Of a DNA stretch of 64,000 nucleotides, positions 1 to 64,000 are shown one piece after another. This stretch comes from Pseudomonadota bacterium. GTDB taxonomy: Bacteria; Pseudomonadota; Alphaproteobacteria; Acetobacterales; Acetobacteraceae. The notes under the pieces are model-generated. The model made no database searches. It was not told the DNA's origin and saw nothing but the letters and a program-made list of their open reading frames with translations. A program made the translations under genes and the position numbers. Every line of letters begins with the position of its first letter. Positions within the stretch are counted from its first letter, which is position 1. Location of the stretch: assembly GCA_018240405.1 (NCBI GenBank), contig JAFEFW010000614.1:31795-95794 (forward strand), written 5' to 3'.

Positions 1-667
1 CGCGGTGGCCGAGATTCTGCGAGCGGTGGGACTGCACGCTGGCTACGCAGCGCGCTACCCGCATGAGTTCTCCGGCGGACAGCGACAGCGCATAGCCATC
101 GCGCGGGCCATGATCCTGCATCCGGAACTGGTCGTGCTGGACGAACCGGTGAGCGCGCTGGACGTTTCGACCCAGAGCCAGATCCTGAACCTGCTGAAGG
201 CGATCCAGGACAAGTCCGGCACCGCGTTCTTGCTGGTGGCGCACGACCTGGCCGTTGTTCGGCTCATGAGTCCGCGCGTTGCGGTAATGTATCTCGGCGA
301 GATTGTCGAGGAGGGTCCGAGCGGGCGCGTCTACGACTCGCCGGGGCATCCGTACTCGATGGCGCTGATCTCGGCGATACCGTTTCCCGACCCGGTACGG
401 CAACGCAGCGCCACGCGCCTGATCCTGCGCGGCGACCTGCCCAGCCTGATGCGGCCGCCCAGCGGCTGCCGGTTCCGGACACGGTGCCCGTTCGCCATGG
501 AGATCTGCGCGCAGGAGAAGCCGCCGCCGGCGCCGATCGAGGGCGGCGGCACCGCCGCTTGCCATCTGCACGCCCACGGGCCCCGGCTACGCGGCCGATC
601 TGTACAGACGCTGCTGACGAACAGGCCGGGGGAGGTGCCGCAGGCGGCGATGGCAGCTTCGCGATAG
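1..667 (+). CDS. Oligopeptide/dipeptide ABC transporter ATP-binding protein, C-terminal part (5' truncated by window edge)
   Basis: The last 221 residues of an ABC importer ATPase of the Opp/Dpp class, which powers uptake of peptides or nickel-like solutes at the inner face of the membrane. Visible are the ABC signature SGGQRQRI (nt 71-94), Walker B LVVLDEP (nt 128-148), the D-loop SALD and the switch histidine in VAHD (nt 242-244). They are followed by the C-terminal oligopeptide domain: HPYSMALISAIP and the cysteine-bearing CRFRTRCPFAMEIC typical of DppD/DppF. Walker A lies before the window, so the true start cannot be seen. The reading frame is open from base 2. The substrate-binding protein follows 56 bases downstream on the same strand, so this is the end of a transporter operon. 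The substrate cannot be assigned. Confidence 0.93.
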   Translation, partial: AVAEILRAVGLHAGYAARYPHEFSGGQRQRIAIARAMILHPELVVLDEPVSALDVSTQSQILNLLKAIQDKSGTAFLLVAHDLAVVRLMSPRVAVMYLGEIVEEGPSGRVYDSPGHPYSMALISAIPFPDPVRQRSATRLILRGDLPSLMRPPSGCRFRTRCPFAMEICAQEKPPPAPIEGGGTAACHLHAHGPRLRGRSVQTLLTNRPGEVPQAAMAASR

Positions 668-723
668 GTGTTACGACGGGAACGGCCCAGCCAAAGCGGC
701 CGCCCATACAGGGAGACAGACGC

Positions 724-2298
724 ATGAAGATACGTTCCGCCGCAGCCATGCTGGTCGCGGGCGCACTGGCACTGGCATCGCAGGCCCCGGCTCAGGGGGC
801 CGGGCCCAAGTACAATACCGATGCGACGCTGATCTATTACGATTCCTCGGGCAACGCGACGCTTGATCCGGCAGAGCCGCAAAACGGCAGCAGCTACTCG
901 CATGAATCTTTGTTGGCGATCTATGATACGCTGATCCGCTTCGATCAGGCCGGAAACCTCACGCCTGGCCTGGCGGAGTCCTGGACGATCAACGACGACC
1001 TGACTGAGATCACGCTGAAGATCCGCAAGGGCGTGACCTTTCACGATGGCGCCAAGCTGGACGCTGCCGCGGTGAAGCGCAATTTTGAGCGGTCCACGGC
1101 GCTGGGCAAGCGCGCCGGTAATACGCTGGCGGATACGTTCCAGCAGATCGGCACGATTGAAACTGTCGGCGATGACACCGTGAAGCTGAAGCTGCGCCAG
1201 CCCAGCGGCCAGATCGAGTTCCGCCTGGCCTACAACAGCGGCATGATGGTCAGCCCCGCGGCACTGGAACCACTGCCGAACGGCGATCCGGTGTTCGGCG
1301 CTACGATGAAGCCGATCGGCGCCGGTCCCTACCGCGTGAAATCATTCGATTCCAACGTCAAGACCATCATGACGCGGTACGACGAGTATTGGCGCGGCAA
1401 GGAGGGGCGTCCGGCCGGGTTCGAGAATCATTACGTTCCGGACGCTCGCGCACGGCTAAACGCCGTGCGCTCCGGTGAGGCAACGATCGCGCTGATCGAT
1501 CCCCGCACCATCGCTGACGCCAAGGCCGCCGGCCTGACCATCCAGATGGTCGAGAAGAATGCGCTGTGGGACATCTACCTGAACGTTTCGCGGCCGGTGT
1601 TGAGCGATGTGCGCGTGCGGCAGGCGCTGATGTACGCGCTGGACCGGGAGGCGCTGGCGGATGCGATCGGCTTCGGCAGTTCCAAACCCACTGGCCAGCT
1701 TTGGGCGCCAAGCTCGCCGTTCTACATCAAGGAACTCGACACAAGGTATCCATACGACCCGGCCAAGGCGCGCGCCCTGCTGGCCGAGGCAGGCTATAAG
1801 AACAACGCCGAGATCACGCTACTGCTGCTGAACACGACCGAGTACCGGCAGTTGGCCGAGGCGTTGCAGGGCATGTGGGCGGATGTCGGCGTGAAGCTGA
1901 AGTTCGACGTGATCGACGTATCGCAATACACGCAGTTCGCCCGGCCGACACCACGCGGCGACATGATGATCGGGCGCAACGGTGGCCGTGGCGACGCGGT
2001 CGAAGGGCTGATGCAGATCGTCGGCACCGGCGGCGGCGTGAACCCCGGCGGCGCTGCCAGCCCGAAAATTGACGCGCTACTGCAGAAGGCTCGGATCCTG
2101 AAGTCCACCGACCCGAAGCGTCTGGAGACGATGCTGGAACTGTCGCGCGAAATTTCCGAGCAGGTTGGGAATATCCCGACGATCACACGGGCGACGGTAT
2201 ACGCCTACAAGCCGGGCTGCATTCTCGATCTGGAGGCGTACATGCCGGCGGGGGACGAACGGTTCAATGACGTGAAGATTGGTCCGAACTGTAAGTAA
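724..2298 (+). CDS. ABC transporter substrate-binding protein, family 5 (peptide/dipeptide type)
   Basis: A 524-residue periplasmic solute-binding protein of the SBP_bac_5 (DppA/OppA) family, the capture component for the ATPase immediately upstream. The start at 724 follows a GGGAGA ribosome site and gives a clean Sec signal peptide (KIRSAAAMLVAGALALA, cleavage near APAQG). An earlier in-frame start would lie inside the preceding ATPase gene. Family features include the N-terminal TLDPAEP/SYSHESLLAIYDTL region, the central RVRQALMYALDREALADAI segment and YDPAKARALLAEAGY. Length is normal for the family. A cysteine pair near the end (KPGC and GPNCK) may form a disulfide. The ligand is unknown; members bind peptides, glutathione, haem or opines. 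Confidence 0.93.
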   Translation: MKIRSAAAMLVAGALALASQAPAQGAGPKYNTDATLIYYDSSGNATLDPAEPQNGSSYSHESLLAIYDTLIRFDQAGNLTPGLAESWTINDDLTEITLKIRKGVTFHDGAKLDAAAVKRNFERSTALGKRAGNTLADTFQQIGTIETVGDDTVKLKLRQPSGQIEFRLAYNSGMMVSPAALEPLPNGDPVFGATMKPIGAGPYRVKSFDSNVKTIMTRYDEYWRGKEGRPAGFENHYVPDARARLNAVRSGEATIALIDPRTIADAKAAGLTIQMVEKNALWDIYLNVSRPVLSDVRVRQALMYALDREALADAIGFGSSKPTGQLWAPSSPFYIKELDTRYPYDPAKARALLAEAGYKNNAEITLLLLNTTEYRQLAEALQGMWADVGVKLKFDVIDVSQYTQFARPTPRGDMMIGRNGGRGDAVEGLMQIVGTGGGVNPGGAASPKIDALLQKARILKSTDPKRLETMLELSREISEQVGNIPTITRATVYAYKPGCILDLEAYMPAGDERFNDVKIGPNCK

Positions 2299-2335
2299 CC
2301 GACCCTGATCGGGCGGCCGCCTTTTCCTTCGCGTC

Positions 2336-2359
2336 ATCGCCCGCCGGCGTGCGGGCGAT
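2336..2359 (+). terminator. GC-rich hairpin after the binding-protein gene
   Basis: A perfect 9-bp stem (ATCGCCCGC / GCGGGCGAT) with a 6-base loop lies 38 bases after the stop of the substrate-binding protein. No T-run follows, so it is at best a weak or Rho-assisted end signal, or simply a stabilising 3' hairpin. Confidence 0.25.
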
Positions 2360-2481
2360 CGCAAGCGACGGCCGCCATCTGATCAACAGGCAGGCATCGT
2401 GGCGGCGCTGTTCTCCTACCCGGTGGTATGGCAAACAGCGCGCACCGCCTTGCGGCGGCATGAACTGCGCCGAAGCCGACC

Positions 2482-3150
2482 ATGATCGTTGTCCACCACC
2501 TCAATCACTCCCGCTCGCAGCGCATTCTGTGGCTACTGGAGGAACTCGGCGTGGAGTACGAAGTGGTGAAGCACTTCCGCGACCCGGTGACGAACCTCGC
2601 ACCGCCGGACATCACCAAAATCCACCCACTGGGCAAGCTGCCGATCATCCAGGAGGGTGACCTGACGCTGGCCGAGTCGGGCGCCATCATTGAGTATATC
2701 CTGGGAAAATACGGCAAGGGCCGCCTGGTGCCGGCAGCAAGGTCGGCGGAGCACACGCGCTACCTCTACTGGATGCACTACGCGGAAGGGTCCGCGATGC
2801 CTGTGCTGCTGCTGCGCGTGATCTTCGACCAGATCGAGACCGCGCGTGTGCCGTTTTTGATACGACCGCTGACGCGCGGGCTGGCGCGCCGCATGAAGGG
2901 ACAGTTCATCCAACCGCAACTCGACCGGCACTACGATTACCTGGAAGCCGAACTTGATAACCGTGACTGGTTCGCCGGCGGCTCCGAGATGACCGCCGCC
3001 GACATCCAAATGAGCTTTGCGCTGGAGGGAGCTGCCGCTCGGGCCGGCCTGGACCAGCGGCACCCCCGGCTAATGGCATTCCTGGAGCGCATTCACGCCC
3101 GCCCAGCCTACCACCGCGCCATCGAGCGTGGTGGCCCATACCAACTGTAG
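2482..3150 (+). CDS. Glutathione S-transferase family protein
   Basis: A 222-residue cytosolic GST, expected to conjugate glutathione to electrophiles or reduce peroxides. The N-terminal thioredoxin-like domain (about residues 1-80) carries the candidate catalytic serine region HHLNHSRSQR, the cis-proline loop LGKLPII and the glutathione-binding LAESGAIIEYI. The all-helical C-terminal domain follows, with the conserved N-capping box around MTAADIQMSF. Length is typical. It resembles the yeast Gtt1/bacterial GST-like group more than the Beta class. It stands alone between a peptide transporter gene and a convergent flavoprotein gene only 11 bases away. A longer shifted frame over its 5' end has no family features. 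The substrate is not predictable. Confidence 0.92.
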   Translation: MIVVHHLNHSRSQRILWLLEELGVEYEVVKHFRDPVTNLAPPDITKIHPLGKLPIIQEGDLTLAESGAIIEYILGKYGKGRLVPAARSAEHTRYLYWMHYAEGSAMPVLLLRVIFDQIETARVPFLIRPLTRGLARRMKGQFIQPQLDRHYDYLEAELDNRDWFAGGSEMTAADIQMSFALEGAAARAGLDQRHPRLMAFLERIHARPAYHRAIERGGPYQL

Positions 3151-3161
3151 CCGGCGCGCCC

Positions 3162-4799
3162 TCAGGCAGCCTCAAACACACCTGTGCCTGGCGCGAAGCT
3201 GTCCGGCCGCGCCATCGCCCAGGCATCGCGGAAGCGTTCGTCCGTCGTCCCGTCCAGCAGTTCGCCAGGCTGCAGCGTCGGATACAGCGCCGCGAAGCTT
3301 GCAACATCCTGCGCCGTAACGCGGCGGAAAACGTGCTCCGGCCGAAGCTGCGCCGGATGATCCAACCCGGCAGCGGCAACCAGTTCGGCCAGTGCCTCCA
3401 GCGTATTGGCGTGGAAGTTGTGCACCCGCGGCGCCTTGTCGGCGACGACCAGGGCGCGCTGGCGCGTTGGATCCTGCGTTGCCACGCCGGTTGGGCAGCG
3501 ATCGGTGTGGCAGGCTTGCGACTGAATGCAGCCGACGGCGAACATGAAGCCGCGGGCGGCGTTGCACCAGTCGGCGCCAAGCGCCATCGCGCGAGCAATG
3601 TCGAAGCCGGTGATGATCCGGCCGGCGGCGCCCAGGCGGATGCGGTCCCGCGCGCCGATGCCGATCAGCGCACTGTGGACGAAATTCAACCCCTCCCGCA
3701 GTGGCGTGCCGACATGGTCCATGAACTCCAGCGGCGCCGCGCCGGTGCCGCCCTCGCTGCCGTCAATGACGATGAAGTCCGGATACAGCCCGGTCTCCAG
3801 CATCGCCTTGCAGATCGCCAGGAACTCCCACCGATGGCCGACGCACAACTTGAAGCCGGCTGGCTTACCGCCCGCCAGGCGGCGCATGTCGGCGACGAAC
3901 TGCAGCAGGCCGATCGGCGTCGAAAATGCCGAATGCGATGATGGCGACACACAATCACGCCCGATCGGTATGCCGCGCGTGGCGGCGATTTCGGCGCTGA
4001 CCTTCGCCGCCGGCAGCACCCCGCCATGGCCTGGCTTAGCGCCCTGGCTGAGCTTCAGCTCCACCATCCTGACCTGCGGATGCGCAGCGTTGGCGGCGAA
4101 ATGCTCCGCCGAGAACCGCCCATCTGGCGTGCGGGCGCCGAAATAGCCGGACCCAATTTCCCAGATGATATCGCCGCCTGCCTCCAGATGGTAGCGACTG
4201 AGACCACCCTCACCTGTATCGTGCGCGAAGCCGCCGCGCTTTGCGCCCTGGTTCAGCGCCCGGATGGCGTTCGGGCTGAGAGCGCCAAAACTCATGGCCG
4301 AAATATTGAAGATCGAGGCAATATAGGGCTGCGTGCAGCCCGGACCGCCGATGGTGACGCGGAAATCGGCATCGGGCACCGGCCGCGCCGCGATCGAGTG
4401 GTGCAACCACTCGAAGCCTGGCGCATAGGCTTCATATTGCGTGCCAAACGGTCGCTTATCGAGCTCGCCCTTGGCACGCTGATACACCACGGCACGGCGG
4501 TCGCGGCTGAATGGCGTGCCGTGCTTCTCATCCTCGAAGAAATACTGCCGCATCTCCGGCCGCACGGTCTCGAGCAGGAAGCGTAGATGCGCGGCAATCG
4601 GATAGGCGCGCAGAACCGCGTGGCGAGGCTGCAGCAGATCGTAGATGCCCAGCAGCGTTACGGCGCCGAAGACCATAATGGCCGGCAGCCACCAGGCCGA
4701 GGCCGAAAGCAATGCGATTGCGAGGCTGCCCAGCGTGGCTGCGCCGGCCAGCGTCAGGGTGATGAAGCGTGCTGTGAAAAGAACTTGCCAGGATCGCAT
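3162..4799 (-). CDS. FMN-binding glutamate synthase family protein (stand-alone synthase domain)
   Basis: A 545-residue protein with the FMN/iron-sulfur central domain of glutamate synthase but without the N-terminal glutaminase domain. The N-terminus has two hydrophobic segments (about residues 8-50), so it is probably membrane anchored. Domain motifs are NISAMSFGALSPNAIRALNQ, LSQGAKPGHGGVLP, the FMN-phosphate loop DGSEGGTGAAP and the cysteine cluster GCIQSQACHTDRCPTG expected to bind a 3Fe-4S centre. It probably catalyses an FMN-dependent reductive amination or a related redox reaction, but the physiological reaction of these stand-alone proteins is not settled. Start ATG 4799 follows GAGGAC. 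It diverges from the L,D-transpeptidase across about 105 bases. Confidence 0.9.
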   Translation of the reverse strand: MRSWQVLFTARFITLTLAGAATLGSLAIALLSASAWWLPAIMVFGAVTLLGIYDLLQPRHAVLRAYPIAAHLRFLLETVRPEMRQYFFEDEKHGTPFSRDRRAVVYQRAKGELDKRPFGTQYEAYAPGFEWLHHSIAARPVPDADFRVTIGGPGCTQPYIASIFNISAMSFGALSPNAIRALNQGAKRGGFAHDTGEGGLSRYHLEAGGDIIWEIGSGYFGARTPDGRFSAEHFAANAAHPQVRMVELKLSQGAKPGHGGVLPAAKVSAEIAATRGIPIGRDCVSPSSHSAFSTPIGLLQFVADMRRLAGGKPAGFKLCVGHRWEFLAICKAMLETGLYPDFIVIDGSEGGTGAAPLEFMDHVGTPLREGLNFVHSALIGIGARDRIRLGAAGRIITGFDIARAMALGADWCNAARGFMFAVGCIQSQACHTDRCPTGVATQDPTRQRALVVADKAPRVHNFHANTLEALAELVAAAGLDHPAQLRPEHVFRRVTAQDVASFAALYPTLQPGELLDGTTDERFRDAWAMARPDSFAPGTGVFEAA

Positions 4800-4904
4800 G
4801 CCATGTCCTCGCGCGCTGTCGGGCCGCGGGCGAGAGCTTGATCCGGATCAGACCGCGAGCGGTCAATGCATGGCATATCTGGTGCATTCACGGGAGAGAT
4901 TTCG

Positions 4905-5804
4905 TTGCACCGCAGTTGCTGCTTTTCCGCAGTCCTTTTGCTGCTGTGTGCCGGATGCGCGCAGTCGCAACCAAATGCGGTCCCCACCGCCATGGTCCCT
5001 GCGCCGGCGCCACAGGCGACCACACGACAGGATGCTGCGCCGCCCGGTGACGTTGCCGTCTCGACGCAGGCTGCTGCGCTACCTCAACCATTACCAGCCG
5101 ACGTCAATGCCGAAATCGGCCGCCTGCGTGCGGCTTTCGTCCAGGAGGTGCCGCAGCGCGTGACGCGATCGGCAATTTCCGACACAGACTGGATCAGCCT
5201 TGCCAGGGCACGGCTTTCTGGTGCGGCAGTGCGCATCGAGCATTCGCAATTACTGGTGGTGATTGACCGCGCGCCACGTGTGCAGGAGCTGCGGCTCATC
5301 GTCGCGCAGCCCGGCAGCCTGCCTTGGTATGTGATTGGCGGCAGCAAGGTCTCTACCGGGCAGGCCGAGCGGCATGGCTACTTCATCACACCGGTTGGTG
5401 TCTTCCCGCACACGACCGACATCCTTGACTATCGCGCCTTGGGGACGTTCAACGAAAACCATATCCGCGGCCTTGGCCTGAAGGGCATGCGGGTGTGGGA
5501 TTTCGGCTGGCAGACGACGCAGCAAGGCTGGGGTGAGCATGCCGAGGCCGAGATCCGGTTGTTGCTGCATGCGACCGACCCCGATTATCTGGAGCAGCGT
5601 CTCGGCCGGACCGCCTCGAAAGGCTGCGTGCGCATTCCCGCATCGATGAACCGCTTCCTCGATACGCATGGCGTGCTGGATGCGGATTATGAGCAGGCGG
5701 CGGTGTCGGATCTTCGTTTCGCTGCCGTGCTGCTGCCGGGCCGGCAGCCGTCACCGCTGGCCGGGACACTGATGGTGGTTATTGATTCAAGCATGGCGAC
5801 GTAG
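4905..5804 (+). CDS. L,D-transpeptidase (YkuD) lipoprotein
   Basis: A peptidoglycan-modifying L,D-transpeptidase that makes 3-3 cross-links or attaches proteins to the wall. The YkuD motif is SKGCVRIP, with catalytic cysteine about residue 241 and an upstream histidine in LLLHATDPDY (about residue 222). I prefer the TTG at 4905: it follows GGGAGAG by six bases and yields a short lipoprotein signal (MHRSCCFSAVLLLLCAGC) with the lipid cysteine at 18. An in-frame ATG at 4866 would add 13 residues before the signal and lacks a good ribosome site. A proline/alanine-rich linker precedes the enzyme domain. At 299 residues it is within the family range. It is divergent from the glutamate-synthase-like gene and probably transcribed alone. 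Confidence 0.88.
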   Translation: MHRSCCFSAVLLLLCAGCAQSQPNAVPTAMVPAPAPQATTRQDAAPPGDVAVSTQAAALPQPLPADVNAEIGRLRAAFVQEVPQRVTRSAISDTDWISLARARLSGAAVRIEHSQLLVVIDRAPRVQELRLIVAQPGSLPWYVIGGSKVSTGQAERHGYFITPVGVFPHTTDILDYRALGTFNENHIRGLGLKGMRVWDFGWQTTQQGWGEHAEAEIRLLLHATDPDYLEQRLGRTASKGCVRIPASMNRFLDTHGVLDADYEQAAVSDLRFAAVLLPGRQPSPLAGTLMVVIDSSMAT

Positions 5805-5853
5805 CTCGATCGGCTGATAGGTCCAAAAGCCGTTCGGAAGCCGACCGGCGCGC

Positions 5854-7080
5854 CTATTCGACCGCCTCCTCCACGGCCACCGCACGCGTCTCCGGCATTG
5901 CGGCCCAAAGCAGCAGCAGCCCTGCGATGCCTGTAAGTGTCAGCCCCAGGTAGGTAACGGTTGCACCGAACCAAGCTGCAACCAGCCCGGCAAACAGCGT
6001 GCTGCAGGAGGCGCCCACTGCGATTGCCACGCCCAGCGCACCGAGCGCCAGGTTGAACTGGCCCTTGCCGCGGGTCAGATCGGCAGCGACGAGCGTCATG
6101 GTGACACCGAAGATCGCGCTACTGACCCCGTTCAACAACTGGCCCAGCACGAGCGTGTAGGGTCCCGGGGCAGTCGCATACAGCACCCCCTGGACCGGCA
6201 CGAGCGCCCAGCACAGCAGTAGCAAAGGCCTGCGGCCGGAACGGTCGGCAGAACGGCCGGCCCACGGCGCCAGCAACGCCACGATCACCTGCGGTAACAG
6301 GATCGTCGCGGCTACCACCAGCGTGGCGAGTTCCGGATGTCGTTGCGAGGCCTGTCCCGTCACGCCCTGCAGCATGGCTGCGCTGGCCGCAAAGAACAGG
6401 ACGATGCTGCCGGCAAAGACCGCCAGGCGCCGGTCGAGGAACAGCGCCCTGATCCCGGCCCATGACGGCTTTACCGCAGGCGGCTCGCCGCCATCTGCGA
6501 TCGCGTTGGCATCATCCAGATATCCGGGCGCATGCCGCTCGATAAGGTGCAGCGCCAGCAGCGCCGGCACCGTCAAGGCCGCGGCAACCAGAAACACCGC
6601 TTCGGGCAGGAAGAACGAGCCCGCGAAGCCCATTACGCCGGCCGTGAGGCCGTTGCCGATGGAAGCGAACCGGGCATTGCGGCCAATGCGTTCGCTGAAC
6701 CCGGCCCGCCCGACCAGCGCCATGCTGATGGAGGCGATGCCGGGTCCAATCAGCGAACTCGACACCCCCTGCAACGCCTGTGCGCAGAAAACCACCGGTC
6801 GCGCCGAGGACAGGGCCAGCATCAGCGCGGCAAGACCGATGCCGACAACACCCAGCCGCACCGCCCGGCGCTTGTCGGTCAGACTGTCGATAAAGGCCCC
6901 GGCTGGCATCTGGCTGACCAGGCTGCTGAGCGTGCCGATCGTCAGCGCGAGCCCAATTGCCTGCACCGGCCAATGCTGGCTGACCAGATGCACGGTGACA
7001 AAGACGCCGAAGCCGGTCTGAATCGCCGCCACAAAGAAGTTGACACCATCCAGGCCATAGAGGCTGCGGCGTGTCGGCAT
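5854..7080 (-). CDS. MFS transporter (possible sugar carrier of the GH65 operon)
   Basis: A 408-residue major facilitator carrier with about 12 predicted membrane helices. N-terminal motifs are GLDGVNFFVAAIQTGFG and, in the loop between helices 2 and 3, GAFIDSLTDKRRA. The C-terminus ends AAMPETRAVAV. Start ATG 7080 is chosen over an upstream in-frame codon at 7128 because AGGGAG sits just before it. It is the last gene of a same-strand run HAD-GH65-MFS, with 81 bases after the GH65 stop, so import of the disaccharide cleaved by GH65 is a reasonable inference. It is clearly paralogous to the carrier at 26775-28043. The substrate cannot be read from sequence. Confidence 0.9.
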   Translation of the reverse strand: MPTRRSLYGLDGVNFFVAAIQTGFGVFVTVHLVSQHWPVQAIGLALTIGTLSSLVSQMPAGAFIDSLTDKRRAVRLGVVGIGLAALMLALSSARPVVFCAQALQGVSSSLIGPGIASISMALVGRAGFSERIGRNARFASIGNGLTAGVMGFAGSFFLPEAVFLVAAALTVPALLALHLIERHAPGYLDDANAIADGGEPPAVKPSWAGIRALFLDRRLAVFAGSIVLFFAASAAMLQGVTGQASQRHPELATLVVAATILLPQVIVALLAPWAGRSADRSGRRPLLLLCWALVPVQGVLYATAPGPYTLVLGQLLNGVSSAIFGVTMTLVAADLTRGKGQFNLALGALGVAIAVGASCSTLFAGLVAAWFGATVTYLGLTLTGIAGLLLLWAAMPETRAVAVEEAVE

Positions 7081-7161
7081 CTGGCGCTCCCTGGCTCCGG
7101 CAAATATGGCGTCAGAGGCGTGCACCAAGCCAAGGGAAGCCGCAACCGGCGGCTCTGTGGA

Positions 7162-9447
7162 TCAAGCCGCTGCCTGGACCGTGGCACCCGGCTGCAATGT
7201 GTGGACGGTGCTACCGATCCGCAGCGGCATCGGCTCGCCGGCTTCCAGCGTGGCCTGCACCGCGCTGCCGTTCATGGCGAGTGCAATGCGCCGCCCGCGC
7301 CACTGCACGCGAAACGCCAGACGCCGCCACTCTGGCGGCAGCTTCGGCGACAGCGCAGGGATGTCCGAAGCCAGGTCAAGACCGGCGAAGCCGAGGACGA
7401 CGGCCTGCCATGCCGCGCCAAGCCCGGCGATGCGGATCCCGCCGGCGGTGGCCGGATTGTCGATCAAGTCGGCCTTCGCCGCCTGGCGCAGGAAGCGAAG
7501 CGCCATGTCCTTATCCCCCAGGCGCGCCGCAACCAGGGCATGCAGGCCGGCGCTGAGCGAACTGCCATGCGCACAGCGTGGCTCGTAATGGCGGAAATTG
7601 GTCTCCGCCGTTCCGTCCGGAAACGCCTCCGGTAGCAGTGCGATCAATGCAACAACATCAGCCTGCTTGACCAGCTGCGTGCGTTGCGTCCGTTCCCGCC
7701 CGATGACCACGTCGATCGGCATCGTCCGGTCGGCATACGCGGCAAGGTCAACGTATTCCAGCTTGTGGAAGCCCTCGAACTCCTCGTACAGCCCGGTTGC
7801 AGGATCGAGCCCGGTGACAATGCGTGTTGCCGCATCCCGCCAGTCCGCCAGTTCTGCCTCTGACAGATCCAGCTTTTTTGTCAGCGCCGCCGCCTGGTCC
7901 GGCCAGCGCGCGCGCAACCGGTCGACGCATTCCAGAGCGCGCTCGATGTTCCAACGCGCCATGACGTTGGTGAAGGCGCTGTCGTCGACGTCCTCATGAT
8001 ACTCGTCGGGACCGATGACGTGGCGAATGTGCCGCCTGCCATCAGCTTCCAGCACCGCTCTGGACGCCCAGAACCGGGCGGTCTCCAGGATGATCTCGGC
8101 GCCAGCGGACAGGAAGAAGTCGTCATCCCCGGTGGCGCGCCAGTAGCACCAGACGGCGTAGGCGACATCAGACGCGATGTGCTGCTCCATCTTACCGGTG
8201 AGCACCTCGATCAGCTTACCGTCCGGCCCTACGACGTGGTCCGGCGTTGTCTCCATGCCGGTATCGGCCGATTCCCAGGCATAGAGCGCACCTTTGCAGC
8301 CGATCCCCGTCGCCTTGGCCCGAGCGCCGGGCAGCGTGTGATAGCGGTACATCAGCATTGCGCGTGCCGCCTCGGGCCACACCGCGGTATAGAAGGGTAG
8401 CAGATAGACTTCGGTGTCCCAGAAAACATGGCCGAAATAGGCGTCGCCGGTCAGCGCCCTCGCGCCGACCGACACGCGTTCATCATCCGGATTGGCAGCA
8501 CCGGTGAGGTGGAAGACGGCAAAGTTCAGCGCACGCTGCAGGTCGTCATCGCCATCCAGTTCAATGCCGCCCGCCGCCCAGCGATCCTGCCAGGCCGCTT
8601 CGTGCGCCGCGAGAATGGCGCGCCAGCCAACGGAGCGGCCGCGCGACAGGGCGTCGGAGGCTTCCGGCGCCGGGTCAGACATTGGCGAATCGCCGCGTGA
8701 CACCGCAACGATACGGTCGAGTTCCGCCACCTGATCAGCCTGCGAGCGCATGTACCAGGTCCAGCGTAGCGGGAACGGACGGGCCGGTTGCACCACCGTA
8801 TCGCCGATTCGCAGCGTCGGGGCGCAGGCCATTGCCACACTCTTGTAGTTACCCTCGGTATGCCAGGCGCCGAGGTCAGGCTCCAGCCTGGCCGGCTCCA
8901 TGCCGACGCCGGCCATGGAGAAACTGGCCTCAATGTGGACGTCCACTCCATCGCGATCCAGGGACATGCGCAGGACCTGCAGGCCGAGCGCTCGGTCGGC
9001 CTGGGACAGGACGCGCATTTCAGTGCCGGTGACAGTGATCCCGGCCGGCGTACGATGTGTCCAGCCTGACAGCAGCACGCCACGCCGCATATCGAGCGTG
9101 CGGTAGGAGGCCAAGACCTGACCCTCGCGCGCCAGCAGTGGCTCGCCATCCAGGGTGATGCGCACGCGCGACCAGTCGGCGACCGGCACCAGCGCGGGGA
9201 CGGGCGGATCGGTGTTAGGCGTGTCGAACAGGCCGGCGATGTAGCAGCGCGGCCAGGACGCCCAGCGGATAAAGCCAAGCCAGCCGGCCCAGGTTGGGCC
9301 ACGGCTGACGGCGCGGGAGGCCCGCATGCCCATGAACCCGTTGCTCAGTGCGAGCCGCGACTCCACGGCGCTCTCGGTCACGATGTTGTAGCCATCATGG
9401 CGGACGAGCCACGCAGGGTCCGAAGTCGGCGCCAACGCATCAGGCAT
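7162..9447 (-). CDS. Glycoside hydrolase family 65 disaccharide phosphorylase
   Basis: A 761-residue GH65 enzyme. The family cleaves alpha-linked glucose disaccharides (maltose, trehalose, kojibiose, nigerose) with phosphate to beta-glucose 1-phosphate plus glucose. An N-terminal beta-sandwich is followed by the (alpha/alpha)6 barrel with GDAYFGHVFWDTEVYLLPF and the general-acid motif VIGPDEYHEDVDD (Glu about 482). The phosphate-site region is KQADVVALIALLP and RCAHGSSLSAGLHA, and a C-terminal beta domain ends the protein. Start ATG 9447 overlaps the end of the HAD gene by 8 bases, indicating translational coupling. The partner HAD enzyme would convert beta-glucose 1-phosphate to glucose 6-phosphate. 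Which disaccharide is used is not determined. Confidence 0.93.
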   Translation of the reverse strand: MPDALAPTSDPAWLVRHDGYNIVTESAVESRLALSNGFMGMRASRAVSRGPTWAGWLGFIRWASWPRCYIAGLFDTPNTDPPVPALVPVADWSRVRITLDGEPLLAREGQVLASYRTLDMRRGVLLSGWTHRTPAGITVTGTEMRVLSQADRALGLQVLRMSLDRDGVDVHIEASFSMAGVGMEPARLEPDLGAWHTEGNYKSVAMACAPTLRIGDTVVQPARPFPLRWTWYMRSQADQVAELDRIVAVSRGDSPMSDPAPEASDALSRGRSVGWRAILAAHEAAWQDRWAAGGIELDGDDDLQRALNFAVFHLTGAANPDDERVSVGARALTGDAYFGHVFWDTEVYLLPFYTAVWPEAARAMLMYRYHTLPGARAKATGIGCKGALYAWESADTGMETTPDHVVGPDGKLIEVLTGKMEQHIASDVAYAVWCYWRATGDDDFFLSAGAEIILETARFWASRAVLEADGRRHIRHVIGPDEYHEDVDDSAFTNVMARWNIERALECVDRLRARWPDQAAALTKKLDLSEAELADWRDAATRIVTGLDPATGLYEEFEGFHKLEYVDLAAYADRTMPIDVVIGRERTQRTQLVKQADVVALIALLPEAFPDGTAETNFRHYEPRCAHGSSLSAGLHALVAARLGDKDMALRFLRQAAKADLIDNPATAGGIRIAGLGAAWQAVVLGFAGLDLASDIPALSPKLPPEWRRLAFRVQWRGRRIALAMNGSAVQATLEAGEPMPLRIGSTVHTLQPGATVQAAA

Positions 9448-10159
9448 TTGGGGATGTCTCCGTCGTGGGTCTGCGCAGAACGCCGTTGACCAGGGCTGGA
9501 ATATCGACCTGGTCGAGGCTGGTGACGACCAGATCGGCATGGGCACCGTTCAGCAAGGCTTCGTCATCGAGGCGGGCGATACCGAGACCGGCCATGCCGC
9601 CCGCCTTGGCAGCCAGGATACCGGCCGGCGCGTCCTCGATCACCACGCAGGCCTCGGGCTGAACGTCCAGCGCCTTCGCCGCGAGCAGGAACAGCGCCGG
9701 GTCCGGCTTGCCCCGCGGCACGTCGACGCCGCTGAGGTCGGCGTCAAAGATCGACAGCAGCGGACGTCCGTCCGGCGTACTCAGATGGGACAGCATGGCG
9801 CGCGCGTTCTTTGACGACGACGCCAGCGCCAGCTTCAGGCCGGCCGCGTGCAGCGCAGCGGCAAGACGCACCGCGTCGGGAAACGAATCGAACCGGCGCT
9901 CAGTGATCAGTCGCTCGATCAGCGCCTGCTTGCGGTCGGCGTAGATGATCGACTGTGCCGCGGCGTCGGGCACGCCAAGTTGCTCCAGCGCGGCGCGGGC
10001 GCCTTCGAAGCGTGGCCGCCCAGCCACGTAGGCTTGGTAGAATGCCGTGGTAAAGCGGGCGGGATCGGCGAAGCCGGCGATGGCTTCGCGCCAGGCCTGC
10101 TCGTGCGGGGAGGCGACAAGAACGCCATCAACGTCGAAGATTGCGCCAAGCAGTGCCAT
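9440..10159 (-). CDS. HAD-family hydrolase, beta-phosphoglucomutase type
   Basis: A 239-residue haloacid dehalogenase-fold enzyme. The nucleophile motif is FDVDGVL (Asp9, Asp11). The rest of the active site is ALASSSKNAR (motif II serine), RGKPDPALFLLAA (lysine) and VVIEDAPAGILAAKAGG (acidic motif). The alpha-helical cap between motifs I and II fits subclass I, as in beta-phosphoglucomutase. Overlap with the GH65 phosphorylase gene is the main argument for beta-glucose 1-phosphate to glucose 6-phosphate isomerisation; by sequence alone a phosphatase role is possible. It is first in the operon and no gene lies in the 226 bases between it and the ion-channel stop. ATG 10159 is the only start that leaves motif I intact. 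Confidence 0.9.
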   Translation of the reverse strand: MALLGAIFDVDGVLVASPHEQAWREAIAGFADPARFTTAFYQAYVAGRPRFEGARAALEQLGVPDAAAQSIIYADRKQALIERLITERRFDSFPDAVRLAAALHAAGLKLALASSSKNARAMLSHLSTPDGRPLLSIFDADLSGVDVPRGKPDPALFLLAAKALDVQPEACVVIEDAPAGILAAKAGGMAGLGIARLDDEALLNGAHADLVVTSLDQVDIPALVNGVLRRPTTETSPNA

Positions 10160-10385
10160 CTTGATGCCTATCCCAAGAGTCAGAGGTGCCGGTGCATTTG
10201 CATCACACGACGTCGGCTCGGAGTACGGAAATCAATCCTGCACTGCACAACACTATCCAGCGAGCCGCGTTAATCAGCTTGCGCAGGAGTCACATGCCCG
10301 GCGGTTCGTTCCGGAATCATAGACCAGCCCAGAGCCGTTGCACAATACAGCATTTCTTGGCCGACAGGGACTGTTGCGGCGGCAA

Positions 10386-10880
10386 TTACTCGGCGCTGGG
10401 GCGACATACGTCCGCGGGCTGTGCGGCATCAGGTTCCTCGGTTGCCTGCTGCAACGCGCGTACGCCGATTGCGGCTACCAGCCCGGTCGTCAGGATGCCG
10501 ATGAAGCCGATGCAGATGGCCAGCAGGCGGGCAATGAAGCGTAGCGGCACGATGTCGCCATAACCGATCGTCAACCCGGTAATCGCGCTGAAATACAGCG
10601 ACTCGCCTAATGACCATTCCTCAAGCACGCCGACCAACAGACCCAATGCAAGTTGCACGAACGCCAGTCCGGACAGGATCGGCCAGATCACGCGAAATTC
10701 GTTCCAGCAGCCCGTCATGAACCGCCGGCGCATCCGCACGGCACTCGATTTCGGCGCCTTCATGCGCGGTGGCTGCACCAAGATCGCACGCCATAGCGTG
10801 GCTTCATGGCTTGGCGTCGCCAGTTCCTCAGGGACAGGCAACGACTGTACGGCGGACAGGCCGCCGGCTCTCGCTTCCAT
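10386..10880 (-). CDS. Two-helix potassium channel family protein
   Basis: A 164-residue membrane protein with an ion-channel pore: first helix IWPILSGLAFVQLALGLLVGV, pore helix and selectivity filter TIGYGD (residues 104-109 from the 10880 start), then a second helix IARLLAICIGFIGILTTGLVAAIGV. This is the minimal 2TM/pore layout of KcsA-like or Kch-like channels, which assemble as tetramers in the inner membrane. No cytosolic RCK/TrkA domain is present, only a short acidic tail. The start is uncertain: ATG 10880 has no good ribosome site, and ATG 10763 (MKAPKSSAV) would give a more usual N-terminus of about 125 residues. It is transcribed alone on the minus strand. Confidence 0.85.
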   Translation of the reverse strand: MEARAGGLSAVQSLPVPEELATPSHEATLWRAILVQPPRMKAPKSSAVRMRRRFMTGCWNEFRVIWPILSGLAFVQLALGLLVGVLEEWSLGESLYFSAITGLTIGYGDIVPLRFIARLLAICIGFIGILTTGLVAAIGVRALQQATEEPDAAQPADVCRPSAE

Positions 10881-11097
10881 AACGGCAACTTCATGCTACT
10901 GCCCGCGGGAAGTGAAGGCCGATCCGTGCATCGCCAGACCGCACCCGGAATAGCATCCGTGCTAAGCGGTTGCCTCAGCCTTGTCGCCATTTGCATCGCC
11001 CTCACACGCGGGCCTGCCGTCACCGTACTAGGCCGTAACGAACCGGCGCCCGTCTCGCAGACGGTCCAACCCGGCCAGTCGCCCATCGGCGAGTCCA

Positions 11098-12453
11098 CTA
11101 GCCAGCAAGGCGCGCCACCTCGGCGGCGTCCGGCAGCACCGCCAAGTCCCAGCAGTGCTGCATCAGCGTCCGTGTCCGTTGCTCACCGAGCACCGGTACG
11201 GCCATGGCGGCGAACTTCTCCTCCAACTCCGCATTCGTCATCGGCCGTGTCGCGCTGCCGATGCCATGGTCGATCCGGCTTGTGTAGGCCCGCCCATCGC
11301 GCAGCGTGATCGTGACCACCGCCGCATCCGAGGCCAACGACGAATCGAGCGTCGCGTTCACCTTGTCCTGGAACGCCATCAGTGCCGGGTCCTTCACTGC
11401 CGTCTCGGTGTCCATATCCTGGATGCGTGCTGTGCCGCGAATGAAGCAGACGGCGGTCCAGTGGTGCAGGCTCACATGCGCCTGCATCTCATCCTTCGGG
11501 TTGCGGTTGTTGCACAGCGCCATAGCACCGGGTGACGCCTGAATCGCCACCGAGACGATATCCTCCGGCGCAGGCGTATGCCGCCGACGCAACTCCAGAC
11601 AGGCATCAATGATCGGATGGATGACGATCCCGCACGGGTAAGGCTTATAAGTATTGCGCAGGATTTCAAATCGCGTGCCCAGGTCACCGGTCAGCGCGTC
11701 CAGGTCCGGTTCCTCACAGTACACGCTCAGGAAGCCGTAGCGGCCCTCGAGTGGCGCTGACGAACTGGTAAATCCTGCCCGCGCCAGAAACGCCGCCCGT
11801 AGTCCGGTCTGCGCCGCCTGGGCCGGCATCATCGGCGTGCAAAGGCTGCCATGCAGCGCCCGGAAGCCCGCCGCCTGCGACAGTGCAATGCCGATCGCGG
11901 TCCGCGTCGTCGGCAGATCCAGGCCGAGCAGCCGCGCGGCTGCGATCACGGCGCCAAAGCCACCGGTGATGCCAGTGCCGGACCACGCCATCGAGCCCCT
12001 CGCGGGCGGAACCGTCAACGCTTTACACAACCGGCACTCCATCTCAACGCCAAGGGCAAACGCTGCCAGCAGATCGCTGCCTGTTACTGGTTCCACCTCC
12101 GCCAGCGCCAGGACGGCGGACGCTACCGGCCCGCTTGGGTGCACCACTGCCTGCTCATGCGTGTCATCGTAGCTGTAGATACTGGAGGCGAGACAGTTGA
12201 TCAGGGCCGCATTCAGTGCGTCGGAACGCCGCCCGCGGCCGAGTAATGTTGCCTGCCCGGCTCCAGCAAAGGGCTGCAGCGCTTGTAACGTCAGTGTCAC
12301 GCCGGGGTGATGCGCTCCGCCCAAGGTGCATCCAACGAAATTGAAGAATGAGCGCAATGCTTCCTGCCGGACCGAAGCGGGCAGCTCCGCGCCTTTCGTG
12401 CCGACAACGTAGGATGCAATGGTGGTAGAGATGGCTTTACCAGCCGACAACAT
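11098..12453 (-). CDS. MmgE/PrpD family protein
   Basis: A 451-residue member of the MmgE/PrpD family, whose characterised members are 2-methylcitrate dehydratase (PrpD), cis-aconitate decarboxylase and iminodisuccinate epimerase. The large helical domain spans roughly residues 1-270 and 400-451, with the small lid domain between. Recognisable segments are SYDDTHEQAVVHPSGPVASAVLALAE, MAWSGTGITGGFGAVIAAARLLGLD and ILRNTYKPYPCGIVIHPIIDA. ATG 12453 is preceded by GGAGGAA at ideal spacing; about 73 codons of open frame upstream look non-coding. The SDR gene lies 31 bases upstream on the same strand, so the two are probably co-transcribed. No prpB or prpC is nearby, so a methylcitrate role is not supported. 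Confidence 0.9.
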   Translation of the reverse strand: MLSAGKAISTTIASYVVGTKGAELPASVRQEALRSFFNFVGCTLGGAHHPGVTLTLQALQPFAGAGQATLLGRGRRSDALNAALINCLASSIYSYDDTHEQAVVHPSGPVASAVLALAEVEPVTGSDLLAAFALGVEMECRLCKALTVPPARGSMAWSGTGITGGFGAVIAAARLLGLDLPTTRTAIGIALSQAAGFRALHGSLCTPMMPAQAAQTGLRAAFLARAGFTSSSAPLEGRYGFLSVYCEEPDLDALTGDLGTRFEILRNTYKPYPCGIVIHPIIDACLELRRRHTPAPEDIVSVAIQASPGAMALCNNRNPKDEMQAHVSLHHWTAVCFIRGTARIQDMDTETAVKDPALMAFQDKVNATLDSSLASDAAVVTITLRDGRAYTSRIDHGIGSATRPMTNAELEEKFAAMAVPVLGEQRTRTLMQHCWDLAVLPDAAEVARLAG

Positions 12454-12484
12454 GACATTTCCTCCATCTGCACGGGATTGTTGC

Positions 12485-13273
12485 TTACAGCGATCGGGTT
12501 GCACCACCATCCACGTCGATAATGGACCCTTGGATGAAGTCCGCCTTGGTGGACGCCAGATAAGCAACAAGCGAGCCGATTTCTTCCGGGCGGCCGACCC
12601 GGGTTGTGCCGTGCGATGCCAGCAGAAGGCGCACCACCGCCTCACGGTCCAGCGATCGCTCTTCCATGACACGTGCCACGTTCCGGTTGAAACGGTCTGT
12701 CGCGATCAGACCGGGATTAATAGCATTGACGCGCACGCCGTGATTTATGCCGACGTCAGCCATTGCCTTGGTAAAGTTGAGTAACGCGACGTTGACGGAA
12801 CCGCCGATAGTGAACTCCGCCGATCCCGCTCTGGACCCGATACCGACAATGTTGACGATGCTGCCACTTGTCGTACGCAAGTGAGGCCAAGCTGCCCTGG
12901 TCATACGCACATAACCGTGGAACTTGAGGGCAAAGCCGTCCATCCAGTCATCTTCGGTCAAGGCAAAGAAGTCGGCTCGCTTGGTGGCACCGGCATTGTT
13001 AACCAGCAAGTCGAGCCTTCCGAACCGTGCAACTGCCGCGGATACTGCTGCACTTGCGGCGTCCGGCTGCCGCAGGTCGGCCGCAAAAATACTGGCTTGG
13101 ATGCTGTTCTTGGCTGTCAGCCCCGCTGCAACCGCCTGCAACGCGGCTGTATCGCGCGCCACCAGGCAAACGTGCATCCCTTCCGCGGCAAGTTCCGATG
13201 CGATTGCGGCGCCGATGCCGCGACTCGCACCCGTTACCAGTGCGACTTTTTGCTCAAGCCCCAGTTGCACCAC
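12485..13273 (-). CDS. SDR family oxidoreductase with atypical active site
   Basis: A 262-residue short-chain dehydrogenase/reductase fold. The nucleotide-binding motif TGASRGIG, the structural NNAG and the C-terminal DVDGG all fit the classical family. The catalytic region does not: where YxxxK is expected the sequence reads AEFTIGGSVNVALLNFTK, with Phe at the tyrosine position and Asn/Gly where lysine should be. The preceding serine region is IVNIVGIGSRAG. It may still bind NAD(P) but use different chemistry or none. Start ATG 13273 is the only one upstream of the Rossmann motif. It probably forms an operon with MmgE/PrpD downstream and is divergent from mucR. Confidence 0.88.
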   Translation of the reverse strand: MVQLGLEQKVALVTGASRGIGAAIASELAAEGMHVCLVARDTAALQAVAAGLTAKNSIQASIFAADLRQPDAASAAVSAAVARFGRLDLLVNNAGATKRADFFALTEDDWMDGFALKFHGYVRMTRAAWPHLRTTSGSIVNIVGIGSRAGSAEFTIGGSVNVALLNFTKAMADVGINHGVRVNAINPGLIATDRFNRNVARVMEERSLDREAVVRLLLASHGTTRVGRPEEIGSLVAYLASTKADFIQGSIIDVDGGATRSL

Positions 13274-13371
13274 AACCTCCCGCCCAGTTTCGGGTCAAAT
13301 GATGCGCGCGCAGCGGTGAGTTCGCAAATTCGTGGGTGAAGATGGGGTCGAATCCTGTGGTAGCAACGCAA

Positions 13372-13411
13372 ACAACTGTTGTGCTATTACGCGCCGGCCG
13401 TATATTCGGCC
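13372..13411 (+). promoter_or_regulatory. Candidate mucR promoter with two overlapping inverted repeats
   Basis: A sigma70-like promoter reads TTGTGC (13379-13384), 16 bases, then TATATT (13401-13406), placing the start of transcription about 20 bases before the mucR ATG. Each hexamer lies in or overlaps a small palindrome: ACAACTGTTGT (13372-13382) and GGCCG-TATATT-CGGCC (13396-13411). Ros/MucR proteins are known to repress their own genes, so these are candidate operators. Prediction by eye only. Confidence 0.45.
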
Positions 13412-13435
13412 GCGCGAGTTGCAGGAAAGAAACAG

Positions 13436-13879
13436 ATGACCGAGGACGTACTGACCCTGACGGCGCAGATTGTAAGCGCCCACGTGACCAAGAACCCGGT
13501 TCCGGTTGAGGAGCTGCCTTCTCTGATCCGGGAGGTGTACAAGACTCTGTCGACTGTTGGGGAGGCCGCTCCGGCCGTTGGTGCCTCCAAGCCCGCGGTG
13601 CAGATCACCAAGTCGGTGTTCCCGGATTACATCGTCTGCCTGGAGTGCGGCAAGCAGATGACGATGCTGAAACGGCATCTCATGACAGAACACACCATGA
13701 CGATCGACCAGTACCGCGCCAAGTGGACTTTGCCGTCTAACTACCCGATGGTGGCCCCGAACTACGCGGAAACCCGTTCAAACCTGGCGAAGAAGATGGG
13801 CCTGGGCCGCAGCCGGACCGTTACACCGGCGCCGAAGAAGGCCGGACGCCGGCCAGGACCAAAGCGCGGCCGCGCCTGA
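13436..13879 (+). CDS. MucR/Ros family zinc-finger transcriptional regulator
   Basis: A 147-residue regulator of the Ros/MucR family, which in alphaproteobacteria controls exopolysaccharide, motility and cell-cycle genes by binding AT-rich targets. The prokaryotic Cys2His2 zinc finger is CLECGKQMTMLKRHLMTEH (two Cys, two His), followed by TIDQYRAKWTLPSNYPMVAPNY, the hallmark of the family. The tail RRPGPKRGRA is basic. ATG 13436 follows AGGAAAG and starts TEDVLTLTAQIVSAHV, the usual N-terminus; an ATG at 13379 lies before the predicted -10 and is unlikely. It is monocistronic, with a candidate promoter upstream and a strong terminator downstream. Confidence 0.95.
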   Translation: MTEDVLTLTAQIVSAHVTKNPVPVEELPSLIREVYKTLSTVGEAAPAVGASKPAVQITKSVFPDYIVCLECGKQMTMLKRHLMTEHTMTIDQYRAKWTLPSNYPMVAPNYAETRSNLAKKMGLGRSRTVTPAPKKAGRRPGPKRGRA

Positions 13880-13910
13880 CACATGTCATAGTTTAAGACA
13901 TTCCACTCCG

Positions 13911-13940
13911 GCGGCGCTGCCCGAAGGCAGCGCCGCTTTC
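13911..13940 (+). terminator. Rho-independent terminator of mucR
   Basis: Perfect 11-bp stem GCGGCGCTGCC / GGCAGCGCCGC closed by a CGAA tetraloop and followed by TTTCGATT, 31 bases after the mucR stop. The stem is symmetric and could also slow transcription of the convergent enoyl-CoA hydratase gene at 13981, but the T-rich tail favours the plus strand. Confidence 0.75.
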
Positions 13941-13980
13941 GATTCAGGGCGGCGCGGCACCTGTGTCCACGCGGCGCAGA

Positions 13981-14781
13981 TCAGCGACCCTTGAAGCTGC
14001 GCGGCTTGCGCTTCTCCTTGAAGGCCAGTGCAGCCTCATGGAAATCTTCCGTCAGATACAGCTTCATCGGCGCCTGCATGAACGCCGCCTCCTTGGCGTA
14101 ACGGTCGAGATTCCAACGACGCGCACGTACGGTGGCCCTGACAGACAGCGGCGGATTGGCCGCGACATCCCGCGCCATCGCCTGGGCAACTTCCATCACC
14201 TTGTCCTTTGGCGCGACGCGGTTGATCACGTTGGCCGCATGCGCTTCCTCGGCGGTAAAATAGCGGCCGGTCAGCGACACTTCATCGCCAAACGCGCCGG
14301 CGCCGCGGAAATGAAATTGCGCCCAATGCTTGGCCGCGCCGAGCCCACGGGAGGTTTCCGTCAGCTGAAATCGTGTCTCCGTTTCGGCAACAATCAGGTC
14401 GCAATCCAGTACCATGCCAAGCCCAAGACCCAGCACATAGCCATGCACCGCGGCAATCACAGGTTTGAAGTTGACGGATTGAAACAACAGATCTGCGGCG
14501 TTGGCGCCATGGCCTTGCGGCCCGCCAAGCCGCTCAAACTCCTCGCGCGATCGCAATTGCCGCTGGTGCACGTCAGCGCCGCTGCAGAATGCCCGGCCAC
14601 GTCCGCACAGGATCGCGACATAGGCATCAGGGTCGGCGTCGAAACGGCGGAAAGCGGCCATCAACTGGCGCACAACCTCATCGCTGACGGCGTTCAGCTT
14701 CTCCGGCCGGTTCATAGCAATCGTCGCAATCTTGTCCTGGCATTCATAGTCGACATACTGGCGTTCCGCTTCATCCGTCAT
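13981..14781 (-). CDS. Enoyl-CoA hydratase/isomerase family protein
   Basis: A 266-residue crotonase-fold enzyme acting on an acyl-CoA. The CoA-binding and oxyanion region reads GRGRAFCSGAD and AAVHGYVLGLGLGMVLDCDL. The usual second acidic position falls in RFQLTETSRGLGAA, which differs from classical hydratases, so the reaction (hydratase, isomerase or other) is open. ATG 14781 is used because AGGGAGA precedes it; 17 more codons are open upstream. It is divergent from a second crotonase gene across 85 bases, and the two together with the luciferase-like gene form one locus. Confidence 0.9.
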   Translation of the reverse strand: MTDEAERQYVDYECQDKIATIAMNRPEKLNAVSDEVVRQLMAAFRRFDADPDAYVAILCGRGRAFCSGADVHQRQLRSREEFERLGGPQGHGANAADLLFQSVNFKPVIAAVHGYVLGLGLGMVLDCDLIVAETETRFQLTETSRGLGAAKHWAQFHFRGAGAFGDEVSLTGRYFTAEEAHAANVINRVAPKDKVMEVAQAMARDVAANPPLSVRATVRARRWNLDRYAKEAAFMQAPMKLYLTEDFHEAALAFKEKRKPRSFKGR

Positions 14782-14866
14782 AGACGCGTCTCCCTGGCTT
14801 CTGTTGCCGTTGGGAATAGCGTAGCCTTCCATCTATCAACGGCAAACCCGGCGGAGGAACGTCATC

Positions 14867-15664
14867 ATGAAGCACGGCAGGATTCTGCTGGAACCCCACG
14901 GAGACGTCATGGTCATGACGCTCAACGACCCCAGCGTGCTGAACGCGTTCGGCCAGAAACTGCGCGACGACATGACCGAAGCGCTCGATATCGTCGAGTC
15001 GGGCAAGGCGCGCTGCCTGGTGATCACCGGCGCCGGCCGGGCATTCTGTTCCGGGGCCAACCTGAATGACCCTGACCGCAAGCCACGCGACCGCGCCGCC
15101 GAGGCACGTGGTGAGGCGAAGACCGATCTGGAGTCCTGGTACAACCCGACTTTCATGCGCCTGCGCGCGCTGCCCTTTCCTGTGGTCACCGCGATCAACG
15201 GCATCGCCGCTGGTGCGGGCATGAGTCTGGCGCTATCCGGCGATATTCGCATCGCTGCGCGCTCCGCCTATTTTCTACAGGCGTTCGCGCGTATCGGACT
15301 AGTACCGGATTGCGGCTCCTCCTGGATCCTGCCGCGGCTGATCGGCATGGCCCGCGCCATGGAGCTTTCACTCATGGCGGAACGACTTCCTGCCGAAACG
15401 GCCTTGCAGTGGGGCATGATCAACCGGCTCGAGGATGATGCGGCACTGATGCCGAAGGCTCTCGAGGTCGGCACGGCGCTCGCCGCCGGCCCGCGGTCAC
15501 TGGGGCTGATCCGCAGGCTGTACTGGGAAGGCATGGAGAACGGCTACGCCGCACAGCTTGCATTGGAGTCGAAGTTGCAGACGGAAGCGGCGCTGAGCCG
15601 TGATTACGAGGAAGGTGTCAGCGCCTTCCGGGAGAAGCGCCCGACCCGGTTCACCGGCCAGTAG
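14867..15664 (+). CDS. Enoyl-CoA hydratase/isomerase, PaaG-like
   Basis: A 265-residue crotonase-fold protein. The oxyanion-hole segments GAGRAFCSGANL and TAINGIAAGAGMSLALSGDI are intact. The substrate region AYFLQAFARIGLVPDCGSSW carries the PDxG acidic position typical of PaaG-type isomerases (epoxyphenylacetyl-CoA isomerase) rather than beta-oxidation hydratases. The C-terminus SAFREKRPTRFTGQ is the usual family ending. GGAGGAACG precedes ATG 14867. The luciferase-like monooxygenase gene begins 17 bases downstream, so the two are almost certainly one transcript. With no other paa genes here, the substrate is unknown. Confidence 0.9.
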   Translation: MKHGRILLEPHGDVMVMTLNDPSVLNAFGQKLRDDMTEALDIVESGKARCLVITGAGRAFCSGANLNDPDRKPRDRAAEARGEAKTDLESWYNPTFMRLRALPFPVVTAINGIAAGAGMSLALSGDIRIAARSAYFLQAFARIGLVPDCGSSWILPRLIGMARAMELSLMAERLPAETALQWGMINRLEDDAALMPKALEVGTALAAGPRSLGLIRRLYWEGMENGYAAQLALESKLQTEAALSRDYEEGVSAFREKRPTRFTGQ

Positions 15665-15681
15665 ATCGGAGGTTATTTCAT

Positions 15682-16506
15682 ATGCGCATTGGCATTGTCA
15701 CCATCCCAGCTCCGCTGCCGTCCGGACCGCCACTGGTTGAGCGCGTCTGCGCTCTCGCCCGCGACGTCGAACGTCTGGGCTTTCACGGATTATGGGTCAC
15801 CGATGCCTTTGCACGCGGTAAGCCCACCCTCGACCCGCTGATCCTGCTCGGTGCGCTTGCCAGCCAGACCAGCCGCATCGAGCTCGGCACCTGCGTGGTG
15901 CAGGTGCCGCTGCGCCATCCGGTCGAGCACGCGCATCGCGTTCAGACGCTGAACCTGCTGACGCAGGGTCGGCTGCGCTTCGGCGTCGGCAGCGGGTCCA
16001 CCAAGCACGACTTCGACGCCGTAGAGGCCGACTACGATACCCGCTTCAAGACACTGACGTCGTACCTGGAGGTCATGCGGAAGGTATGGGCCGGCGAACC
16101 GGTCTACGGACCCGCCATCTCGCTGTGGCCGGGCACCGAGGGCGGGCCGCCGGTGCTGCTAGGCGCCTGGCGCAGCGAGCGGTGGATCAACCTGTCGGCG
16201 AAGGTGCTGCAGGGGTGGATCGCGTCAGGCATCCATACCTCGATGGAGGATCTGGCCCTCGGGCTGAAGATGTTCCGCGATGCCGGCGGGAAACGGGCGG
16301 TGCTGGCGAACATCTTTGCTGATTTCCGCGCCACGCCGGGTAACCTGCCGATGGCGCACGTGCCGAAGATCTCGCTGTTCTGCTCGCCAGCAGAGGCGCG
16401 GGACCGGCTGCGGCGGCTGGAGGATCTGGGGCTGGATGATGCTTTGCTGGTGTGCCCGTCGGACGATCCCGGGCAACTGGAGACGATCGCGGGCCTGATG
16501 CGGTAG
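15682..16506 (+). CDS. LLM-class (luciferase-like) flavin-dependent oxidoreductase
   Basis: A 274-residue TIM-barrel flavin enzyme of the bacterial luciferase superfamily, using FMN or F420. Visible features are the N-terminal strand RIGIVTIPAPLPSG, GFHGLWVTDAFARGKPTLDPL, the ELGTCVVQVPLRHPVEHAHR segment and RLRFGVGSGSTKHDFDAVEADYDTR, which matches the family GxGxGxxxxEF region. It is slightly shorter than many members. GGAGGTT precedes ATG 15682. Coupling with a PaaG-like isomerase suggests oxidation in the breakdown of an aromatic or branched CoA ester, but that is inference from context. It is convergent with serS; the 164-base gap contains no clear terminator. Confidence 0.9.
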   Translation: MRIGIVTIPAPLPSGPPLVERVCALARDVERLGFHGLWVTDAFARGKPTLDPLILLGALASQTSRIELGTCVVQVPLRHPVEHAHRVQTLNLLTQGRLRFGVGSGSTKHDFDAVEADYDTRFKTLTSYLEVMRKVWAGEPVYGPAISLWPGTEGGPPVLLGAWRSERWINLSAKVLQGWIASGIHTSMEDLALGLKMFRDAGGKRAVLANIFADFRATPGNLPMAHVPKISLFCSPAEARDRLRRLEDLGLDDALLVCPSDDPGQLETIAGLMR

Positions 16507-16670
16507 GCAGCCGCGTCCTGTTGGTGTGGCAAGCGCAGGCTTGTCACCCACACCTGTGGCGGTTGGCCGGCTGGCGGCAGCAAGGCTTGCCGCAGCCGCG
16601 GGGAGTGCAGGGCGTCACCTGCCATGGCGGTCGATGGAGCGGCCCCCTGCAGATTGCGGGTGGTGCCGCC

Positions 16671-17948
16671 CTACCCCGCGCTGATCACCTCGATCCCCCC
16701 CATGTATGGGCGCAGCACCTCCGGCACCAGGATGGACCCGTCCGCCTGCTGGCATGTCTCCATCACCGCGATCAACGCCCGGCCGACCGCGACGCCGGAG
16801 CCGTTCAGCGTGTGCACATAGCCGATGGTCTTGCCGTCCGTGCCGCCACGGAAACGCCCGTTCATCCGCCGCGCCTGGAAGTCGCGGCAGTTGGAGCAGG
16901 AAGAAATCTCCCGGTATGCCTGCTGGCCGGGCAGCCAGACCTCCAGGTCATGCGTCCGCGTAGAGGCAAAGCCGGTATCGCCAGAGCACAGCACCACTCG
17001 GCGGTAGCTCAGGCCAAGCTTCTCCAGCACTGTCTCGGCGCAGCGTGTCATCCGCTCATGCTCCGCCACGCTCTGCTCAGGCGTCGTAATGGAGACGAGT
17101 TCGACCTTGCGGAACTGGTGCTGGCGCAGCATGCCGCGAGTGTCGCGGCCGGCGCTGCCCGCCTCGCTGCGATAGCAGTCGGTCAGCGCGGTCATGCGCA
17201 GCGGCAACTGCTTCTCCAGCACGATGTCGCCGGCCACCGTATTGGTCAGCGGCACCTCGGCGGTGGGGATCAGGTAACGGCCGTCGGTGGTCTTGAACAA
17301 GTCTTCCTCAAACTTCGGCAGGCTGCCGGTGCCATACACCGCCGCCGCGTTGACCAGGTACGGCATCGACATTTCCGTATAGCCATGCTCCTGCGTGTGC
17401 AGGTCGAGCATGAACTGGCCCAACGCCCGTTCCAACCGGGCAAGCGCGCCGCGCAGCACGACAAAGCGGGCGCCGGCCAGCTTCGCCGCGGTGGCGAAGT
17501 CCATCATCCCCAGCGCCTCGCCCAACTCGAAGTGCTGCCTGGCCTGGAAGTTCAAAGTGCGCGGCTCGCCATATGTCTTCAGCACAACATTGGCGGATTC
17601 ATCCGCGCCGTCGGGGACCGAGGCATCCAGAATGTTCGGCAGCACCTCCAGCGCGGCGCGGATCGCGCCGTCCAGCTCAGCGGCCCGCGCCTCCAGCCCC
17701 TCCACATCGCCACGCAGCGCGGTCGCCTCGGCTTCCAGTGCCGCGGTGTCGGCGCCTGTGCGCTTGCCCTGGCCAATTTCCCGCGCCAGCGCGTTGCGGC
17801 GGGCCTGCTTCTCCTGCACTGCCGTCGCAGCGGCCCGCCGGTCTGAGTCCAACGCCAGAATCGCGTCCGATGACGGCGGCAGTCCCCTCCGTCCCAGCGC
17901 GGCATCGAACGCCGCGGGATCGGCGCGGACGGCGCGGATATCGTGCAT
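16671..17948 (-). CDS. serS: Serine--tRNA ligase
   Basis: A 425-residue class II seryl-tRNA synthetase that charges tRNA-Ser and tRNA-Sec. The N-terminal coiled-coil arm (about residues 30-100, [19 protein letters not shown] onward) contacts tRNA. The catalytic core shows [13 protein letters not shown], the serine site TAEVPLTN, motif 2 around FRKVELVS and motif 3 [14 protein letters not shown] near the C-terminus. Length is normal. It is three bases downstream of the tatC stop in a tatB-tatC-serS operon, an arrangement common in alphaproteobacteria. No T-box or other leader was seen. Confidence 0.98.
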
Positions 17949-17951
17949 GGC

Positions 17952-18734
17952 TCAGACCTCGACAGGCTTCGGCTCGACCCATTTGGCCGAAATGATGGAA
18001 ATCTCGTACAGTGCGATCAGCGGCACCGCGAGGCCGATCTGGGTAATCACGTCCGGCGGGGCCAGGATCGCGGCAATGACGAACATGCCGACGATGGCAT
18101 AGCGGCGGTACTTCTTGAGCATCGCCGAGTTGACGATGCCGACCTTGGCCAGCAGCGTCAGCGCGACCGGCAACTGGAAGGTGATGCCGAAGGCAAAGAT
18201 CAGCTTCATCACCAGGTCCAGGTATTCGCCGACCTTCGGCAGCAGCTCGATCGGCACGCCGCCGCCGCCGGTGTTGCTCTGGAAGCTGGCGAAGAAGCGC
18301 CAGGCGAAGGGAAAGACGAAGTAATACGCCAGCGCGGCGCCGAGGAAGAACAGCACCGGCGTAGCCACCAGGAACGGCAGCAGCGCACGCTTTTCACTGC
18401 GATACAGGCCGGGCGCAACGAACAGCCAGATCTGCGTGGCAACGACGGGAAAGGCGATGAACGCGCCGCCGAAGAACGCGACTTTGATCTTGGTGAAGAA
18501 CGCCTCGTAGAGCTGCGTGTAGATCAGATGCGGGTCGGGATTCCCCTGCTCCCGCAGCACTGCGGCCAGAGGTTCGGCCAGGAAGTAGTAAATGTGGTCG
18601 GAGACGAAGTAGGCGGCGATGAAGCAGCCAACAAAAGCAACGGCGGACCAGATCAGGCGCGTGCGCAACTCGATCAGATGATCGAGTAGCGGCATCGGCT
18701 TGTCGTCGATGATATCGTCTTCGGGTCGGGCCAA
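17952..18734 (-). CDS. tatC: Sec-independent protein translocase TatC
   Basis: A 260-residue polytopic membrane protein, the receptor core of the twin-arginine export pathway that recognises RR signal peptides with TatB. It begins MPLLDHLIELRTRLIWSAVAF, with the conserved cytosolic HLxELRxR motif, followed by six helices. The loop FTKIKVAFFGGAFIAFP and the helix around ALAYYFVFPFAWRFFASF match the family. An unusually Asp-rich head (ARPEDDIIDDKPM) precedes the motif. It sits 13 bases after tatB and 3 bases before serS. Confidence 0.97.
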   Translation of the reverse strand: MARPEDDIIDDKPMPLLDHLIELRTRLIWSAVAFVGCFIAAYFVSDHIYYFLAEPLAAVLREQGNPDPHLIYTQLYEAFFTKIKVAFFGGAFIAFPVVATQIWLFVAPGLYRSEKRALLPFLVATPVLFFLGAALAYYFVFPFAWRFFASFQSNTGGGGVPIELLPKVGEYLDLVMKLIFAFGITFQLPVALTLLAKVGIVNSAMLKKYRRYAIVGMFVIAAILAPPDVITQIGLAVPLIALYEISIISAKWVEPKPVEV

Positions 18735-18747
18735 GGTCGTTTGTCCG

Positions 18748-19278
18748 TCAGGGCCGGGTAAAGCCGGGTGGGATGAAGGCCGGCGCTTCCGCGGCTACGG
18801 CCGGCGGCGGGGGCTCCGGCGCGACCGGCACCAGGGCTGGCGGAATGAAGGCAGGCGCCGAGGGCCTGGCCGGTTCGGCCGGCGCCAGCGTAACCTCGGC
18901 GCGCGTGACTTCCTCGGTCAGCGGCCTCTCCGCCACGGCCACTTCGTCTAAGGTTGAGACCTCGGACGCCGTGGGGTGCGCCGGCGCCAGCGGGTTGTCG
19001 GCGAAGGTGTTGCGGATCGCGTTGTCGGGGTCGACTGCCTTCTCGATCGTGCTCTTGATGTCGAGGCTACGGAGCTCGTTGAACGTCTGCTTGACGTCCT
19101 TCAGATCCGCCTCTCGCATCATCTCATCGACATGGGTCTGGAACTCGGCGGCCATCCGGCGCGCCTTCTTGATCGCGTTCGTCACGGCGCGGATGGCGAC
19201 CGGCATGTCCTTCGGCCCGATCGCAATCAGGGCGACGACGCCAATCAGCAGGATTTCCGACCAGGCTAAATCGAACAT
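18748..19278 (-). CDS. tatB: Sec-independent protein translocase TatB
   Basis: A 176-residue TatB. A single N-terminal membrane helix WSEILLIGVVALIAIGPKDMP carries the family Glu and the GPKDMP hinge, followed by an amphipathic helix NAIKKARRMAAEFQTHVDE and a long Pro/Ala-rich C-terminal tail (about residues 105-176). The GPKxMP hinge identifies TatB rather than TatA. The usual tatA neighbour is not found: 141 bases separate this start from the preceding same-strand gene, too little for tatA. So tatA must lie elsewhere, or TatB could also serve as TatA. Confidence 0.95.
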   Translation of the reverse strand: MFDLAWSEILLIGVVALIAIGPKDMPVAIRAVTNAIKKARRMAAEFQTHVDEMMREADLKDVKQTFNELRSLDIKSTIEKAVDPDNAIRNTFADNPLAPAHPTASEVSTLDEVAVAERPLTEEVTRAEVTLAPAEPARPSAPAFIPPALVPVAPEPPPPAVAAEAPAFIPPGFTRP

Positions 19279-19419
19279 GGGTGCGCGTGGTTCTCCGAGG
19301 CGCGGTAGCTAGCAGGAAGCGCGCCGCGGGGAAACATAGGGTTTAAAGCGCGCAGGTGTTATGGCGTCGTACTACGCTGGTACGCTTGATACGAGACGCG
19401 CGCGGCGTGGATGCTGGCG

Positions 19420-20169
19420 TTACCGGTGTACCATCGAGACCGGCGGATCGACCGGATCGGCGGTCAGGAAGCCAACCGTTTCCCCTTCCAGCACGGCAGC
19501 CGTCAGCTTGCCGCCGAAGACCGCGCCGGTGTCGATGGCGATGCGGTTATGCTTTACCACCGCGGTTTTCACCGGCGTATGGCCGTGCACGATGACAGCG
19601 CCGAAATCCGCCTCGGAGTAGAGGAACGGCTGGCGGGCGCGCAGCAGGTCCTCGCGCGCCTGCTGCTCCAGGGGTATGTTGGGGCGGACGCCGCCATGCA
19701 CGAAGGCATAGCCGCCCTCCCGGTGCATCAGGATCAGTCCGCGCAGAAACTCCTGATGCATGGCGGGGATCATGTCCTTCCAGACATCCCGCGGTCCTTC
19801 CGGGTCGATGCCGTAGCTTTCCAACGCTGCCTTGCCGCCGGCAAACAGCCAGTCGGTGCCGGCCGCGCGCTCACCCGCGATCGCGTCCAGCATCGTTGAT
19901 TCATGGTTGCCCATCAGGTTCACCATCTCCACGCCGGGAATGGGACATCCGGCGACCAGGCGGTCAATCACGCCCTTGGTGTCGGCGCCGCGGTCGACGT
20001 AGTCACCGATATGCAACAGCAACGGACGCTCGACCGGACGTTCAGCCAAATCCTGGGCGATGAGGGCATGCAACGCATCCAACTGACGGGCACAGCCATG
20101 GATGTCGCCGATCGCATAGACACGGCGGCCCGGCGGCAGGCTGGCAGGCGCTTTCGACAATTCGATCAT
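19420..20169 (-). CDS. Metallophosphoesterase (PPP-type serine/threonine phosphatase-like)
   Basis: A 249-residue calcineurin-like phosphoesterase with the full two-metal motif set: GDIHG, HIGDYVDRGAD, NLMGNHE and HGHTPVKT. This order is that of bacterial PPP phosphatases (PrpA/PrpB-like) and diadenosine tetraphosphatases, so it may remove phosphate from proteins or cleave nucleotides. The start is not certain: ATG 20169 gives MIELSKAPASLPPGRRVYAIGDIHG, while a TTG at 20205 adds 12 residues; neither has a clear ribosome site. It is divergent from a secreted metallo-beta-lactamase-fold gene. Confidence 0.9.
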   Translation of the reverse strand: MIELSKAPASLPPGRRVYAIGDIHGCARQLDALHALIAQDLAERPVERPLLLHIGDYVDRGADTKGVIDRLVAGCPIPGVEMVNLMGNHESTMLDAIAGERAAGTDWLFAGGKAALESYGIDPEGPRDVWKDMIPAMHQEFLRGLILMHREGGYAFVHGGVRPNIPLEQQAREDLLRARQPFLYSEADFGAVIVHGHTPVKTAVVKHNRIAIDTGAVFGGKLTAAVLEGETVGFLTADPVDPPVSMVHR

Positions 20170-20274
20170 TCGATCGGGGTTACAGGCAGACGCGCGGCAG
20201 ATCAACGTTGCGACACGGCACAGCCCCCTCGCCCGCCGCTCGCAGGCCGGTTATCGTGCAGTGGGAGGTGCCGG

Positions 20275-21051
20275 ATGCTGAAGCGTTTCACCGTTCTTCT
20301 GACCCTCAGCCTGATTGCCTGGCCGTTTGAGGCCTGGGCCGGGTGTGCCCCGATCGCCTTCGGCCAACCACGCATCTGGCGCGCCGCAGCCGGCGACGAC
20401 AGTGTACAGATCACCTTCCTGGGCCATGCCAGCTTCGAAATCGTTTCGCCACGCGGCGTGCGGGCCATCACCGACTACAACGGATATAATATTGCCAGTG
20501 AGCCGCCCGACATCGCGACGATGAACCACGCGCACTCGTCGCACTATACCTCGGCGCCCGACCCGCGCATCCCGCATGTGCTGCGGGGTTGGAAGGACGG
20601 TGACGCCGCGCCGCGCTACGAACTGACCGTGCAGGACATGCACGTGACCAATTTGCCCACCAATATCCGCAACTGGCGCGGCGGCACGGAAATCTACGGC
20701 AACTCGATCTTCGTCTTCGAAACGGCCGGGTTGTGCATCGCCCATCTCGGCCATCTGCACCATCCGCTGGAACCGCAGGACCTGAACGCGCTCGGCCACA
20801 TCGATGTCGTCATGGTGGCCGTGGATGGGGCGTGGACCATGAGCCAGAGCGACGCCGCCACGGTGATCGACCAACTGCAGCCGCGCGTCGTGATCCCGAT
20901 GCATTACTTCACGCCGGACGTGCTGGCCGGATTCCTGGACATGATGCGCAGCAAATACGCGATCGAGATACGGCCAAGCCCGATGCTGGAGCTGTCGCGT
21001 ACAACCCTACCGGGCCAGCCGACGGTGATCGCGTTGCCGGGCGGGCATTGA
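20275..21051 (+). CDS. Secreted metallo-beta-lactamase-fold hydrolase
   Basis: A 258-residue exported protein. GGAGGT precedes ATG 20275 and the N-terminus is a Sec signal peptide (KRFTVLLTLSLIAWPFEAWA). The fold is the MBL superfamily as in UlaG-like proteins: TFLGHASFEI at the start of the domain, the first metal motif as NHAHSSHYT, then IAHLGHLHH and a late metal histidine in VVIPMHYFTPD. The first motif is HxHxSH instead of HxHxDH, so the second metal site may be altered. A longer open frame upstream has no family features. Substrate unknown. Confidence 0.88.
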   Translation: MLKRFTVLLTLSLIAWPFEAWAGCAPIAFGQPRIWRAAAGDDSVQITFLGHASFEIVSPRGVRAITDYNGYNIASEPPDIATMNHAHSSHYTSAPDPRIPHVLRGWKDGDAAPRYELTVQDMHVTNLPTNIRNWRGGTEIYGNSIFVFETAGLCIAHLGHLHHPLEPQDLNALGHIDVVMVAVDGAWTMSQSDAATVIDQLQPRVVIPMHYFTPDVLAGFLDMMRSKYAIEIRPSPMLELSRTTLPGQPTVIALPGGH

Positions 21052-21195
21052 GAAAAGGGGTGCACCAACACACCATCGACCCCTTCCCGGCAATGCGCGC
21101 GGTAGGCGCGGCCACCGGCGGTCTACGCCGGTCGGCGCGGGTGAGGTAAAGACGTGGCTTACGAACCTGCGCCAACCATGACGGACTGGGCGAGA

Positions 21196-21630
21196 TTATG
21201 CGCTGCCGGCAACGTAAGCCGTCAGACTCTCCACCACCGTATCCTGTTGCATGATCCGCGCCTTCACCACGTCACCGATACTGACGAGGCCGATCAGCGT
21301 GTCGTGCTCCACCACGGGCAAATGACGGAACCGCCCGGCGGTCATCATCTGCATCGCCTCGGCAACCGTCGTCTCCGGCGTAGCCATCTGCAACGTCCGT
21401 GTCATCAGTTGGCCAGCGGTCATTTCCAGCGTGCGTTCGCCATTCGCAGCCAGTGAGCGCACGATGTCCCGCTCACTGACAATGCCCAGCAACTGCTTTG
21501 CCTGGTCGATCACCAGTGCAGCGCCGATGCGCCGCTCGGACAAAGTGGCAGCGACCTCCCGGACTGTAGCCGTCGGCGCCACCGCGGTCACGCTGTACCC
21601 TTTATGCTTTAGAATAGCAGCAACAGTCAT
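21196..21630 (-). CDS. CBS domain protein
   Basis: A 144-residue protein made of two CBS domains (about residues 5-65 and 75-135), which pair to bind adenosine nucleotides and sense energy state. Typical sequence is ATVREVAATLSERRIGAALVID with GIVSERDIVR in the first domain and TTVAEAMQMMTAGRFRHLPVVE with GLVSIGDVVKARI in the second. Start ATG 21630 follows GGGAGGC. Free-standing proteins of this size are common in alphaproteobacteria and often stress-induced. Its neighbour is a DUF1328 membrane protein on the same strand, 175 bases upstream. Confidence 0.93.
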   Translation of the reverse strand: MTVAAILKHKGYSVTAVAPTATVREVAATLSERRIGAALVIDQAKQLLGIVSERDIVRSLAANGERTLEMTAGQLMTRTLQMATPETTVAEAMQMMTAGRFRHLPVVEHDTLIGLVSIGDVVKARIMQQDTVVESLTAYVAGSA

Positions 21631-21805
21631 GATCTGCCTCCCATGACAGGCGGCAGCGATCCGTAATGTTATGACAGGAGCCTGGACACCGTAGCAAGCC
21701 GGATCGCGCAGCCCGTTTCCTGTAAAGGAACAGTATGAACGATCCGGCTCGGCCACTGCAACTTTTAACTGTGCGGCGCAGCAAAAACTGCACCGTCTGG
21801 TAATC

Positions 21806-21979
21806 CTACCAAAGAGTACTGCCCGCCATCAGACCGGCCACCAACAGCACAACAAAGATCACGATCGCAATAAAGAACAGAATGCGCGCGATGTTCGCGG
21901 ACGCTGCGGCGATCCCGCCGAAACCGAAGATCGCCGCGATGATCGAAACCACAAGAAAGAACAGGGCCAGTCTGAGCAT
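21806..21979 (-). CDS. Small DUF1328 (YtjA-type) membrane protein
   Basis: A 57-residue hydrophobic protein, [20 protein letters not shown] at the N-terminus, then a Gly/Ala-rich turn [13 protein letters not shown], a second helix [17 protein letters not shown] and the end MAGSTLW. This is the DUF1328/YtjA pattern of two membrane helices. AAGGAGG stands five bases before ATG 21979, a very strong ribosome site. Function is unknown; family members are often induced by envelope or osmotic stress. It lies between a CBS protein and an NdvA-like exporter on the same strand. Confidence 0.88.
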
Positions 21980-22061
21980 GATGCCTCCTTGCCAGGACAG
22001 ACAGCATACAAAGATAAAATGCGCCCTATCGTTTCATCTCTCACACATTCTTGATCGTTAA

Positions 22062-23840
22062 TCACTCTGCCGCCACCAGCTGCGGAATAGGTGCGGCAAG
22101 CTGGGTCTGCACCAGCTCCGCAAACCGCCCATTTCGCGCCAGCAAGGCATTGAAGCTGCCGGATTCGACGATCTCGCCTGCGTCAAACACGAGGATCTCG
22201 TCGGCATCGCGAACGGTCGACAACCGGTGCGCTATGATGAACGTGGTACGGCCGGCCATCAGCGTCCTCAGTGCCCTGCTCACCTTCGCCTCGGTCGCCG
22301 CGTCCAGCGCGCTCGTCGCTTCATCCAGGATCAGGATCGGCGGATTCTTCAGCAGCGCCCGAGCGATTGCCAGACGCTGACGCTGTCCGCCGGACAGCGT
22401 CGCACCACGTTCGCCGATCATCGTGTCGTAGCCCTTCGCCTGGCGCACGATGAACTCGTGCGCATCCGCCATGCGGCAGGCCTGGATCATCTCTTCCTCG
22501 GTCGCATCCGGGCGGCCGACCAGCAGGTTGTCGCGGATGGTGCGGTTGAACAGCAGGCTCTCCTGGAACACCACGCCGATATTGGCGCGCATGCTGTCGA
22601 GGGTGACATCGCGTAGATCCTGGTTGTCGATGGTGATGCGGCCCTCGGTCGGATCCCACAGCCGCTGCAACAGCGCCATCGCCGTGGACTTGCCGGCACC
22701 GGTGTGGCCAACCAGTGCGACGCTCGTGCCAGGCTTCGCGGTGAACGACACACCGCTCAGCACGGGAACGCCGCTATTTGGATAGGCAAACGATACGTTA
22801 TCGAACTTGACTTCGCCGCGTGGCGCCCACAGCCGGCGAGCCTCGTCCTTCTCCGGCACGCTGCTGCGCGCGTCGAGGATGGCGAAGAACTCCTCCAGCG
22901 CCGGCAGCTTGAAGAACAGCGAAGAGATAAAGGACGCTGCCGTTTCCAGCCGCCCGATCAGCATCATCGCCAGGCCCATGAAGCTGACGATTTCACCCAC
23001 GCTGGCCAGGCCATGCACGTGCAGCCAAGTGCCGATGACGACGATGGTGATCACTGCCAGCGTGCTGGAGGCGCGCGTCATCACGTTCACCAGCGCCCAC
23101 CAGTTCAGCACCGGGAACTGATGCTTGATCACCTGCTGCGCGATATCGCCGAACAGCTTCGCCTCGGCCGACAGGCGCGTGAAAGACTGCACGACCATCA
23201 CGTTGCTCAGCGCATCCTGGGCCGTGCCGGCGAGCGCGGCATTCAGCCCCTCGACACGACGCTGCGCGGTTTCCGTCTTCTTCACCACCAGGCCGGTGAC
23301 AATCAGGAAGATCGATACCAGAACGATCAGCACCAGGCCGAGGCGCCAGTTCAGGAACAGCGTCAGCGGCAGCAGGATCAGCGCCGATAGGATCGTGGAT
23401 AGCTGGTCGCGAAAAAACACCAGCCATGTACCGAACAGACCATCCGTGCCTGACAGCATCGACTTGATCAGCCGCCCTGAGTGCGTGTCGCCGTGGAATG
23501 ACAGCGGCATCGACAGCACATGGGTGAAATAGCGCCCCATACTCTTGATGCGGTGGCGATGGGCCAGCCGCTCTGTCAGCAGCGACACCGTCATATTGCC
23601 GACGATGCCGCCCACGCCGACCGCCGCCCAGATGCCCAGCAGCATCAAGGCCTGGCTCCACAGCGCATCCGGCGTCATCGACCCGGCGCCGGTCAGCAGG
23701 TTGACCACATGCCCGAACAGGACCGGGTCAAGAAACTGCAGGCCCGCAACGACAAGATTCGCGACCGCCAGGAAGCCGGCCACACGGATGTCCCGCCCTA
23801 GCAGGCCGAGCACCCGTCCATAAACTCGAAAAAACCGCAT
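22062..23840 (-). CDS. ABC exporter, NdvA/ChvA-like glucan transporter (fused permease-ATPase)
   Basis: A 592-residue half-transporter with an N-terminal six-helix domain (about 1-320) and C-terminal ATPase. ATPase motifs: Walker A GHTGAGKST, Q-loop VFQESLLF, signature LSGGQRQRLA, Walker B ILILDEATSALD and switch IIAHRLST. The N-terminus MRFFRVYGRVLGLLGRDIRV and the run ANLVVAGLQFLDPVLFGHVV match the cyclic beta-1,2-glucan exporters NdvA/ChvA. A role in export of a periplasmic glucan or other polysaccharide is likely, but no cyclic glucan synthase (NdvB) is in the window. Start ATG 23840. Confidence 0.9.
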   Translation of the reverse strand: MRFFRVYGRVLGLLGRDIRVAGFLAVANLVVAGLQFLDPVLFGHVVNLLTGAGSMTPDALWSQALMLLGIWAAVGVGGIVGNMTVSLLTERLAHRHRIKSMGRYFTHVLSMPLSFHGDTHSGRLIKSMLSGTDGLFGTWLVFFRDQLSTILSALILLPLTLFLNWRLGLVLIVLVSIFLIVTGLVVKKTETAQRRVEGLNAALAGTAQDALSNVMVVQSFTRLSAEAKLFGDIAQQVIKHQFPVLNWWALVNVMTRASSTLAVITIVVIGTWLHVHGLASVGEIVSFMGLAMMLIGRLETAASFISSLFFKLPALEEFFAILDARSSVPEKDEARRLWAPRGEVKFDNVSFAYPNSGVPVLSGVSFTAKPGTSVALVGHTGAGKSTAMALLQRLWDPTEGRITIDNQDLRDVTLDSMRANIGVVFQESLLFNRTIRDNLLVGRPDATEEEMIQACRMADAHEFIVRQAKGYDTMIGERGATLSGGQRQRLAIARALLKNPPILILDEATSALDAATEAKVSRALRTLMAGRTTFIIAHRLSTVRDADEILVFDAGEIVESGSFNALLARNGRFAELVQTQLAAPIPQLVAAE

Positions 23841-23950
23841 TCCTTAATCCTCGCCGGGGGCAGGAAACCGCCCCGCTCGCAGCAAGGAATACGCACCGCT
23901 TGTGGCAATCGCTGGGCAGGACGGATGACAAATCCGTCAGGCTGCCATGC

Positions 23951-24409
23951 TCACGCTTTCTTTGGTTTGGCCGGTGCGCGGCGTTTGGCCGGTGGCGCTG
24001 CCTCGCCCGTTGGACCGGACGTCTCCGCCCCAGTGGCCTTCACGGCGACGGCGTTATGGGACGTGGCTGCCTTCGGTGCCTTGGCCGCAGCCGAACGCGG
24101 CTGCCGCTTCACCGCCGCCGGCATCTGCTGCTCTTCGCCCTGATCAGTCAGCGGGCCGGGAAATTCACCAAGGTTCTGCTGAATTTCAGCCTCCTCGACG
24201 CCGGTCTCAGCCGGTGAATCGGGATGGGTCTGAGGATTCGGCAACAACCCCGCGCCGGCACTGTCTTCCATCCCAATCAGTTCGCGCGCTCGTTCCCAGA
24301 ATTCCACGTCGCGGCCATGCGGGCGGCCGTCTGCTTCCCACAAATGATACGCGCGCTCACGGATACGATGTTCAGTGTCGGGATCAGTCGCCAGCGGGTT
24401 ACGTGCCAT
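23951..24409 (-). CDS. DUF2934 domain protein with Ala/Lys-rich tail
   Basis: A 152-residue protein whose first 45 residues, with RIRERAYHLWEADGRPHGRD and FWERARELIG, are the DUF2934 domain found in many alphaproteobacterial proteins. The rest is low complexity: an acidic linker and then a basic Pro/Ala/Lys tail (KRRAPAKPKKA) like those of histone-like or DNA-binding proteins. No enzymatic motif is present. ATG 24409 is the only good start. It ends 110 bases upstream of the exporter on the same strand. Confidence 0.87.
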   Translation of the reverse strand: MARNPLATDPDTEHRIRERAYHLWEADGRPHGRDVEFWERARELIGMEDSAGAGLLPNPQTHPDSPAETGVEEAEIQQNLGEFPGPLTDQGEEQQMPAAVKRQPRSAAAKAPKAATSHNAVAVKATGAETSGPTGEAAPPAKRRAPAKPKKA

Positions 24410-24648
24410 TTCGCCCCTCAGAGGATGTTCAGCCGCCCCCTAAACCACCCAATGGCAGCGGCGTTGCACCCCGCCTCTATACCGGGTTCCGCGTTCCTGC
24501 CACGAACTTTTTGCGCCGCACAACGGCGGTGGCGTAACCGGCACACGGGGCGCCAGGAGTGCGGCAAGTTATCCACCAGCGCAACCGCGAATTGCCGAAC
24601 GGTTGCCTGGTTGATGCGTCCGGGTCGTTTGGCTTGGACGTCGGCCGA

Positions 24649-25278
24649 TCAACCTCGGTTTCCGGCCGCGTGTCGTTTCCGCCGGGCCGCCGCCAGAGCC
24701 ACGACGGGTGCGGTCAGTAGCAGGGTCGTGGCAGGTTCTGGAACTGTCGCGACAATGTTCAGGACGATGCTGTCGCCTGCGGTCAGCGTGGCCCAGCGCC
24801 AGACATAAGAACCGGGAGTGACGCCCAGGGTCTGAAAGTCGGTATTCGAGAACGTTGCGGAATTCACGAACGGCGTACCATCCGCATAAGCAGGATCAAT
24901 GGACAGCTTATTGGCGATGAATGCAAGTATATAACCGGAGTGCGTGCTCGCCAGTGTCGACCCGCCCGTCCCAAAGCTCCCTGGGGCTGTCTTGCCGCTG
25001 TACTTGCCGTACAAATAGTTGCCAGCGCGTGCATGAATTGAAAATTCTCCGTCGGCTGGCCTCGATACCGAAACAGACCCGCCGCCCAATGATTCGAAGG
25101 TGACGCCCGCGCGTGTCAAAGTACCACTTCCCATCAGAATCACGTCGCCAAGACCGTCCTCCTCCAATGGCAAAGTAACGACTGCACGAGCCGGCTACAC
25201 AACGGAGAGTCCCGTGAGCATCACGCCAGTTGCCGCAAGACGAAGCAAACTGATAGCCGTGATATTGAGGTTCCCCAT
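24649..25278 (-). pseudogene. PEP-CTERM sorted protein interrupted by an amber codon in the signal peptide
   Basis: From ATG 25278 the frame reads MGNLNITAISLLRLAATGVM and LTGLSVV, then TAG at 25197-25195. It continues in the same frame as PARAVVTLPLEEDGLGD and runs to a normal stop at 24649. With the TAG read through, the product is a 209-residue exported protein with a signal peptide (cleavage near ARA), a beta-rich ectodomain and a C-terminal PEP-CTERM anchor: VPEPATTLLLTAPVVALAAA then RRKR. PEP-CTERM proteins are processed by exosortase after export. The single in-frame stop suggests a recent nonsense mutation, a base-call error or, less likely, suppression. No exosortase gene is in the window. 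Confidence 0.75.
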
Positions 25279-25289
25279 TTAGAAATGGG
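25274..25289. repeat. 16-bp inverted repeat at the PEP-CTERM gene start
   Basis: CCCATTT-AG-AAATGGG is a perfect inverted repeat with a 2-base centre that contains the ATG of the PEP-CTERM gene. In RNA the loop would be very tight, so binding by a protein dimer is as plausible as a hairpin over the start codon. The next 150 bases (to about 25430) are much richer in A and T than the surroundings and hold no gene. Confidence 0.4.
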
Positions 25290-25552
25290 AGTCCTTTGGC
25301 ACGCCCCATATCGGTTATGCAATGTTAATACTTTCCTTTACTTTGCATCAAAAAGTCTATAACCTTGCCGACACTGCAAACAACTTATTCAGTCACTCTA
25401 GAATACTAATCGGACTTTCAGCGAAAATGCCACGTCCGGTGACGCGGTCGTCTCAACTGCAGGGGTTCAATGTAGGAGTTCAACAAAGTCACAGCCGCGG
25501 CGCGCAACGCCGGATGATCCGTCGGACCATCCAGCGTAAAGTTGGAAGCGAC

Positions 25553-26671
25553 CTAGCCGCGGTACTCCGGCGTTATGTGCAGCAACGGGAACGCACTGTG
25601 CGCATGTGGCTGCGTGACCACCGGCGCGTCGCGGAAGACATAGCCAGGGTGCAGCTCGCCCAGCGAGCGCGCGCCGGACAGCGCCATCGCCACGCCGAAC
25701 TCATGCTCCATCAGTTCCAGCATCTTGATCACGCCGGCTTCGGCATCCGCGGCGAGGGCGTAACAATACATCCGCCCCATCGCCACCGCGTCTGCGCCCA
25801 GCGCGATCGCCTTCACGATGTCCGTGCCCCGGCAGATGCTGCCGTCGACGATCACCTTCGCTCTGCCACGCACCGCCGCCATCACCTCAGGCAGCACATC
25901 CATCGAGCCGCGGCCATAATCCAGCTGCCGGCCACCATGGTTGGAGACATAGACGCCGTCCACGCCATACTCACAGCACAGCGCCGCATCCTCGGCCGTG
26001 GCGATGCCCTTCAGGATCAGCGGGATCTTGTGCTTGGCCTTGAAGCGCTTGACGTTCTCCCAGTTGAAGCTGGCCTGGTAGCTCTGCCCGGTCGCCACCG
26101 CCCGCCAGGGCTTAACAAACCGGCCAGCAATATCCCGCTCTCGCCGCGAATACGCGGCCGTATCGACCGTGATGGCGAAGGCGTTGTAACCGGCCGCCAC
26201 CGCCCGATTCACATGGTCGTCGATGAAGTCATCATCGCCGCGCACATAAAGCTGGAAGATCTTCGGCCCGGTTGCGGCCGCCGCTGCCTCCTCCAGGCCC
26301 GGATGGGTCACCGAACTGACCATGATCGGCACACCAAACGCCGAGGCCGCCCGCCCCGCCGTCGCCGCACCACCCGGATGGAAGGACTCCAGCGACCCGA
26401 CCGGCGCCAGAATGACTGGCAGCCGCATCTTCATGCCGAACAGCGTCGTGTCCAGGTCCACCTTCGATACATCGACGCAAACCCGCGGCCGCAGCGCCAG
26501 GCTATCCAGCGCCATCCGGTTCCGCCGCAACGTCGTCTCCGACTCCGTCGCGCCAACCAGATAACCCCAGATGTGATCCGACAGCTTCGCCCGCGCCGCC
26601 GGAATGAACTCATGCAGGCACTGAAAATCGCCCGTCGGCTCAAACAGATGCTTCGCCTCGACCTGGTCCAT
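25553..26671 (-). CDS. FMN-dependent alpha-hydroxy acid oxidase/dehydrogenase
   Basis: A 372-residue flavoenzyme of the L-lactate dehydrogenase/glycolate oxidase family that oxidises L-2-hydroxy acids to keto acids. Family motifs: APVGSLESFHPGGAATAGRAA near the FMN site, FQLYVRGDDDF, ILKGIATAEDAA with the FMN lysine, SNHGGRQLD with the catalytic histidine, then VDGSICRGTDIVKAIALGAD and GRMYCYAL for the phosphate. The start ATG 26671 follows GGAGGGGAC; the open frame reaching to 26938 is only spill-over opposite another gene. It is a single gene downstream of the MFS carrier on the same strand. The substrate could be lactate, mandelate or another hydroxy acid. Confidence 0.92.
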   Translation of the reverse strand: MDQVEAKHLFEPTGDFQCLHEFIPAARAKLSDHIWGYLVGATESETTLRRNRMALDSLALRPRVCVDVSKVDLDTTLFGMKMRLPVILAPVGSLESFHPGGAATAGRAASAFGVPIMVSSVTHPGLEEAAAAATGPKIFQLYVRGDDDFIDDHVNRAVAAGYNAFAITVDTAAYSRRERDIAGRFVKPWRAVATGQSYQASFNWENVKRFKAKHKIPLILKGIATAEDAALCCEYGVDGVYVSNHGGRQLDYGRGSMDVLPEVMAAVRGRAKVIVDGSICRGTDIVKAIALGADAVAMGRMYCYALAADAEAGVIKMLELMEHEFGVAMALSGARSLGELHPGYVFRDAPVVTQPHAHSAFPLLHITPEYRG

Positions 26672-26774
26672 CCGTCCCCTCCATCGTCTCGCTGATGGTC
26701 TATCAATGCCCGCACCCCGCCGGGGCGCAAGAGGCACGGTGGCGGGGAGTTGCCGGGGCTTCTGCCCCGAACCC

Positions 26775-28043
26775 CTACGCCACCGCGCCACTCGGCACCT
26801 CCGGACGGGTTTCGGGCATCGTGAGCCAGAGCAGGGCGAAGGCCGAGGCGCCGGCGGCGGCCAGGGTCGTGAAGGCGGCGGCGGCGCCGGTGTGGTCAGC
26901 AATCCAGCCTGCGACGGCGGTGGACAGCGCCGCGCCAAGTGCGCCAGCGAGGCCGAGGGAGCCGATGGCCAGGTTCATATAGCCGCTGCGTTCGGTCAGG
27001 TCGGCGGCGATCAGCGGCAGCATCAGGCCAAGGACCGTGGCGCTCAGCCCATCGAGGGCTTGGATCAGCACGAGCGGCACGGGGTCGGGGCCGAGGGCGA
27101 ACAGCAGGCCACGTGCCGGCAGTGCGGCAAAGCCAACCAGCAGGACCGGCCGGCGGCCAACTCGTTGCGCCATGGCGCCGGCCCAGGGCGACAGTGCCGC
27201 GGTGATCAGTTGCGGCAGCACGATGGTGGCGGACAGCACCCAGCCGGGTGCGCCGCCCTGTTGCGTCAGACGGCTGAGGGCCAGGGGCAGCATGCTAGCA
27301 TTGGCGAACTGAAACAGCAGGACGGCAACGGCGAAGACGTGAAGGGCCGGCACCTCGAAGATGTTCCAGTCCTTGTATTCGCGCTCCCGCGCCGGGGTCA
27401 GCGCTTTGTGGACGTGCGGGCCACGATCGACATGGTGATCGGGGCGAATCATGGCCAGGCTGGCGAGGGCGGGGACGACCAGCAGCAGCGTCGCGACGAA
27501 CACGGCACGCACCGAGATGAACTCGGCGACGACGCCCAGCAGCGCGGCGGACGCTGCACTGCCCAGGGCGGCGTAGCGGGCATTCAGGCCGAGCCGCCGG
27601 CTGAACGCACGATGGCCGCACAGCGACAGGGTCAGCGCGGCGATCACCGGCGTCATCACACTGCTGGCGATTGCGTGCTCGATCACCGCGCCCCACACGG
27701 AGGGGCGGCTCGGCGGTAGCGACAGTAGCGCGGCGGCGACGCCAAGGCCGATCAATGCACCGGCGGCGACATTGCGGGGGGAACGGACATGGTCGACGAA
27801 GGCACCGCCGGGGAGCTGTGTGGCGACGCCGGCGATCGTGCCGATACTCAGGGCGACGCCTATTTCGCCAAAGGTCCAGCGCTGCTCCGTCAGCCAGACG
27901 GCGATGAACGGGCCGAATCCGGTCTGGATCGCCGCGGTCAGGAAGGCGAGGCAGTTCAGGCCGACAGCGGCCCGGAACACGCAGCCGTCCTTAGGACGGC
28001 GGTCGCCTTGCGCGTGGCGCCTTCTATTGGCGTGGACGTTCAT
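26775..28043 (-). CDS. MFS transporter, paralogue of the 5854-7080 carrier
   Basis: A 422-residue major facilitator carrier with about 12 membrane helices. It shares several segments with the carrier at 5854-7080: GLNCLAFLTAAIQTGFGPF, SIGTIAGVATQLPGGAFVD and the ending TMPETRPEVPSG, so the two are paralogues of one subfamily. ATG 28043 is preferred because it aligns with the start of its paralogue; an upstream in-frame codon at 28166 would add 41 residues without hydrophobic character. No strong ribosome site is visible. It lies 103 bases upstream of the hydroxyacid dehydrogenase, which might act on its substrate. Confidence 0.9.
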   Translation of the reverse strand: MNVHANRRRHAQGDRRPKDGCVFRAAVGLNCLAFLTAAIQTGFGPFIAVWLTEQRWTFGEIGVALSIGTIAGVATQLPGGAFVDHVRSPRNVAAGALIGLGVAAALLSLPPSRPSVWGAVIEHAIASSVMTPVIAALTLSLCGHRAFSRRLGLNARYAALGSAASAALLGVVAEFISVRAVFVATLLLVVPALASLAMIRPDHHVDRGPHVHKALTPAREREYKDWNIFEVPALHVFAVAVLLFQFANASMLPLALSRLTQQGGAPGWVLSATIVLPQLITAALSPWAGAMAQRVGRRPVLLVGFAALPARGLLFALGPDPVPLVLIQALDGLSATVLGLMLPLIAADLTERSGYMNLAIGSLGLAGALGAALSTAVAGWIADHTGAAAAFTTLAAAGASAFALLWLTMPETRPEVPSGAVA

Positions 28044-28241
28044 GCCACCGTTGTGAGGCGCGTCGCACGATCGGGCAAGCCGGGCCTGCCTGGCTAAGCC
28101 TGTGACGGAGGCCCCCCAGACGAAGGCGAACGGAGCAATTTGGATGTGCTCCATGGCCGCCAGCATGACACCGCGTGTGTCAGTGTGGTCCTCGGACGTG
28201 CGAGATGAACCGTTGCGTCAGCAGACGGCCTGCTGGCGGCC

Positions 28242-29027
28242 CTACTGCGCGAAGAACATCTCCGTCAGCACATAGTCGAACGCCAGGATCAGGATGGATG
28301 CGCTGACCACCGCCATGGTCGTTGCCGACCCGACGCCTTGCGCGCCGCCGCGGCTGTTATAGCCGTGGTAGCACCCCATCAGGGCGATGATGAATCCAAA
28401 CACCGCCGCTTTCGCCAGGCCTGAGATCACGTCTTGCGCATAGAGAAAGTTCATTGTCGCCGTCAGATAGGCACTCGGGTTGAACCCCAGCTTCAGGGTC
28501 GACACGATGAAGCCGCCTAGAACTCCCAAGATGTCGGCCACGATCACCAGCAGCGGCAGCGCAATCGTGCCGGCCAGCAGGCGTGGCGCGACCAGATATT
28601 TCATCGGGTTGGTCGACAACGTCGACAGCGCGTCGATCTGGTCGGTGACGCGCATCGTGCCGAGTTCCGCCGCCATCGCGGCACCGACCCGCCCGGCGAC
28701 CATCAGCCCGGCCAGCACCGGCCCGAGTTCGCGGGTCACCGACAACACGACCAGGTTGGCGACGGCTCCCTGTGCAGAAAAGCGCGCGAAGCCGGTGTAG
28801 GATTGCAGCGCCAGCACCATGCCCGTGAACACCGCGGTCAGCGCCACCACCGGCAGGCTGTAATAGCCCATCTCCAGCAGCGCCACGAGGAAGCGGCGGA
28901 CGTAGAACGGCGGCCGCACCAGATGCGACAGCCCCTCCAGCGCGAACAGTGCCAGTTCGCCGGCGCTCCGGCACCAGCCCAATATGCCGCGTCCGACCAC
29001 GGCCAGGGGATTGAGGGCCAAATTCAC
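28242..29027 (-). CDS. MlaE-family ABC transporter permease
   Basis: A 261-residue inner-membrane permease of the MlaE/YrbE family, the channel part of phospholipid or sterol/toluene transport systems between the membranes. Typical text is YYSLPVVALTAVFTGMVLAL, RELGPVLAGLMVAGRVGAAM and the conserved ELGTMRVTDQIDALSTL. It starts at GTG 29027, overlapping the alanine racemase stop as GTGA. The ATPase (MlaF) and MCE-domain protein (MlaD) that usually follow are absent: the next same-strand gene is an unrelated carrier. The partners must be encoded elsewhere. Confidence 0.93.
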   Translation of the reverse strand: MNLALNPLAVVGRGILGWCRSAGELALFALEGLSHLVRPPFYVRRFLVALLEMGYYSLPVVALTAVFTGMVLALQSYTGFARFSAQGAVANLVVLSVTRELGPVLAGLMVAGRVGAAMAAELGTMRVTDQIDALSTLSTNPMKYLVAPRLLAGTIALPLLVIVADILGVLGGFIVSTLKLGFNPSAYLTATMNFLYAQDVISGLAKAAVFGFIIALMGCYHGYNSRGGAQGVGSATTMAVVSASILILAFDYVLTEMFFAQ

Positions 29028-30106
29028 GCCGGCAGGTAGACGCGGTGGAAGCGGCGCCCCAGCGACGTCAGGATTTCGTAGCCATTGGTGCCGGCCATGG
29101 TTGCGAGGTCATCCACGCCCTGGTGCGGCCCGATGATCTCGAACCAGCATCCCGGCTGCACGCCCGGATGATCGGTGACGTCAAAGGTCGTGAGGTCCAT
29201 GGACACGCGGCCTACCAGCGGGACGGGGGTGCCGTCAAAGCACGCTGTCGTCTTGCCCGACAGGCTGCGGTGGAATCCGTCTGCGTAGCCGAAAGCCGCG
29301 GTGGCGATCCGCGACGGGCGCCGGGCGATCCAAGTGGCGTTATAGCCAACCGAGGCGCCGGTCGGGATATCCCGCACCGCCAGTACGCGCACGCGCAGCC
29401 GGACAACGGCGCGCATCGGATTGGGCTGCCCAGGTGTGGGGTTGATGCCGTACAAGGCAGCGCCGGGCCGGCCGAGGTCGGTTCCGAAGTGCTCGCCGAG
29501 GAACAGACCGGAGGAGTTGGCGAAGCTTGCCGGCGCCGCGGGCAGTCGCGATCGCGCTGCAGCGAACCGATGACGCTGCGCCTCATTCACTGCGTGCTCC
29601 GGGTCTTCCGAGGACACCAGATGGGTCATGACGTAGCGCAAGTGCAGGCCGTTGAGGCGGGCGGGGTCCGCGGCCAGCGTATCCAGGTTCGCCGCTGACA
29701 GTCCGAGGCGGGACATTCCGGTGTCAACGTGCAGGATGGCGGGGCCACGCGCCGCCCAGGCGTCGATCTCGGCCAGGGATCCGAGCACCGGGGTCAGGTC
29801 ATGCTCTGCGTAGACGGCCTCGGTGCCGGGGATCGGCCCGGACAGCACCGCGACCATCGCGTCCGGCACCATGTCGCGGACACACAGCGCTTCCTCCAGA
29901 TAGGCGACGAAGAAATGCCGGCAGCCGGCATCATAGAGTGCCGCGGCTACGGGCCGCGCGCCAAGGCCATAAGCATCGGCCTTGACCACGCCGGCGACAG
30001 GCCCGGACGGGTGCTGGGCGCAGAGGGCGCGCCAATTGGCGACGATGGCGCCGAGGTCGATCTCCAGCACCGCGTGGGCTGTTTCACGGCCTGGGGCGCC
30101 TGTCAC
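29024..30106 (-). CDS. alr: Alanine racemase
   Basis: A 360-residue PLP enzyme that makes D-alanine for peptidoglycan. The PLP lysine is in VVKADAYGLGA (about residue 42) and the catalytic tyrosine in VGYNATW. RVSMDLTTFDVTD in the C-terminal beta domain is also conserved. Length is typical. The start is GTG 30106, giving MTGAPGRETAHAVLEIDLGAI; there is no strong ribosome site. It overlaps the MlaE gene by four bases, so the two are translationally linked, and 237 bases separate it from dnaB upstream. Confidence 0.95.
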   Translation of the reverse strand: MTGAPGRETAHAVLEIDLGAIVANWRALCAQHPSGPVAGVVKADAYGLGARPVAAALYDAGCRHFFVAYLEEALCVRDMVPDAMVAVLSGPIPGTEAVYAEHDLTPVLGSLAEIDAWAARGPAILHVDTGMSRLGLSAANLDTLAADPARLNGLHLRYVMTHLVSSEDPEHAVNEAQRHRFAAARSRLPAAPASFANSSGLFLGEHFGTDLGRPGAALYGINPTPGQPNPMRAVVRLRVRVLAVRDIPTGASVGYNATWIARRPSRIATAAFGYADGFHRSLSGKTTACFDGTPVPLVGRVSMDLTTFDVTDHPGVQPGCWFEIIGPHQGVDDLATMAGTNGYEILTSLGRRFHRVYLPA

Positions 30107-30343
30107 GGGCGGTCACTGCCGGCCGCGCACCCTGCCTTGTCACGGCGGGCGGAGGCCCGCCAGCCCTGCCTTGCAGCGCCGCGCCAGGCAACAGGCGCGG
30201 GAGTGGGCGGCAACGGCATGGAGGGCGGATGTGCACCCGCCAGGACAAGAGGACTCAGCCCGGCCAAGGTAACCATGGCAGAGGCGCCCGCTGCGACGGG
30301 GCCGCAAGGCCCGGATTCACAAGATCCACTCTGGGCGGCACGC

Positions 30344-31849
30344 CTAGTGCGCATAATCCGGATCACTGTGGATCAGGTCGAGGTCGCCAAACCGGGTGAA
30401 CTCCCCCTCGAACAGCAGCGGAATTGTTCCGGTCGGACCGTGCCGCTGCTTGGCAATGATCAGGTCCGCCCGGTTGTGCGCCTTGGCCATGCGCTGCTGC
30501 CAGTCCTCCATCGCCGCCTGAAACTTATCGCTGCTCCCCTCGTAGGCGATCTCCTTCGGCATCTTCTGTTCAAGATAATACTCGTCGCGGTAGACAAACA
30601 TCACCGCGTCGGCATCCTGCTCGATCGAGCCGGACTCGCGCAGGTCGGCCAATTGCGGCCGTTTGTCCTCGCGGTTCTCCACCTGTCGCGACAACTGCGA
30701 CAGCGCCATTACCGGCACCGCCAGTTCCTTGGCCAGCGCCTTCAGCCCCTGGGTGATCATGCTGATTTCCAGCACCCGGTTCTCCGGCTTCGTGCCAGCC
30801 GCCGGTCGCATGAGCTGCAGGTAGTCGACGATCACCAGCGCCAGCCCCTTGGTGCGTTTCAGCCGCCGGCAGCGGGTGCGCAGCGCCGACATGGTGATGG
30901 CCGGCGTGTCGTCGATCTGGATCGGAAGCGCGGCGATCTCACGCGACACCTGCACAAACTTGTCGAAATCCTTCTGGCCGATATCGCCGCGGCGGATGCG
31001 GTCGCCCGACACGCGCGCTTCCTCCGACAGCAGGCGGGTCGCCAACTGCTCCGCGCTCATTTCCAGCGAAAAGATCGCCACCGACTGCTTCGGCACCGCG
31101 TTCGGGTCGGCCGCCCGCGCGTCGGTCATGATCGCCTTCGCGGCGCCGAAGGCGATCTTCGTCGCCAGCGCCGTCTTGCCCATGCCGGGACGGCCGGCGA
31201 GGATGATCAGGTCCGACGGGTGCAGCCCGCCCATCTTGCTGTCGAGATCGCGCAAGCCGGTGGACAGCCCGGTGACGTGACCGGCGCGCTTGAACGCCTG
31301 CTCCGCGCTGTGGATCGCGTCGATCAGCGCCCGTTCAAAGGTAATGAAGCCGCCAGTGCTGCCGCCATCGGCGGCGAGGTCAAACAGTGCCTGTTCCGCC
31401 GCCTCGATCTGCTGCACGCCGTCGAGGTCGGTGCTGGTGCCGAACGCGTTGTTCACCACCGTCTCGCCAAGATCGATCAATTGCCGCCGCAGCCAAGTGT
31501 CATAGACCACGCGGCCGTAGTCGCCGGCGTTGATGATGCCGACCATGGCCGACAGCAGCTGCGTCAGGTAGGCGGTTCCGCCCACCTCCTCCAGCACGCC
31601 GGCGTGCTCGAACTCCGCCTTCAGCGTGACGGCGTCGGCAAGCTGCCCGGCTTCGATCCGGCGGGAGATAGCCTGGAAGATGCGGCCGTGGATCGGGTCG
31701 GCAAAATGGTCCGCAATCAGGAACTCAGAGACGCGCTCATAGGCTTTGTTGTTGGCCAGCAGCGCGCCGAGGAGCGCCTGCTCCGCCTGGATGTTGGAGG
31801 GCGGCAGGCGTTGAGACATTCCGAACAGCGGCGAATCGATCGTGTTCAT
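30344..31849 (-). CDS. dnaB: Replicative DNA helicase DnaB
   Basis: A 501-residue hexameric 5'-3' helicase that opens the replication fork and recruits primase. The N-terminal collar domain (about 15-120) starts RLPPSNIQAEQALLGALLANN. The RecA-like domain has Walker A GRPGMGKTALA, SLEMSAEQLATRLLSE, Walker B LVIVDYLQLM, the DnaB motif LSQLSRQVENREDKRPQLADLRESG and a C-terminal arginine-finger region. No intein interrupts it. It ends RFGDLDLIHSDPDYAH. The dnaB-alr order is common in alphaproteobacteria. Confidence 0.97.
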   Translation of the reverse strand: MNTIDSPLFGMSQRLPPSNIQAEQALLGALLANNKAYERVSEFLIADHFADPIHGRIFQAISRRIEAGQLADAVTLKAEFEHAGVLEEVGGTAYLTQLLSAMVGIINAGDYGRVVYDTWLRRQLIDLGETVVNNAFGTSTDLDGVQQIEAAEQALFDLAADGGSTGGFITFERALIDAIHSAEQAFKRAGHVTGLSTGLRDLDSKMGGLHPSDLIILAGRPGMGKTALATKIAFGAAKAIMTDARAADPNAVPKQSVAIFSLEMSAEQLATRLLSEEARVSGDRIRRGDIGQKDFDKFVQVSREIAALPIQIDDTPAITMSALRTRCRRLKRTKGLALVIVDYLQLMRPAAGTKPENRVLEISMITQGLKALAKELAVPVMALSQLSRQVENREDKRPQLADLRESGSIEQDADAVMFVYRDEYYLEQKMPKEIAYEGSSDKFQAAMEDWQQRMAKAHNRADLIIAKQRHGPTGTIPLLFEGEFTRFGDLDLIHSDPDYAH

Positions 31850-32038
31850 CGCTGCGATGGTAATCCAATTCGTCGCCGGAGCGCAGCGTGATCGCCCTGT
31901 GGACGAATGTGGATAACGGGGGCGAGTTGATGGCTACCCCGATCGTGTTGCAGGTGTGCCGCGCCTGGCCTGCCGGGCGAAGCTCGAGCCCCGCCCGGCG
32001 GACCCGGTCCGCCCGGCCGGACGGGGCGTCGGCCTTCG

Positions 32039-32398
32039 CTAGCGCGTGCCTGTACCGGCTCCGCCAGCGGTGCCGCCAGTAGTGCCACCGGTCCCCGCGC
32101 TGCCGACGCTGCCGGAGCCGGAGCTGCCCGCGCCGCCCTGGCCGGAACCCATGGTGCTGCCGGCCCCGCTGCCCATCGTCGAGCCGGTGGTGCCGGAACC
32201 CATCGAACTGCCCGATCCGGTCGACGTGGAGCCGCTGCCCATGGTCGCGGAGCGATCCGCGCCGGACCCGCTGGTGCCCATGCCGGATGAGCCGGTGCTG
32301 CTGCCGCTGCCGGTCGTTCCCTGCGCCATGGCGGCAGCCATCGGCGCCAGCATCAGTGCTGCAGCCAGAGCGAAGGCGGTGGATGTACGAAGCTTCAT
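32039..32398 (-). CDS. Secreted Gly/Ser/Thr-rich low-complexity protein
   Basis: A 119-residue protein with a clear Sec signal peptide (KLRTSTAFALAAALMLAPMAAAMA, cut before QGTTG) followed only by Gly, Ser, Thr and scattered Met/Ala residues in loose repeats such as GSGSSTGSSGMG and TMGSG. AGGGAGAACC precedes ATG 32398. No domain can be assigned; it may be a flexible periplasmic or surface polypeptide. Codon positions show normal GC-rich use. Function unknown. Confidence 0.7.
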   Translation of the reverse strand: MKLRTSTAFALAAALMLAPMAAAMAQGTTGSGSSTGSSGMGTSGSGADRSATMGSGSTSTGSGSSMGSGTTGSTMGSGAGSTMGSGQGGAGSSGSGSVGSAGTGGTTGGTAGGAGTGTR

Positions 32399-32955
32399 TT
32401 GGTTCTCCCTATTGCCCGTCCATGCGTTGGGCGGGATCGGGAGACAACGCCACCGCACTGGCTGGCGTTTGGCGGAGCGGAACAGGCTCACGGCAATGGG
32501 TCCGGCGCTGGTGGGTTGTGATCGGACGCCGGGATTGGGGCAGCACAGCCTGGTTGATCTGGTGGATCAGCCCAATCACGATATGTCCGACGTCTGTCAT
32601 GACACCGGCCTTCGGCGTAACGGCGGACGGAGGAGCCGTGCGATGGCGCCGCCCTCCTATGCGGCTATTACCGCCGGTGTCACGCGGAGTACAGCGGAGG
32701 TGCCGCGAAGTCTTATATCGCAGCCATGTGCGCTTGGCCTACGACACTGAAAGCGGGAAAGCCGCACGGAACACGCAGCCGGACGATGCTGTCGGCGAAA
32801 CCGGCGCACCGCCCTCAATGCAGAACGCCTCCGCGGCCCTTCGCGCCTCCGCAATCTCCGCGTAAGAATTCAGGCTACCGCGAGCACCGACACCGCACCT
32901 AATGCGGCCGAAGCCCTTCCGGAAGCCAGCCTCTCGTCAGCGACCGCTGACACCA
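32399..32955. other. Gene-free stretch between the Gly/Ser-rich protein and nrdJ
   Basis: Open frames here are short or overlap implausibly, and none has a ribosome site with recognisable protein. I looked for tRNA arms, terminators and repeats and found none that hold up. It probably contains the promoter of the minus-strand Gly/Ser-rich gene at its left end. Confidence 0.5.
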
Positions 32956-35358
32956 TCAAAGAGGACACACTCCACTCAGGCACTGCAAGTGCGCCAGATC
33001 GATACCCTCCACCGGCGCCGACCGGTCAATGCCACTCACGATCGCGTCGAACTGCTCTGCCGAAATCTCTTCCTCCGGCAGATACTCATACCCCAGTTCA
33101 TGATCCGGCCGGCTCGGCAGCACCGCGCAGCAACGGACGGTCGGTTGCTGCTCGCGCACGATGTCGCGGAACGAGTCGAGGTCATGCCGGTCGGTGAAAA
33201 TCTTCAGCGTATAGCTGACTTGATTGCCCTGCTCGTCGCCGATCCAGTAGCGCTCGAGCAGTTGCAACCAGCGATATTGCTGCGCCGGCGTTGCCTCGCC
33301 GGCGGTGACGCTGCGCTCACCCAAGCCGAGCCGCAGCAGCAGCGGCACAGTAGGAAAGCCTACGACGGTCATGCCGGGGAAGGTCTTCAGCGTGCGCATC
33401 GGGTAGCCGCGCATGGCGTATTCGGCCAGCAGCGGATCGGACCCCACCGACCATTCTCCGGTCTCGTGATCGCGTGTTCCCTTGAATTGCACCCAGCGCA
33501 GGTATTGCCGGCGGGCCGGCAGATGCGCGCCCTCGGTCAGGCCAAACAGCTTCGACGTGGTGCCGGCCGGCTTTACCGTAGTGACCGTCACCGGCCGCGC
33601 CAGGCCGAGCTCTGCGGCATAGGCAGAGGCCTCATCCTTCGCGGCGCTGGAAAACCGCTCGAGCAGCGCCCAGAACGGCGCCGATTTCTGCTCATTCAGT
33701 AAATCATTGAAGTCGAAGCCAAAGCGCAGCCAGGCCCATTCGTGCAAACCGGTCGGGCCCACGCCCATGCGGTTGGTGCGGGCAACCTCCTCGGCATACA
33801 GCGCATCCATGCCGTTGGCACGCATCAGGAATCGCACACCAAGGCGCACGGCATCCTCGACCCGCGCGTCCCACAGCGCCGCAACATCCGCGGGCGGGTC
33901 GCCGGGGAAAATCTCGTCCAACGGCGCCGGACAAGCCAGCAACGGGGCATAATCGGCGATCACGCAGTAGCCGCCGGTGACGTGCAGCGCGATCTCGCCG
34001 CAGGGATTTGTTGTGACGGGGAAATCGGAGGCCGCGGCGCGGCGCGACGCTTCCGCCAGCAGGCCGGCGGCCTCGCCCACACGGTAGCGGCTGCCGCGGA
34101 AGTCACGGCCATCCTCGTAGACCGGCTTATCCCAGGCGGTGCCGGTGCGATGGTCCTCCAGTTTGTCGCCGTTGATGAAGCCCGGCTCACCATTGATCCA
34201 GGCACAGCGGGTGGCTTCCTCGAACACCGCCTTGGCATGCGCCGCCAGCGGCTCGACGGCATCGGGCGCATGCACATGGCGCCAGAATTCGGCGTCCACC
34301 ATCACCGAATGGTTCGCCGTCCACAGTCCGCCTTCCGACTTCGACCGGATGAACCGCAGCACGTCCGGGTCACGCCAGGCTTTCGTCGCCATGCGGGCGG
34401 CGCGGCGAGCGCCGCCAACCTGCACCTCGACCGAGAGATGGTGGTCGATCAGCAACGCCTGTTCCCACAGCGGCAGATCGGCCGCACGCGCCACCACGTC
34501 GCGGCGGATATTGATGAAAGCGCGCATCAGCGAAATCGGGCCGGAGGCGGGACGCCCCTGCATGCCGCGGATCGGCGACCCGGCGCGGCGGATCTGCGAG
34601 AAGTCGAGGCACAGCGTCTGGTGGCGCTCGCCGCGGAAGGCCATGGCTTCCAGGATTTCCACCGCCTTTGCCCAGCCTTCACGGCTGTCCTCAATGCTGT
34701 GGCAGATCGCGGTGGCCGGCACCTGCATCCGGTCGGTGACGAGGTTGTCGCGCAGGAAGGCGCGCACCGGGGACAGGTCCGCCGTCGCCGCCGTCGCGTC
34801 CCAGGCCAGCACGTTCATCTCGCGGCCAAAGCGGCACAAGGACTCATCATCGTGCGGAAAGTCGGGATGCTCCGGCGACAGATACAGCAGCAGGGCCGGC
34901 GCCTGCGCCCAGTCCACGACCGTCAGCGCATCGTCGTAGGAGCGGCCGACACCGGAGCCATTGAGCAACAGGTAGAATTTTGCAAACGATGCGATGGCCG
35001 TGGCGCAGTTGGTGAATACCTCCATGTTGCGACTCGGCTGCTCATGGTCGCCGTGCTGCAGGTGCCGCCCAGAGGTCAGCAGCGTGCCGGTGGCGATGGC
35101 GTTGCGCAGGCGCGCCTGCTCCAACCGGTCAGCGTCGGTCAGCTCGCGACCCAGCAGCGCCATGTTGCCGGCGGCGACGCGATCGGCGACGCGGCCGAAG
35201 CAATCCTGATCGGCTGGACGGAATACGGTGCGGCGGGCAACTGCGACACCCATGCCGGCATCCAGCGGTCTTGCAGGCAGGGGAATTTCACCGAAATGCG
35301 CGCCGGGAATCGAACGCTGACGAACATCGTCGAGAAAATGTGCTGAAAAACCGTCCAT
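32956..35358 (-). CDS. nrdJ: Adenosylcobalamin-dependent (class II) ribonucleotide reductase
   Basis: An 800-residue B12-dependent reductase, which makes deoxyribonucleotides with or without oxygen. It belongs to the monomeric RTPR-like type. The first active-site cysteine is in VFTNCATA, the thiyl-radical site is NPCGEIAL, and the second redox cysteine is in TGGYCVIADY. The C-terminal shuttle pair is CLSGVCPL, at the last residues. The substrate loop GSGVGRSYDD is also present. ATG 35358 follows GAGGTGG at slightly long spacing. Two candidate NrdR boxes lie 28-76 bases upstream of the ATG. A cobalamin riboswitch was looked for upstream and not found. It is monocistronic. Confidence 0.93.
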   Translation of the reverse strand: MDGFSAHFLDDVRQRSIPGAHFGEIPLPARPLDAGMGVAVARRTVFRPADQDCFGRVADRVAAGNMALLGRELTDADRLEQARLRNAIATGTLLTSGRHLQHGDHEQPSRNMEVFTNCATAIASFAKFYLLLNGSGVGRSYDDALTVVDWAQAPALLLYLSPEHPDFPHDDESLCRFGREMNVLAWDATAATADLSPVRAFLRDNLVTDRMQVPATAICHSIEDSREGWAKAVEILEAMAFRGERHQTLCLDFSQIRRAGSPIRGMQGRPASGPISLMRAFINIRRDVVARAADLPLWEQALLIDHHLSVEVQVGGARRAARMATKAWRDPDVLRFIRSKSEGGLWTANHSVMVDAEFWRHVHAPDAVEPLAAHAKAVFEEATRCAWINGEPGFINGDKLEDHRTGTAWDKPVYEDGRDFRGSRYRVGEAAGLLAEASRRAAASDFPVTTNPCGEIALHVTGGYCVIADYAPLLACPAPLDEIFPGDPPADVAALWDARVEDAVRLGVRFLMRANGMDALYAEEVARTNRMGVGPTGLHEWAWLRFGFDFNDLLNEQKSAPFWALLERFSSAAKDEASAYAAELGLARPVTVTTVKPAGTTSKLFGLTEGAHLPARRQYLRWVQFKGTRDHETGEWSVGSDPLLAEYAMRGYPMRTLKTFPGMTVVGFPTVPLLLRLGLGERSVTAGEATPAQQYRWLQLLERYWIGDEQGNQVSYTLKIFTDRHDLDSFRDIVREQQPTVRCCAVLPSRPDHELGYEYLPEEEISAEQFDAIVSGIDRSAPVEGIDLAHLQCLSGVCPL

Positions 35359-35385
35359 AAGCCGGGACCACCTCGGGTATCTGCG

Positions 35386-35434
35386 AATCCATATATAGGG
35401 CGATTCGCGGCGATGCGCACCACATATATTGTGT
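35386..35434 (-). promoter_or_regulatory. Two candidate NrdR boxes upstream of nrdJ
   Basis: On the plus strand the 16-mers ACCACATATATTGTGT (35419-35434) and AATCCATATATAGGGC (35386-35401) resemble the NrdR consensus ACACWATATATWGTGT, matching about 13 and 11 positions. They are spaced 33 bases start to start, close to the three helical turns expected for paired NrdR sites. NrdR represses ribonucleotide reductase genes in response to ATP/dATP. Their place just before nrdJ supports the call. The match was done by eye. Confidence 0.55.
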
Positions 35435-36058
35435 CACACCGGACAGGCGCCTACCAAATGTATACTTCCGGTTGTAGGCAGCAAAACTCCTCATGCGACT
35501 CCAGAGATGGGGCAGGCGTGTAGGCGGTTGTATTGCAAATCAAGTCCATCCGGGCGCTGCCTCATCTGGTTTCTGCGATTGGTCGGCGGCCGAAGTGTCC
35601 GGGGCTATAGCCGGATACGCGCCGGTGCAGGTGGAGCGACGCTTGCCCGCTCGCGCCGGTTTCATCCGCGCGCCGGCGAACGCTCGGCCCGCAAAGTGCC
35701 GGACCACCCGCCTTACGCTATGGGCCGCCGCGATCCGGCATGCCTGCCACCTGTGAAGGCGTCGGTTCGACGGCCGGCCTGTCGGCCCAGTATGCCCGCC
35801 GCACCCGCTTAGCTGCAGCGTGCGCAGGTTCCGCGCGGGCGTTGTGCTTGATTCAGGCTCGGCAAAATGCGGCTGCAGGAGTCGGATTGTCGCTCCGCTG
35901 CCAATCCACTTGCTCCTGATAAGTCCAGCCGTCGATGCCAGCGGCCCATGCCAGACATGGACACGCCGGCTCGCTCGCAGGTGCAAGGCTTGACCCCTGT
36001 GGGTGGCTTTGCAAGGGTGAACCCACACTAAAAAAATAGCAGTGGGAGAAACGTTCGG
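35435..36058. other. Gene-free stretch between nrdJ and the Liv operon
   Basis: Several open frames of 65-162 codons cross this stretch on both strands, but none has a ribosome site, family motif or convincing composition. It must hold the promoters of nrdJ (left) and of the Liv operon (right). An inverted repeat TGTGGGT / ACCCACA (35998-36027, 16-base loop) lies in the Liv leader, followed by a run of seven A residues. No riboswitch class was recognised. Confidence 0.5.
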
Positions 36059-37270
36059 ATGGCAATCGCCAGGCGGTCAGTAATCATGGCCGGAATTGCG
36101 ACAACTCTGGCTGCAACAGGCAGGCGCGCCAGGGCCGCGGACACGATCAAGATCGGGTTCACCACGGCACTCACCGGCCCGTTCAATGAATTCGGCGAAG
36201 GCTACAAGCGCGGCATCGAACTGGCGATCGAGAAGCTCAACAAGTCCGGTGGCGTGCTGGGCCGGCAGATCGAAATCGCGATGATGCTGGACGATCAGCT
36301 CATCCCGGACAGAGCGGTGCAGAACATGCGCCGCGTGTTGGACAACAAGGAGATCGTGGGGCTGTTCTGCCCCTCCGGCAGCGGTCCGACGCTTGCGGTC
36401 ATCGACATGGTCCAGGCCGACGGACGCCCGACGATGAACCCGCAGGCGCAGACGCCGACCGTGATCTATCCTGGGGGACCTGGCACGAAGCCACGGCCGA
36501 ACGTCTGGACCTTCTCGATCCAGAACGACATTGAAGCCAACTTCATGGCCGGCATCCTTGGCAAGAAGTTCACCCGCATCGGCCTGATGAATGAGAGTAC
36601 CGGTTACGGCAAGACCGGCGGCGAGCTGGTCAAGTCCGGCATCATGAAGATCAACAAGGACGCGGTTGTTACGCACGAAAGTTACAACCAGAAAGACCAG
36701 GACATGACCGCGCAATTGGTGCGCGTGCAGCGTGCCCGGTCTGACGTGCTGATGGTCATCGGGCTGGGCGCCGACATGGCGGTGATCCGCAAGAACATGA
36801 CGCGGATGAACATGACCATCCCACTGTATGTTTCCGCCGGCGGCTTCTCCCCGCCCTATCTGGAGGGCGTGGGCGACCTCGCCGCCGGCACGCGCGGGTC
36901 GCAGTTCCGCAAGATCTCCACAGTCCCGCCGGCGCCGGAAGTGGCCGAGTTCCTCAACGCCTACAAGGCAAAGCATGGCACCGACCGGCTCTGGGGAACC
37001 GACCCCAACGTACCGGCACCGTCGATGGGCGGCACGGTGGCGACCGGCTACGACGGCATGCTGGTCATGGCGGACGCCTGGCGGCGCGCCGGTTCCACAG
37101 ATCCGGCCGCGACCATCAAGGCAATGGACGCGACCAGCGGCTTTAAGGGCGTCAATTGCACCTATGAGTTCACCCCTGAGAAGCATCATGCGATCGAGGT
37201 GGGCGATCTGACGACGTACGAATACACCAAGATCGACGGCAAGATCGCCCTCGTTCAAGCCAGCCTCTAA
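36059..37270 (+). CDS. Branched-chain amino acid-type ABC transporter substrate-binding protein
   Basis: A 403-residue periplasmic binding protein of the Leu/Ile/Val (Peripla_BP_6) family, the capture unit of the four-gene transporter that follows. The exported N-terminus is basic with a short hydrophobic stretch (RRSVIMAGIATTLAATGRRARA) and looks like a Sec or Tat signal. The mature part starts TIKIGFTTALTGPFNEFGEGY, standard for the family, and has NKSGGVLGRQIEI and GYGKTGGELVKSG. GGGAGAAAC precedes ATG 36059. The next gene begins ten bases after the stop. Such systems carry branched amino acids, amides, urea or aromatic acids; the ligand is unknown. Confidence 0.93.
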   Translation: MAIARRSVIMAGIATTLAATGRRARAADTIKIGFTTALTGPFNEFGEGYKRGIELAIEKLNKSGGVLGRQIEIAMMLDDQLIPDRAVQNMRRVLDNKEIVGLFCPSGSGPTLAVIDMVQADGRPTMNPQAQTPTVIYPGGPGTKPRPNVWTFSIQNDIEANFMAGILGKKFTRIGLMNESTGYGKTGGELVKSGIMKINKDAVVTHESYNQKDQDMTAQLVRVQRARSDVLMVIGLGADMAVIRKNMTRMNMTIPLYVSAGGFSPPYLEGVGDLAAGTRGSQFRKISTVPPAPEVAEFLNAYKAKHGTDRLWGTDPNVPAPSMGGTVATGYDGMLVMADAWRRAGSTDPAATIKAMDATSGFKGVNCTYEFTPEKHHAIEVGDLTTYEYTKIDGKIALVQASL

Positions 37271-37280
37271 GGCAGAGCCG

Positions 37281-38165
37281 ATGGAGGATTTCCTGACGCT
37301 GCTCCTGGCCGGGGTCAGCGTGGGAGCGGTCTACGGCCTGATCGCGATTGGCCTGAACCTGACCTTCTGGACCACGAAGACAATGAACTTCGGCCAGGGG
37401 TCAGTGATGATGCTGTGCGCCATGCTGACCGCAACGATGGTCGCGGGCGGCTGGCCACAGGCGCTGTCGATCCTGGTCGCGCTGGCGGTGATCGCCGTGC
37501 TGATGGTGTTCACCGAGACCTGGACCGTTCGCCCTGCCCTGAAGATCGAGGGCAGCATGGGATGGGCCGTTTCTACCCTGGGCGTCGGCATCGTGCTGCA
37601 GGGCCTTGCGTCGCTGTGGTTCGGATCACAGGCTCTGGCCTTCCCCGACATCATCTTCACCGCAATCGACAATGTCGTGGTGTTCGGCGTGCACGTCTCA
37701 CTGCAGTACCTGGCCGTGCTGGTGCTGGCGCTGGCGCTTGTCGTCGTCTTCGAGGCGCTGGTGCGCGGCACCGTCTGGGGCCAGGCGATGCGGGCGGTGT
37801 CGATGGACCAGGACCTCGCGGCGGTGATCGGCATTCCCGTGCGCTGGATCGTCCTCGGCTCCTACATCGCCTCCGGCTTGCTGGCGGGAATTTCCGGCAT
37901 CCTGGTGGCGCAGATCGGCGGCACGGTCGATCCGGCCTTCGGCTTTGAACTAGTGATCTTCGGCTTCGTCGCGGCCGTGCTGGGCGGCATGGGCAGCACG
38001 ACCGGCGCGCTTGCCGGCGGGATTGCGGCCGGCGTGCTGCAGCAGATGGTCGGCGGCTACATCTCCTCGGCGGCGCAGCACGGCATCGCTTTCGCCCTGT
38101 TGATCCTGATCCTGGTCGTGCGCCCGCAGGGCTTCTTCGGCCAGCGGGAGTTCGTGAAGGTATGA
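37281..38165 (+). CDS. Branched-chain amino acid ABC transporter permease LivH-type
   Basis: A 294-residue inner-membrane permease with about eight helices. It opens FLTLLLAGVSVGAVYGLIAIGLNLTFWTTKTMNFGQGS, where the family glycine-rich first helix and NFGQG motif are clear. The cytosolic coupling loop RGTVWGQAMRAVSMDQDLAAVIGI and AVLGGMGSTTGALAGGI near the end also fit LivH. It overlaps the fused permease-ATPase by four bases (ATGA), so translation is coupled. Confidence 0.95.
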   Translation: MEDFLTLLLAGVSVGAVYGLIAIGLNLTFWTTKTMNFGQGSVMMLCAMLTATMVAGGWPQALSILVALAVIAVLMVFTETWTVRPALKIEGSMGWAVSTLGVGIVLQGLASLWFGSQALAFPDIIFTAIDNVVVFGVHVSLQYLAVLVLALALVVVFEALVRGTVWGQAMRAVSMDQDLAAVIGIPVRWIVLGSYIASGLLAGISGILVAQIGGTVDPAFGFELVIFGFVAAVLGGMGSTTGALAGGIAAGVLQQMVGGYISSAAQHGIAFALLILILVVRPQGFFGQREFVKV

Positions 38166-39967
38166 TCGCGGTCCAGACCGTCCTGACGCGGCTGCTGACG
38201 CATCCCGTCTTTATCCTGGCGATGATCGTCGCGTTGTTCTTCGGCGCCGCCTGGCTGACGCCCGGCACCGTCGCCATCCTGGGCTTCCTGATGCTGAACA
38301 TCATGCTGGCCCAGAGCATGAACCTGCTGACCGGCATTGCCGGCCAGATTTCGCTGGGCCATGCCGGGTTCTACGGCATGGGCGCTTACGCCTCCGGCAT
38401 CCTGATGAAGACGGCGGGCCTGCCGTTCATCGTCACCGTGCCGGCGGCGGGACTGATCGGCGCGCTGACCGGCTGGCTGCTGTCCATTCCGGCCGGGCGG
38501 GTGCGCGAGTTCTACCTGGCGATGATGACGCTGGCCTTCGGCCTGATCTTCCGCGAGATCGTGCGCGAGTGGGACGATCTGACCGGCGGCGCTGTCGGCC
38601 TGTCGGGCGTGCCATCCACCACGCTGCGCACACTGAAGGTCCTGGGCTTCAGCCTGGATGCGCTCGACTATTTCCGCCTCGTGCTGGTCGTCACGGCAAT
38701 CGTCATGTGGCTGGTGCATAATTTTATCCAGAGCCACTACGGCCGAGCGTTCTACGCCATCCATGCCAGTGAGGTCGCAGCCGGGTGCCTGGGCATCCCG
38801 CGGGGCGGCACCAAGCGGATGGCCTATACACTGGCCGCCGGCATGGCCGGTTTGGCCGGCGGTCTGTACGCGCACATGATCGGCTACCTGGGACCGGAAA
38901 GTTTCGATCTGGCCCGTTCGATCGAGGTCCTGGTGACCACCGTGGTCGGCGGCCTCGGCTCCATGGCCGGGCAGATCCTGTCGGCCATCGTTTTTACTTT
39001 CCTGCCGGAGAAGTTGCAGGTCTTCGCCCAGTACCAGTTCATCGTCTACGGCTTGATCCTGGCCTTCTCGCTGATCCTGCTGCCGCGCGGCCTGGCCGGC
39101 CTGTTGCTGCTGCCGCCCCGCTTCATCCGCCCGGCGAGCCTCCGGCAGGCCACGGCAGATGGCGTGGCGATCCGGCCGGTCGAGCCAGGCACGGGAGCCG
39201 GCCTGAGCGTCGATCACGTCACCATGCGATTCGGCGGACTGACCGCAGTGGACGACGTGTCGCTGGAATTGCGGCCCGGCCGCATTACCGCGCTGATCGG
39301 TCCTAATGGCTCCGGCAAGAGCACGCTGGTCAATGTCATTTCCGGCATCTACCGGCCCGCCGCCGGTACGGTCCGGTTCTTTGGAGAAGCCATCACCGGA
39401 CTGCGCGATGATGCCATCGCCAGCGCCGGCCTGCTGCGCACGTTCCAGGACCCGCGGCTGGTACCGCGCTTCACGGTGCGCGAGAACCTGCTGCTGGGTG
39501 CCCATCGACGCTATCGCACCGGATTGGTGTCAGCCGCCCTGAGCTTGCCCGCGGCGGCGCGCGAGGAAGCGACCTTCCTTTCGACCGTTGATGCCGTGAC
39601 GAAGATGGCGGGTATCGCCGATGTCGCCGACCGGCCGCTGGAGAGCCTGCCCTATGGCTATCGGCGCCTGGTCGAGGTCGGGAGGGCGCTGCTGGCCGAA
39701 CCGCGGGCCATCCTGCTGGATGAGCCAGCCGCCGGCCTGTCGGAAGCCGAAATGGCCCTTCTGGCTCGGTTGATCAGAGCCATGAAGGACGCCGGGCTGA
39801 TGGTGCTGCTGATCGAGCATCATATGGATTTCGTTGCCGAACTGGTCGACGACGTCGTGGTGCTGGACAGCGGCCGCGTGATCTACCACGGCGACATTCA
39901 GGGCATGCGGCGCAGTCCCGCGGTTATCGAGGCCTATCTCGGCACGCCGGAGACCGCCCATGCTTGA
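38162..39967 (+). CDS. Fused LivM permease / LivG ATPase
   Basis: A 601-residue protein joining two normally separate subunits. Residues 1 to about 330 form the LivM-type permease: NIMLAQSMNLLTGIAGQISLGHAGFYGMGAY, AFYAIHASEVAAGCLGI and TTVVGGLGSMAGQI. Residues from about 340 are the LivG ATPase with Walker A GPNGSGKST (about 382), Walker B RAILLDEPAAGLSEAE and H-loop IEHHMDFV. The signature region reads LPYGYRRLVEVGRALL instead of LSGGQ, which is normal for LivG. The fusion fixes a 1:1 ratio of membrane and ATPase units. It overlaps livH and livF by 4 and 8 bases. Confidence 0.95.
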   Translation: MIAVQTVLTRLLTHPVFILAMIVALFFGAAWLTPGTVAILGFLMLNIMLAQSMNLLTGIAGQISLGHAGFYGMGAYASGILMKTAGLPFIVTVPAAGLIGALTGWLLSIPAGRVREFYLAMMTLAFGLIFREIVREWDDLTGGAVGLSGVPSTTLRTLKVLGFSLDALDYFRLVLVVTAIVMWLVHNFIQSHYGRAFYAIHASEVAAGCLGIPRGGTKRMAYTLAAGMAGLAGGLYAHMIGYLGPESFDLARSIEVLVTTVVGGLGSMAGQILSAIVFTFLPEKLQVFAQYQFIVYGLILAFSLILLPRGLAGLLLLPPRFIRPASLRQATADGVAIRPVEPGTGAGLSVDHVTMRFGGLTAVDDVSLELRPGRITALIGPNGSGKSTLVNVISGIYRPAAGTVRFFGEAITGLRDDAIASAGLLRTFQDPRLVPRFTVRENLLLGAHRRYRTGLVSAALSLPAAAREEATFLSTVDAVTKMAGIADVADRPLESLPYGYRRLVEVGRALLAEPRAILLDEPAAGLSEAEMALLARLIRAMKDAGLMVLLIEHHMDFVAELVDDVVVLDSGRVIYHGDIQGMRRSPAVIEAYLGTPETAHA

Positions 39968-40670
39968 GGTGAAGGACCTCGTCGTCAGCTACGGCGCGGT
40001 TGAGGCGGTGCGCGGCGTGACGCTGACCGCCGTGCCGGGGGCGATCACCGCGATCGTTGGCGCGAACGGCGCGGGCAAGTCGTCGCTGCTGCGCGCGATT
40101 ACCGGCCTGGCACCGGTAAGAGCCGGCCAGGTGCTGCTGGATGGGCAGGACGTCACCCGCGTGCCGGCCTCGAAGCGCGCCGGGCTGGGGCTGGCGCACG
40201 CGATGGAGGGGCGGCGCATCTTCCGCCACCTGTCTGTCGAGGAAAACCTGCGCCTGGCCTGGCAATTCGGCCGCCGCCGCAACCAATGGGGGGAAGCGCT
40301 GGACCGGGTGTTCCTCACCTTTCCCATCCTGAAGGAAAAGCGCCGCAGCCAGGCGGGCCTGTTGAGCGGCGGGCAGCAGCAGATGCTGATCGTATCCGCC
40401 GCAACGATCTGTGAGCCGTCCTACCTGCTGTTGGATGAGCCGTCCCTCGGACTGGCGCCGATCGTGGTGCGGGAGATCTATCATTTCTTCACCGACCGCT
40501 GCCGGGAGAACGGCACAACCGTGCTGCTGGCAGAACAGATGGCGGCAATGGCGCTGAATGTCTCAGCGCATGGCTACGTGCTGCGCCAGGGGCAGGTGGT
40601 GCGCGAGGGTCCGTCAGCGGAACTGGTGAACAGCGGCCTGATCGCCGCTTTGTCGTCCGCGTATTTGTGA
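39960..40670 (+). CDS. Branched-chain amino acid ABC transporter ATPase LivF-type
   Basis: A 236-residue ATPase, the second nucleotide-binding subunit of the transporter. Motifs are Walker A GANGAGKSS, LIV-specific GRRIFRHLSVEENL, signature LLSGGQQQML, Walker B YLLLDEPSLGLAP and the end LLAEQMAAMALNVSAHGYVL. The start overlaps the upstream gene by eight bases. It is the last gene of the operon; no strong terminator is seen, but a REP-like palindrome lies 140 bases downstream. Confidence 0.95.
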   Translation: MLEVKDLVVSYGAVEAVRGVTLTAVPGAITAIVGANGAGKSSLLRAITGLAPVRAGQVLLDGQDVTRVPASKRAGLGLAHAMEGRRIFRHLSVEENLRLAWQFGRRRNQWGEALDRVFLTFPILKEKRRSQAGLLSGGQQQMLIVSAATICEPSYLLLDEPSLGLAPIVVREIYHFFTDRCRENGTTVLLAEQMAAMALNVSAHGYVLRQGQVVREGPSAELVNSGLIAALSSAYL

Positions 40671-40809
40671 GCCCGCGGCTGAACCGGATGATCGTTTGAA
40701 CGGAGAGAGGCCGCCGAAGGCCAGGGCATGCGAACACGCGTCGGGACCTCGGAACCGCAGGCTCCGGATGATCTGGGGTCAGGTCAGTATTGCCGATCCC
40801 TTTGTTCCC

Positions 40810-40896
40810 ATGGCCGGCCTCGTGCCGGCCATCCAGGATTGCCACTGCCAGGCTCACAGAAGCGCTGGTGCTGGAGCGAAGTCGTGGATGGCCGGC
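40810..40896. repeat. REP-like palindromic element
   Basis: ATGGCCGGC-CTCGT-GCCGGCCAT (40810-40832) is a perfect 9-bp stem with a 5-base loop. A second partial copy, GGATGGCCGGC, ends near 40896, about 55 bases on. The unit is the kind of GGCCGG palindrome widespread between genes in alphaproteobacteria. It lies between livF and a convergent enoyl-CoA hydratase gene and could act as a bidirectional transcript end or repeat sequence. No copies elsewhere in the window were noticed. Confidence 0.5.
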
Positions 40897-40930
40897 GTTC
40901 AAAGCGCTGCGGGTTAGGCGACCGGCGGCA

Positions 40931-41770
40931 TCAATTGCCGGGCTTGCGCTCCCGGTAATCCTGGAACGGCGCGTCCCGCTGGCTCAGCAGATTGCGCACG
41001 CTACCGCCGTCTCGCTTGAACTGCGCGCGATAGGCCTGGCTGCTCTCGGTGCAGAACGCCAGCGACTGCAGGTCAGCGCCGGACCGCAGCGCATCGCGCA
41101 TGCCCATATGCTCCATGGCGCGGTGGACCGAGCGCTTGTTGATCTGCTGCAAGTCCGCCGGAACCTTCGACACGCGCTCGGCGATCTTCAGCACTTCCTC
41201 ATCCAGTTTGTCTGCGGGATAGGCACGATTGGCAAAACCATCCTGTGCCGCCTCGATGCCGGTGATGGCGTCGCCGGTCAGGTACATCTCCATCGCGCGC
41301 CGCATGCCCAGCAGCCACGGATGGAACTGCATGTCGGGCGGCGACATCAGGCGCGTCGGGGGATAGCCGATCTGCGCGTCCTCGGCGACGTAGACGAGGT
41401 CGCAGGCCGTGGCGAGTTCCGATCCGCCAGCCAGGCAATAGCCATGCACCTGCGCGATCACCGGCTTGGCCAGGTCCCACATGCGGAACCAGCCCTCCAC
41501 GACGTGGCGCGACCAGGGCAGCAAGCCCTGTGCGGTGTAATACGGCTGGTCCACGGCGTTGTTCGCCGCCAGGTCATAACCGGCCGAGAAGGACGGGCCG
41601 GCGCCGCGGATGATGGAGACCCGAATCTCCGGGTCACGGTCGGACTCTGTCAGTGCCGAGAAGATCGCGCCGCGCAATTCATTATTCAGCGCGTTGCGCT
41701 TTTCCGGGCGGTTCATCGTCAGCCGGCGGACGCCGGGGAGAGGGGTGTCGATCAGCAATACGTCTGGCAT
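40931..41770 (-). CDS. Enoyl-CoA hydratase/isomerase family protein
   Basis: A 279-residue crotonase-fold protein. Motifs are RPEKRNALNNELRGAIF at the N-terminus, RGAGPSFSAGYDL and QVHGYCLAGGSELATACDL for the oxyanion hole, and a substrate region IGYPPTRLMSPPDMQ in which the usual PEI acid of hydratases is replaced, so classical hydration is not assured. Start ATG 41770 follows AAAGGAAACG; 14 further codons are open upstream. The MFS carrier gene lies 109 bases upstream on the same strand. Confidence 0.9.
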   Translation of the reverse strand: MPDVLLIDTPLPGVRRLTMNRPEKRNALNNELRGAIFSALTESDRDPEIRVSIIRGAGPSFSAGYDLAANNAVDQPYYTAQGLLPWSRHVVEGWFRMWDLAKPVIAQVHGYCLAGGSELATACDLVYVAEDAQIGYPPTRLMSPPDMQFHPWLLGMRRAMEMYLTGDAITGIEAAQDGFANRAYPADKLDEEVLKIAERVSKVPADLQQINKRSVHRAMEHMGMRDALRSGADLQSLAFCTESSQAYRAQFKRDGGSVRNLLSQRDAPFQDYRERKPGN

Positions 41771-41879
41771 GGGCGTTTCCTTTCCTGTGTACCGTTGTGG
41801 CCGGCCCGCCAATGGGTTGCATCACCACGGTTCGAGCTGCCTCCTCGAACGTCCAGCGGGCTGGATGGATGTATGCCTG

Positions 41880-43025
41880 TCATCGCCGTGCGCTGGCGGC
41901 AATAGCGACGGCGCACAGCAGCGGCACCAGCATCGCCAGCCGGAGACCGATCGCGCCGGCAAGAAATCCAATCAGTGGCGGTCCGGTCAGGAAAGCGCCG
42001 TAGCCCATCGTCGCCGCCATGGCGACACCGGCAGCAGGCGGAACACCGGGCACACGCCCCGCCGCGCTGAACAACAGCGGTACCACATTCGCCATGCCCA
42101 TGCCTGCCAGCAGGAAGCCGAGCGTGGTCGCCGCCGGATATGGCAAGGCCAGCGCCAAACCAATACCCGCCGCAGCAAGACAGCCGCTGACCATCATGAC
42201 GATGACACGGCCAAGCCGGCGCACCACCGCATCACCGGTGAAACGGCCCAGTGCCATGGCGATGGAAAATCCCGCAAAGCCCGCTGCCGAAACACCCAAG
42301 GAGGCCTGCGCCACGTCGCGCATGTACACGCCGCTCCAATCCACGACCGCGCCTTCGATCAGGAAGGCCATCAGGCACAAGAGCCCAATGGCCAGAACCG
42401 GGCGGCGTGGCAACGCGAAGCCGGCGCCGCCGCGCCCATGTTCCGCGACGGTCAGGAACGGTGCGCCCAGAACGCCCGCAAGCAGCACCGTCGCGCCGGA
42501 CAGCCCCAGAACCACGGCAATGGAAACGGCCTGTTCGGTCAGTAAGCCGCCGCATCCCGCACCGATCAGGCCGCCGAGGCTGAACCAGCCGTGGATCGAT
42601 GACATGATGGGACGGCGGAACGCCAGCTCCACGGCGGTGGCGTGCGCATTCATCGACACATCCAGCATGCCGATGGCGGAACCTGCCAGCAGCGACGTGA
42701 CCAGCAGAGTGGTGAAGTTGCCGGCCAGGCCAAGCATCAGCATGCCTGCGGCACTGCCGACGCTGGCTGCAGCGATCGTGCGCACGCCACCCCAGCGCGC
42801 GACCAGCGCGCCGGTCAGAGGCATGACCGGAATCGAGCCACAGGCGAAGGCCAGCACGACGAACGACAACGTCGCGTCGCTCAGGCCGAGCGCTTCCTTG
42901 ATGCGGGGCAATTGCGATGCCCAGGCGCCGACGGTGATGCCGCAGGCCAGGAACACCGCGCTGATCGCGATGCGCGCACCCCAGGGGCGGGCGGTGACGG
43001 TGGACACGGGATCGGTGCGCATCAT
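41880..43025 (-). CDS. MFS transporter
   Basis: A 381-residue major facilitator with about 12 helices. The N-terminus ISAVFLACGITVGAWASQLP and RIKEALGLSDATLSFVVLAFACGSI, followed by TGALVARWGG, place it in the FucP/YbjJ-like group (GxxxGxxGxxxP rather than drug-efflux motifs). ATG 43025 or the adjacent ATG 43022 is the likely start; the upstream open frame to 43181 is basic and non-hydrophobic. It may form an operon with the crotonase downstream. It is divergent from the M81 gene. Substrate unknown. Confidence 0.9.
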   Translation of the reverse strand: MMRTDPVSTVTARPWGARIAISAVFLACGITVGAWASQLPRIKEALGLSDATLSFVVLAFACGSIPVMPLTGALVARWGGVRTIAAASVGSAAGMLMLGLAGNFTTLLVTSLLAGSAIGMLDVSMNAHATAVELAFRRPIMSSIHGWFSLGGLIGAGCGGLLTEQAVSIAVVLGLSGATVLLAGVLGAPFLTVAEHGRGGAGFALPRRPVLAIGLLCLMAFLIEGAVVDWSGVYMRDVAQASLGVSAAGFAGFSIAMALGRFTGDAVVRRLGRVIVMMVSGCLAAAGIGLALALPYPAATTLGFLLAGMGMANVVPLLFSAAGRVPGVPPAAGVAMAATMGYGAFLTGPPLIGFLAGAIGLRLAMLVPLLCAVAIAASARR

Positions 43026-43298
43026 GCCAAGATGGCGATCATGCACGCGAATAGCGACCACCCCTGGCCGGTGGCGGGCGGGGACACCAGGACAAATCCG
43101 TCGCCATGGCAAAGGCAGTGACCAGAAAGACGCCCGCCAATCGGGCTGAATGATGGCGCGACCTACCGATTTCGGTGCCACCTTGCGCAGAGCGGCTCCA
43201 GGGGATTGTCCTGCGGCCCGTACGGCCGGCCTATGGCCACATCCTCCTCGTCCGCCCTATGCTGACGGATCGGCTGATTTTCTGAAGGCAGCGAACCC

Positions 43299-44807
43299 AT
43301 GCGCCTCCTCCTGGCGACCATGTCGCACGAGACGAACACCTTCTCGCCCGTTCCCACCAAGCTGGACCGCTTCTGCCGCGACGGCACCACCTTGCTGTCT
43401 GGCCAGGCGGCGGTCGACTTCTATCGCGGCACCGGCACCTGCATGGGCGGCTATCTGGCAGTTGCGAATGAAATCGGCGCCGAGGTGGTCGTTCCGGTTT
43501 GTGCCAGCGCACCGCCCAGCGGACCGGTCGACCATGAAGCATACGAAACATTCTGCCGGCTGATCCTGGACGCCGTCGCTCAGGGCGGCTTCGACGGCAT
43601 CTGGCTCGACTTGCACGGCGCCATGGTTGCCGAACGGTTCGATGATGGCGAAGGCGAGCTGCTGTCACGCATCAGGGCCATCGATCCGCAAACGCCGCTG
43701 TGCGTCGCTTACGACATGCACGCCAACATCTTCCCTGCCATGGTCAGCAACGCGCAGATCGTGACCGGCTATCAGACCTATCCGCATATCGACCAACGCC
43801 AGACAGCTGAACGCGCCGCGCGTGCCCTGCTGCGGGTGATGCGGCGGGAGGTGAAACCCACCAGCGCCTGGGGCTCCGCGCCAATGCTGCCGCATGTGAT
43901 GGCGCAGGGCACCCATCAGGCGCCGAACAAGGACCTGCAGGCGCTTTGCGCGTCATGGGAGGCAAGCGGACGCGCCCTCGCCGCCAGCCTGTTCGTCGGC
44001 TTCCCGCATGCCGATGTCGAAATGGCGGGCCTGTCAGCGGTGGTGGTCACGGACAATGACCCAACCGAGGCACAAGCGATGGTGGATGAGTTGATCAGCG
44101 CCGCCTGGACCGCCCGCCGGGACTTCATGTTCGACATCGAACCGCTGGAAGCCTCAGTCAGCCGGGCAAAATCCATGGGCGCGCCAGGGGAATTGCCGGT
44201 GGTGCTGCTCGACCATTACGATAACTGCGCCAGCGGCGGCACCATGGACACGACGGATACATTACGCGAAATCATCCGCCAGGATCTCGATGACGTGGTG
44301 TTCTTCGGCATCTACGATCCGGACGCGGTGCGCCAGGCCGTCGAGGCCGGCGTCGGCGCGACCGTGACACTATCGATCGGCGCGAAACTGCCGATGCCGC
44401 AACTGCCGGTGGCCAGCGCTCCGCTGACGGTGACAGGCGTGGTCCAGACGATTTCCTCCGGCAGTTTCCGCCTGAAAGGCGGGCTGACGCCTGGGCTGCA
44501 GATCTATATGGGCCGGACCGTGGTGCTTGATACCGGCAAGGTGCAGATCGTGCTGCTCAGCCGCCATATCGAGCCGACAGCGCAAGAGATGCTACAGGTC
44601 CTCGGCATCGATCCCGCTCGGAAAAAGTACGTAGCGATCAAGTCGCGCGTACATTGGCGCGCCGATTTGGGGAAGATCGCGCGTGAAATCGTCGAGTGCG
44701 CCGGCGTCGGCGTGTGCACATCGGATTATGGGCAGTTGACGTTTCGGAAAGTGCGCCGGCCGGTCTTTCCGCTGGATCCGGAGCTGAAATGGAACCAGCC
44801 GGCATAG
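43299..44807 (+). CDS. M81 family metallopeptidase (MlrC/microcystinase C-like)
   Basis: A 502-residue protein of the M81 (MlrC) family, zinc enzymes named for the last step of microcystin breakdown but widespread in bacteria lacking that pathway. The N-terminal domain holds candidate ligands in MSHETNTFSP, WLDLHGAMV and YDMHANIFP, with GYQTYPHID. The C-terminal MlrC domain starts around LDHYDNCASGGTMDTTD. Length is normal. It is a single gene, followed by 425 bases without a gene. The real substrate is probably a small peptide or amidated compound. Confidence 0.9.
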   Translation: MRLLLATMSHETNTFSPVPTKLDRFCRDGTTLLSGQAAVDFYRGTGTCMGGYLAVANEIGAEVVVPVCASAPPSGPVDHEAYETFCRLILDAVAQGGFDGIWLDLHGAMVAERFDDGEGELLSRIRAIDPQTPLCVAYDMHANIFPAMVSNAQIVTGYQTYPHIDQRQTAERAARALLRVMRREVKPTSAWGSAPMLPHVMAQGTHQAPNKDLQALCASWEASGRALAASLFVGFPHADVEMAGLSAVVVTDNDPTEAQAMVDELISAAWTARRDFMFDIEPLEASVSRAKSMGAPGELPVVLLDHYDNCASGGTMDTTDTLREIIRQDLDDVVFFGIYDPDAVRQAVEAGVGATVTLSIGAKLPMPQLPVASAPLTVTGVVQTISSGSFRLKGGLTPGLQIYMGRTVVLDTGKVQIVLLSRHIEPTAQEMLQVLGIDPARKKYVAIKSRVHWRADLGKIAREIVECAGVGVCTSDYGQLTFRKVRRPVFPLDPELKWNQPA

Positions 44808-45232
44808 AGGCTGCAACAACAAACGGACGATTGGGCTGCGACGAAATGCGACCGGTGGACCATCACTTGCGCGAAGCCACGTTGTTAAGTCAGGTGCGGG
44901 CCTGCCTTCCCCGCGTGGGGTGGAGCGTTGGCGGCTGACAGCGGAGCTCAGGGTCGCAGCCGCTAGTCGTTGTCGAAGAATACGATGCGCTGCAGTATTA
45001 TTCGTGGTTGCATCCTAAAAGGCGCCGGGATGACCGCCTGACCGCCCTGCACCACCTACCATTGGGGCCTCGTCAGGCCCACCGCGGCGGAGTGACCACG
45101 TATGGGACCTCGCCGGTTTCGACTGCATGTCCTTCAGGACGTTAGCCGCCGCAACATGCAGCGAACCATTGTTGCGAACCGATGCCCTTGCAATCGCTCT
45201 CCATCGGGCGGAGCAAGCGCAGCGACCGGCCG
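44808..45232. other. Gene-free stretch downstream of the M81 gene
   Basis: No open frame here has a ribosome site and plausible protein; the best (45015-45236, minus) reads through part of the neighbouring crotonase end. I see no tRNA, repeat or insertion-sequence remains. Confidence 0.5.
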
Positions 45233-46003
45233 TCAACCGGCTTCCTTCGCCTTCGCCGCCGCGAGATGGCGCATCCCGACGGAAACGTCGCGCCCAAGCG
45301 CAAGACCCTCTGCGAACGTCATTTCGCTCATGCGATAGAACATGTTCTTGGTCGCGGCCATCTGCACCGGATCAAGCTCTGCCCAGGTATCGGCGATGCG
45401 CAGCGCGGTCTCCAGCACGGTTTCCACCGGCACGACGCGGTTGACGAGACCGAGGCGGAGAGCCTCTTCAGCGCCGAGGTTACCGCCGAGGCTTATCAGC
45501 TCGAATGCGATCTTTGGGCCCACCTGCTTCAGCAGGCTGGTCATCACCCCGGTGGGCGTGAGGTGATGGTTCAGCTCCGGATAACCGAATTTCAGATTCT
45601 CGCCGGCCACCACCATATCGCAGCACACGGCAAAGGCCGCGCCACCGCCAATCGCCGCGCCATGAACTGCGGCCACCACCGGCTTCGACAGTTTACGCAG
45701 CAGGATCTGAATGCCGCCCATCAGCTCAGAGCGTAGAAGATTGCGCTTGACCGACTCCGGCGTCTGCTCGCCGCGGAACTCGCTGAGATCGGCGCCAGCG
45801 GAAAAGCCACGCCCATTGCCGGTCAACACCAGCGCGCGAACCTCATCGTCCTGATCAGCCACTGTGAGCGCGGCATGCAGCGCCAGCAACAAATCGGTGT
45901 TGAGTGCGTTCAGCTTCTCGGGGCGATTCATTCGCAAGATGCGCACCGCTCCCTGATGCTCAACGTGCAACACGCCAGTTATTCCGGTTGTCTGTTCGGA
46001 CAT
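45233..46003 (-). CDS. Enoyl-CoA hydratase/isomerase family protein
   Basis: A 256-residue crotonase-fold enzyme: ILRMNRPEKLNALNTDLLLAL, the oxyanion-hole motifs TGNGRGFSAGADLSEF and AAVHGAAIGGGAAFAVCCD, and KFGYPELNHHLTPTG, where the glutamate of the PEL triplet matches the catalytic position of true hydratases. So it is a better candidate for a real hydratase than the crotonase at 40931. ATG 46003 follows GGGAGACGG. It is 183 bases downstream of a luciferase-like gene on the same strand, repeating the crotonase/LLM pairing seen at 14.9-16.5 kb. Confidence 0.92.
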   Translation of the reverse strand: MSEQTTGITGVLHVEHQGAVRILRMNRPEKLNALNTDLLLALHAALTVADQDDEVRALVLTGNGRGFSAGADLSEFRGEQTPESVKRNLLRSELMGGIQILLRKLSKPVVAAVHGAAIGGGAAFAVCCDMVVAGENLKFGYPELNHHLTPTGVMTSLLKQVGPKIAFELISLGGNLGAEEALRLGLVNRVVPVETVLETALRIADTWAELDPVQMAATKNMFYRMSEMTFAEGLALGRDVSVGMRHLAAAKAKEAG

Positions 46004-46186
46004 CGTTCCGTCTCCCGACTCTGCCACCATGTCCCGCCAAGCGCCCAGACGCCACGACCGGACCGTGCACTCCCGAGCGCTATGCGCCACTCCGGTGGCG
46101 CCGGCCGGTGAGCTTACCGGCCGGCGCCCAACCAATCGACAGCAGCAATGCCCCTACATGGCCCGCGAAGTGCCTGCGCGTTGCCG

Positions 46187-47386
46187 CTACACTTCCACCT
46201 TTCCGGTATGCAGCTTCAGCCGCATATGGTCCGGCACCTCCTGTCCGGCGTCGGTGAACGCCTTGCGGATGGCGCCCATCTGCGGCCCAAAGATGCCCAT
46301 TCGGTTGTCGCTACACCATTCGCGGGAATCCGTCGGCGCGTCCAGGCTACCCTGGAAGCGCGGCATCACCCAGCGGGCAAACAGCTCGTAGCTCTCCAGC
46401 GTGTTCTTGCGATTCGCCCATTCATGCGAGCGGAACAGAACCGCTCCGGCGCCGCCGCCGGTGAAACCGAGCAGACGCTCGATCCCTTTGGCGATTGTTT
46501 CGGGCGAGCCGACCAACGTGGAGCCGGCCGCGAGTCCCTCGGCCAGCGGGTTCTCGCTGCGCATCGGCGGGCGGCCGAGTGTCTCGGAGAAGTAGGACAG
46601 GGTTTCGACACGCTCGCCAGCGCGGACCTGCGCCATAGCCTCCTCATCCGTTTCGGCGCAGTGCATGTTGACGACGAGGCGCCAGTCGTCGCGCCTCACC
46701 GACTTGCCATATTTCGCCGCCTCGGCTTCGCACATCCTCCAGTAGTCAGCGAGCTTGGCCGATCCGCCTGGCAGCCCGGCGCCAAGCGACAGCATGCCGA
46801 CGCCGTGCTTACCGGCCGCCAATGCGCCGGCCGGCGTGGTCGCGGATGCCACCGCAATCGGGAAGCCGCCCTTGGTCCAGGGCTTCAGGTGCAGGCGCGC
46901 CTCGCGCAGTTCGAACCAGTCAGTCTTCAGCGACACTGGTTCCTGGCCGGCGAGCAGGGCCATGATGGCGCCAAGCGATTCATCCATCATGCGGCGCTGC
47001 GCATCCGCCTCGATGCCCATCATGTAGGCGTCAGACACCAGTGCGCCCGGCCCAACACCCAGCATCGCGCGGCCGCGGGTCATGTGGTCGAGCTGCACGA
47101 AACGCTGTGCCACCATCAGTGGGTGGTGGTAGGGCAGCGAGGTCACGCCGGACCCCAGCATGATGCTGCGGGTGCGCTCAGCCGCAACGCCAATGAAGAT
47201 CTCCGGCGACGCGATGATCTCCCACCCGGCGGAGTGGTGTTCGCCGATCCAGGCCTCATCATAGCCGAGGTGATCAAGCCACTGGATCAGTTCCAGGTCG
47301 CGGTTCAGCGACAATGTCGGGTTGTCGCCGACGCGGTGGAATGGCGCGAGGAAGATGCCGAAGCGCAGGCCCTCATGCGTAGCCAT
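46187..47386 (-). CDS. LLM-class flavin-dependent oxidoreductase (long luciferase-like)
   Basis: A 399-residue TIM-barrel flavin monooxygenase of the luciferase superfamily. The N-terminus FGIFLAPFHRVGDNPTLSLNRDLELIQWLDHLGYDEAWIGEHH is that of the long-chain alkanal/limonene-type branch, followed by MLGSGVTSLPYHHPLMVAQRFVQLDHMTRGRAMLGVGPGAL. An insert around residues 200-300 distinguishes it from the 274-residue enzyme at 15682. A reduced flavin would be supplied by a separate reductase, not seen here. ATG 47386 follows GGAAGGAC. It is divergent from the sensor kinase. Confidence 0.92.
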   Translation of the reverse strand: MATHEGLRFGIFLAPFHRVGDNPTLSLNRDLELIQWLDHLGYDEAWIGEHHSAGWEIIASPEIFIGVAAERTRSIMLGSGVTSLPYHHPLMVAQRFVQLDHMTRGRAMLGVGPGALVSDAYMMGIEADAQRRMMDESLGAIMALLAGQEPVSLKTDWFELREARLHLKPWTKGGFPIAVASATTPAGALAAGKHGVGMLSLGAGLPGGSAKLADYWRMCEAEAAKYGKSVRRDDWRLVVNMHCAETDEEAMAQVRAGERVETLSYFSETLGRPPMRSENPLAEGLAAGSTLVGSPETIAKGIERLLGFTGGGAGAVLFRSHEWANRKNTLESYELFARWVMPRFQGSLDAPTDSREWCSDNRMGIFGPQMGAIRKAFTDAGQEVPDHMRLKLHTGKVEV

Positions 47387-47671
47387 GGTGGAAGTCCTTC
47401 CGGAGTGATGACTGCCTGACGGTGGCCAAGGTGGCGGGGACGGTCAAGGCGGGCGCCAGAGAAAGCTGTGTATGTTGGGCAGGCCGTGAGCTTCCTGCGC
47501 CGGCAGAGCGCGGGCAGCACCGGATGTGGTCAAATCAGTAACGGTTCCCGCGGCTGAATTGCAAAATATCTGTAGTGCCCAGCCTCTCGCAAACGTGATG
47601 CGAGGCTCGTTGTTTGAGCATTACGCCATCCATTGCAAATCATATCCAGGCGGTGATCCCGGAGGAAAAGG

Positions 47672-50600
47672 GTGAACGAGCAGGAGACGCTGTCGGCTAC
47701 GGATGTGTCGTCCCAGGCACCAGGCTGGGGCGAGCGTGTCGCCGTCGCGCAATATCAGCTTCTCGGGCTGGTCGCAGAGCACCGTTCCTTGGCACAGTGC
47801 CTGGAGGCGGTCACCGCCGCCGTGGCCGGCCTGCATCCCGGTACGCGGGCCTGCATCCTGCTCGCCGACGAGACCCGTACCGCGTTTGCGGCTATGGTTT
47901 CGGCCAATGTGCCCCAAAGTTTCGGTGCAGGCGTGGCAAAGCCGACGATTGCGGAGCCAGCTATCGGCATCTGCGATATCGCGCTTCACCGGGGTGAGCC
48001 GATGGCCTGTGCCGATATTGCGGCCGACCCGGACTGCACGCCGGCATGGCGCGCCCTCTGCCTGGCCCACGGCATTTACGCCTGCTACGCGCAGCCGGTC
48101 ATGGGGCGGGACAACCGCGCGCTCGCATCGCTGATGCTCTGCTTCAGTGAGCCGCGCATAGCCGATGACCGCGAGCGGCAGGTTGCTGGTTTCGGTGCGC
48201 GCATAGCCGCGCTCGCCATCGAACAGGCCGCGGCGGAACGCCGCCGCGAGGTAGAGGATACGCGCCAGCAGCAGGTGTTCGAACAGGCCCCCGGCTTCAT
48301 CTGCACAATGAGCGGCCCGGACCACGTCTTCACCTTTGTGAATGCGGCGCATCGGCGCCTGTTCAACAGCGCGGACTGGATCGGCAAGCCGGCACGCGAG
48401 GCATTCCCCGAGGGCGTGGGCCAGGGATTTTTCGAACTTCTCGACAAGGTCTACGCCACCGGCGTGCGCTACACGGCGCACGCGGCGCCGATCCGCCAAC
48501 GGCCGGACCTGGATGGTGCCGAAACAATACGGCTGCTGGATTTCGTCTATGCCCCGATCGTCGAGGCCGACGGTCAGGTCAGTGGCATCTTCTGCGAAGG
48601 CCAGGACGTCACGGAGCGCGTCAGGGCCGAAGAACTCGTGCGCCGCAATAATGAAACGTTTTCCGGTTTGATTCATAACGCGCCGTTTGGCGTTTACGTC
48701 ATCGACGCCGATTTCCGCCTCGTGCACGCAAGTCAGGTCGCATTGCGCGCCTTCGGCCTGGACCCGCTCATCGGACTCGACCTTGCCGATGCCCTCCGAG
48801 CCATCTGGCAGGAGCCATTCGCCAGCGAAGCGATCGGCAGGTTCCGCCACACTCTGGCGACCGGTGAACCTTATGTCGCCACCGACACGGTCGAGCAGCG
48901 GGCAGACCGCAACCAGGTCGAAGCCTACGATTGGCGGACGGAACGGATTGTCCTGCCCGACGGACAGTTCGGTGTCGTCTGCTACTTCTACGACCTAACG
49001 GAACGGCAGCGGTTCGAAGCGGAAATCCGGCGCAGCGAGGAGCGCCTGCGGGCTTTGGTCACCGCCTCCAATTCCGGCTACCGGATGAACGCCGACTGGA
49101 CAGAAATGACCGAACTCGATGGCGCGGGTGTCCTGCGGGACACGAAAACGCCACGGCGGGACTGGCTGAACGAGTATATTCCCGAGGAAGACCAGCCGGA
49201 GGTGCTGCGCGTCATCGACGCGGCGATCCGTTCCGGCACCATGTTCGAACTGGAACACCACGTCCGGCTCGCGGATGGCAGCCTCGGCTGGACTCATTCC
49301 CGCGCCGTGCCGATCCGTAACGCGGCGGGCGAAATTGCCGAATGGTTTGGCATTGCCCGCGACGCGACGGAGCGCAAGAAGGCAGAATTAGCGCTGGCAC
49401 GTAGCGAGGAATTCAGCCGCCGGATTCTCGCCAGCTCGAACGACTGCATCAAAGTATTGGGCCTCGACGGCCGCCTGGAGTCGCTCAGCGAAGGCGGCAC
49501 GCGCCGCCTTCAAATCACCAATCTCCCTGCCCTGCTGGGCCAGCCATGGACCGACATTATCGAGGCCGAGGACCGGCAGGCGGCGCAGCGTGCGGTACTG
49601 GGTGCCGCGGGCGGGGAGACCCGCCGTATCGAAGTACGCACGCGTGATGTCAGCGGACAGCTTCTGCATTGGGACTCCATCCTGACGCCGATCATGGGAC
49701 ACGACGGCCACCCTGAAAAAGTGCTGGTCGTCTCACGGGACACCAGTGAACGGATGCAGGCCGAAGCCGAGACGCGGCGGCGGAATGAGCAACTGCAAAG
49801 GCTGGCACAGGGCGCGCTCGCGGTGGCCCGCGCCCCGACGCTGCAGGACACGCTTGAGGCTACCGCTTGGGCGGCGCGCATGGTGGTGCAAACGCACCAG
49901 GCCGTGGTCGCCCTGAAACGGGGTGACGACTGGCGGCAGGCAAGCGTGGTACCCGCGCCGGGCGGCATGTACGCCGCCTGGCGCGATGACAACATCGCGC
50001 CCGACGGATCGGGCATCGAGGCCCTGGTCTGCGAGACGAACCAGCCACTACGGCTGACCCAGGCGGAGCTGGAAGCGCACCCACGCTGGCAACGCTCCGG
50101 CACCGATACGGGTGGACGCCCGGAGCCGCGGGGATGGCTTGCCGCCCCGCTGATCGCCCGGGATGGGCACAACATCGGTTTCATCCAGCTTACGGACAAA
50201 CAGGATGGCAGCGAGTTCGACGGCACCGATGAAGCGATACTGACGCAGCTGGCGCAAATTGCGGCGGCGGCGATCGAGCAGACGCAGACCGAAGAAGCCC
50301 TGCGTCGCAGTGAACAGCGGATGCAACTTGCGCAGGCCGGGGCTCAGATCGGTGTCTGGGACTGGGATAGTGCGACCAACACGATCACCTGGACGCCGGA
50401 GATGTACGCGCTTCTCGACGTCGACCCTGACACGCCCGCCGATCGGCTCTATGCGGCCTGGTTCGACAACATGCATCCGGAAGATCGGCAGGCAGCAGCA
50501 GACCAGATTCGTGACCGGGCTCGGGATGGTGAGCCGTTCTCGATGACCTACAGGATTGTGCGGCGGGATGGACAAATCCGCTGGATCGGCTCGCGGGCGG

Positions 50601-52192
50601 CCGCGACGCTGGACGCCACTGGCCGACCGACGCGGATCACCGGCGTCAACATCGACATTACCGCCCAGCGCGCGGTCGAGGACCGGTTGCGTGGGGAGGT
50701 CGCGCAGCGGACCCGCGAGCGGGACCGGCTGTTTGAACTATCACAGGATCTGTTCGCCATCGCCGGCCTTGATGGCGCGCTGCGCGCGGTTAACCCGGCG
50801 TGGTCATCGCTGCTGGGATATACGGATGCGGAGCTTCTGGCGATGCCGGGGCTGACCTTGACACATCCGGCAGACCGCGAACGGGCTGCGCAAAAGGTCG
50901 CCAGGCTGCGCTTGGGTGAACCGCTGCGCAATAACGAAGACCGAGTGATTGCCAAGAACGGCGCGGTTCATTGGATCTCCTGGACCGCGGTGCCCGACCT
51001 GGAAGCGGGGCTGTGCTATGTGGTCGGGCGAGACGTGACGCAGGACCGCGCGCGGGAGGAGGCGTTGCGGCAATCACAGAAGATGGAGGCAGTCGGGCAC
51101 CTGACGGGCGGCATCGCACACGACTTCAACAACCTGTTGCAGGGCCTGGTCGGCAGCCTCGACCTGATCCGGCGGAAGCCGGACAATCGCGAACGCGTGC
51201 TGCAATGGGCTGAGGCCGGCATGCAGGCCGCGGAACGCGGTACCAAGCTGACCGGCCAGTTGCTGGCCTTCGCGCGGTCGCAGAAGCTGGAAACCAAACC
51301 AGTGGCGCCGGACCGGCTGATCACAGCCATGCAGGAGATGCTGGCTCGTACGCTGGGACCGACGGTCGTGGTGCAGACACACCTGACTGCGGGCCCGGCA
51401 CAGGTGCTGGCCGATGAAGTGCAGCTGGAGATGGCGCTGCTCAACCTCGCCATTAACGCGCGCGACGCGATGGACGGAACGGGCAACCTCAGCATCGCGA
51501 CAAGGACCCTTGCCATTGCCGGCGATTCGGAGCTTGCCGACGGGGACTATGTGGAGATCACGGTGTCTGACAAGGGCTCCGGCATGTCGCCCGAAGTACT
51601 GGCCCGGGTATTCGACCCGTTTTTCACTACCAAGGGTGTCGGCAAAGGTACCGGTCTGGGACTAAGCCAGGTCTACGGGTCGGTGCGGCAGGCTGGCGGC
51701 GCGGTACGGATCGACAGCGAGGTCGGGCGTGGCACGACGGTCCGGCTGCTGATGCCTTGCACTGCGCCGGGCTGCGACACCTCTGACGAGGCGATGCCGG
51801 CACCGCTGGTGGAGAACCGCGCCGCCAAAGTCGTGGTCATCGATGATGATCCCTCGGTGCGGCAGTTCCTGTCCGACTCGCTTGACCTGCTCGGCTATCA
51901 CGTGGCCGCGGCCGAGGACGGCCCAACAGGCATCACACTGATCGACGACGAGGCCCCGGACCTGGTTGTCGTTGACTTCGCAATGCCTGGCATGACCGGC
52001 GCGGAGGTCGCGCGCATCCTGCAGGCGCGGTGGCCTGCGCTGCCGATCGTGTTTGCCAGCGGCTATGCAGAGACCAATGCCATCGAGGCGGCAGCCGGCG
52101 CGGATGCGCTGCTGCTGCGCAAGCCATTCAAGCTCGACGATCTGCAGCAGACTCTGGAGGCGGCGCTCAGCCGAGCACAGAGGCGGGACTGA
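47672..52192 (+). CDS. Hybrid sensor histidine kinase/response regulator with multiple PAS and GAF domains
   Basis: A 1506-residue soluble signalling protein with no membrane helix. In order: GAF (about 25-190), four PAS (195-310, 325-445, 450-570, 575-695), GAF (700-865), two PAS (870-1000, 1010-1130), HisKA with GGIAHDFNN (His1150), HATPase (about 1245-1360, DKGSGMSPE, GKGTGLGLSQVYG) and a C-terminal receiver KVVVIDDDPSVR (phospho-Asp about 1435 in VVDFAMPG). The HDFNNLL box is that of the HWE-like/FixL-type family that phosphorylates its own receiver. GTG 47672 follows GGAGGAAAAG. No output regulator is adjacent. An imperfect hairpin (47581-47606) lies in the leader. The signal is unknown; PAS domains may bind haem, flavin or ligands. 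Confidence 0.93.
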   Translation: MNEQETLSATDVSSQAPGWGERVAVAQYQLLGLVAEHRSLAQCLEAVTAAVAGLHPGTRACILLADETRTAFAAMVSANVPQSFGAGVAKPTIAEPAIGICDIALHRGEPMACADIAADPDCTPAWRALCLAHGIYACYAQPVMGRDNRALASLMLCFSEPRIADDRERQVAGFGARIAALAIEQAAAERRREVEDTRQQQVFEQAPGFICTMSGPDHVFTFVNAAHRRLFNSADWIGKPAREAFPEGVGQGFFELLDKVYATGVRYTAHAAPIRQRPDLDGAETIRLLDFVYAPIVEADGQVSGIFCEGQDVTERVRAEELVRRNNETFSGLIHNAPFGVYVIDADFRLVHASQVALRAFGLDPLIGLDLADALRAIWQEPFASEAIGRFRHTLATGEPYVATDTVEQRADRNQVEAYDWRTERIVLPDGQFGVVCYFYDLTERQRFEAEIRRSEERLRALVTASNSGYRMNADWTEMTELDGAGVLRDTKTPRRDWLNEYIPEEDQPEVLRVIDAAIRSGTMFELEHHVRLADGSLGWTHSRAVPIRNAAGEIAEWFGIARDATERKKAELALARSEEFSRRILASSNDCIKVLGLDGRLESLSEGGTRRLQITNLPALLGQPWTDIIEAEDRQAAQRAVLGAAGGETRRIEVRTRDVSGQLLHWDSILTPIMGHDGHPEKVLVVSRDTSERMQAEAETRRRNEQLQRLAQGALAVARAPTLQDTLEATAWAARMVVQTHQAVVALKRGDDWRQASVVPAPGGMYAAWRDDNIAPDGSGIEALVCETNQPLRLTQAELEAHPRWQRSGTDTGGRPEPRGWLAAPLIARDGHNIGFIQLTDKQDGSEFDGTDEAILTQLAQIAAAAIEQTQTEEALRRSEQRMQLAQAGAQIGVWDWDSATNTITWTPEMYALLDVDPDTPADRLYAAWFDNMHPEDRQAAADQIRDRARDGEPFSMTYRIVRRDGQIRWIGSRAAATLDATGRPTRITGVNIDITAQRAVEDRLRGEVAQRTRERDRLFELSQDLFAIAGLDGALRAVNPAWSSLLGYTDAELLAMPGLTLTHPADRERAAQKVARLRLGEPLRNNEDRVIAKNGAVHWISWTAVPDLEAGLCYVVGRDVTQDRAREEALRQSQKMEAVGHLTGGIAHDFNNLLQGLVGSLDLIRRKPDNRERVLQWAEAGMQAAERGTKLTGQLLAFARSQKLETKPVAPDRLITAMQEMLARTLGPTVVVQTHLTAGPAQVLADEVQLEMALLNLAINARDAMDGTGNLSIATRTLAIAGDSELADGDYVEITVSDKGSGMSPEVLARVFDPFFTTKGVGKGTGLGLSQVYGSVRQAGGAVRIDSEVGRGTTVRLLMPCTAPGCDTSDEAMPAPLVENRAAKVVVIDDDPSVRQFLSDSLDLLGYHVAAAEDGPTGITLIDDEAPDLVVVDFAMPGMTGAEVARILQARWPALPIVFASGYAETNAIEAAAGADALLLRKPFKLDDLQQTLEAALSRAQRRD

Positions 52193-52220
52193 GCGACGGG
52201 ATGGCCCTGTTATCCGTTGG

Positions 52221-52946
52221 TCACTCCCAGGCCGCGTCCACCACACGGCCATCTTCGCCGATTACCAGGGTCAGCCGCCCAGGATTGCGCCCGAGATCGC
52301 TGATCCCGTCATTCGGACGGATGATGCGAGCGTTTGGTGGCAAATCCTCCTGCCGCAGCACCTGGTCCTGCGGCACACCCGCCGGCACAGCCTCGCCTTT
52401 CGCAACATACTGACGGCCAATGCACGGCTTGCACGGATCGGCCGGCACCGTGACCTCGACCACGCCAGGCAGCGATTTTAGCAGCACGGAGTTCGTTGCG
52501 CTGCGGACGCGGACCGCCTTGTAGGGATGGTCAGCCGGCAGCGGCATCAGGGCGTGGATCGGCACGTACCCGGTCGGTGCCGACGACTCCGCGGGCGGCT
52601 GCGCGACCAGCACCAGGTTCAGCACCTGATCGGACGGCGATCCGCGCGTCAGCGGCACCAGTTCGCCATGGGTCCAGCCCTCGCTTGCGACCAGTCCGGA
52701 GACAACCACCAAGTCGAATCCCGGCTTGACCTTGGTCCGCACGACCTCGACGCCGGTGATGGTCAGTACCGGAACCGGCTCCTCCTGCTCCGTCGCCGTG
52801 TCCGGCGCCGCGGACCCATGCGCAGCCGCCGCCGGCGGGGCTGGTTGCGATTGCGCCATCGCCGCCATCCCGGCAGGCCACAGCAGGGTCAGGCCGAAGC
52901 ACGCGGCAAGCAGGGGCGCAGAGTTCACGCAGCGGAGGTCTGGCAT
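52221..52946 (-). CDS. Secreted protein of the RiPP locus with C-terminal I78 inhibitor-like domain
   Basis: A 241-residue protein with a Sec signal peptide (LLAACFGLTLLWPAGMAAMA, cut before QSQP) and a Pro/Ala-rich linker. A beta-rich central region (about 55-165) follows, with VLTITGVEVVRTKVKPGFDL and GWTHGELVPL, for which I recognise no family. After DPCKPC, residues 175-241 carry LPPNARIIRP and GRLTLVIGEDGRVVDAAW, which resemble the ending of I78-type elastase inhibitors (LPxxxRVIxPG...RLNxxxDxxGxIxxV). Its start overlaps the radical SAM gene by 22 bases, so it belongs to the RiPP operon. It is not the periplasmic binding protein often found with GRRM systems. Role inferred: chaperone, peptidase inhibitor or immunity. 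Confidence 0.72.
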   Translation of the reverse strand: MPDLRCVNSAPLLAACFGLTLLWPAGMAAMAQSQPAPPAAAAHGSAAPDTATEQEEPVPVLTITGVEVVRTKVKPGFDLVVVSGLVASEGWTHGELVPLTRGSPSDQVLNLVLVAQPPAESSAPTGYVPIHALMPLPADHPYKAVRVRSATNSVLLKSLPGVVEVTVPADPCKPCIGRQYVAKGEAVPAGVPQDQVLRQEDLPPNARIIRPNDGISDLGRNPGRLTLVIGEDGRVVDAAWE

Positions 52947-54118
52947 GGCGCTCTCCCGTGGGACGCAGAGGACGGATCGTCAATCTGCTGCAAGACAGGA
53001 TCAATCCGCTCGAGAGCGTCAAGGATTAGATCGGTGGGCACCATCTGCGTCAGCTCGCAGAATCGCGTCCGGTCGCTGTCAAAGCCGCCATTTTCGGTCA
53101 GTTTGTTGACCGGTGCGCCGCCGCCACAGACGGAGAAATATTCGCAGGTGGCACGGCAACGTTCCACACCTGTTGCGATGTCGCGCCACAGACGTTGCAT
53201 GCTCCGCCCTGCCAGCATCTCCGGCAGCGTGTGTGTATGAACGTTGCCAACGATGAAGTCCGCATAGCGCGCGTCCCGCAGGCCCAGCAGTTCCGGCGAG
53301 AAGCTTGACACGTCGCCGTTGGCGGCAACGTTGACCATACCAAAGGGAACGACCTGCTCGTTGCGCATGTCGATCTCATCGGGGCGCACGATACGCGGCA
53401 GCATAGCGTCGATCTCGCGGATGAACCGGACGGTGCCGGCAGTGCGCGCCGCGCGCCAGAACCGGTCAAGGAACGCGGCGAAGCGATTGCGCAGGCCAGC
53501 TTCGGCAAACAGGGATGATTCGTGCGCGCCCTCCGATTCCTCGACGTTGAAGCAGATCTGGTCGATGCCGGCGTCCTGGAAGAAGCGCAGCATGCCGTCC
53601 GGATCGCCCAGGCTTTCCGCCGTCAGCACTGAAATGACATGGAAGTCGACGCCGTGGCTCTGCAGGAGCCGGATGCCGTCCATGGTGCGGGCGAACGTGC
53701 CCTTGCCGCCGCGGGTCAGCCGGTGGCGGTCGTGCAGCGCTGCCGGCCCGTCCAGGCTGACGCCGACACCAACGTCGTAGGTTCGGAACAGCTCGCACCA
53801 GGCCGGGCTGATCAGCATGCCGTTGGTCTGGACCGCGTGGCGCAGGCGCAGCCCGGCGGGCGCCATGCCGGCGATCCGGTCGAATGCGTCACGGTACCAC
53901 GCCACGGGCATCACCAGCGGCTCGCCGGCGTGCCAGATCACATTCAGTTCGGGCGCGCACCAGCCGGAGTCGAACACGCGTACGAACGTTGCCTCGATAG
54001 TTTCATGCGTCATGACCGAGCGGTCGTTACGATTCGGCAGATAGCAGTAGGAGCAGGCGATGTTACAGAACGGCGTTGGCTGCAGGACCAGCGTTTCAAT
54101 AACCGGCGGTTCGGGCAT
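52925..54118 (-). CDS. Radical SAM/SPASM RiPP maturase, GRRM-type
   Basis: A 397-residue radical SAM enzyme. CNIACSYC (Cys18, 22, 25) binds the SAM 4Fe-4S cluster, with GEPLVM and the SAM-domain strands DVGVGVSLDGPAALHDRHR following. The SPASM region at the end has cysteines in VERCRATCEYFSVCGGGAPVNK and RFCELTQ for auxiliary clusters. This arrangement is that of the three-residue cyclophane-forming maturases, and by its precursor it fits the GRRM (Gly-rich repeat modification) group. It would cross-link the Trp ring to the Asn side chain in W-x-N motifs of the precursor. ATG 54118 overlaps the precursor stop by one base (TAATG), so translation is coupled. Confidence 0.93.
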   Translation of the reverse strand: MPEPPVIETLVLQPTPFCNIACSYCYLPNRNDRSVMTHETIEATFVRVFDSGWCAPELNVIWHAGEPLVMPVAWYRDAFDRIAGMAPAGLRLRHAVQTNGMLISPAWCELFRTYDVGVGVSLDGPAALHDRHRLTRGGKGTFARTMDGIRLLQSHGVDFHVISVLTAESLGDPDGMLRFFQDAGIDQICFNVEESEGAHESSLFAEAGLRNRFAAFLDRFWRAARTAGTVRFIREIDAMLPRIVRPDEIDMRNEQVVPFGMVNVAANGDVSSFSPELLGLRDARYADFIVGNVHTHTLPEMLAGRSMQRLWRDIATGVERCRATCEYFSVCGGGAPVNKLTENGGFDSDRTRFCELTQMVPTDLILDALERIDPVLQQIDDPSSASHGRAPCQTSAA

Positions 54119-54501
54119 TACCAGTTGCGCCAGAAATTAGGCCAGCCGCCATTGTGCCAGTTATTCCAGCCGCCATTGCCCCAGCCGTTGCGCCAGTTGC
54201 GCCACCCGCCATTGCCCCAGCCGCCGTTGCGCCAGCCTCCATTGCCCCAAAAGCGCGGACCCCAGTTGCCCCACCAGGCCTTGTGGATGTTCGGGTCGAC
54301 CTGCAGATCAGGCGTCTGCTCGAGGCCGAGCTTGGACACGGCGCTCCGGACAGCCTGAAGGCGGGCAGCGACGCCGGATTCGGAGTCGCTTCCGGGCGGC
54401 AGGGGCGGCTTGGCGGTGGCCGCCAGCGCCGAGGACATGCCGGCCGCGCCCAGAGGCAGCAGAGCCGCAAGCACCCGGATTGTACGCTGGATCGAACTCA
54501 T
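54118..54501 (-). CDS. GrrA/OscA-like RiPP precursor peptide with eleven W-x-N motifs
   Basis: A 127-residue precursor. Residues 1-28 are a Sec signal peptide (IRVLAALLPLGAAGMSSALA). A spacer of about 45 residues (LQAVRSAVSKLGLEQTPDLQ, then VDPNIH) probably acts as recognition leader. Residues 76-127 are nearly only Trp, Gly, Asn and Arg, with NGGW repeats. By count eleven W-x-N triplets occur: four WGN, four WRN, and WNN, WHN and WPN once each. The peptide ends NFWRNW. This matches the GrrA/OscA family but with Trp in place of the Phe/Tyr common in cyanobacterial members. GGAGGCAGGAGC precedes ATG 54501. The TAA stop is followed directly by the maturase gene. Confidence 0.9.
   Translation of the reverse strand: MSSIQRTIRVLAALLPLGAAGMSSALAATAKPPLPPGSDSESGVAARLQAVRSAVSKLGLEQTPDLQVDPNIHKAWWGNWGPRFWGNGGWRNGGWGNGGWRNWRNGWGNGGWNNWHNGGWPNFWRNW
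54121..54276 (-). repeat. Tandem W-x-N/NGGW coding repeat of the precursor core
   Basis: The core is also repetitive at DNA level: on the plus strand CCATTGCCCCAGCC and GTTGCGCCAG recur several times between about 54175 and 54250. This pattern allows copy number change by slippage or recombination. Confidence 0.75.
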
Positions 54502-54716
54502 GCTCCTGCCTCCATAGCCTGCGCCGGTGGATCGTGTTGCTCACGCCGGGGGAGAACACCGTCATAGTCTTCCGACCAAATCAGGGCAGCATTTTGTCAG
54601 AACGCCGCGTCGGGTCCACCGCGCGGCGCCGGTCGCCCGAAGTGGCGTGCTGCTGCCGGAGGCCCGAACGAACGGGCCGTGGTGCCGCAGTAACCGCCAG
54701 TGTCACAAGCGTGGTC

Positions 54717-55193
54717 CTAGACCTGCGGCGTGCGGCAGCGGATCAGGTTCATCGGTTTCAGGCTGAGCACGACCGCACCATTCTGATTGACGGTCTCGAT
54801 GTGGCCGTGGATCAGCCCGCGATCCGGCCTGGTACGGGAACGCCGCGCCTGCAGGACCGTCGCGCGCACCGATAGCACGTCACCCGGCCGCATCGGATTG
54901 GGCCAGCGGAGTTCATCGATTCCCGGCGACGGCAGTCCGTTATGCGGCAGGAAGTTATCGGCGATCTTCCGCATGGTCAGCGACATGGTGTGCCAGCCGC
55001 TGGCGATCACCTCGCCGAACATGCCGTCCGCTGCCAGCGCGCGGTCCACATGCATCGCCTGCGGATCGTAGCGGGAGGCGAACGCGATGATCTCCTCCTC
55101 CGTCACTGTAAACGAGCCGAGGTCGTAGGTGGCGCCGACCTCGTAGTCCTCAAAAAACCGGTCTTCAGGCGGCGTGGGGAAGACAGCGTACAT
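54717..55193 (-). CDS. MaoC family dehydratase
   Basis: A 158-residue hot-dog-fold protein. The MaoC motif is complete: FFEDYEVGATYDLGSFTVTEEEIIAFASRYDPQAMHVD, with the hydratase dyad in DPQAMHVD (Asp, His) and the glycine-rich ASGWHTMSL. It hydrates trans-2-enoyl-CoA or a related ester, as in short-chain (R)-specific hydratases. ATG 55193 follows AGGGTCGCC. It is 215 bases downstream of grrA on the same strand but unrelated in function. It joins the CoA-ester enzymes spread through the right half of the window. Confidence 0.92.
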   Translation of the reverse strand: MYAVFPTPPEDRFFEDYEVGATYDLGSFTVTEEEIIAFASRYDPQAMHVDRALAADGMFGEVIASGWHTMSLTMRKIADNFLPHNGLPSPGIDELRWPNPMRPGDVLSVRATVLQARRSRTRPDRGLIHGHIETVNQNGAVVLSLKPMNLIRCRTPQV

Positions 55194-55383
55194 GCGGCGA
55201 CCCTGATGCTGAAAGGCGCGACCGCTAACATGGGGGTGTCCGGCCAGCAATGAAGGCTGCGGGCCGGCACCGGCCCATGGCCGCGTTCACGGTGCGATCG
55301 TCACGCCGATGCCCCTGTCCCTTACGAGAACGGATTGTTAAGCTTAACGTCGCTTTTCACCCGCACGGGACAGGCGGCGGTCC

Positions 55384-56541
55384 ATGCTGATCGACACCCC
55401 AAACCTGATCGTCGTCACTCTTGTCGTCACCGGATCGGCCGCCATTCCGGCGCTGTTTCCTCGCCTGCTGCTGCCCGGTGTGGTGCTGGAACTCGTCCTG
55501 GGCGCATTGGTTGGGCCACAAGTCCTGGGCTGGCTGCAGCCCGGACCGACACTGGCGGTGTTGAGCAATTTCGGCCTCGTCACGCTGTTCCTGATGGCGG
55601 GGTTCGAGATCGACCCCGCCGTGCTGGCCGGACCACCGATCCGCCGTGCCTGGATCGGCTGGGTGCTGTCTGCCGTGCTCGCTGCCGCCGCGGCCTGGCT
55701 GCTGACGAGGGCGGGGCTGGCCAGCGCGGCGGCGCTGTGCGGGCTGGCGCTCACCACCACCGCCATCGGCACGCTGATGCCGATCCTGCGCGACAGCCGG
55801 TTGCTACGGCCGCCCTACGGGCCGATGGTGCTGGCCGGCGGCGCCATCGGCGAGGCCGGGCCGGTGGTCGCCCTGGCGTTGATCCTGGCGCAGAACCACG
55901 CCATCCAGCAGTCGATGATCATGGCGGGCTTCGCCGCCTGCGCCTTCGCTGCGGTGCTGCTGGTCGGCCGCGCCCGGGAGGGGCGCTTCGCCCGGATCGT
56001 CCGCCGTACCATGCACTCGTCGGGACAGTTGCCCATGCGCCTGGCGCTGTCGCTGATGCTGCTGCTGGCGATCCTGGCCGAGGAGTTGCATATCGACCTG
56101 GTGCTGGGCGGCTTCGTTGCCGGAGCCATCGTCCGCGCGGCCCTGTCACTGGAGCATCATGAGCACATTGCTGCCCGGCTGGACGGTCTCGGCTCCGCCT
56201 TTCTGATCCCGATCTTCTTCATCATCTCAGGCGCTCGGCTGGACTTGCACGCACTGGTGACGCATCCCGCGGCACTGGCCATGGTGCCCGTCTACGCATT
56301 GCTGATGCTACTGGTGCGAGGCCTGCCAGTGCTGCTGGTGTATCGCGACCTGCTGGAGCCGCGCCAGCGCATGGCCCTGGCGCTGCACCTGGGGACCCAG
56401 ATCTCGCTGGTCGTCGCGATCACCGGTCTCGCCGTCCGGCACGAATTGATGCCAAGCGAACAGGCCGCCGCGATGGTGGGCGGCGGCATCCTGACGACGA
56501 TCATTTATCCGATCGCCGCAAGGCGGGTGCTGCGGACGTAG
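55384..56541 (+). CDS. CPA2-family cation:proton antiporter
   Basis: A 385-residue transporter with 11-12 helices of the CPA2/KefB-like group, exchanging Na+ or K+ for protons. Characteristic stretches are LVLGALVGPQVLGWLQPGP, LSNFGLVTLFLMAGFEIDP, with the acidic helix pair, and the C-terminal ALALHLGTQISLVVAITGLAV. There is no C-terminal TrkA-N domain, which regulated Kef antiporters have. It begins at ATG 55384 and ends 21 bases before the CaiB gene stop, convergent. Confidence 0.92.
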   Translation: MLIDTPNLIVVTLVVTGSAAIPALFPRLLLPGVVLELVLGALVGPQVLGWLQPGPTLAVLSNFGLVTLFLMAGFEIDPAVLAGPPIRRAWIGWVLSAVLAAAAAWLLTRAGLASAAALCGLALTTTAIGTLMPILRDSRLLRPPYGPMVLAGGAIGEAGPVVALALILAQNHAIQQSMIMAGFAACAFAAVLLVGRAREGRFARIVRRTMHSSGQLPMRLALSLMLLLAILAEELHIDLVLGGFVAGAIVRAALSLEHHEHIAARLDGLGSAFLIPIFFIISGARLDLHALVTHPAALAMVPVYALLMLLVRGLPVLLVYRDLLEPRQRMALALHLGTQISLVVAITGLAVRHELMPSEQAAAMVGGGILTTIIYPIAARRVLRT

Positions 56542-56562
56542 CACCCGCCTTGCGGGTCAGGA

Positions 56563-57759
56563 TCAATCGCCGCCGACAACCTTCTTGTCGAACAGCGCCT
56601 GGATTTCGGCGTTCGAGTAGCCGTGCTCCGTCAGAACCTCCCGCGTATGTTCGCCCATCCGCGGCGCATGGGCGCGCTTGGTGCCGTTCTGGAACGGCGG
56701 CAGACCGGGGATATTGGGCATCGGCACTGCCTCGGGCACGCCGGGCTGGTTCAGCCAGGAGATGATGCCGGTGGCCGCCACCTGCTCCTCCTTCAGGAAC
56801 TCACTGTAGGTGTTGACCTTGTAGTTCATGATCCCGGCCGCGGTCAGCCGCTCCGCCAGCCAGGCGCTCTTCTGCGACTTGATGACCGGGCGGATCACCT
56901 CATACAGCTCATCCAGGTTCTGCGCCCGCGCGGCGTGGGTGGAGAACCGCGGATCGTCGAGCAGTTGCGGCTGGTCGATCGCCTCGCAGAACGGCCGCCA
57001 GTCGGTCGGGCGGACCATGGTAATGTTTAACTGGCCATCGGCGGTCGTGTAGACGGCATTCGGCATGCTGGTGCGTTGCGCCTGATTGTGTTCCAGGTAC
57101 TGGGCCATCATCCGGATCACCGACAGCATGGCGCCGCCCTGCATCAGGCTGGCCTCGATATAGCGCCCCTGCTTCACCTTCTGCTCCCGCCGCACATAGA
57201 GCGATGTCGCCAGTGCCTGGAAACCCAACAGGCCGGTGAACATGTCGATCAGGCTGATGGCGATACGGTGCGGGTGGTTGTCGTGTTCGCCGCGGTTTTC
57301 GTTGACGATTCCGGTCATTGCCTGCAGCACCGGGTCCATCGCCGGCCGCGCCGCCAGCGGCCCGGTCTGGCCGAAGCCAGAGATTGAGTAGTACAGGATG
57401 CCCGGGTTCTTCGCGCTGACGGCGTCGTAGCTGAAGCCATAGCGCTGGATCGTGCCGGGCTTCAGCCCTTCCATGAACACGTCGGCGTCCTTGATCAGGC
57501 GCCAGAGAATCTCCTTGCCCTCCGGCGTCTTCAGGTCCACCGCGACGCTGCGCTTGCCCAGCGTGCCGTAGATCGAGAAGGTCGAGTGGTCGCCGTAGGT
57601 GCGGCCCAGTATGCGGGCCCAGTCGCCACCGTTATGCGGGGTTTCGATCTTGATCACGTCGGCGCCGTGCTGGCCAAGCATCATGGCGCAGGACGGGCCG
57701 GCGACTCCGCCGGTGAGATCGACGACTTTGATGCCGGCAAATGCCGAGTGGTAATCCAT
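56563..57759 (-). CDS. CaiB/BaiF family CoA-transferase
   Basis: A 398-residue class III CoA-transferase, moving CoA between two carboxylic acids. VVDLTGGVAGPSCAMMLGQHGADVIKIETPHNGGD starts the fold. The catalytic aspartate sits in ARPAMDPVLQAMTG, preceded by YYSISGFGQTGPLA. Relatives act on carnitine, formate/oxalate, 2-methylfumarate or branched acids; the partner pair is unknown. ATG 57759 follows GAGAGGAAG. No other gene is close on the same strand. Confidence 0.93.
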   Translation of the reverse strand: MDYHSAFAGIKVVDLTGGVAGPSCAMMLGQHGADVIKIETPHNGGDWARILGRTYGDHSTFSIYGTLGKRSVAVDLKTPEGKEILWRLIKDADVFMEGLKPGTIQRYGFSYDAVSAKNPGILYYSISGFGQTGPLAARPAMDPVLQAMTGIVNENRGEHDNHPHRIAISLIDMFTGLLGFQALATSLYVRREQKVKQGRYIEASLMQGGAMLSVIRMMAQYLEHNQAQRTSMPNAVYTTADGQLNITMVRPTDWRPFCEAIDQPQLLDDPRFSTHAARAQNLDELYEVIRPVIKSQKSAWLAERLTAAGIMNYKVNTYSEFLKEEQVAATGIISWLNQPGVPEAVPMPNIPGLPPFQNGTKRAHAPRMGEHTREVLTEHGYSNAEIQALFDKKVVGGD

Positions 57760-57999
57760 GCTTCCTCTCGCTGCTTTCCTGGACAGGAGGGTATGATAGT
57801 GGCTGGTCTGGGGCTCAGGCTAGTGCGCCACTTTATGTGGCGATGCCAGCGTCTGGCCGACCGCGCGGGATCAGGCGGCCGCAGCCGCGCGCGACGGGTG
57901 CGTGGAGCCGCACTTGTGCCCTACGGTCCTCGCCTGATCGCCGCGGCCTGGCTTGTGCAGACTATGAGGCTTCCTCGCCAATCAGTGCGTTAGCGCAGC

Positions 58000-58989
58000 C
58001 TATCCCTTCCCCACGTCCGGGTTGATCACCCGGATCGGCTTGCCGTCCAGATAGGCCAGCGCGTTCTCGATCATTTGCGGATAGAACAGATCCCACGTCT
58101 CCTTGATGCAGTAGCCCAGATGCGGCGTCAGCACCGTGTTCGGCGCGCTGCGCAGCGGGTGGTCGTGCGACAAAGGCTCATGGTCGTAGACATCCAGCGC
58201 CGCAACGATGTTGCCGGCATGCACCGCCTCCAGCATCGCCGACTCGTCGATGATCGGTCCGCGGGACGTGTTGATCAGGATCGCGCCTTTTTTCATCCGG
58301 GCGATGTCGTCCCGTCCGATCAGCCCACGGCTGCGGTCGGACAACACGAGATGGATGCTGATCGCATCCGCCGTCGCCATCAACTCCTCCTTCGGCACGT
58401 ATTTCACGCCCACGGCCTCGGCCTTCTCGGCGGTCAGGTTCGTGCTCCAGGCGATGACGTTCATGCGCAGCGCTTTGCAGTAGCTCGCCATGTAGCCGCC
58501 CAGCTTGCCCAGCCCGACGATGCCCATCGTCTTCCCTGCCAGCCCGATGCCGACCGGCACACCGCGCTGGAAGCCGCCGGCGCGGATCATCTCATCACCA
58601 ATCGCCAGGCCGCGCGCAGCGGCTATCAGCAGCCCCAGCGCCAGTTCCGCTGTCGCCGAGTCGGTGTAGCCGCCGCCTTGCGTATTGCTGACCGGAATGC
58701 CCCGCGCCGTGCAGGCGCCGAGGTCGAGCGACAGGTTGCGTGCGCCGGTGATGCCCAGCATGCGGAGCTTGGGCAGCCGGTTGATCAGGGACGCCGGCAG
58801 CTTCGTCCGCTCGCGCATCGACAGCACAATGTCGAAATCGGCCAGCTTGGCCGCCGCGTCGTCCTCATCGGCAAACGCCTCGGGGAAGATCTCGACGTCG
58901 GCACGAGCCTCCAGCTTCGACCAGTCGGCGGCGCCGCGCGCCACGTCCTGCCAGTCGTCCAGCACCGCCACGCGTGACCTGTTGCTCAT
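58000..58989 (-). CDS. D-2-hydroxyacid dehydrogenase family protein
   Basis: A 329-residue NAD-dependent enzyme of the D-isomer hydroxyacid dehydrogenase family, which also contains phosphoglycerate dehydrogenase. Features: NAD fold GKTMGIVGLGKLGGYMAS, substrate arginine in ITGARNLSLDLGA, phosphate loop INTSRGPIIDE, acid in LDVYDHEPLSHDHPL and the catalytic histidine in LTPHLGY. AAGGAGGGAGACGG stands before ATG 58989. The frame stays open upstream to about 60033 opposite other genes, without motifs. It is divergent from the 3-hydroxyacyl-CoA dehydrogenase, possibly under one control region. Confidence 0.93.
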   Translation of the reverse strand: MSNRSRVAVLDDWQDVARGAADWSKLEARADVEIFPEAFADEDDAAAKLADFDIVLSMRERTKLPASLINRLPKLRMLGITGARNLSLDLGACTARGIPVSNTQGGGYTDSATAELALGLLIAAARGLAIGDEMIRAGGFQRGVPVGIGLAGKTMGIVGLGKLGGYMASYCKALRMNVIAWSTNLTAEKAEAVGVKYVPKEELMATADAISIHLVLSDRSRGLIGRDDIARMKKGAILINTSRGPIIDESAMLEAVHAGNIVAALDVYDHEPLSHDHPLRSAPNTVLTPHLGYCIKETWDLFYPQMIENALAYLDGKPIRVINPDVGKG

Positions 58990-59124
58990 GGCCGTCTCCC
59001 TCCTTCGTCTGTGGCGCGGACACTGACGCTCAATGCCGCCGGTGCGCAAGCGGGCGGGTGCTTGAACCGGCGCGCCCCCTGTGCGATGGCCGCGCCTACC
59101 AGGCATGCAACAGGGGACATCGCC

Positions 59125-60054
59125 ATGACCAACGTCGCCGTCATCGGAGCCGGCCTGATCGGCCGCGCCTGGTCCATCGTGTTCGCCCGCGCGGGCTTCG
59201 ACGTCGCGCTGTGGGACCAGTTTCCGCAGCAGACGACGCAGGCCAAGGCCTATATCGCCGACCGCCTGCCGGAGTTGTACGCCGCCGGCCTGCTGCACGA
59301 TGAGCCGCAGGCGGTGCTCGACCGCATCCGGCCGATGCAGTCGCTGTGGGAGACGGTGCGTAACGCCGACTACATCCAGGAGAACGGGCCGGAACGGGTG
59401 CCGGTCAAGCAGTCGATCTTCATCGAACTCGACCGCGCCGCTCGGCCGGATGCGGTGATCGCGTCGTCGTCGTCGGGCATTCCGGCCAGCGCCTTTACCG
59501 AGGATCTGAAAGGGCGCGCCCGCTGCCTGATCGCGCACCCGGTCAACCCACCCTATCTGGTGCCGCTGGTGGAGATCTGCCCTGCGCCTTGGACGGATCC
59601 GGCGGCGGTCGAGTTCACCCGTGACATCATGACCCGGGCCGGCCAGGTGCCGGCAACGGTGAAGAAGGAGGTCGACGGCTTCGCGCTGAACCGCTTGCAG
59701 GGTGCGCTGCTGGCCGAAGCCTTCCGGCTGCTCGCCGACGATGTCATCTCGCCGGCGGACCTCGATGCGCTGGTGAAGCATGGTCTGGGACTGCGCTGGA
59801 GCTTCATGGGCCCGCTGGAGACGATCGACCTGAACGCACCCGGCGGGCTGGAGGATTATTGCAACCGTTACGGCCCGCTGTACGCGACGATGCAGCAGCA
59901 GATGATGCCGCTGGCGTGGGATGACGATCTGGTCGGCCGCCTGCACGCCGCCCGCCGGGCGGAGCTGCCGGCGAACATGCAGGCGGTGCGGCAGGAATGG
60001 CGGGATCGCCGCCTGATGGCGCTGCTGGCGCACAAGGCGTCGCAGCCGGACTAG
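59125..60054 (+). CDS. 3-hydroxyacyl-CoA dehydrogenase family protein
   Basis: A 309-residue NAD-dependent enzyme. The Rossmann motif is VAVIGAGLIGRAWSIVFARAG. The active-site histidine/asparagine region is SSSSGIPASAFTEDLKGRAR then IAHPVNPPYLVPLVE. The C-terminal all-helical domain begins VDGFALNRLQGALLAEAF. At about 310 residues and without a crotonase domain it resembles L-gulonate 3-dehydrogenase (lambda-crystallin), L-carnitine dehydrogenase and small 3-hydroxybutyryl-CoA dehydrogenases. So the substrate may be a free hydroxyacid or a CoA ester. ATG 59125 follows AGGGGACATC. Confidence 0.92.
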   Translation: MTNVAVIGAGLIGRAWSIVFARAGFDVALWDQFPQQTTQAKAYIADRLPELYAAGLLHDEPQAVLDRIRPMQSLWETVRNADYIQENGPERVPVKQSIFIELDRAARPDAVIASSSSGIPASAFTEDLKGRARCLIAHPVNPPYLVPLVEICPAPWTDPAAVEFTRDIMTRAGQVPATVKKEVDGFALNRLQGALLAEAFRLLADDVISPADLDALVKHGLGLRWSFMGPLETIDLNAPGGLEDYCNRYGPLYATMQQQMMPLAWDDDLVGRLHAARRAELPANMQAVRQEWRDRRLMALLAHKASQPD

Positions 60055-60145
60055 ACGCGGCGTGGGGTTGGGCTGCGCAGCGCGTTAACCCGGAATTAAC
60101 CTCCAGCGCGCAGCTTAGGGACCTGCCTCAACCAGCAGGTCCTGC

Positions 60146-61942
60146 ATGCCCGACCAGACCCGCCCGGCCTCGTCCTCGTTTCTCCAGGTCGTCGCTCAGG
60201 CCGAGGCGATCGGCGCCGGCCAGGGCAATCCAGGCGTCATTGCGCTCTATACGCAATGGATCGCCGCCCAGCACCACCATGAGCCGAACCTGTTTGCTGC
60301 TTGGTTCAACCTGGGCACCGAACTCAACCAGGCCGGCGCGACGGCGGAGGCGATGGGCGCTTACCGTCATGCGCTGCGGCACCGGCCGGACTTCCATGGC
60401 GCCGCCGTCAATCTTGGCCTGATGCTGGAGCGGCAGGGCCAGACCGAGGCCGCACTGCAGACCTGGAGTCAGGCCTTGCAATCCAACGACGCCCGAATCG
60501 CCCTGCTGAACCAGCGCGGGCGCCTGCTGGAGCAAATCGGACGCCTGGCCGAGGCAGCCGACAGCCTGCGCGAAAGCCTGCTGACCAACGCGGCGCAGCC
60601 CGACGCCGTGCAGCATTGGCTGCATCTGCGCCAGCGCATGTGCCAATGGCCAGTGCTGGCGGACGGCATGCCCGGCCTGCCGCCCGCCACCCTGCTGGCA
60701 CAGTCGGGTCCGCTTGCCGCGCTGGCCCTGACCGATGACGTGGCCATGCAGACCGCCATCGCCACCGCCTGGATCGCGCGGAAAGTACCGCCGGTGCCGA
60801 CACGCCTGGCGCCTGAAAACGGCTACCGGCACGACCGCATCCGCGTCGGTTACCTGTCGTCTGATTTCTGCAGCCACGCGATGAGCTACCTGATCGCCGA
60901 ACTGTTCGAACGCCACGACCGGTCGCGCTTCGAAATCTACGGCTATTGCAGCAGCCCTGAGGACGGCAGCGACATTCGCCAGCGAGTATTGGGCGCATTC
61001 GACCATGTCCGGCGCATCCGCGACCTGACCGATGAGCAGGGGGCGTGGCAGATCTGCGCTGATGAGATCGACATCCTGATCGACCTGAACGGCCTGACCT
61101 CGGGTGCCCGGATCGGCATCCTGCGCTGGCGGCCGGCGCCAGTACAGGCCACCTATCTGGGATTCATCGGCCCGGTGCCATTGCCGGAACTGGATTATAT
61201 GCTGTGCGACGACTTCGTGGTGCCGGCCGAAACCGCAGCACAGTATCAGCCGGCACCGCTGGCGATCGGCGGCCTGTATCAGGCAAACGACAGCCGGCGG
61301 GAGATCGGCGCCGCCATGACACGCGCCGAGGCCGGCCTGCCGGACAATGCCTACGTGTTCTGCTGCTTTTCCAACCACTACAAGATTACATCCGAAATGT
61401 TCACCGCCTGGCTGGCGATCCTGCGGCAGGTCGAAGGTTCGGTGTTGTGGCTGGCCGAGGACAATGAGTGGTCCCGTCAGGCGCTGCGTGTCCGCGCGCT
61501 GGGCTGCGGCGTTGATCCGGAACGGCTGGTCTTCGCGCCACGTGTCGCCCCCCCGGTCTACATGGCGCGGATGACGTTGGCCGACCTGTTCCTGGATACG
61601 TTCCCTTACAATGCAGGAACGGTCGCCAGCGATGCCATTCGCATGGGCTTGCCCATGTTGACGATGGCCGGGCGATCCTTTGCCTCGCGCATGGCGGCGC
61701 GCCTGTTGCAGGCCATCGGCGCCGATTCCGGCATAGCGACGACGCACGATGAGTTCGTTGCGAAGGCGGTGATTCTGGCCACCGATCCGGCCACGTACGC
61801 CGCCTACAAGGCATGCTTTACCGCCGATGCCTGGGCGGCGTCGATCGGCGACACAGAAGGGTTTACCCGCCGGTTCGAGGCGGCGCTGGAGGCGGTCCGC
61901 CGTCAGCCCATCGCCGCGGTCGAGGCGGCAGCTTCCATCTGA
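60146..61942 (+). CDS. SPINDLY/O-GlcNAc transferase-like glycosyltransferase (GT41) with TPR
   Basis: A 598-residue protein. Residues 1-150 contain TPR-like helices (NLGTELNQAGATAEAMGAYRHALRH, NLGLMLERQGQTEAALQTW). The rest is a GT41 catalytic domain of the O-GlcNAc transferase/SPINDLY type: RIRVGYLSSDFCSHAMSYLI, the donor region DEIDILIDLNG and RWRPAPVQATYLGFIG, NHYKITSEMFTAWLAIL, LFLDTFPYNAGTVASDAIRMG and LTMAGRSFASRMAARLL. It would transfer a sugar, probably GlcNAc, fucose or glucose, to Ser/Thr or other acceptors. Bacterial members often act on surface proteins. It overlaps the convergent Sel1 gene by 40 bases. Confidence 0.9.
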   Translation: MPDQTRPASSSFLQVVAQAEAIGAGQGNPGVIALYTQWIAAQHHHEPNLFAAWFNLGTELNQAGATAEAMGAYRHALRHRPDFHGAAVNLGLMLERQGQTEAALQTWSQALQSNDARIALLNQRGRLLEQIGRLAEAADSLRESLLTNAAQPDAVQHWLHLRQRMCQWPVLADGMPGLPPATLLAQSGPLAALALTDDVAMQTAIATAWIARKVPPVPTRLAPENGYRHDRIRVGYLSSDFCSHAMSYLIAELFERHDRSRFEIYGYCSSPEDGSDIRQRVLGAFDHVRRIRDLTDEQGAWQICADEIDILIDLNGLTSGARIGILRWRPAPVQATYLGFIGPVPLPELDYMLCDDFVVPAETAAQYQPAPLAIGGLYQANDSRREIGAAMTRAEAGLPDNAYVFCCFSNHYKITSEMFTAWLAILRQVEGSVLWLAEDNEWSRQALRVRALGCGVDPERLVFAPRVAPPVYMARMTLADLFLDTFPYNAGTVASDAIRMGLPMLTMAGRSFASRMAARLLQAIGADSGIATTHDEFVAKAVILATDPATYAAYKACFTADAWAASIGDTEGFTRRFEAALEAVRRQPIAAVEAAASI

Positions 61943-63228
61943 GCCAGGCGCAGCCGCGCCGCTGGCACGGCGGGGGACGCTCGAATGAAACAATCCCGCG
62001 CCGCGTTCGCGTTCCGTGGCAATCCGACGCCCTCAGCCAGGCAGAGGCCCAGGTTGAACCAGGCCGCGGGGTTGCCCGCTTCCGCCAAGCGGCGGAGCCA
62101 GGCCGCCGTCTCCCGCTGGTCGTCTTCGCTTGACTGCCGGTCCAGCGAGAGTTGCGCCATGTGCACCTGCGCCATCTCCTCTCCACCGCGGATCGCCGCC
62201 CGCAGCCAGTGCGCCGCCAGGAACGTGTCCCTCCGCAGTCCGCGTCCCAGAAGGTAGGCGCGGCCAAGCTGAAGGGCTGATCCGGCATGGCCGAGTTCGG
62301 CGGCACGCTCGTACCAGGACGCCGCCTCGGCATAATTTGGCGGGAGGGCGCCGTCGGGCCGCGCGTAGAGGTCGCCGATCGCTGCAGCCGCCAGCGCTTC
62401 GCCGCCCGATGCTGCGCGGCGCAGCCAGGTTTCGGCCGCAAAGACATCCTGGTCGACGCCGCGGCCGGCGAGGAGGGCCAGGCCGAAACGAAGCTGCGCC
62501 GCCGCGTGGCCCTGTTCGGCGGCGGCGTGGTAGCATTTGGCCGCTTCCCGGTAGTCGGGGCTTCCCGCTGCGCCGCTTTCGGCCAGGGCGCCTGCCAGGT
62601 ATTCCGCTGCCGGAATGTGCTCGGCGGCGACGGCGCGCAGTAGCGCCTGTGCCTCCCGCGCCGCAGCGGGTTCGCCATCGGTCAGCAGCGCCATGGCCAG
62701 GGCCAGGCGGCCACGCGCGGAGCCATGGTCCGCGGCTTCCCGATAGCAGGCCCGAGCAGCCTCGGGGTCGCATGGTCCGGATGCACCTGCGGCCAGGATT
62801 AGGCCAAGGAGCGCTTTTCCATCGGCAGATCCGCCGTCGGCGGCACGGCGGCTCCAGCGCTCGGCGCTGTGGTAGTCGGGGTCGGCGTTCGGATCAGGCA
62901 CGAACAGGCTGCCCGGCGGCGCCGGATGCACACCCCGAAGGGCCAACGAGGCGAGCTGGGTCTGCGCCGGCACGTCCCCGGCCTCTGCCGCGCGGGTCAG
63001 CCAGCGCAGCGCGTCCGGCAGGCTCGGCGGGATACCCTGTCCCATGAGATAGCATTCCCCGACCCGGCGCTGCGCTTCGGCATTGCCACCGCGAGCCACC
63101 CTGACGAACAGGGGAAAAGCGCGCCACGCGGCGCCGCTTTCTGACAGACGCTCTGCCCTGGCCAGCAGCGCCCGTGGGCGCCCGCAGACCGCGCAAAGCC
63201 ACTGTAAACATATTTGTATGACCGACAT
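61903..63228 (-). CDS. Sel1-like repeat protein
   Basis: A 441-residue protein made of about ten Sel1/TPR-like helical repeats (AAEQGHAAAQLRFGLALLAGRGVDQDVFAAETWLRRAA is a clear one). They form a curved scaffold for protein contacts. Further repeats begin at RRAADGGSADGKALLGL, EAADHGSARGRLALA and ERAAELGHAGSALQLGRAYLLG. No clear signal peptide or enzyme domain; the N-terminus MSVIQICLQWLCAVCG is hydrophobic and may be a weak membrane segment. Its 3' end overlaps the GT41 gene by 40 bases. Sel1 proteins often regulate secretion or envelope systems; partner unknown. Confidence 0.9.
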   Translation of the reverse strand: MSVIQICLQWLCAVCGRPRALLARAERLSESGAAWRAFPLFVRVARGGNAEAQRRVGECYLMGQGIPPSLPDALRWLTRAAEAGDVPAQTQLASLALRGVHPAPPGSLFVPDPNADPDYHSAERWSRRAADGGSADGKALLGLILAAGASGPCDPEAARACYREAADHGSARGRLALAMALLTDGEPAAAREAQALLRAVAAEHIPAAEYLAGALAESGAAGSPDYREAAKCYHAAAEQGHAAAQLRFGLALLAGRGVDQDVFAAETWLRRAASGGEALAAAAIGDLYARPDGALPPNYAEAASWYERAAELGHAGSALQLGRAYLLGRGLRRDTFLAAHWLRAAIRGGEEMAQVHMAQLSLDRQSSEDDQRETAAWLRRLAEAGNPAAWFNLGLCLAEGVGLPRNANAARDCFIRASPAVPAARLRLAQMEAAASTAAMG

Positions 63229-63408
63229 TCGATTCGTCCGGTCCGTTGTTCCACACTGTCGCTCGGGCTGATTAACGGCGGGTTAAAGGAACAATAAAAG
63301 AACAGGCTCGCTTTCACCCTTTGTTAACGTTTCGGCTCTATGACGAACGATGCGGGCCGAAAAAAACTTCGACTCTACAGTGCAATTGTATTTGTTGCGG
63401 AGTCGAAC

Positions 63409-64000
63409 ATGGCCTCCATCACGGCGCTGACGACAGCCCAGATAGCCGCCCTGCCAACGGCCACCATTGCAGGTCTTCCAACGGCAACGATTGCCGCGCT
63501 GTCAACGGCGCAGATTGCGGCACTGACGACGGCGCAGATCGTCGCGCTAAGTTCGAGCCAGACCGCCGCGCTCAACACGGCGGACATCCAGGCCCTGGGC
63601 TCAGCCGCGGTGGCTGCACTTGGGACGACGCAGATAGTTGGTTTGACGACGTCCGATGTACTAGCTTTCACCACCACGCAATTATCGCGCCTGTCCACCG
63701 CCGCTTTGAATGCCATCACGACCGCCGAACTGGCGGCGATGTCGACCGCGCAGATCGCATCCTTTACCAGCACGCAGATAGCGGCATTGACGACCGACCG
63801 CCTGGCGGGCCTCACGACAAGCCAGATACAGGCGCTGGGCACGGCGCAGGTTAGGGCGCTGACCACGGCGCAGATCGCCAACCTCACCACGACCGAGGTG
63901 CAGGCGCTGACCACCGCCGAGATCGCCGCGCTGACCTCGGCACAGGTCAATGCGCTGACGACGGCCGAAGCCGCCGCCCTGACCAGCACCCAGGCGCCGG
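63409..64000 (+). CDS. Thr-rich octad-repeat protein, N-terminal part (3' truncated by window edge)
   Basis: An open frame from ATG 63409 runs without a stop to the end of the window, so only the first 197 residues are visible. After MASIT the protein is entirely 8-residue repeats of consensus A-L-T-T-A-Q-I-A, with Thr/Ser at positions 3-4 and hydrophobics at 2 and 7. There is no signal peptide. GGAG lies eight bases before the ATG. Large proteins with this unit are seen in alpha- and betaproteobacteria and are often called adhesins or haem-utilisation proteins, without solid function. It is divergent from the Sel1 gene and 1.5 kb from the GT41 enzyme. Confidence 0.85.
   Translation, partial: MASITALTTAQIAALPTATIAGLPTATIAALSTAQIAALTTAQIVALSSSQTAALNTADIQALGSAAVAALGTTQIVGLTTSDVLAFTTTQLSRLSTAALNAITTAELAAMSTAQIASFTSTQIAALTTDRLAGLTTSQIQALGTAQVRALTTAQIANLTTTEVQALTTAEIAALTSAQVNALTTAEAAALTSTQAP
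63424..63999 (+). repeat. 24 tandem 8-residue (24-bp) coding repeats, continuing past the window
   Basis: Twenty-four consecutive octads fill residues 6-197 exactly. The third base varies between copies, so the DNA repeat is diverged while the protein pattern is conserved. This argues that the repeat is under selection rather than recently amplified. Confidence 0.9.

Follow-up and report, generated by a model that had tools for sequence, protein, structure and literature searches.

The closest described relatives of the locus reported here are the GrrA/GrrM (OscA/OscB) systems, whose cyanobacterial GRRM representatives use the protein GrrP. We know of no function for GrrA/GrrM peptides, and a literature search by title and abstract, a scope outside which the main triceptide papers lie, returned nothing on what these peptides do. 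With respect to the chemistry, the review PMC11002830 states that the maturase OscB acts on Trp and Phe and connects Trp C7 to Asn or Asp.

The 64,000-nucleotide stretch of DNA analyzed here (the window) carries a cassette of three genes (Table 1). Two of these belong to a known type of system, one for making triceptides (three-residue cyclophanes); the third, which we call P3, is the new part. The initial annotation had described gene overlaps of 1 and 22 bases, and both were recovered: the precursor and maturase genes share 1 base (TAATG), the maturase and P3 genes 22 bases. Judged from these overlaps, the three genes probably form a single translational unit. The maturase/P3 overlap measures 4 bases in 28 of 56 P3 copies of relatives, a count for which the start codons were chosen by script and are doubtful in the loci L057 and L058.

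Table 1. Features of the three-gene cassette, with positions given in the coordinates of the window.
Feature	Position	Strand	Basis or remark
GrrA/OscA1-type precursor peptide, 127 aa	54118..54501	minus	TIGR04260 match
Precursor, probable Sec signal peptide, ~residues 1-28	54418..54501	minus	Hydrophobic stretch ending ALA-A, read by eye
Precursor core, residues 71-127, 11 W-x-N motifs	54121..54291	minus	Motif count
GrrM/OscB-type radical SAM/SPASM maturase, 397 aa	52925..54118	minus	TIGR04261 match
Maturase, CxxxCxxC radical SAM cluster motif, Cys18/22/25	54044..54067	minus	Invariant in 12/12 aligned GrrM
Maturase, C-terminal cysteines Cys321, 325, 331, 354, SPASM-like	53057..53158	minus	Invariant in 12/12 aligned GrrM
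P3, secreted two-domain partner, 241 aa	52221..52946	minus	No family model; homologues adjoin GrrM
P3, probable Sec signal peptide, ~residues 1-31	52854..52946	minus	Read from sequence and alignment
P3, N-terminal beta domain, ~residues 58-165, fold unclassified	52452..52775	minus	AlphaFold pLDDT mostly >90
P3, C-terminal domain, ~residues 172-241, I78/potato-inhibitor-I-like, CxxC pair 172/175	52224..52433	minus	Foldseek, hhalign

A search against family models, as the initial annotation had proposed, bore out its assignment of the locus to the GRRM/OscA type, since both proteins lie well over the curated cut-offs of their models: the precursor matched TIGR04260 (GrrA/OscA1) with 55.7 bits (cut-off 31), and the maturase matched TIGR04261 (GrrM/OscB) with 414.5 bits (cut-off 310), its best score among the NCBIfam models. 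The window precursor is also the only GrrA match in the source genome. The Trp residues of its W-x-N motifs occupy positions 77, 85, 90, 95, 100, 103, 107, 112, 115, 120 and 124. Composition-preserving shuffles of the core yielded 3.14 motifs on average, and at least 11 were reached in none of 20,000; the W-x-N density of the core is thus beyond chance. The Trp-based core had initially been taken to set this locus apart, a view that did not hold up because OscB itself is reported, in PMC11002830, to link Trp C7 to Asn/Asp. Moreover, in 71 of 72 named relatives the upstream ORF is mainly Trp-based; these 72 are the relatives for which an ORF carrying four or more W/F-x-N motifs was found upstream, so that motif content was preselected in this set.

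The maturase was also matched by the Pfam model Radical_SAM (62.1 bits), and its match to the Pfam SPASM model stayed under the cut-off (15.9 versus 21.5 bits). Membership in another radical SAM family, of the sulfatase-maturase type that the initial annotation had named as a finding that would contradict it or of the AmcB type, would have to rest on 161 bits and 314.1 bits, respectively, AmcB being the next-best model after TIGR04261. Both scores fall below the respective cut-offs (349.45 and 425), whereas that for TIGR04261 exceeds its own, and a GrrA-type precursor adjoins the maturase gene. We consider a different family scarcely credible; at the level of the models, such a switch is refuted.

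The third gene had been called unusual, a statement that our data confirm and extend: P3 is a recurrent GrrM partner that lacks a family model and is not GrrP. P3 found no match among the NCBIfam and Pfam models, the GrrP model TIGR04262 included, at E-values up to 1. GrrP as the third gene was rejected on this account, in searches that lacked a positive control above the cut-off: GrrP exceeded it in 0 of 299 family genomes and 0 of 14 genomes of GrrM loci, and the source genome gave a sub-cut-off match only (E=4.4e-4).

To define the distribution of P3, a named collection was scanned with a GrrM alignment, and the 80 loci most similar to the window GrrM (best 80 of 298) were inspected. A P3 homologue is located directly 3' of GrrM in 59 of these 80, a share that is not valid for GrrM at large; 54 homologues are full and five are cut by a contig end, and their scores range from 18.9 to 114.1 bits. 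The remaining loci comprise seven contigs that end inside GrrM or at most 246 bases beyond it and 14 loci without P3, each of which has at least 3.6 kb downstream. All 60 P3-bearing rows (the 59 loci and the window) fall within one 70-row GrrM clade (support 100/97), which holds in addition the seven cut-off contigs and three P3-less rows. Of the 63 members of this supported clade that can be decided, 60 thus have P3, and the clade extends over Alpha- and Gammaproteobacteria and Acidobacteriota; strains of Reyranella and Luteibacter are examples of carriers.

One might regard P3 as a passenger gene, unrelated to the system and located downstream by accident. Its lack in the 14 loci, which include the closest relative of the window GrrM (L056, 69% identity), would fit this idea, but the genome of L056 carries P3 at another of its GrrM loci; in the genomes of L061 and L062 no P3 was found. 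In the family sample, P3 is also missing from five of the 12 genomes that have GrrM. Against a passenger stand the clade-wide conservation of P3 across these lineages and the confinement of strong P3 matches to genomes with a GrrM over the cut-off (3/3 in the class sample, 7/7 in the family sample). Weak matches were present in five and two further genomes of these samples, respectively, and were single domains where inspected; the family and named samples are not independent, as several contigs, judged by length and match, are common to both (e.g., L059 and G145:C443, L119 and G129:C129). The search of plasmids gave no P3 match. We judge a passenger gene very improbable; by its conservation, P3 is shown to be a dedicated partner of the peptide system. 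Crude ORF clustering over about 6 kb found no dedicated transporter or protease nearby: groups located outside the operon occur in no more than 18 of 81 loci, and two larger groups, being mixtures of antisense with repetitive ORFs, are unreadable.

The signal peptides of P3 and of the precursor were judged from the sequence, without a signal-peptide program. Structure prediction from 55 sequences provided an AlphaFold model of P3 with a pLDDT of 86.4, and Foldseek placed the inhibitor AFUEI (3w0d) at rank 1 (prob 1.00), followed by CI-2/eglin-type inhibitors; the best E-value was just 0.055, over 66 columns. This model replaced an earlier one built from eight sequences (pLDDT 67.5), with which NigD-like proteins had led the Foldseek matches and AFUEI had ranked 10th. 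Profile comparison by hhalign aligned the C-terminal domain of P3 with I78 proteins at a probability of 97.05 (score 53.2), while 40 column shuffles reached at most 2.06 (score 14.6) and the N-terminal domain of P3 reached 0.2%. Thirteen loci had been searched for I78 rows and 12 gave one (L162 gave none); that of L161 is weak and doubtful, and that of L146, also one of the four seeds, is circular, having been found through P3. A repeat that excluded both gave 96.7-97.1%. The Pfam I78 model (PF11720) matched 18 of the 55 P3 homologues at E-values up to 10 and none of the other 37, HMMER filters dropping many weak matches; the P3 of the window was matched neither at E up to 1 nor with the limit raised to E=10, and a rescan of three members, with E-values up to 1 allowed, was likewise negative. 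A P3 profile HMM run against PDB sequences yielded three chance-like matches, the best of them to an RNase P component with E=0.023, and I78 gave no match in the source genome, where the control of the search gave none either. Mature P3 contains two cysteines in 53 of 55 sequences and none in the other two, a pattern as for a disulfide. Predicted fold and profile match together thus show the last ~70 residues of P3 to be related to the I78/potato-inhibitor-I protease inhibitors. The N-terminal domain has weak stand-alone relatives in other genomes.

Six loci (L073, L087, L091, L088, L103, L076) possess a candidate precursor gene after P3. In L073, L087 and L091 (the last up to the contig end) a second P3 comes next, and these loci have just one GrrM; L088 and L103 have the extra precursor and no extra P3, and L076 stops at the contig end. 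The genome G666 has two P3 copies adjoining one GrrM, and in L121 (and in L123, which is cut off) an extra precursor precedes GrrM, again with no extra P3. A strict pairing of precursor and P3 is thereby broken by L088 and L103. Three loci repeat precursor plus P3 but not the maturase, which suggests that P3 serves the peptide, not the enzyme; two loci counter this. Identity between tandem P3 copies amounts to 95.0, 95.0 and 98.3% in three genomes, whereas the two precursor pairs compared share 74.3 and 75.5%.

Since P3 adjoins the gene of a small exported peptide and is repeated with it in three loci, it could be a secreted immunity protein that guards the producer against its own peptide, and the weak match to the NigD-like 'immunity' protein (prob 0.63 with the first model) would agree with such a role. 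We hold this to be improbable: with the better model the NigD-like match drops to a prob of at most 0.23 among the matches listed, extra precursors come without an extra P3 in L103, L088 and L121, and nothing indicates that the peptide is toxic. The tandem P3 copies, moreover, are nearly alike although their precursors differ, which recent gene conversion could also explain.

As a whole explanation, we regard it as somewhat probable that the three genes specify an exported, multiply stapled peptide together with its own dedicated, exported partner protein. Given the family membership, cytosolic GrrM would most likely form up to 11 Trp-x-Asn three-residue cyclophanes in the core, each joining Trp C7 to Asn C-beta with a loss of ~2 Da. 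The precursor and P3 would leave the cytoplasm by Sec via their probable signal peptides. In the role that we favour for it, P3 would then remain associated with the stapled peptide, and its inhibitor-like domain would hold off a serine protease outside the cytoplasm, the peptide being protected or assisted as a result.

The loop of the C-terminal domain bears on this last step. Residue 218, at the P1 position of the inhibitors, is hydrophobic (Y, I, L, F, A, M or V) in 52 of 55 sequences, and G214, P222 and R224 are invariant in the aligned P3 proteins (n=55; 53 of the 56 P3 copies plus the window and L040, the second copy of L073, the first copy of L087 and the cut-off copy of L095 being left out). 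P3 could instead be a pure extracytoplasmic binding or carrier protein, its inhibitor-like domain serving just as a peptide-binding scaffold without inhibition. The recurrence of P3 beside GrrM/GrrA suits such a carrier, tandem P3 copies more alike than their precursors are what one expects of a generic one, and the loop is variable, with 41 different G214-R224 stretches among 55 sequences; a mere scaffold, however, need not keep a hydrophobic P1-like position and an invariant Arg224. We rate a pure carrier as possible, at rather less than an even chance. That P3 acts as an actual protease inhibitor we put forward just as tentatively, as a predicted fold alone is no proof. The full proposal, an exported Trp-Asn-stapled peptide made with P3 as its own serine-protease inhibitor that shields the peptide or jointly hits a target protease, is on the unlikely side; if true, it would represent a class of RiPPs equipped with a protein inhibitor of proteases. 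As a recurrent, exported partner that has an inhibitor-like fold, P3 offers a concrete handle on the role of GrrA/GrrM peptides, and it marks a GrrM sub-clade occurring in at least two phyla.

When compared with known systems, the locus resembles the OscA/OscB (GrrA/GrrM) triceptide systems in having a precursor and a maturase that surpass the TIGR04260 and TIGR04261 cut-offs and in its aromatic-x-Asn repeats; it differs from them in its third gene, P3. GrrP, by its model name an extracellular substrate-binding-like orphan, is like P3 an extracytoplasmic companion of GrrA/GrrM, but its model does not match P3. With I78 (PF11720; AFUEI, 3w0d) and potato inhibitor I (CI-2, eglin c), the C-terminal domain of P3 shares the fold, a 97% profile match and, in 52 of 55 members, a hydrophobic P1-like residue. 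Unlike I78 proteins, it is matched by the Pfam model in just 18 of 55 members, that of the window not among them, and it forms one protein with an N-terminal beta domain and is encoded within a RiPP operon.

Three minus-strand genes make up the operon, and GrrM, GrrA, and P3 each have a single match in the source genome. Precursor and maturase genes overlap by 1 base (TAATG), and maturase and P3 genes by 22 bases, as the initial annotation had stated. The family-model search that it had suggested placed the precursor (TIGR04260, GrrA/OscA1; 55.7 bits, cut-off 31) and the maturase (TIGR04261, GrrM/OscB; 414.5 bits, cut-off 310) above their cut-offs; both proteins are members of the already known GrrA/GrrM kind. 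The next-best models for the maturase, AmcB and sulfatase maturase, scored under their own cut-offs. All 12 aligned maturases retain the CxxxCxxC motif and the same four C-terminal cysteines; the score against the Pfam SPASM model is under its cut-off. Convergent to the operon lies a gene for a 1506-aa hybrid sensor kinase (47672-52192, plus strand) that combines multiple PAS and GAF domains with a histidine-kinase ATPase and a receiver domain.

Genes of the operon (window positions)
Product	Position	Strand	Type
Precursor, 127 aa	54118-54501	-	ORF
Radical SAM maturase, 397 aa	52925-54118	-	ORF
P3, 241 aa, secreted-looking	52221-52946	-	ORF

The core of the precursor contains 11 W-x-N motifs, compared to a mean of 3.14 in shuffles of the same residues, and not one of 20,000 such shuffles reached this number. 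A W-to-N distance of 2 is prominent (11 occurrences, versus 1, 1, 0, and 2 for distances of 1, 3, 4, and 5). According to the OscB passage of PMC11002830, in which a third gene is not mentioned, OscB links Trp C7 to the C-beta of Asn or Asp and also joins Phe C4 to Asn, the links running between residues i and i+2. Because of its homology to OscB, the GrrM-type maturase should cross-link the precursor core, and the locus would yield up to 11 Trp-Asn cyclophanes. The Trp-based core had been thought to set this locus apart; this view has to be abandoned, since the reported OscB itself uses Trp (PMC11002830) and 71 of 72 upstream motif ORFs of relatives are mainly Trp-based. These ORFs, present in 72 of 80 named loci, were sought by their content of at least four W/F-x-N motifs, which is thus a selected property.

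To trace P3, we used a GrrM alignment to scan the named genome collection, retained the 80 best of 298 relatives, and searched their loci with a profile of eight P3 sequences. Of these loci, 59 have a P3 match directly 3' of GrrM (54 full, and five truncated where the contig ends; 18.9 to 114.1 bits). Seven further contigs stop inside GrrM or at most 246 bases past it, and 14 loci have no P3 although their sequence extends 3.6 kb or more downstream. A maximum-likelihood tree of 81 GrrM proteins (80 loci and the window) places all 60 P3-bearing rows (the 59 and the window) in a single 70-row clade (support 100/97), together with the seven cut-off contigs and three rows lacking P3 (L056; L061 with L062); members of the clade come from Alphaproteobacteria, Gammaproteobacteria, and Acidobacteriota. 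The remaining 11 P3-less loci are located outside, on long branches of unsure placement. Since the P3-bearing rows all belong to one supported clade, P3 would most simply be ancestral to it and have been lost about twice.

Strong P3 matches occurred only together with GrrM above its cut-off, both in a family sample of 299 genomes (7/7) and in a class sample of 385 genomes (3/3). GrrM was present in 12 genomes of the former, five of them without P3, and in five of the latter. Weak P3 matches were found in two further family genomes and in five class genomes; those inspected in the class sample are single-domain relatives. Loci L143, L144, L145, and L147 in other genomes of the class encode stand-alone proteins that are weakly related to the P3 N-terminal domain and have no Pfam match; three of them look secreted or lipoprotein-like by eye. 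Caution about a role for P3 is advised by L056, the nearest GrrM relative, which has no adjoining P3 although its genome possesses P3 at another GrrM locus, and by the searched Methylocapsa and Methylocella genomes, which gave no P3 match anywhere. At two P3-less GrrM loci from a Rhodospirillales and a Geminicoccaceae MAG, large different third genes (L125:7197-9917(+), 907 aa; L127:7115-11005(+), 1297 aa) overlap GrrM by about 25 bases; their products are related to each other (E 1e-25; 31% across 226 residues), matched nothing in Pfam at E up to 0.01, and are possibly another lineage-specific partner of the GrrA/GrrM peptide system.

The AlphaFold model of P3 (55 homologues) is confident and possesses two domains, with a mean pLDDT of 86.4 and values of at least 90 for 179 of its 241 residues. 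Foldseek against the PDB ranked the I78-family elastase inhibitor AFUEI (3w0d) first (probability 1.00, E 0.055, TM 0.57 by target); 66 columns were matched, and no hit reached E 0.001 or better. Apart from a carrot peptide (7xkc), ranks 2 to 39 are by title CI-2, eglin c, buckwheat, bitter gourd, and similar inhibitors, which we take to be potato-inhibitor-I proteins. Two sequence tests agree with Foldseek. No Pfam family other than Inhibitor_I78 was hit by two or more of the 55 P3 members; Inhibitor_I78 matched 18 of them (best E 0.0005, in a search set to E up to 10) but not the window P3, and a rescan of three members at E up to 1 gave no such match either. In hhalign, the C-terminal columns aligned to I78 proteins of other genomes with a probability of 97.05% (score 53.2), compared to at most 2.06% (score 14.6 or less) in 40 column shuffles and 0.2% for the N-terminal domain. 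One stand-alone I78 protein (L146) had been retrieved by the P3 profile alone; omitting the I78 row found through P3 still gave 96.7-97.1%. As modeled, the C-terminal domain of P3 is hence inhibitor-like in fold and I78-like.

When P3 was aligned by eye to I78 proteins and to CI-2 with its residue numbering, residue 218 emerged as the counterpart of P1 in the inhibitory loop. In 52 of 55 sequences this residue is Y, I, L, F, A, M, or V; G214, P222, and R224 are invariant. A CxxC pair provides the cysteines of mature P3 in 53 of 55 members and is missing as a pair in the other two, a pattern that would fit a disulfide and a location outside the cytoplasm.

In six named loci, a candidate precursor lies 3' of P3. 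A second P3 comes after this precursor in L073, L087, and, up to the contig end, L091, each with a single GrrM; no second P3 follows in L088 and L103, and the L076 contig stops after the candidate. In L088, no precursor was found before GrrM; the sole candidate there (L088:7154-8248) sits after P3. One GrrM in genome G666 (L141) is adjoined by two P3 copies. L121 and L123 have two precursors ahead of a single GrrM, L121 without an extra P3; the two in each row (L121:4779-5960, L123:5053-5968) are different, the first having a repetitive WRNGGGG-type core. An atypical core with GPGWHNGGYGLP-type repeats is found at L106:2034-2498, though maturase and P3 are present. In L040, the precursor end is followed by a short GrrM-C-terminus-like stretch (best E 0.001, tiny comparison) and then P3; with modest confidence, this stretch may be what is left of a former maturase gene. 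Overall, a P3 copy can come after a precursor with no maturase accompanying it, but the pairing is not strict. The evidence speaks against P3 as a peptide-specific immunity protein: identity between tandem P3 copies is 95.0, 95.0, and 98.3%, against 74.3 and 75.5% for the two precursor pairs compared, which favors a general partner, even if gene conversion may instead underlie the near-identity of P3.

We predict that peptide and P3 are both exported via Sec and that P3 is most likely an extracytoplasmic companion of the stapled peptide, holding off a serine protease there; a carrier that does not inhibit proteases is about as likely. As an overall explanation, we lean toward a cassette for an exported stapled peptide with a dedicated exported P3 partner, our confidence being slightly lowered by the loose pairing of precursor and P3. 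The novelty of the locus lies in this third protein, since P3 has no Pfam or NCBIfam match and our literature search, which covered the primary triceptide literature incompletely, found no published account of it. Neither the 299 family genomes nor 14 genomes that carry GrrM loci gave a GrrP (TIGR04262) match above cut-off, in searches without a positive control over the cut-off. The window locus shares its Trp core with the OscA/OscB systems; while GrrP is the known alternative partner, the third gene here encodes P3 instead.
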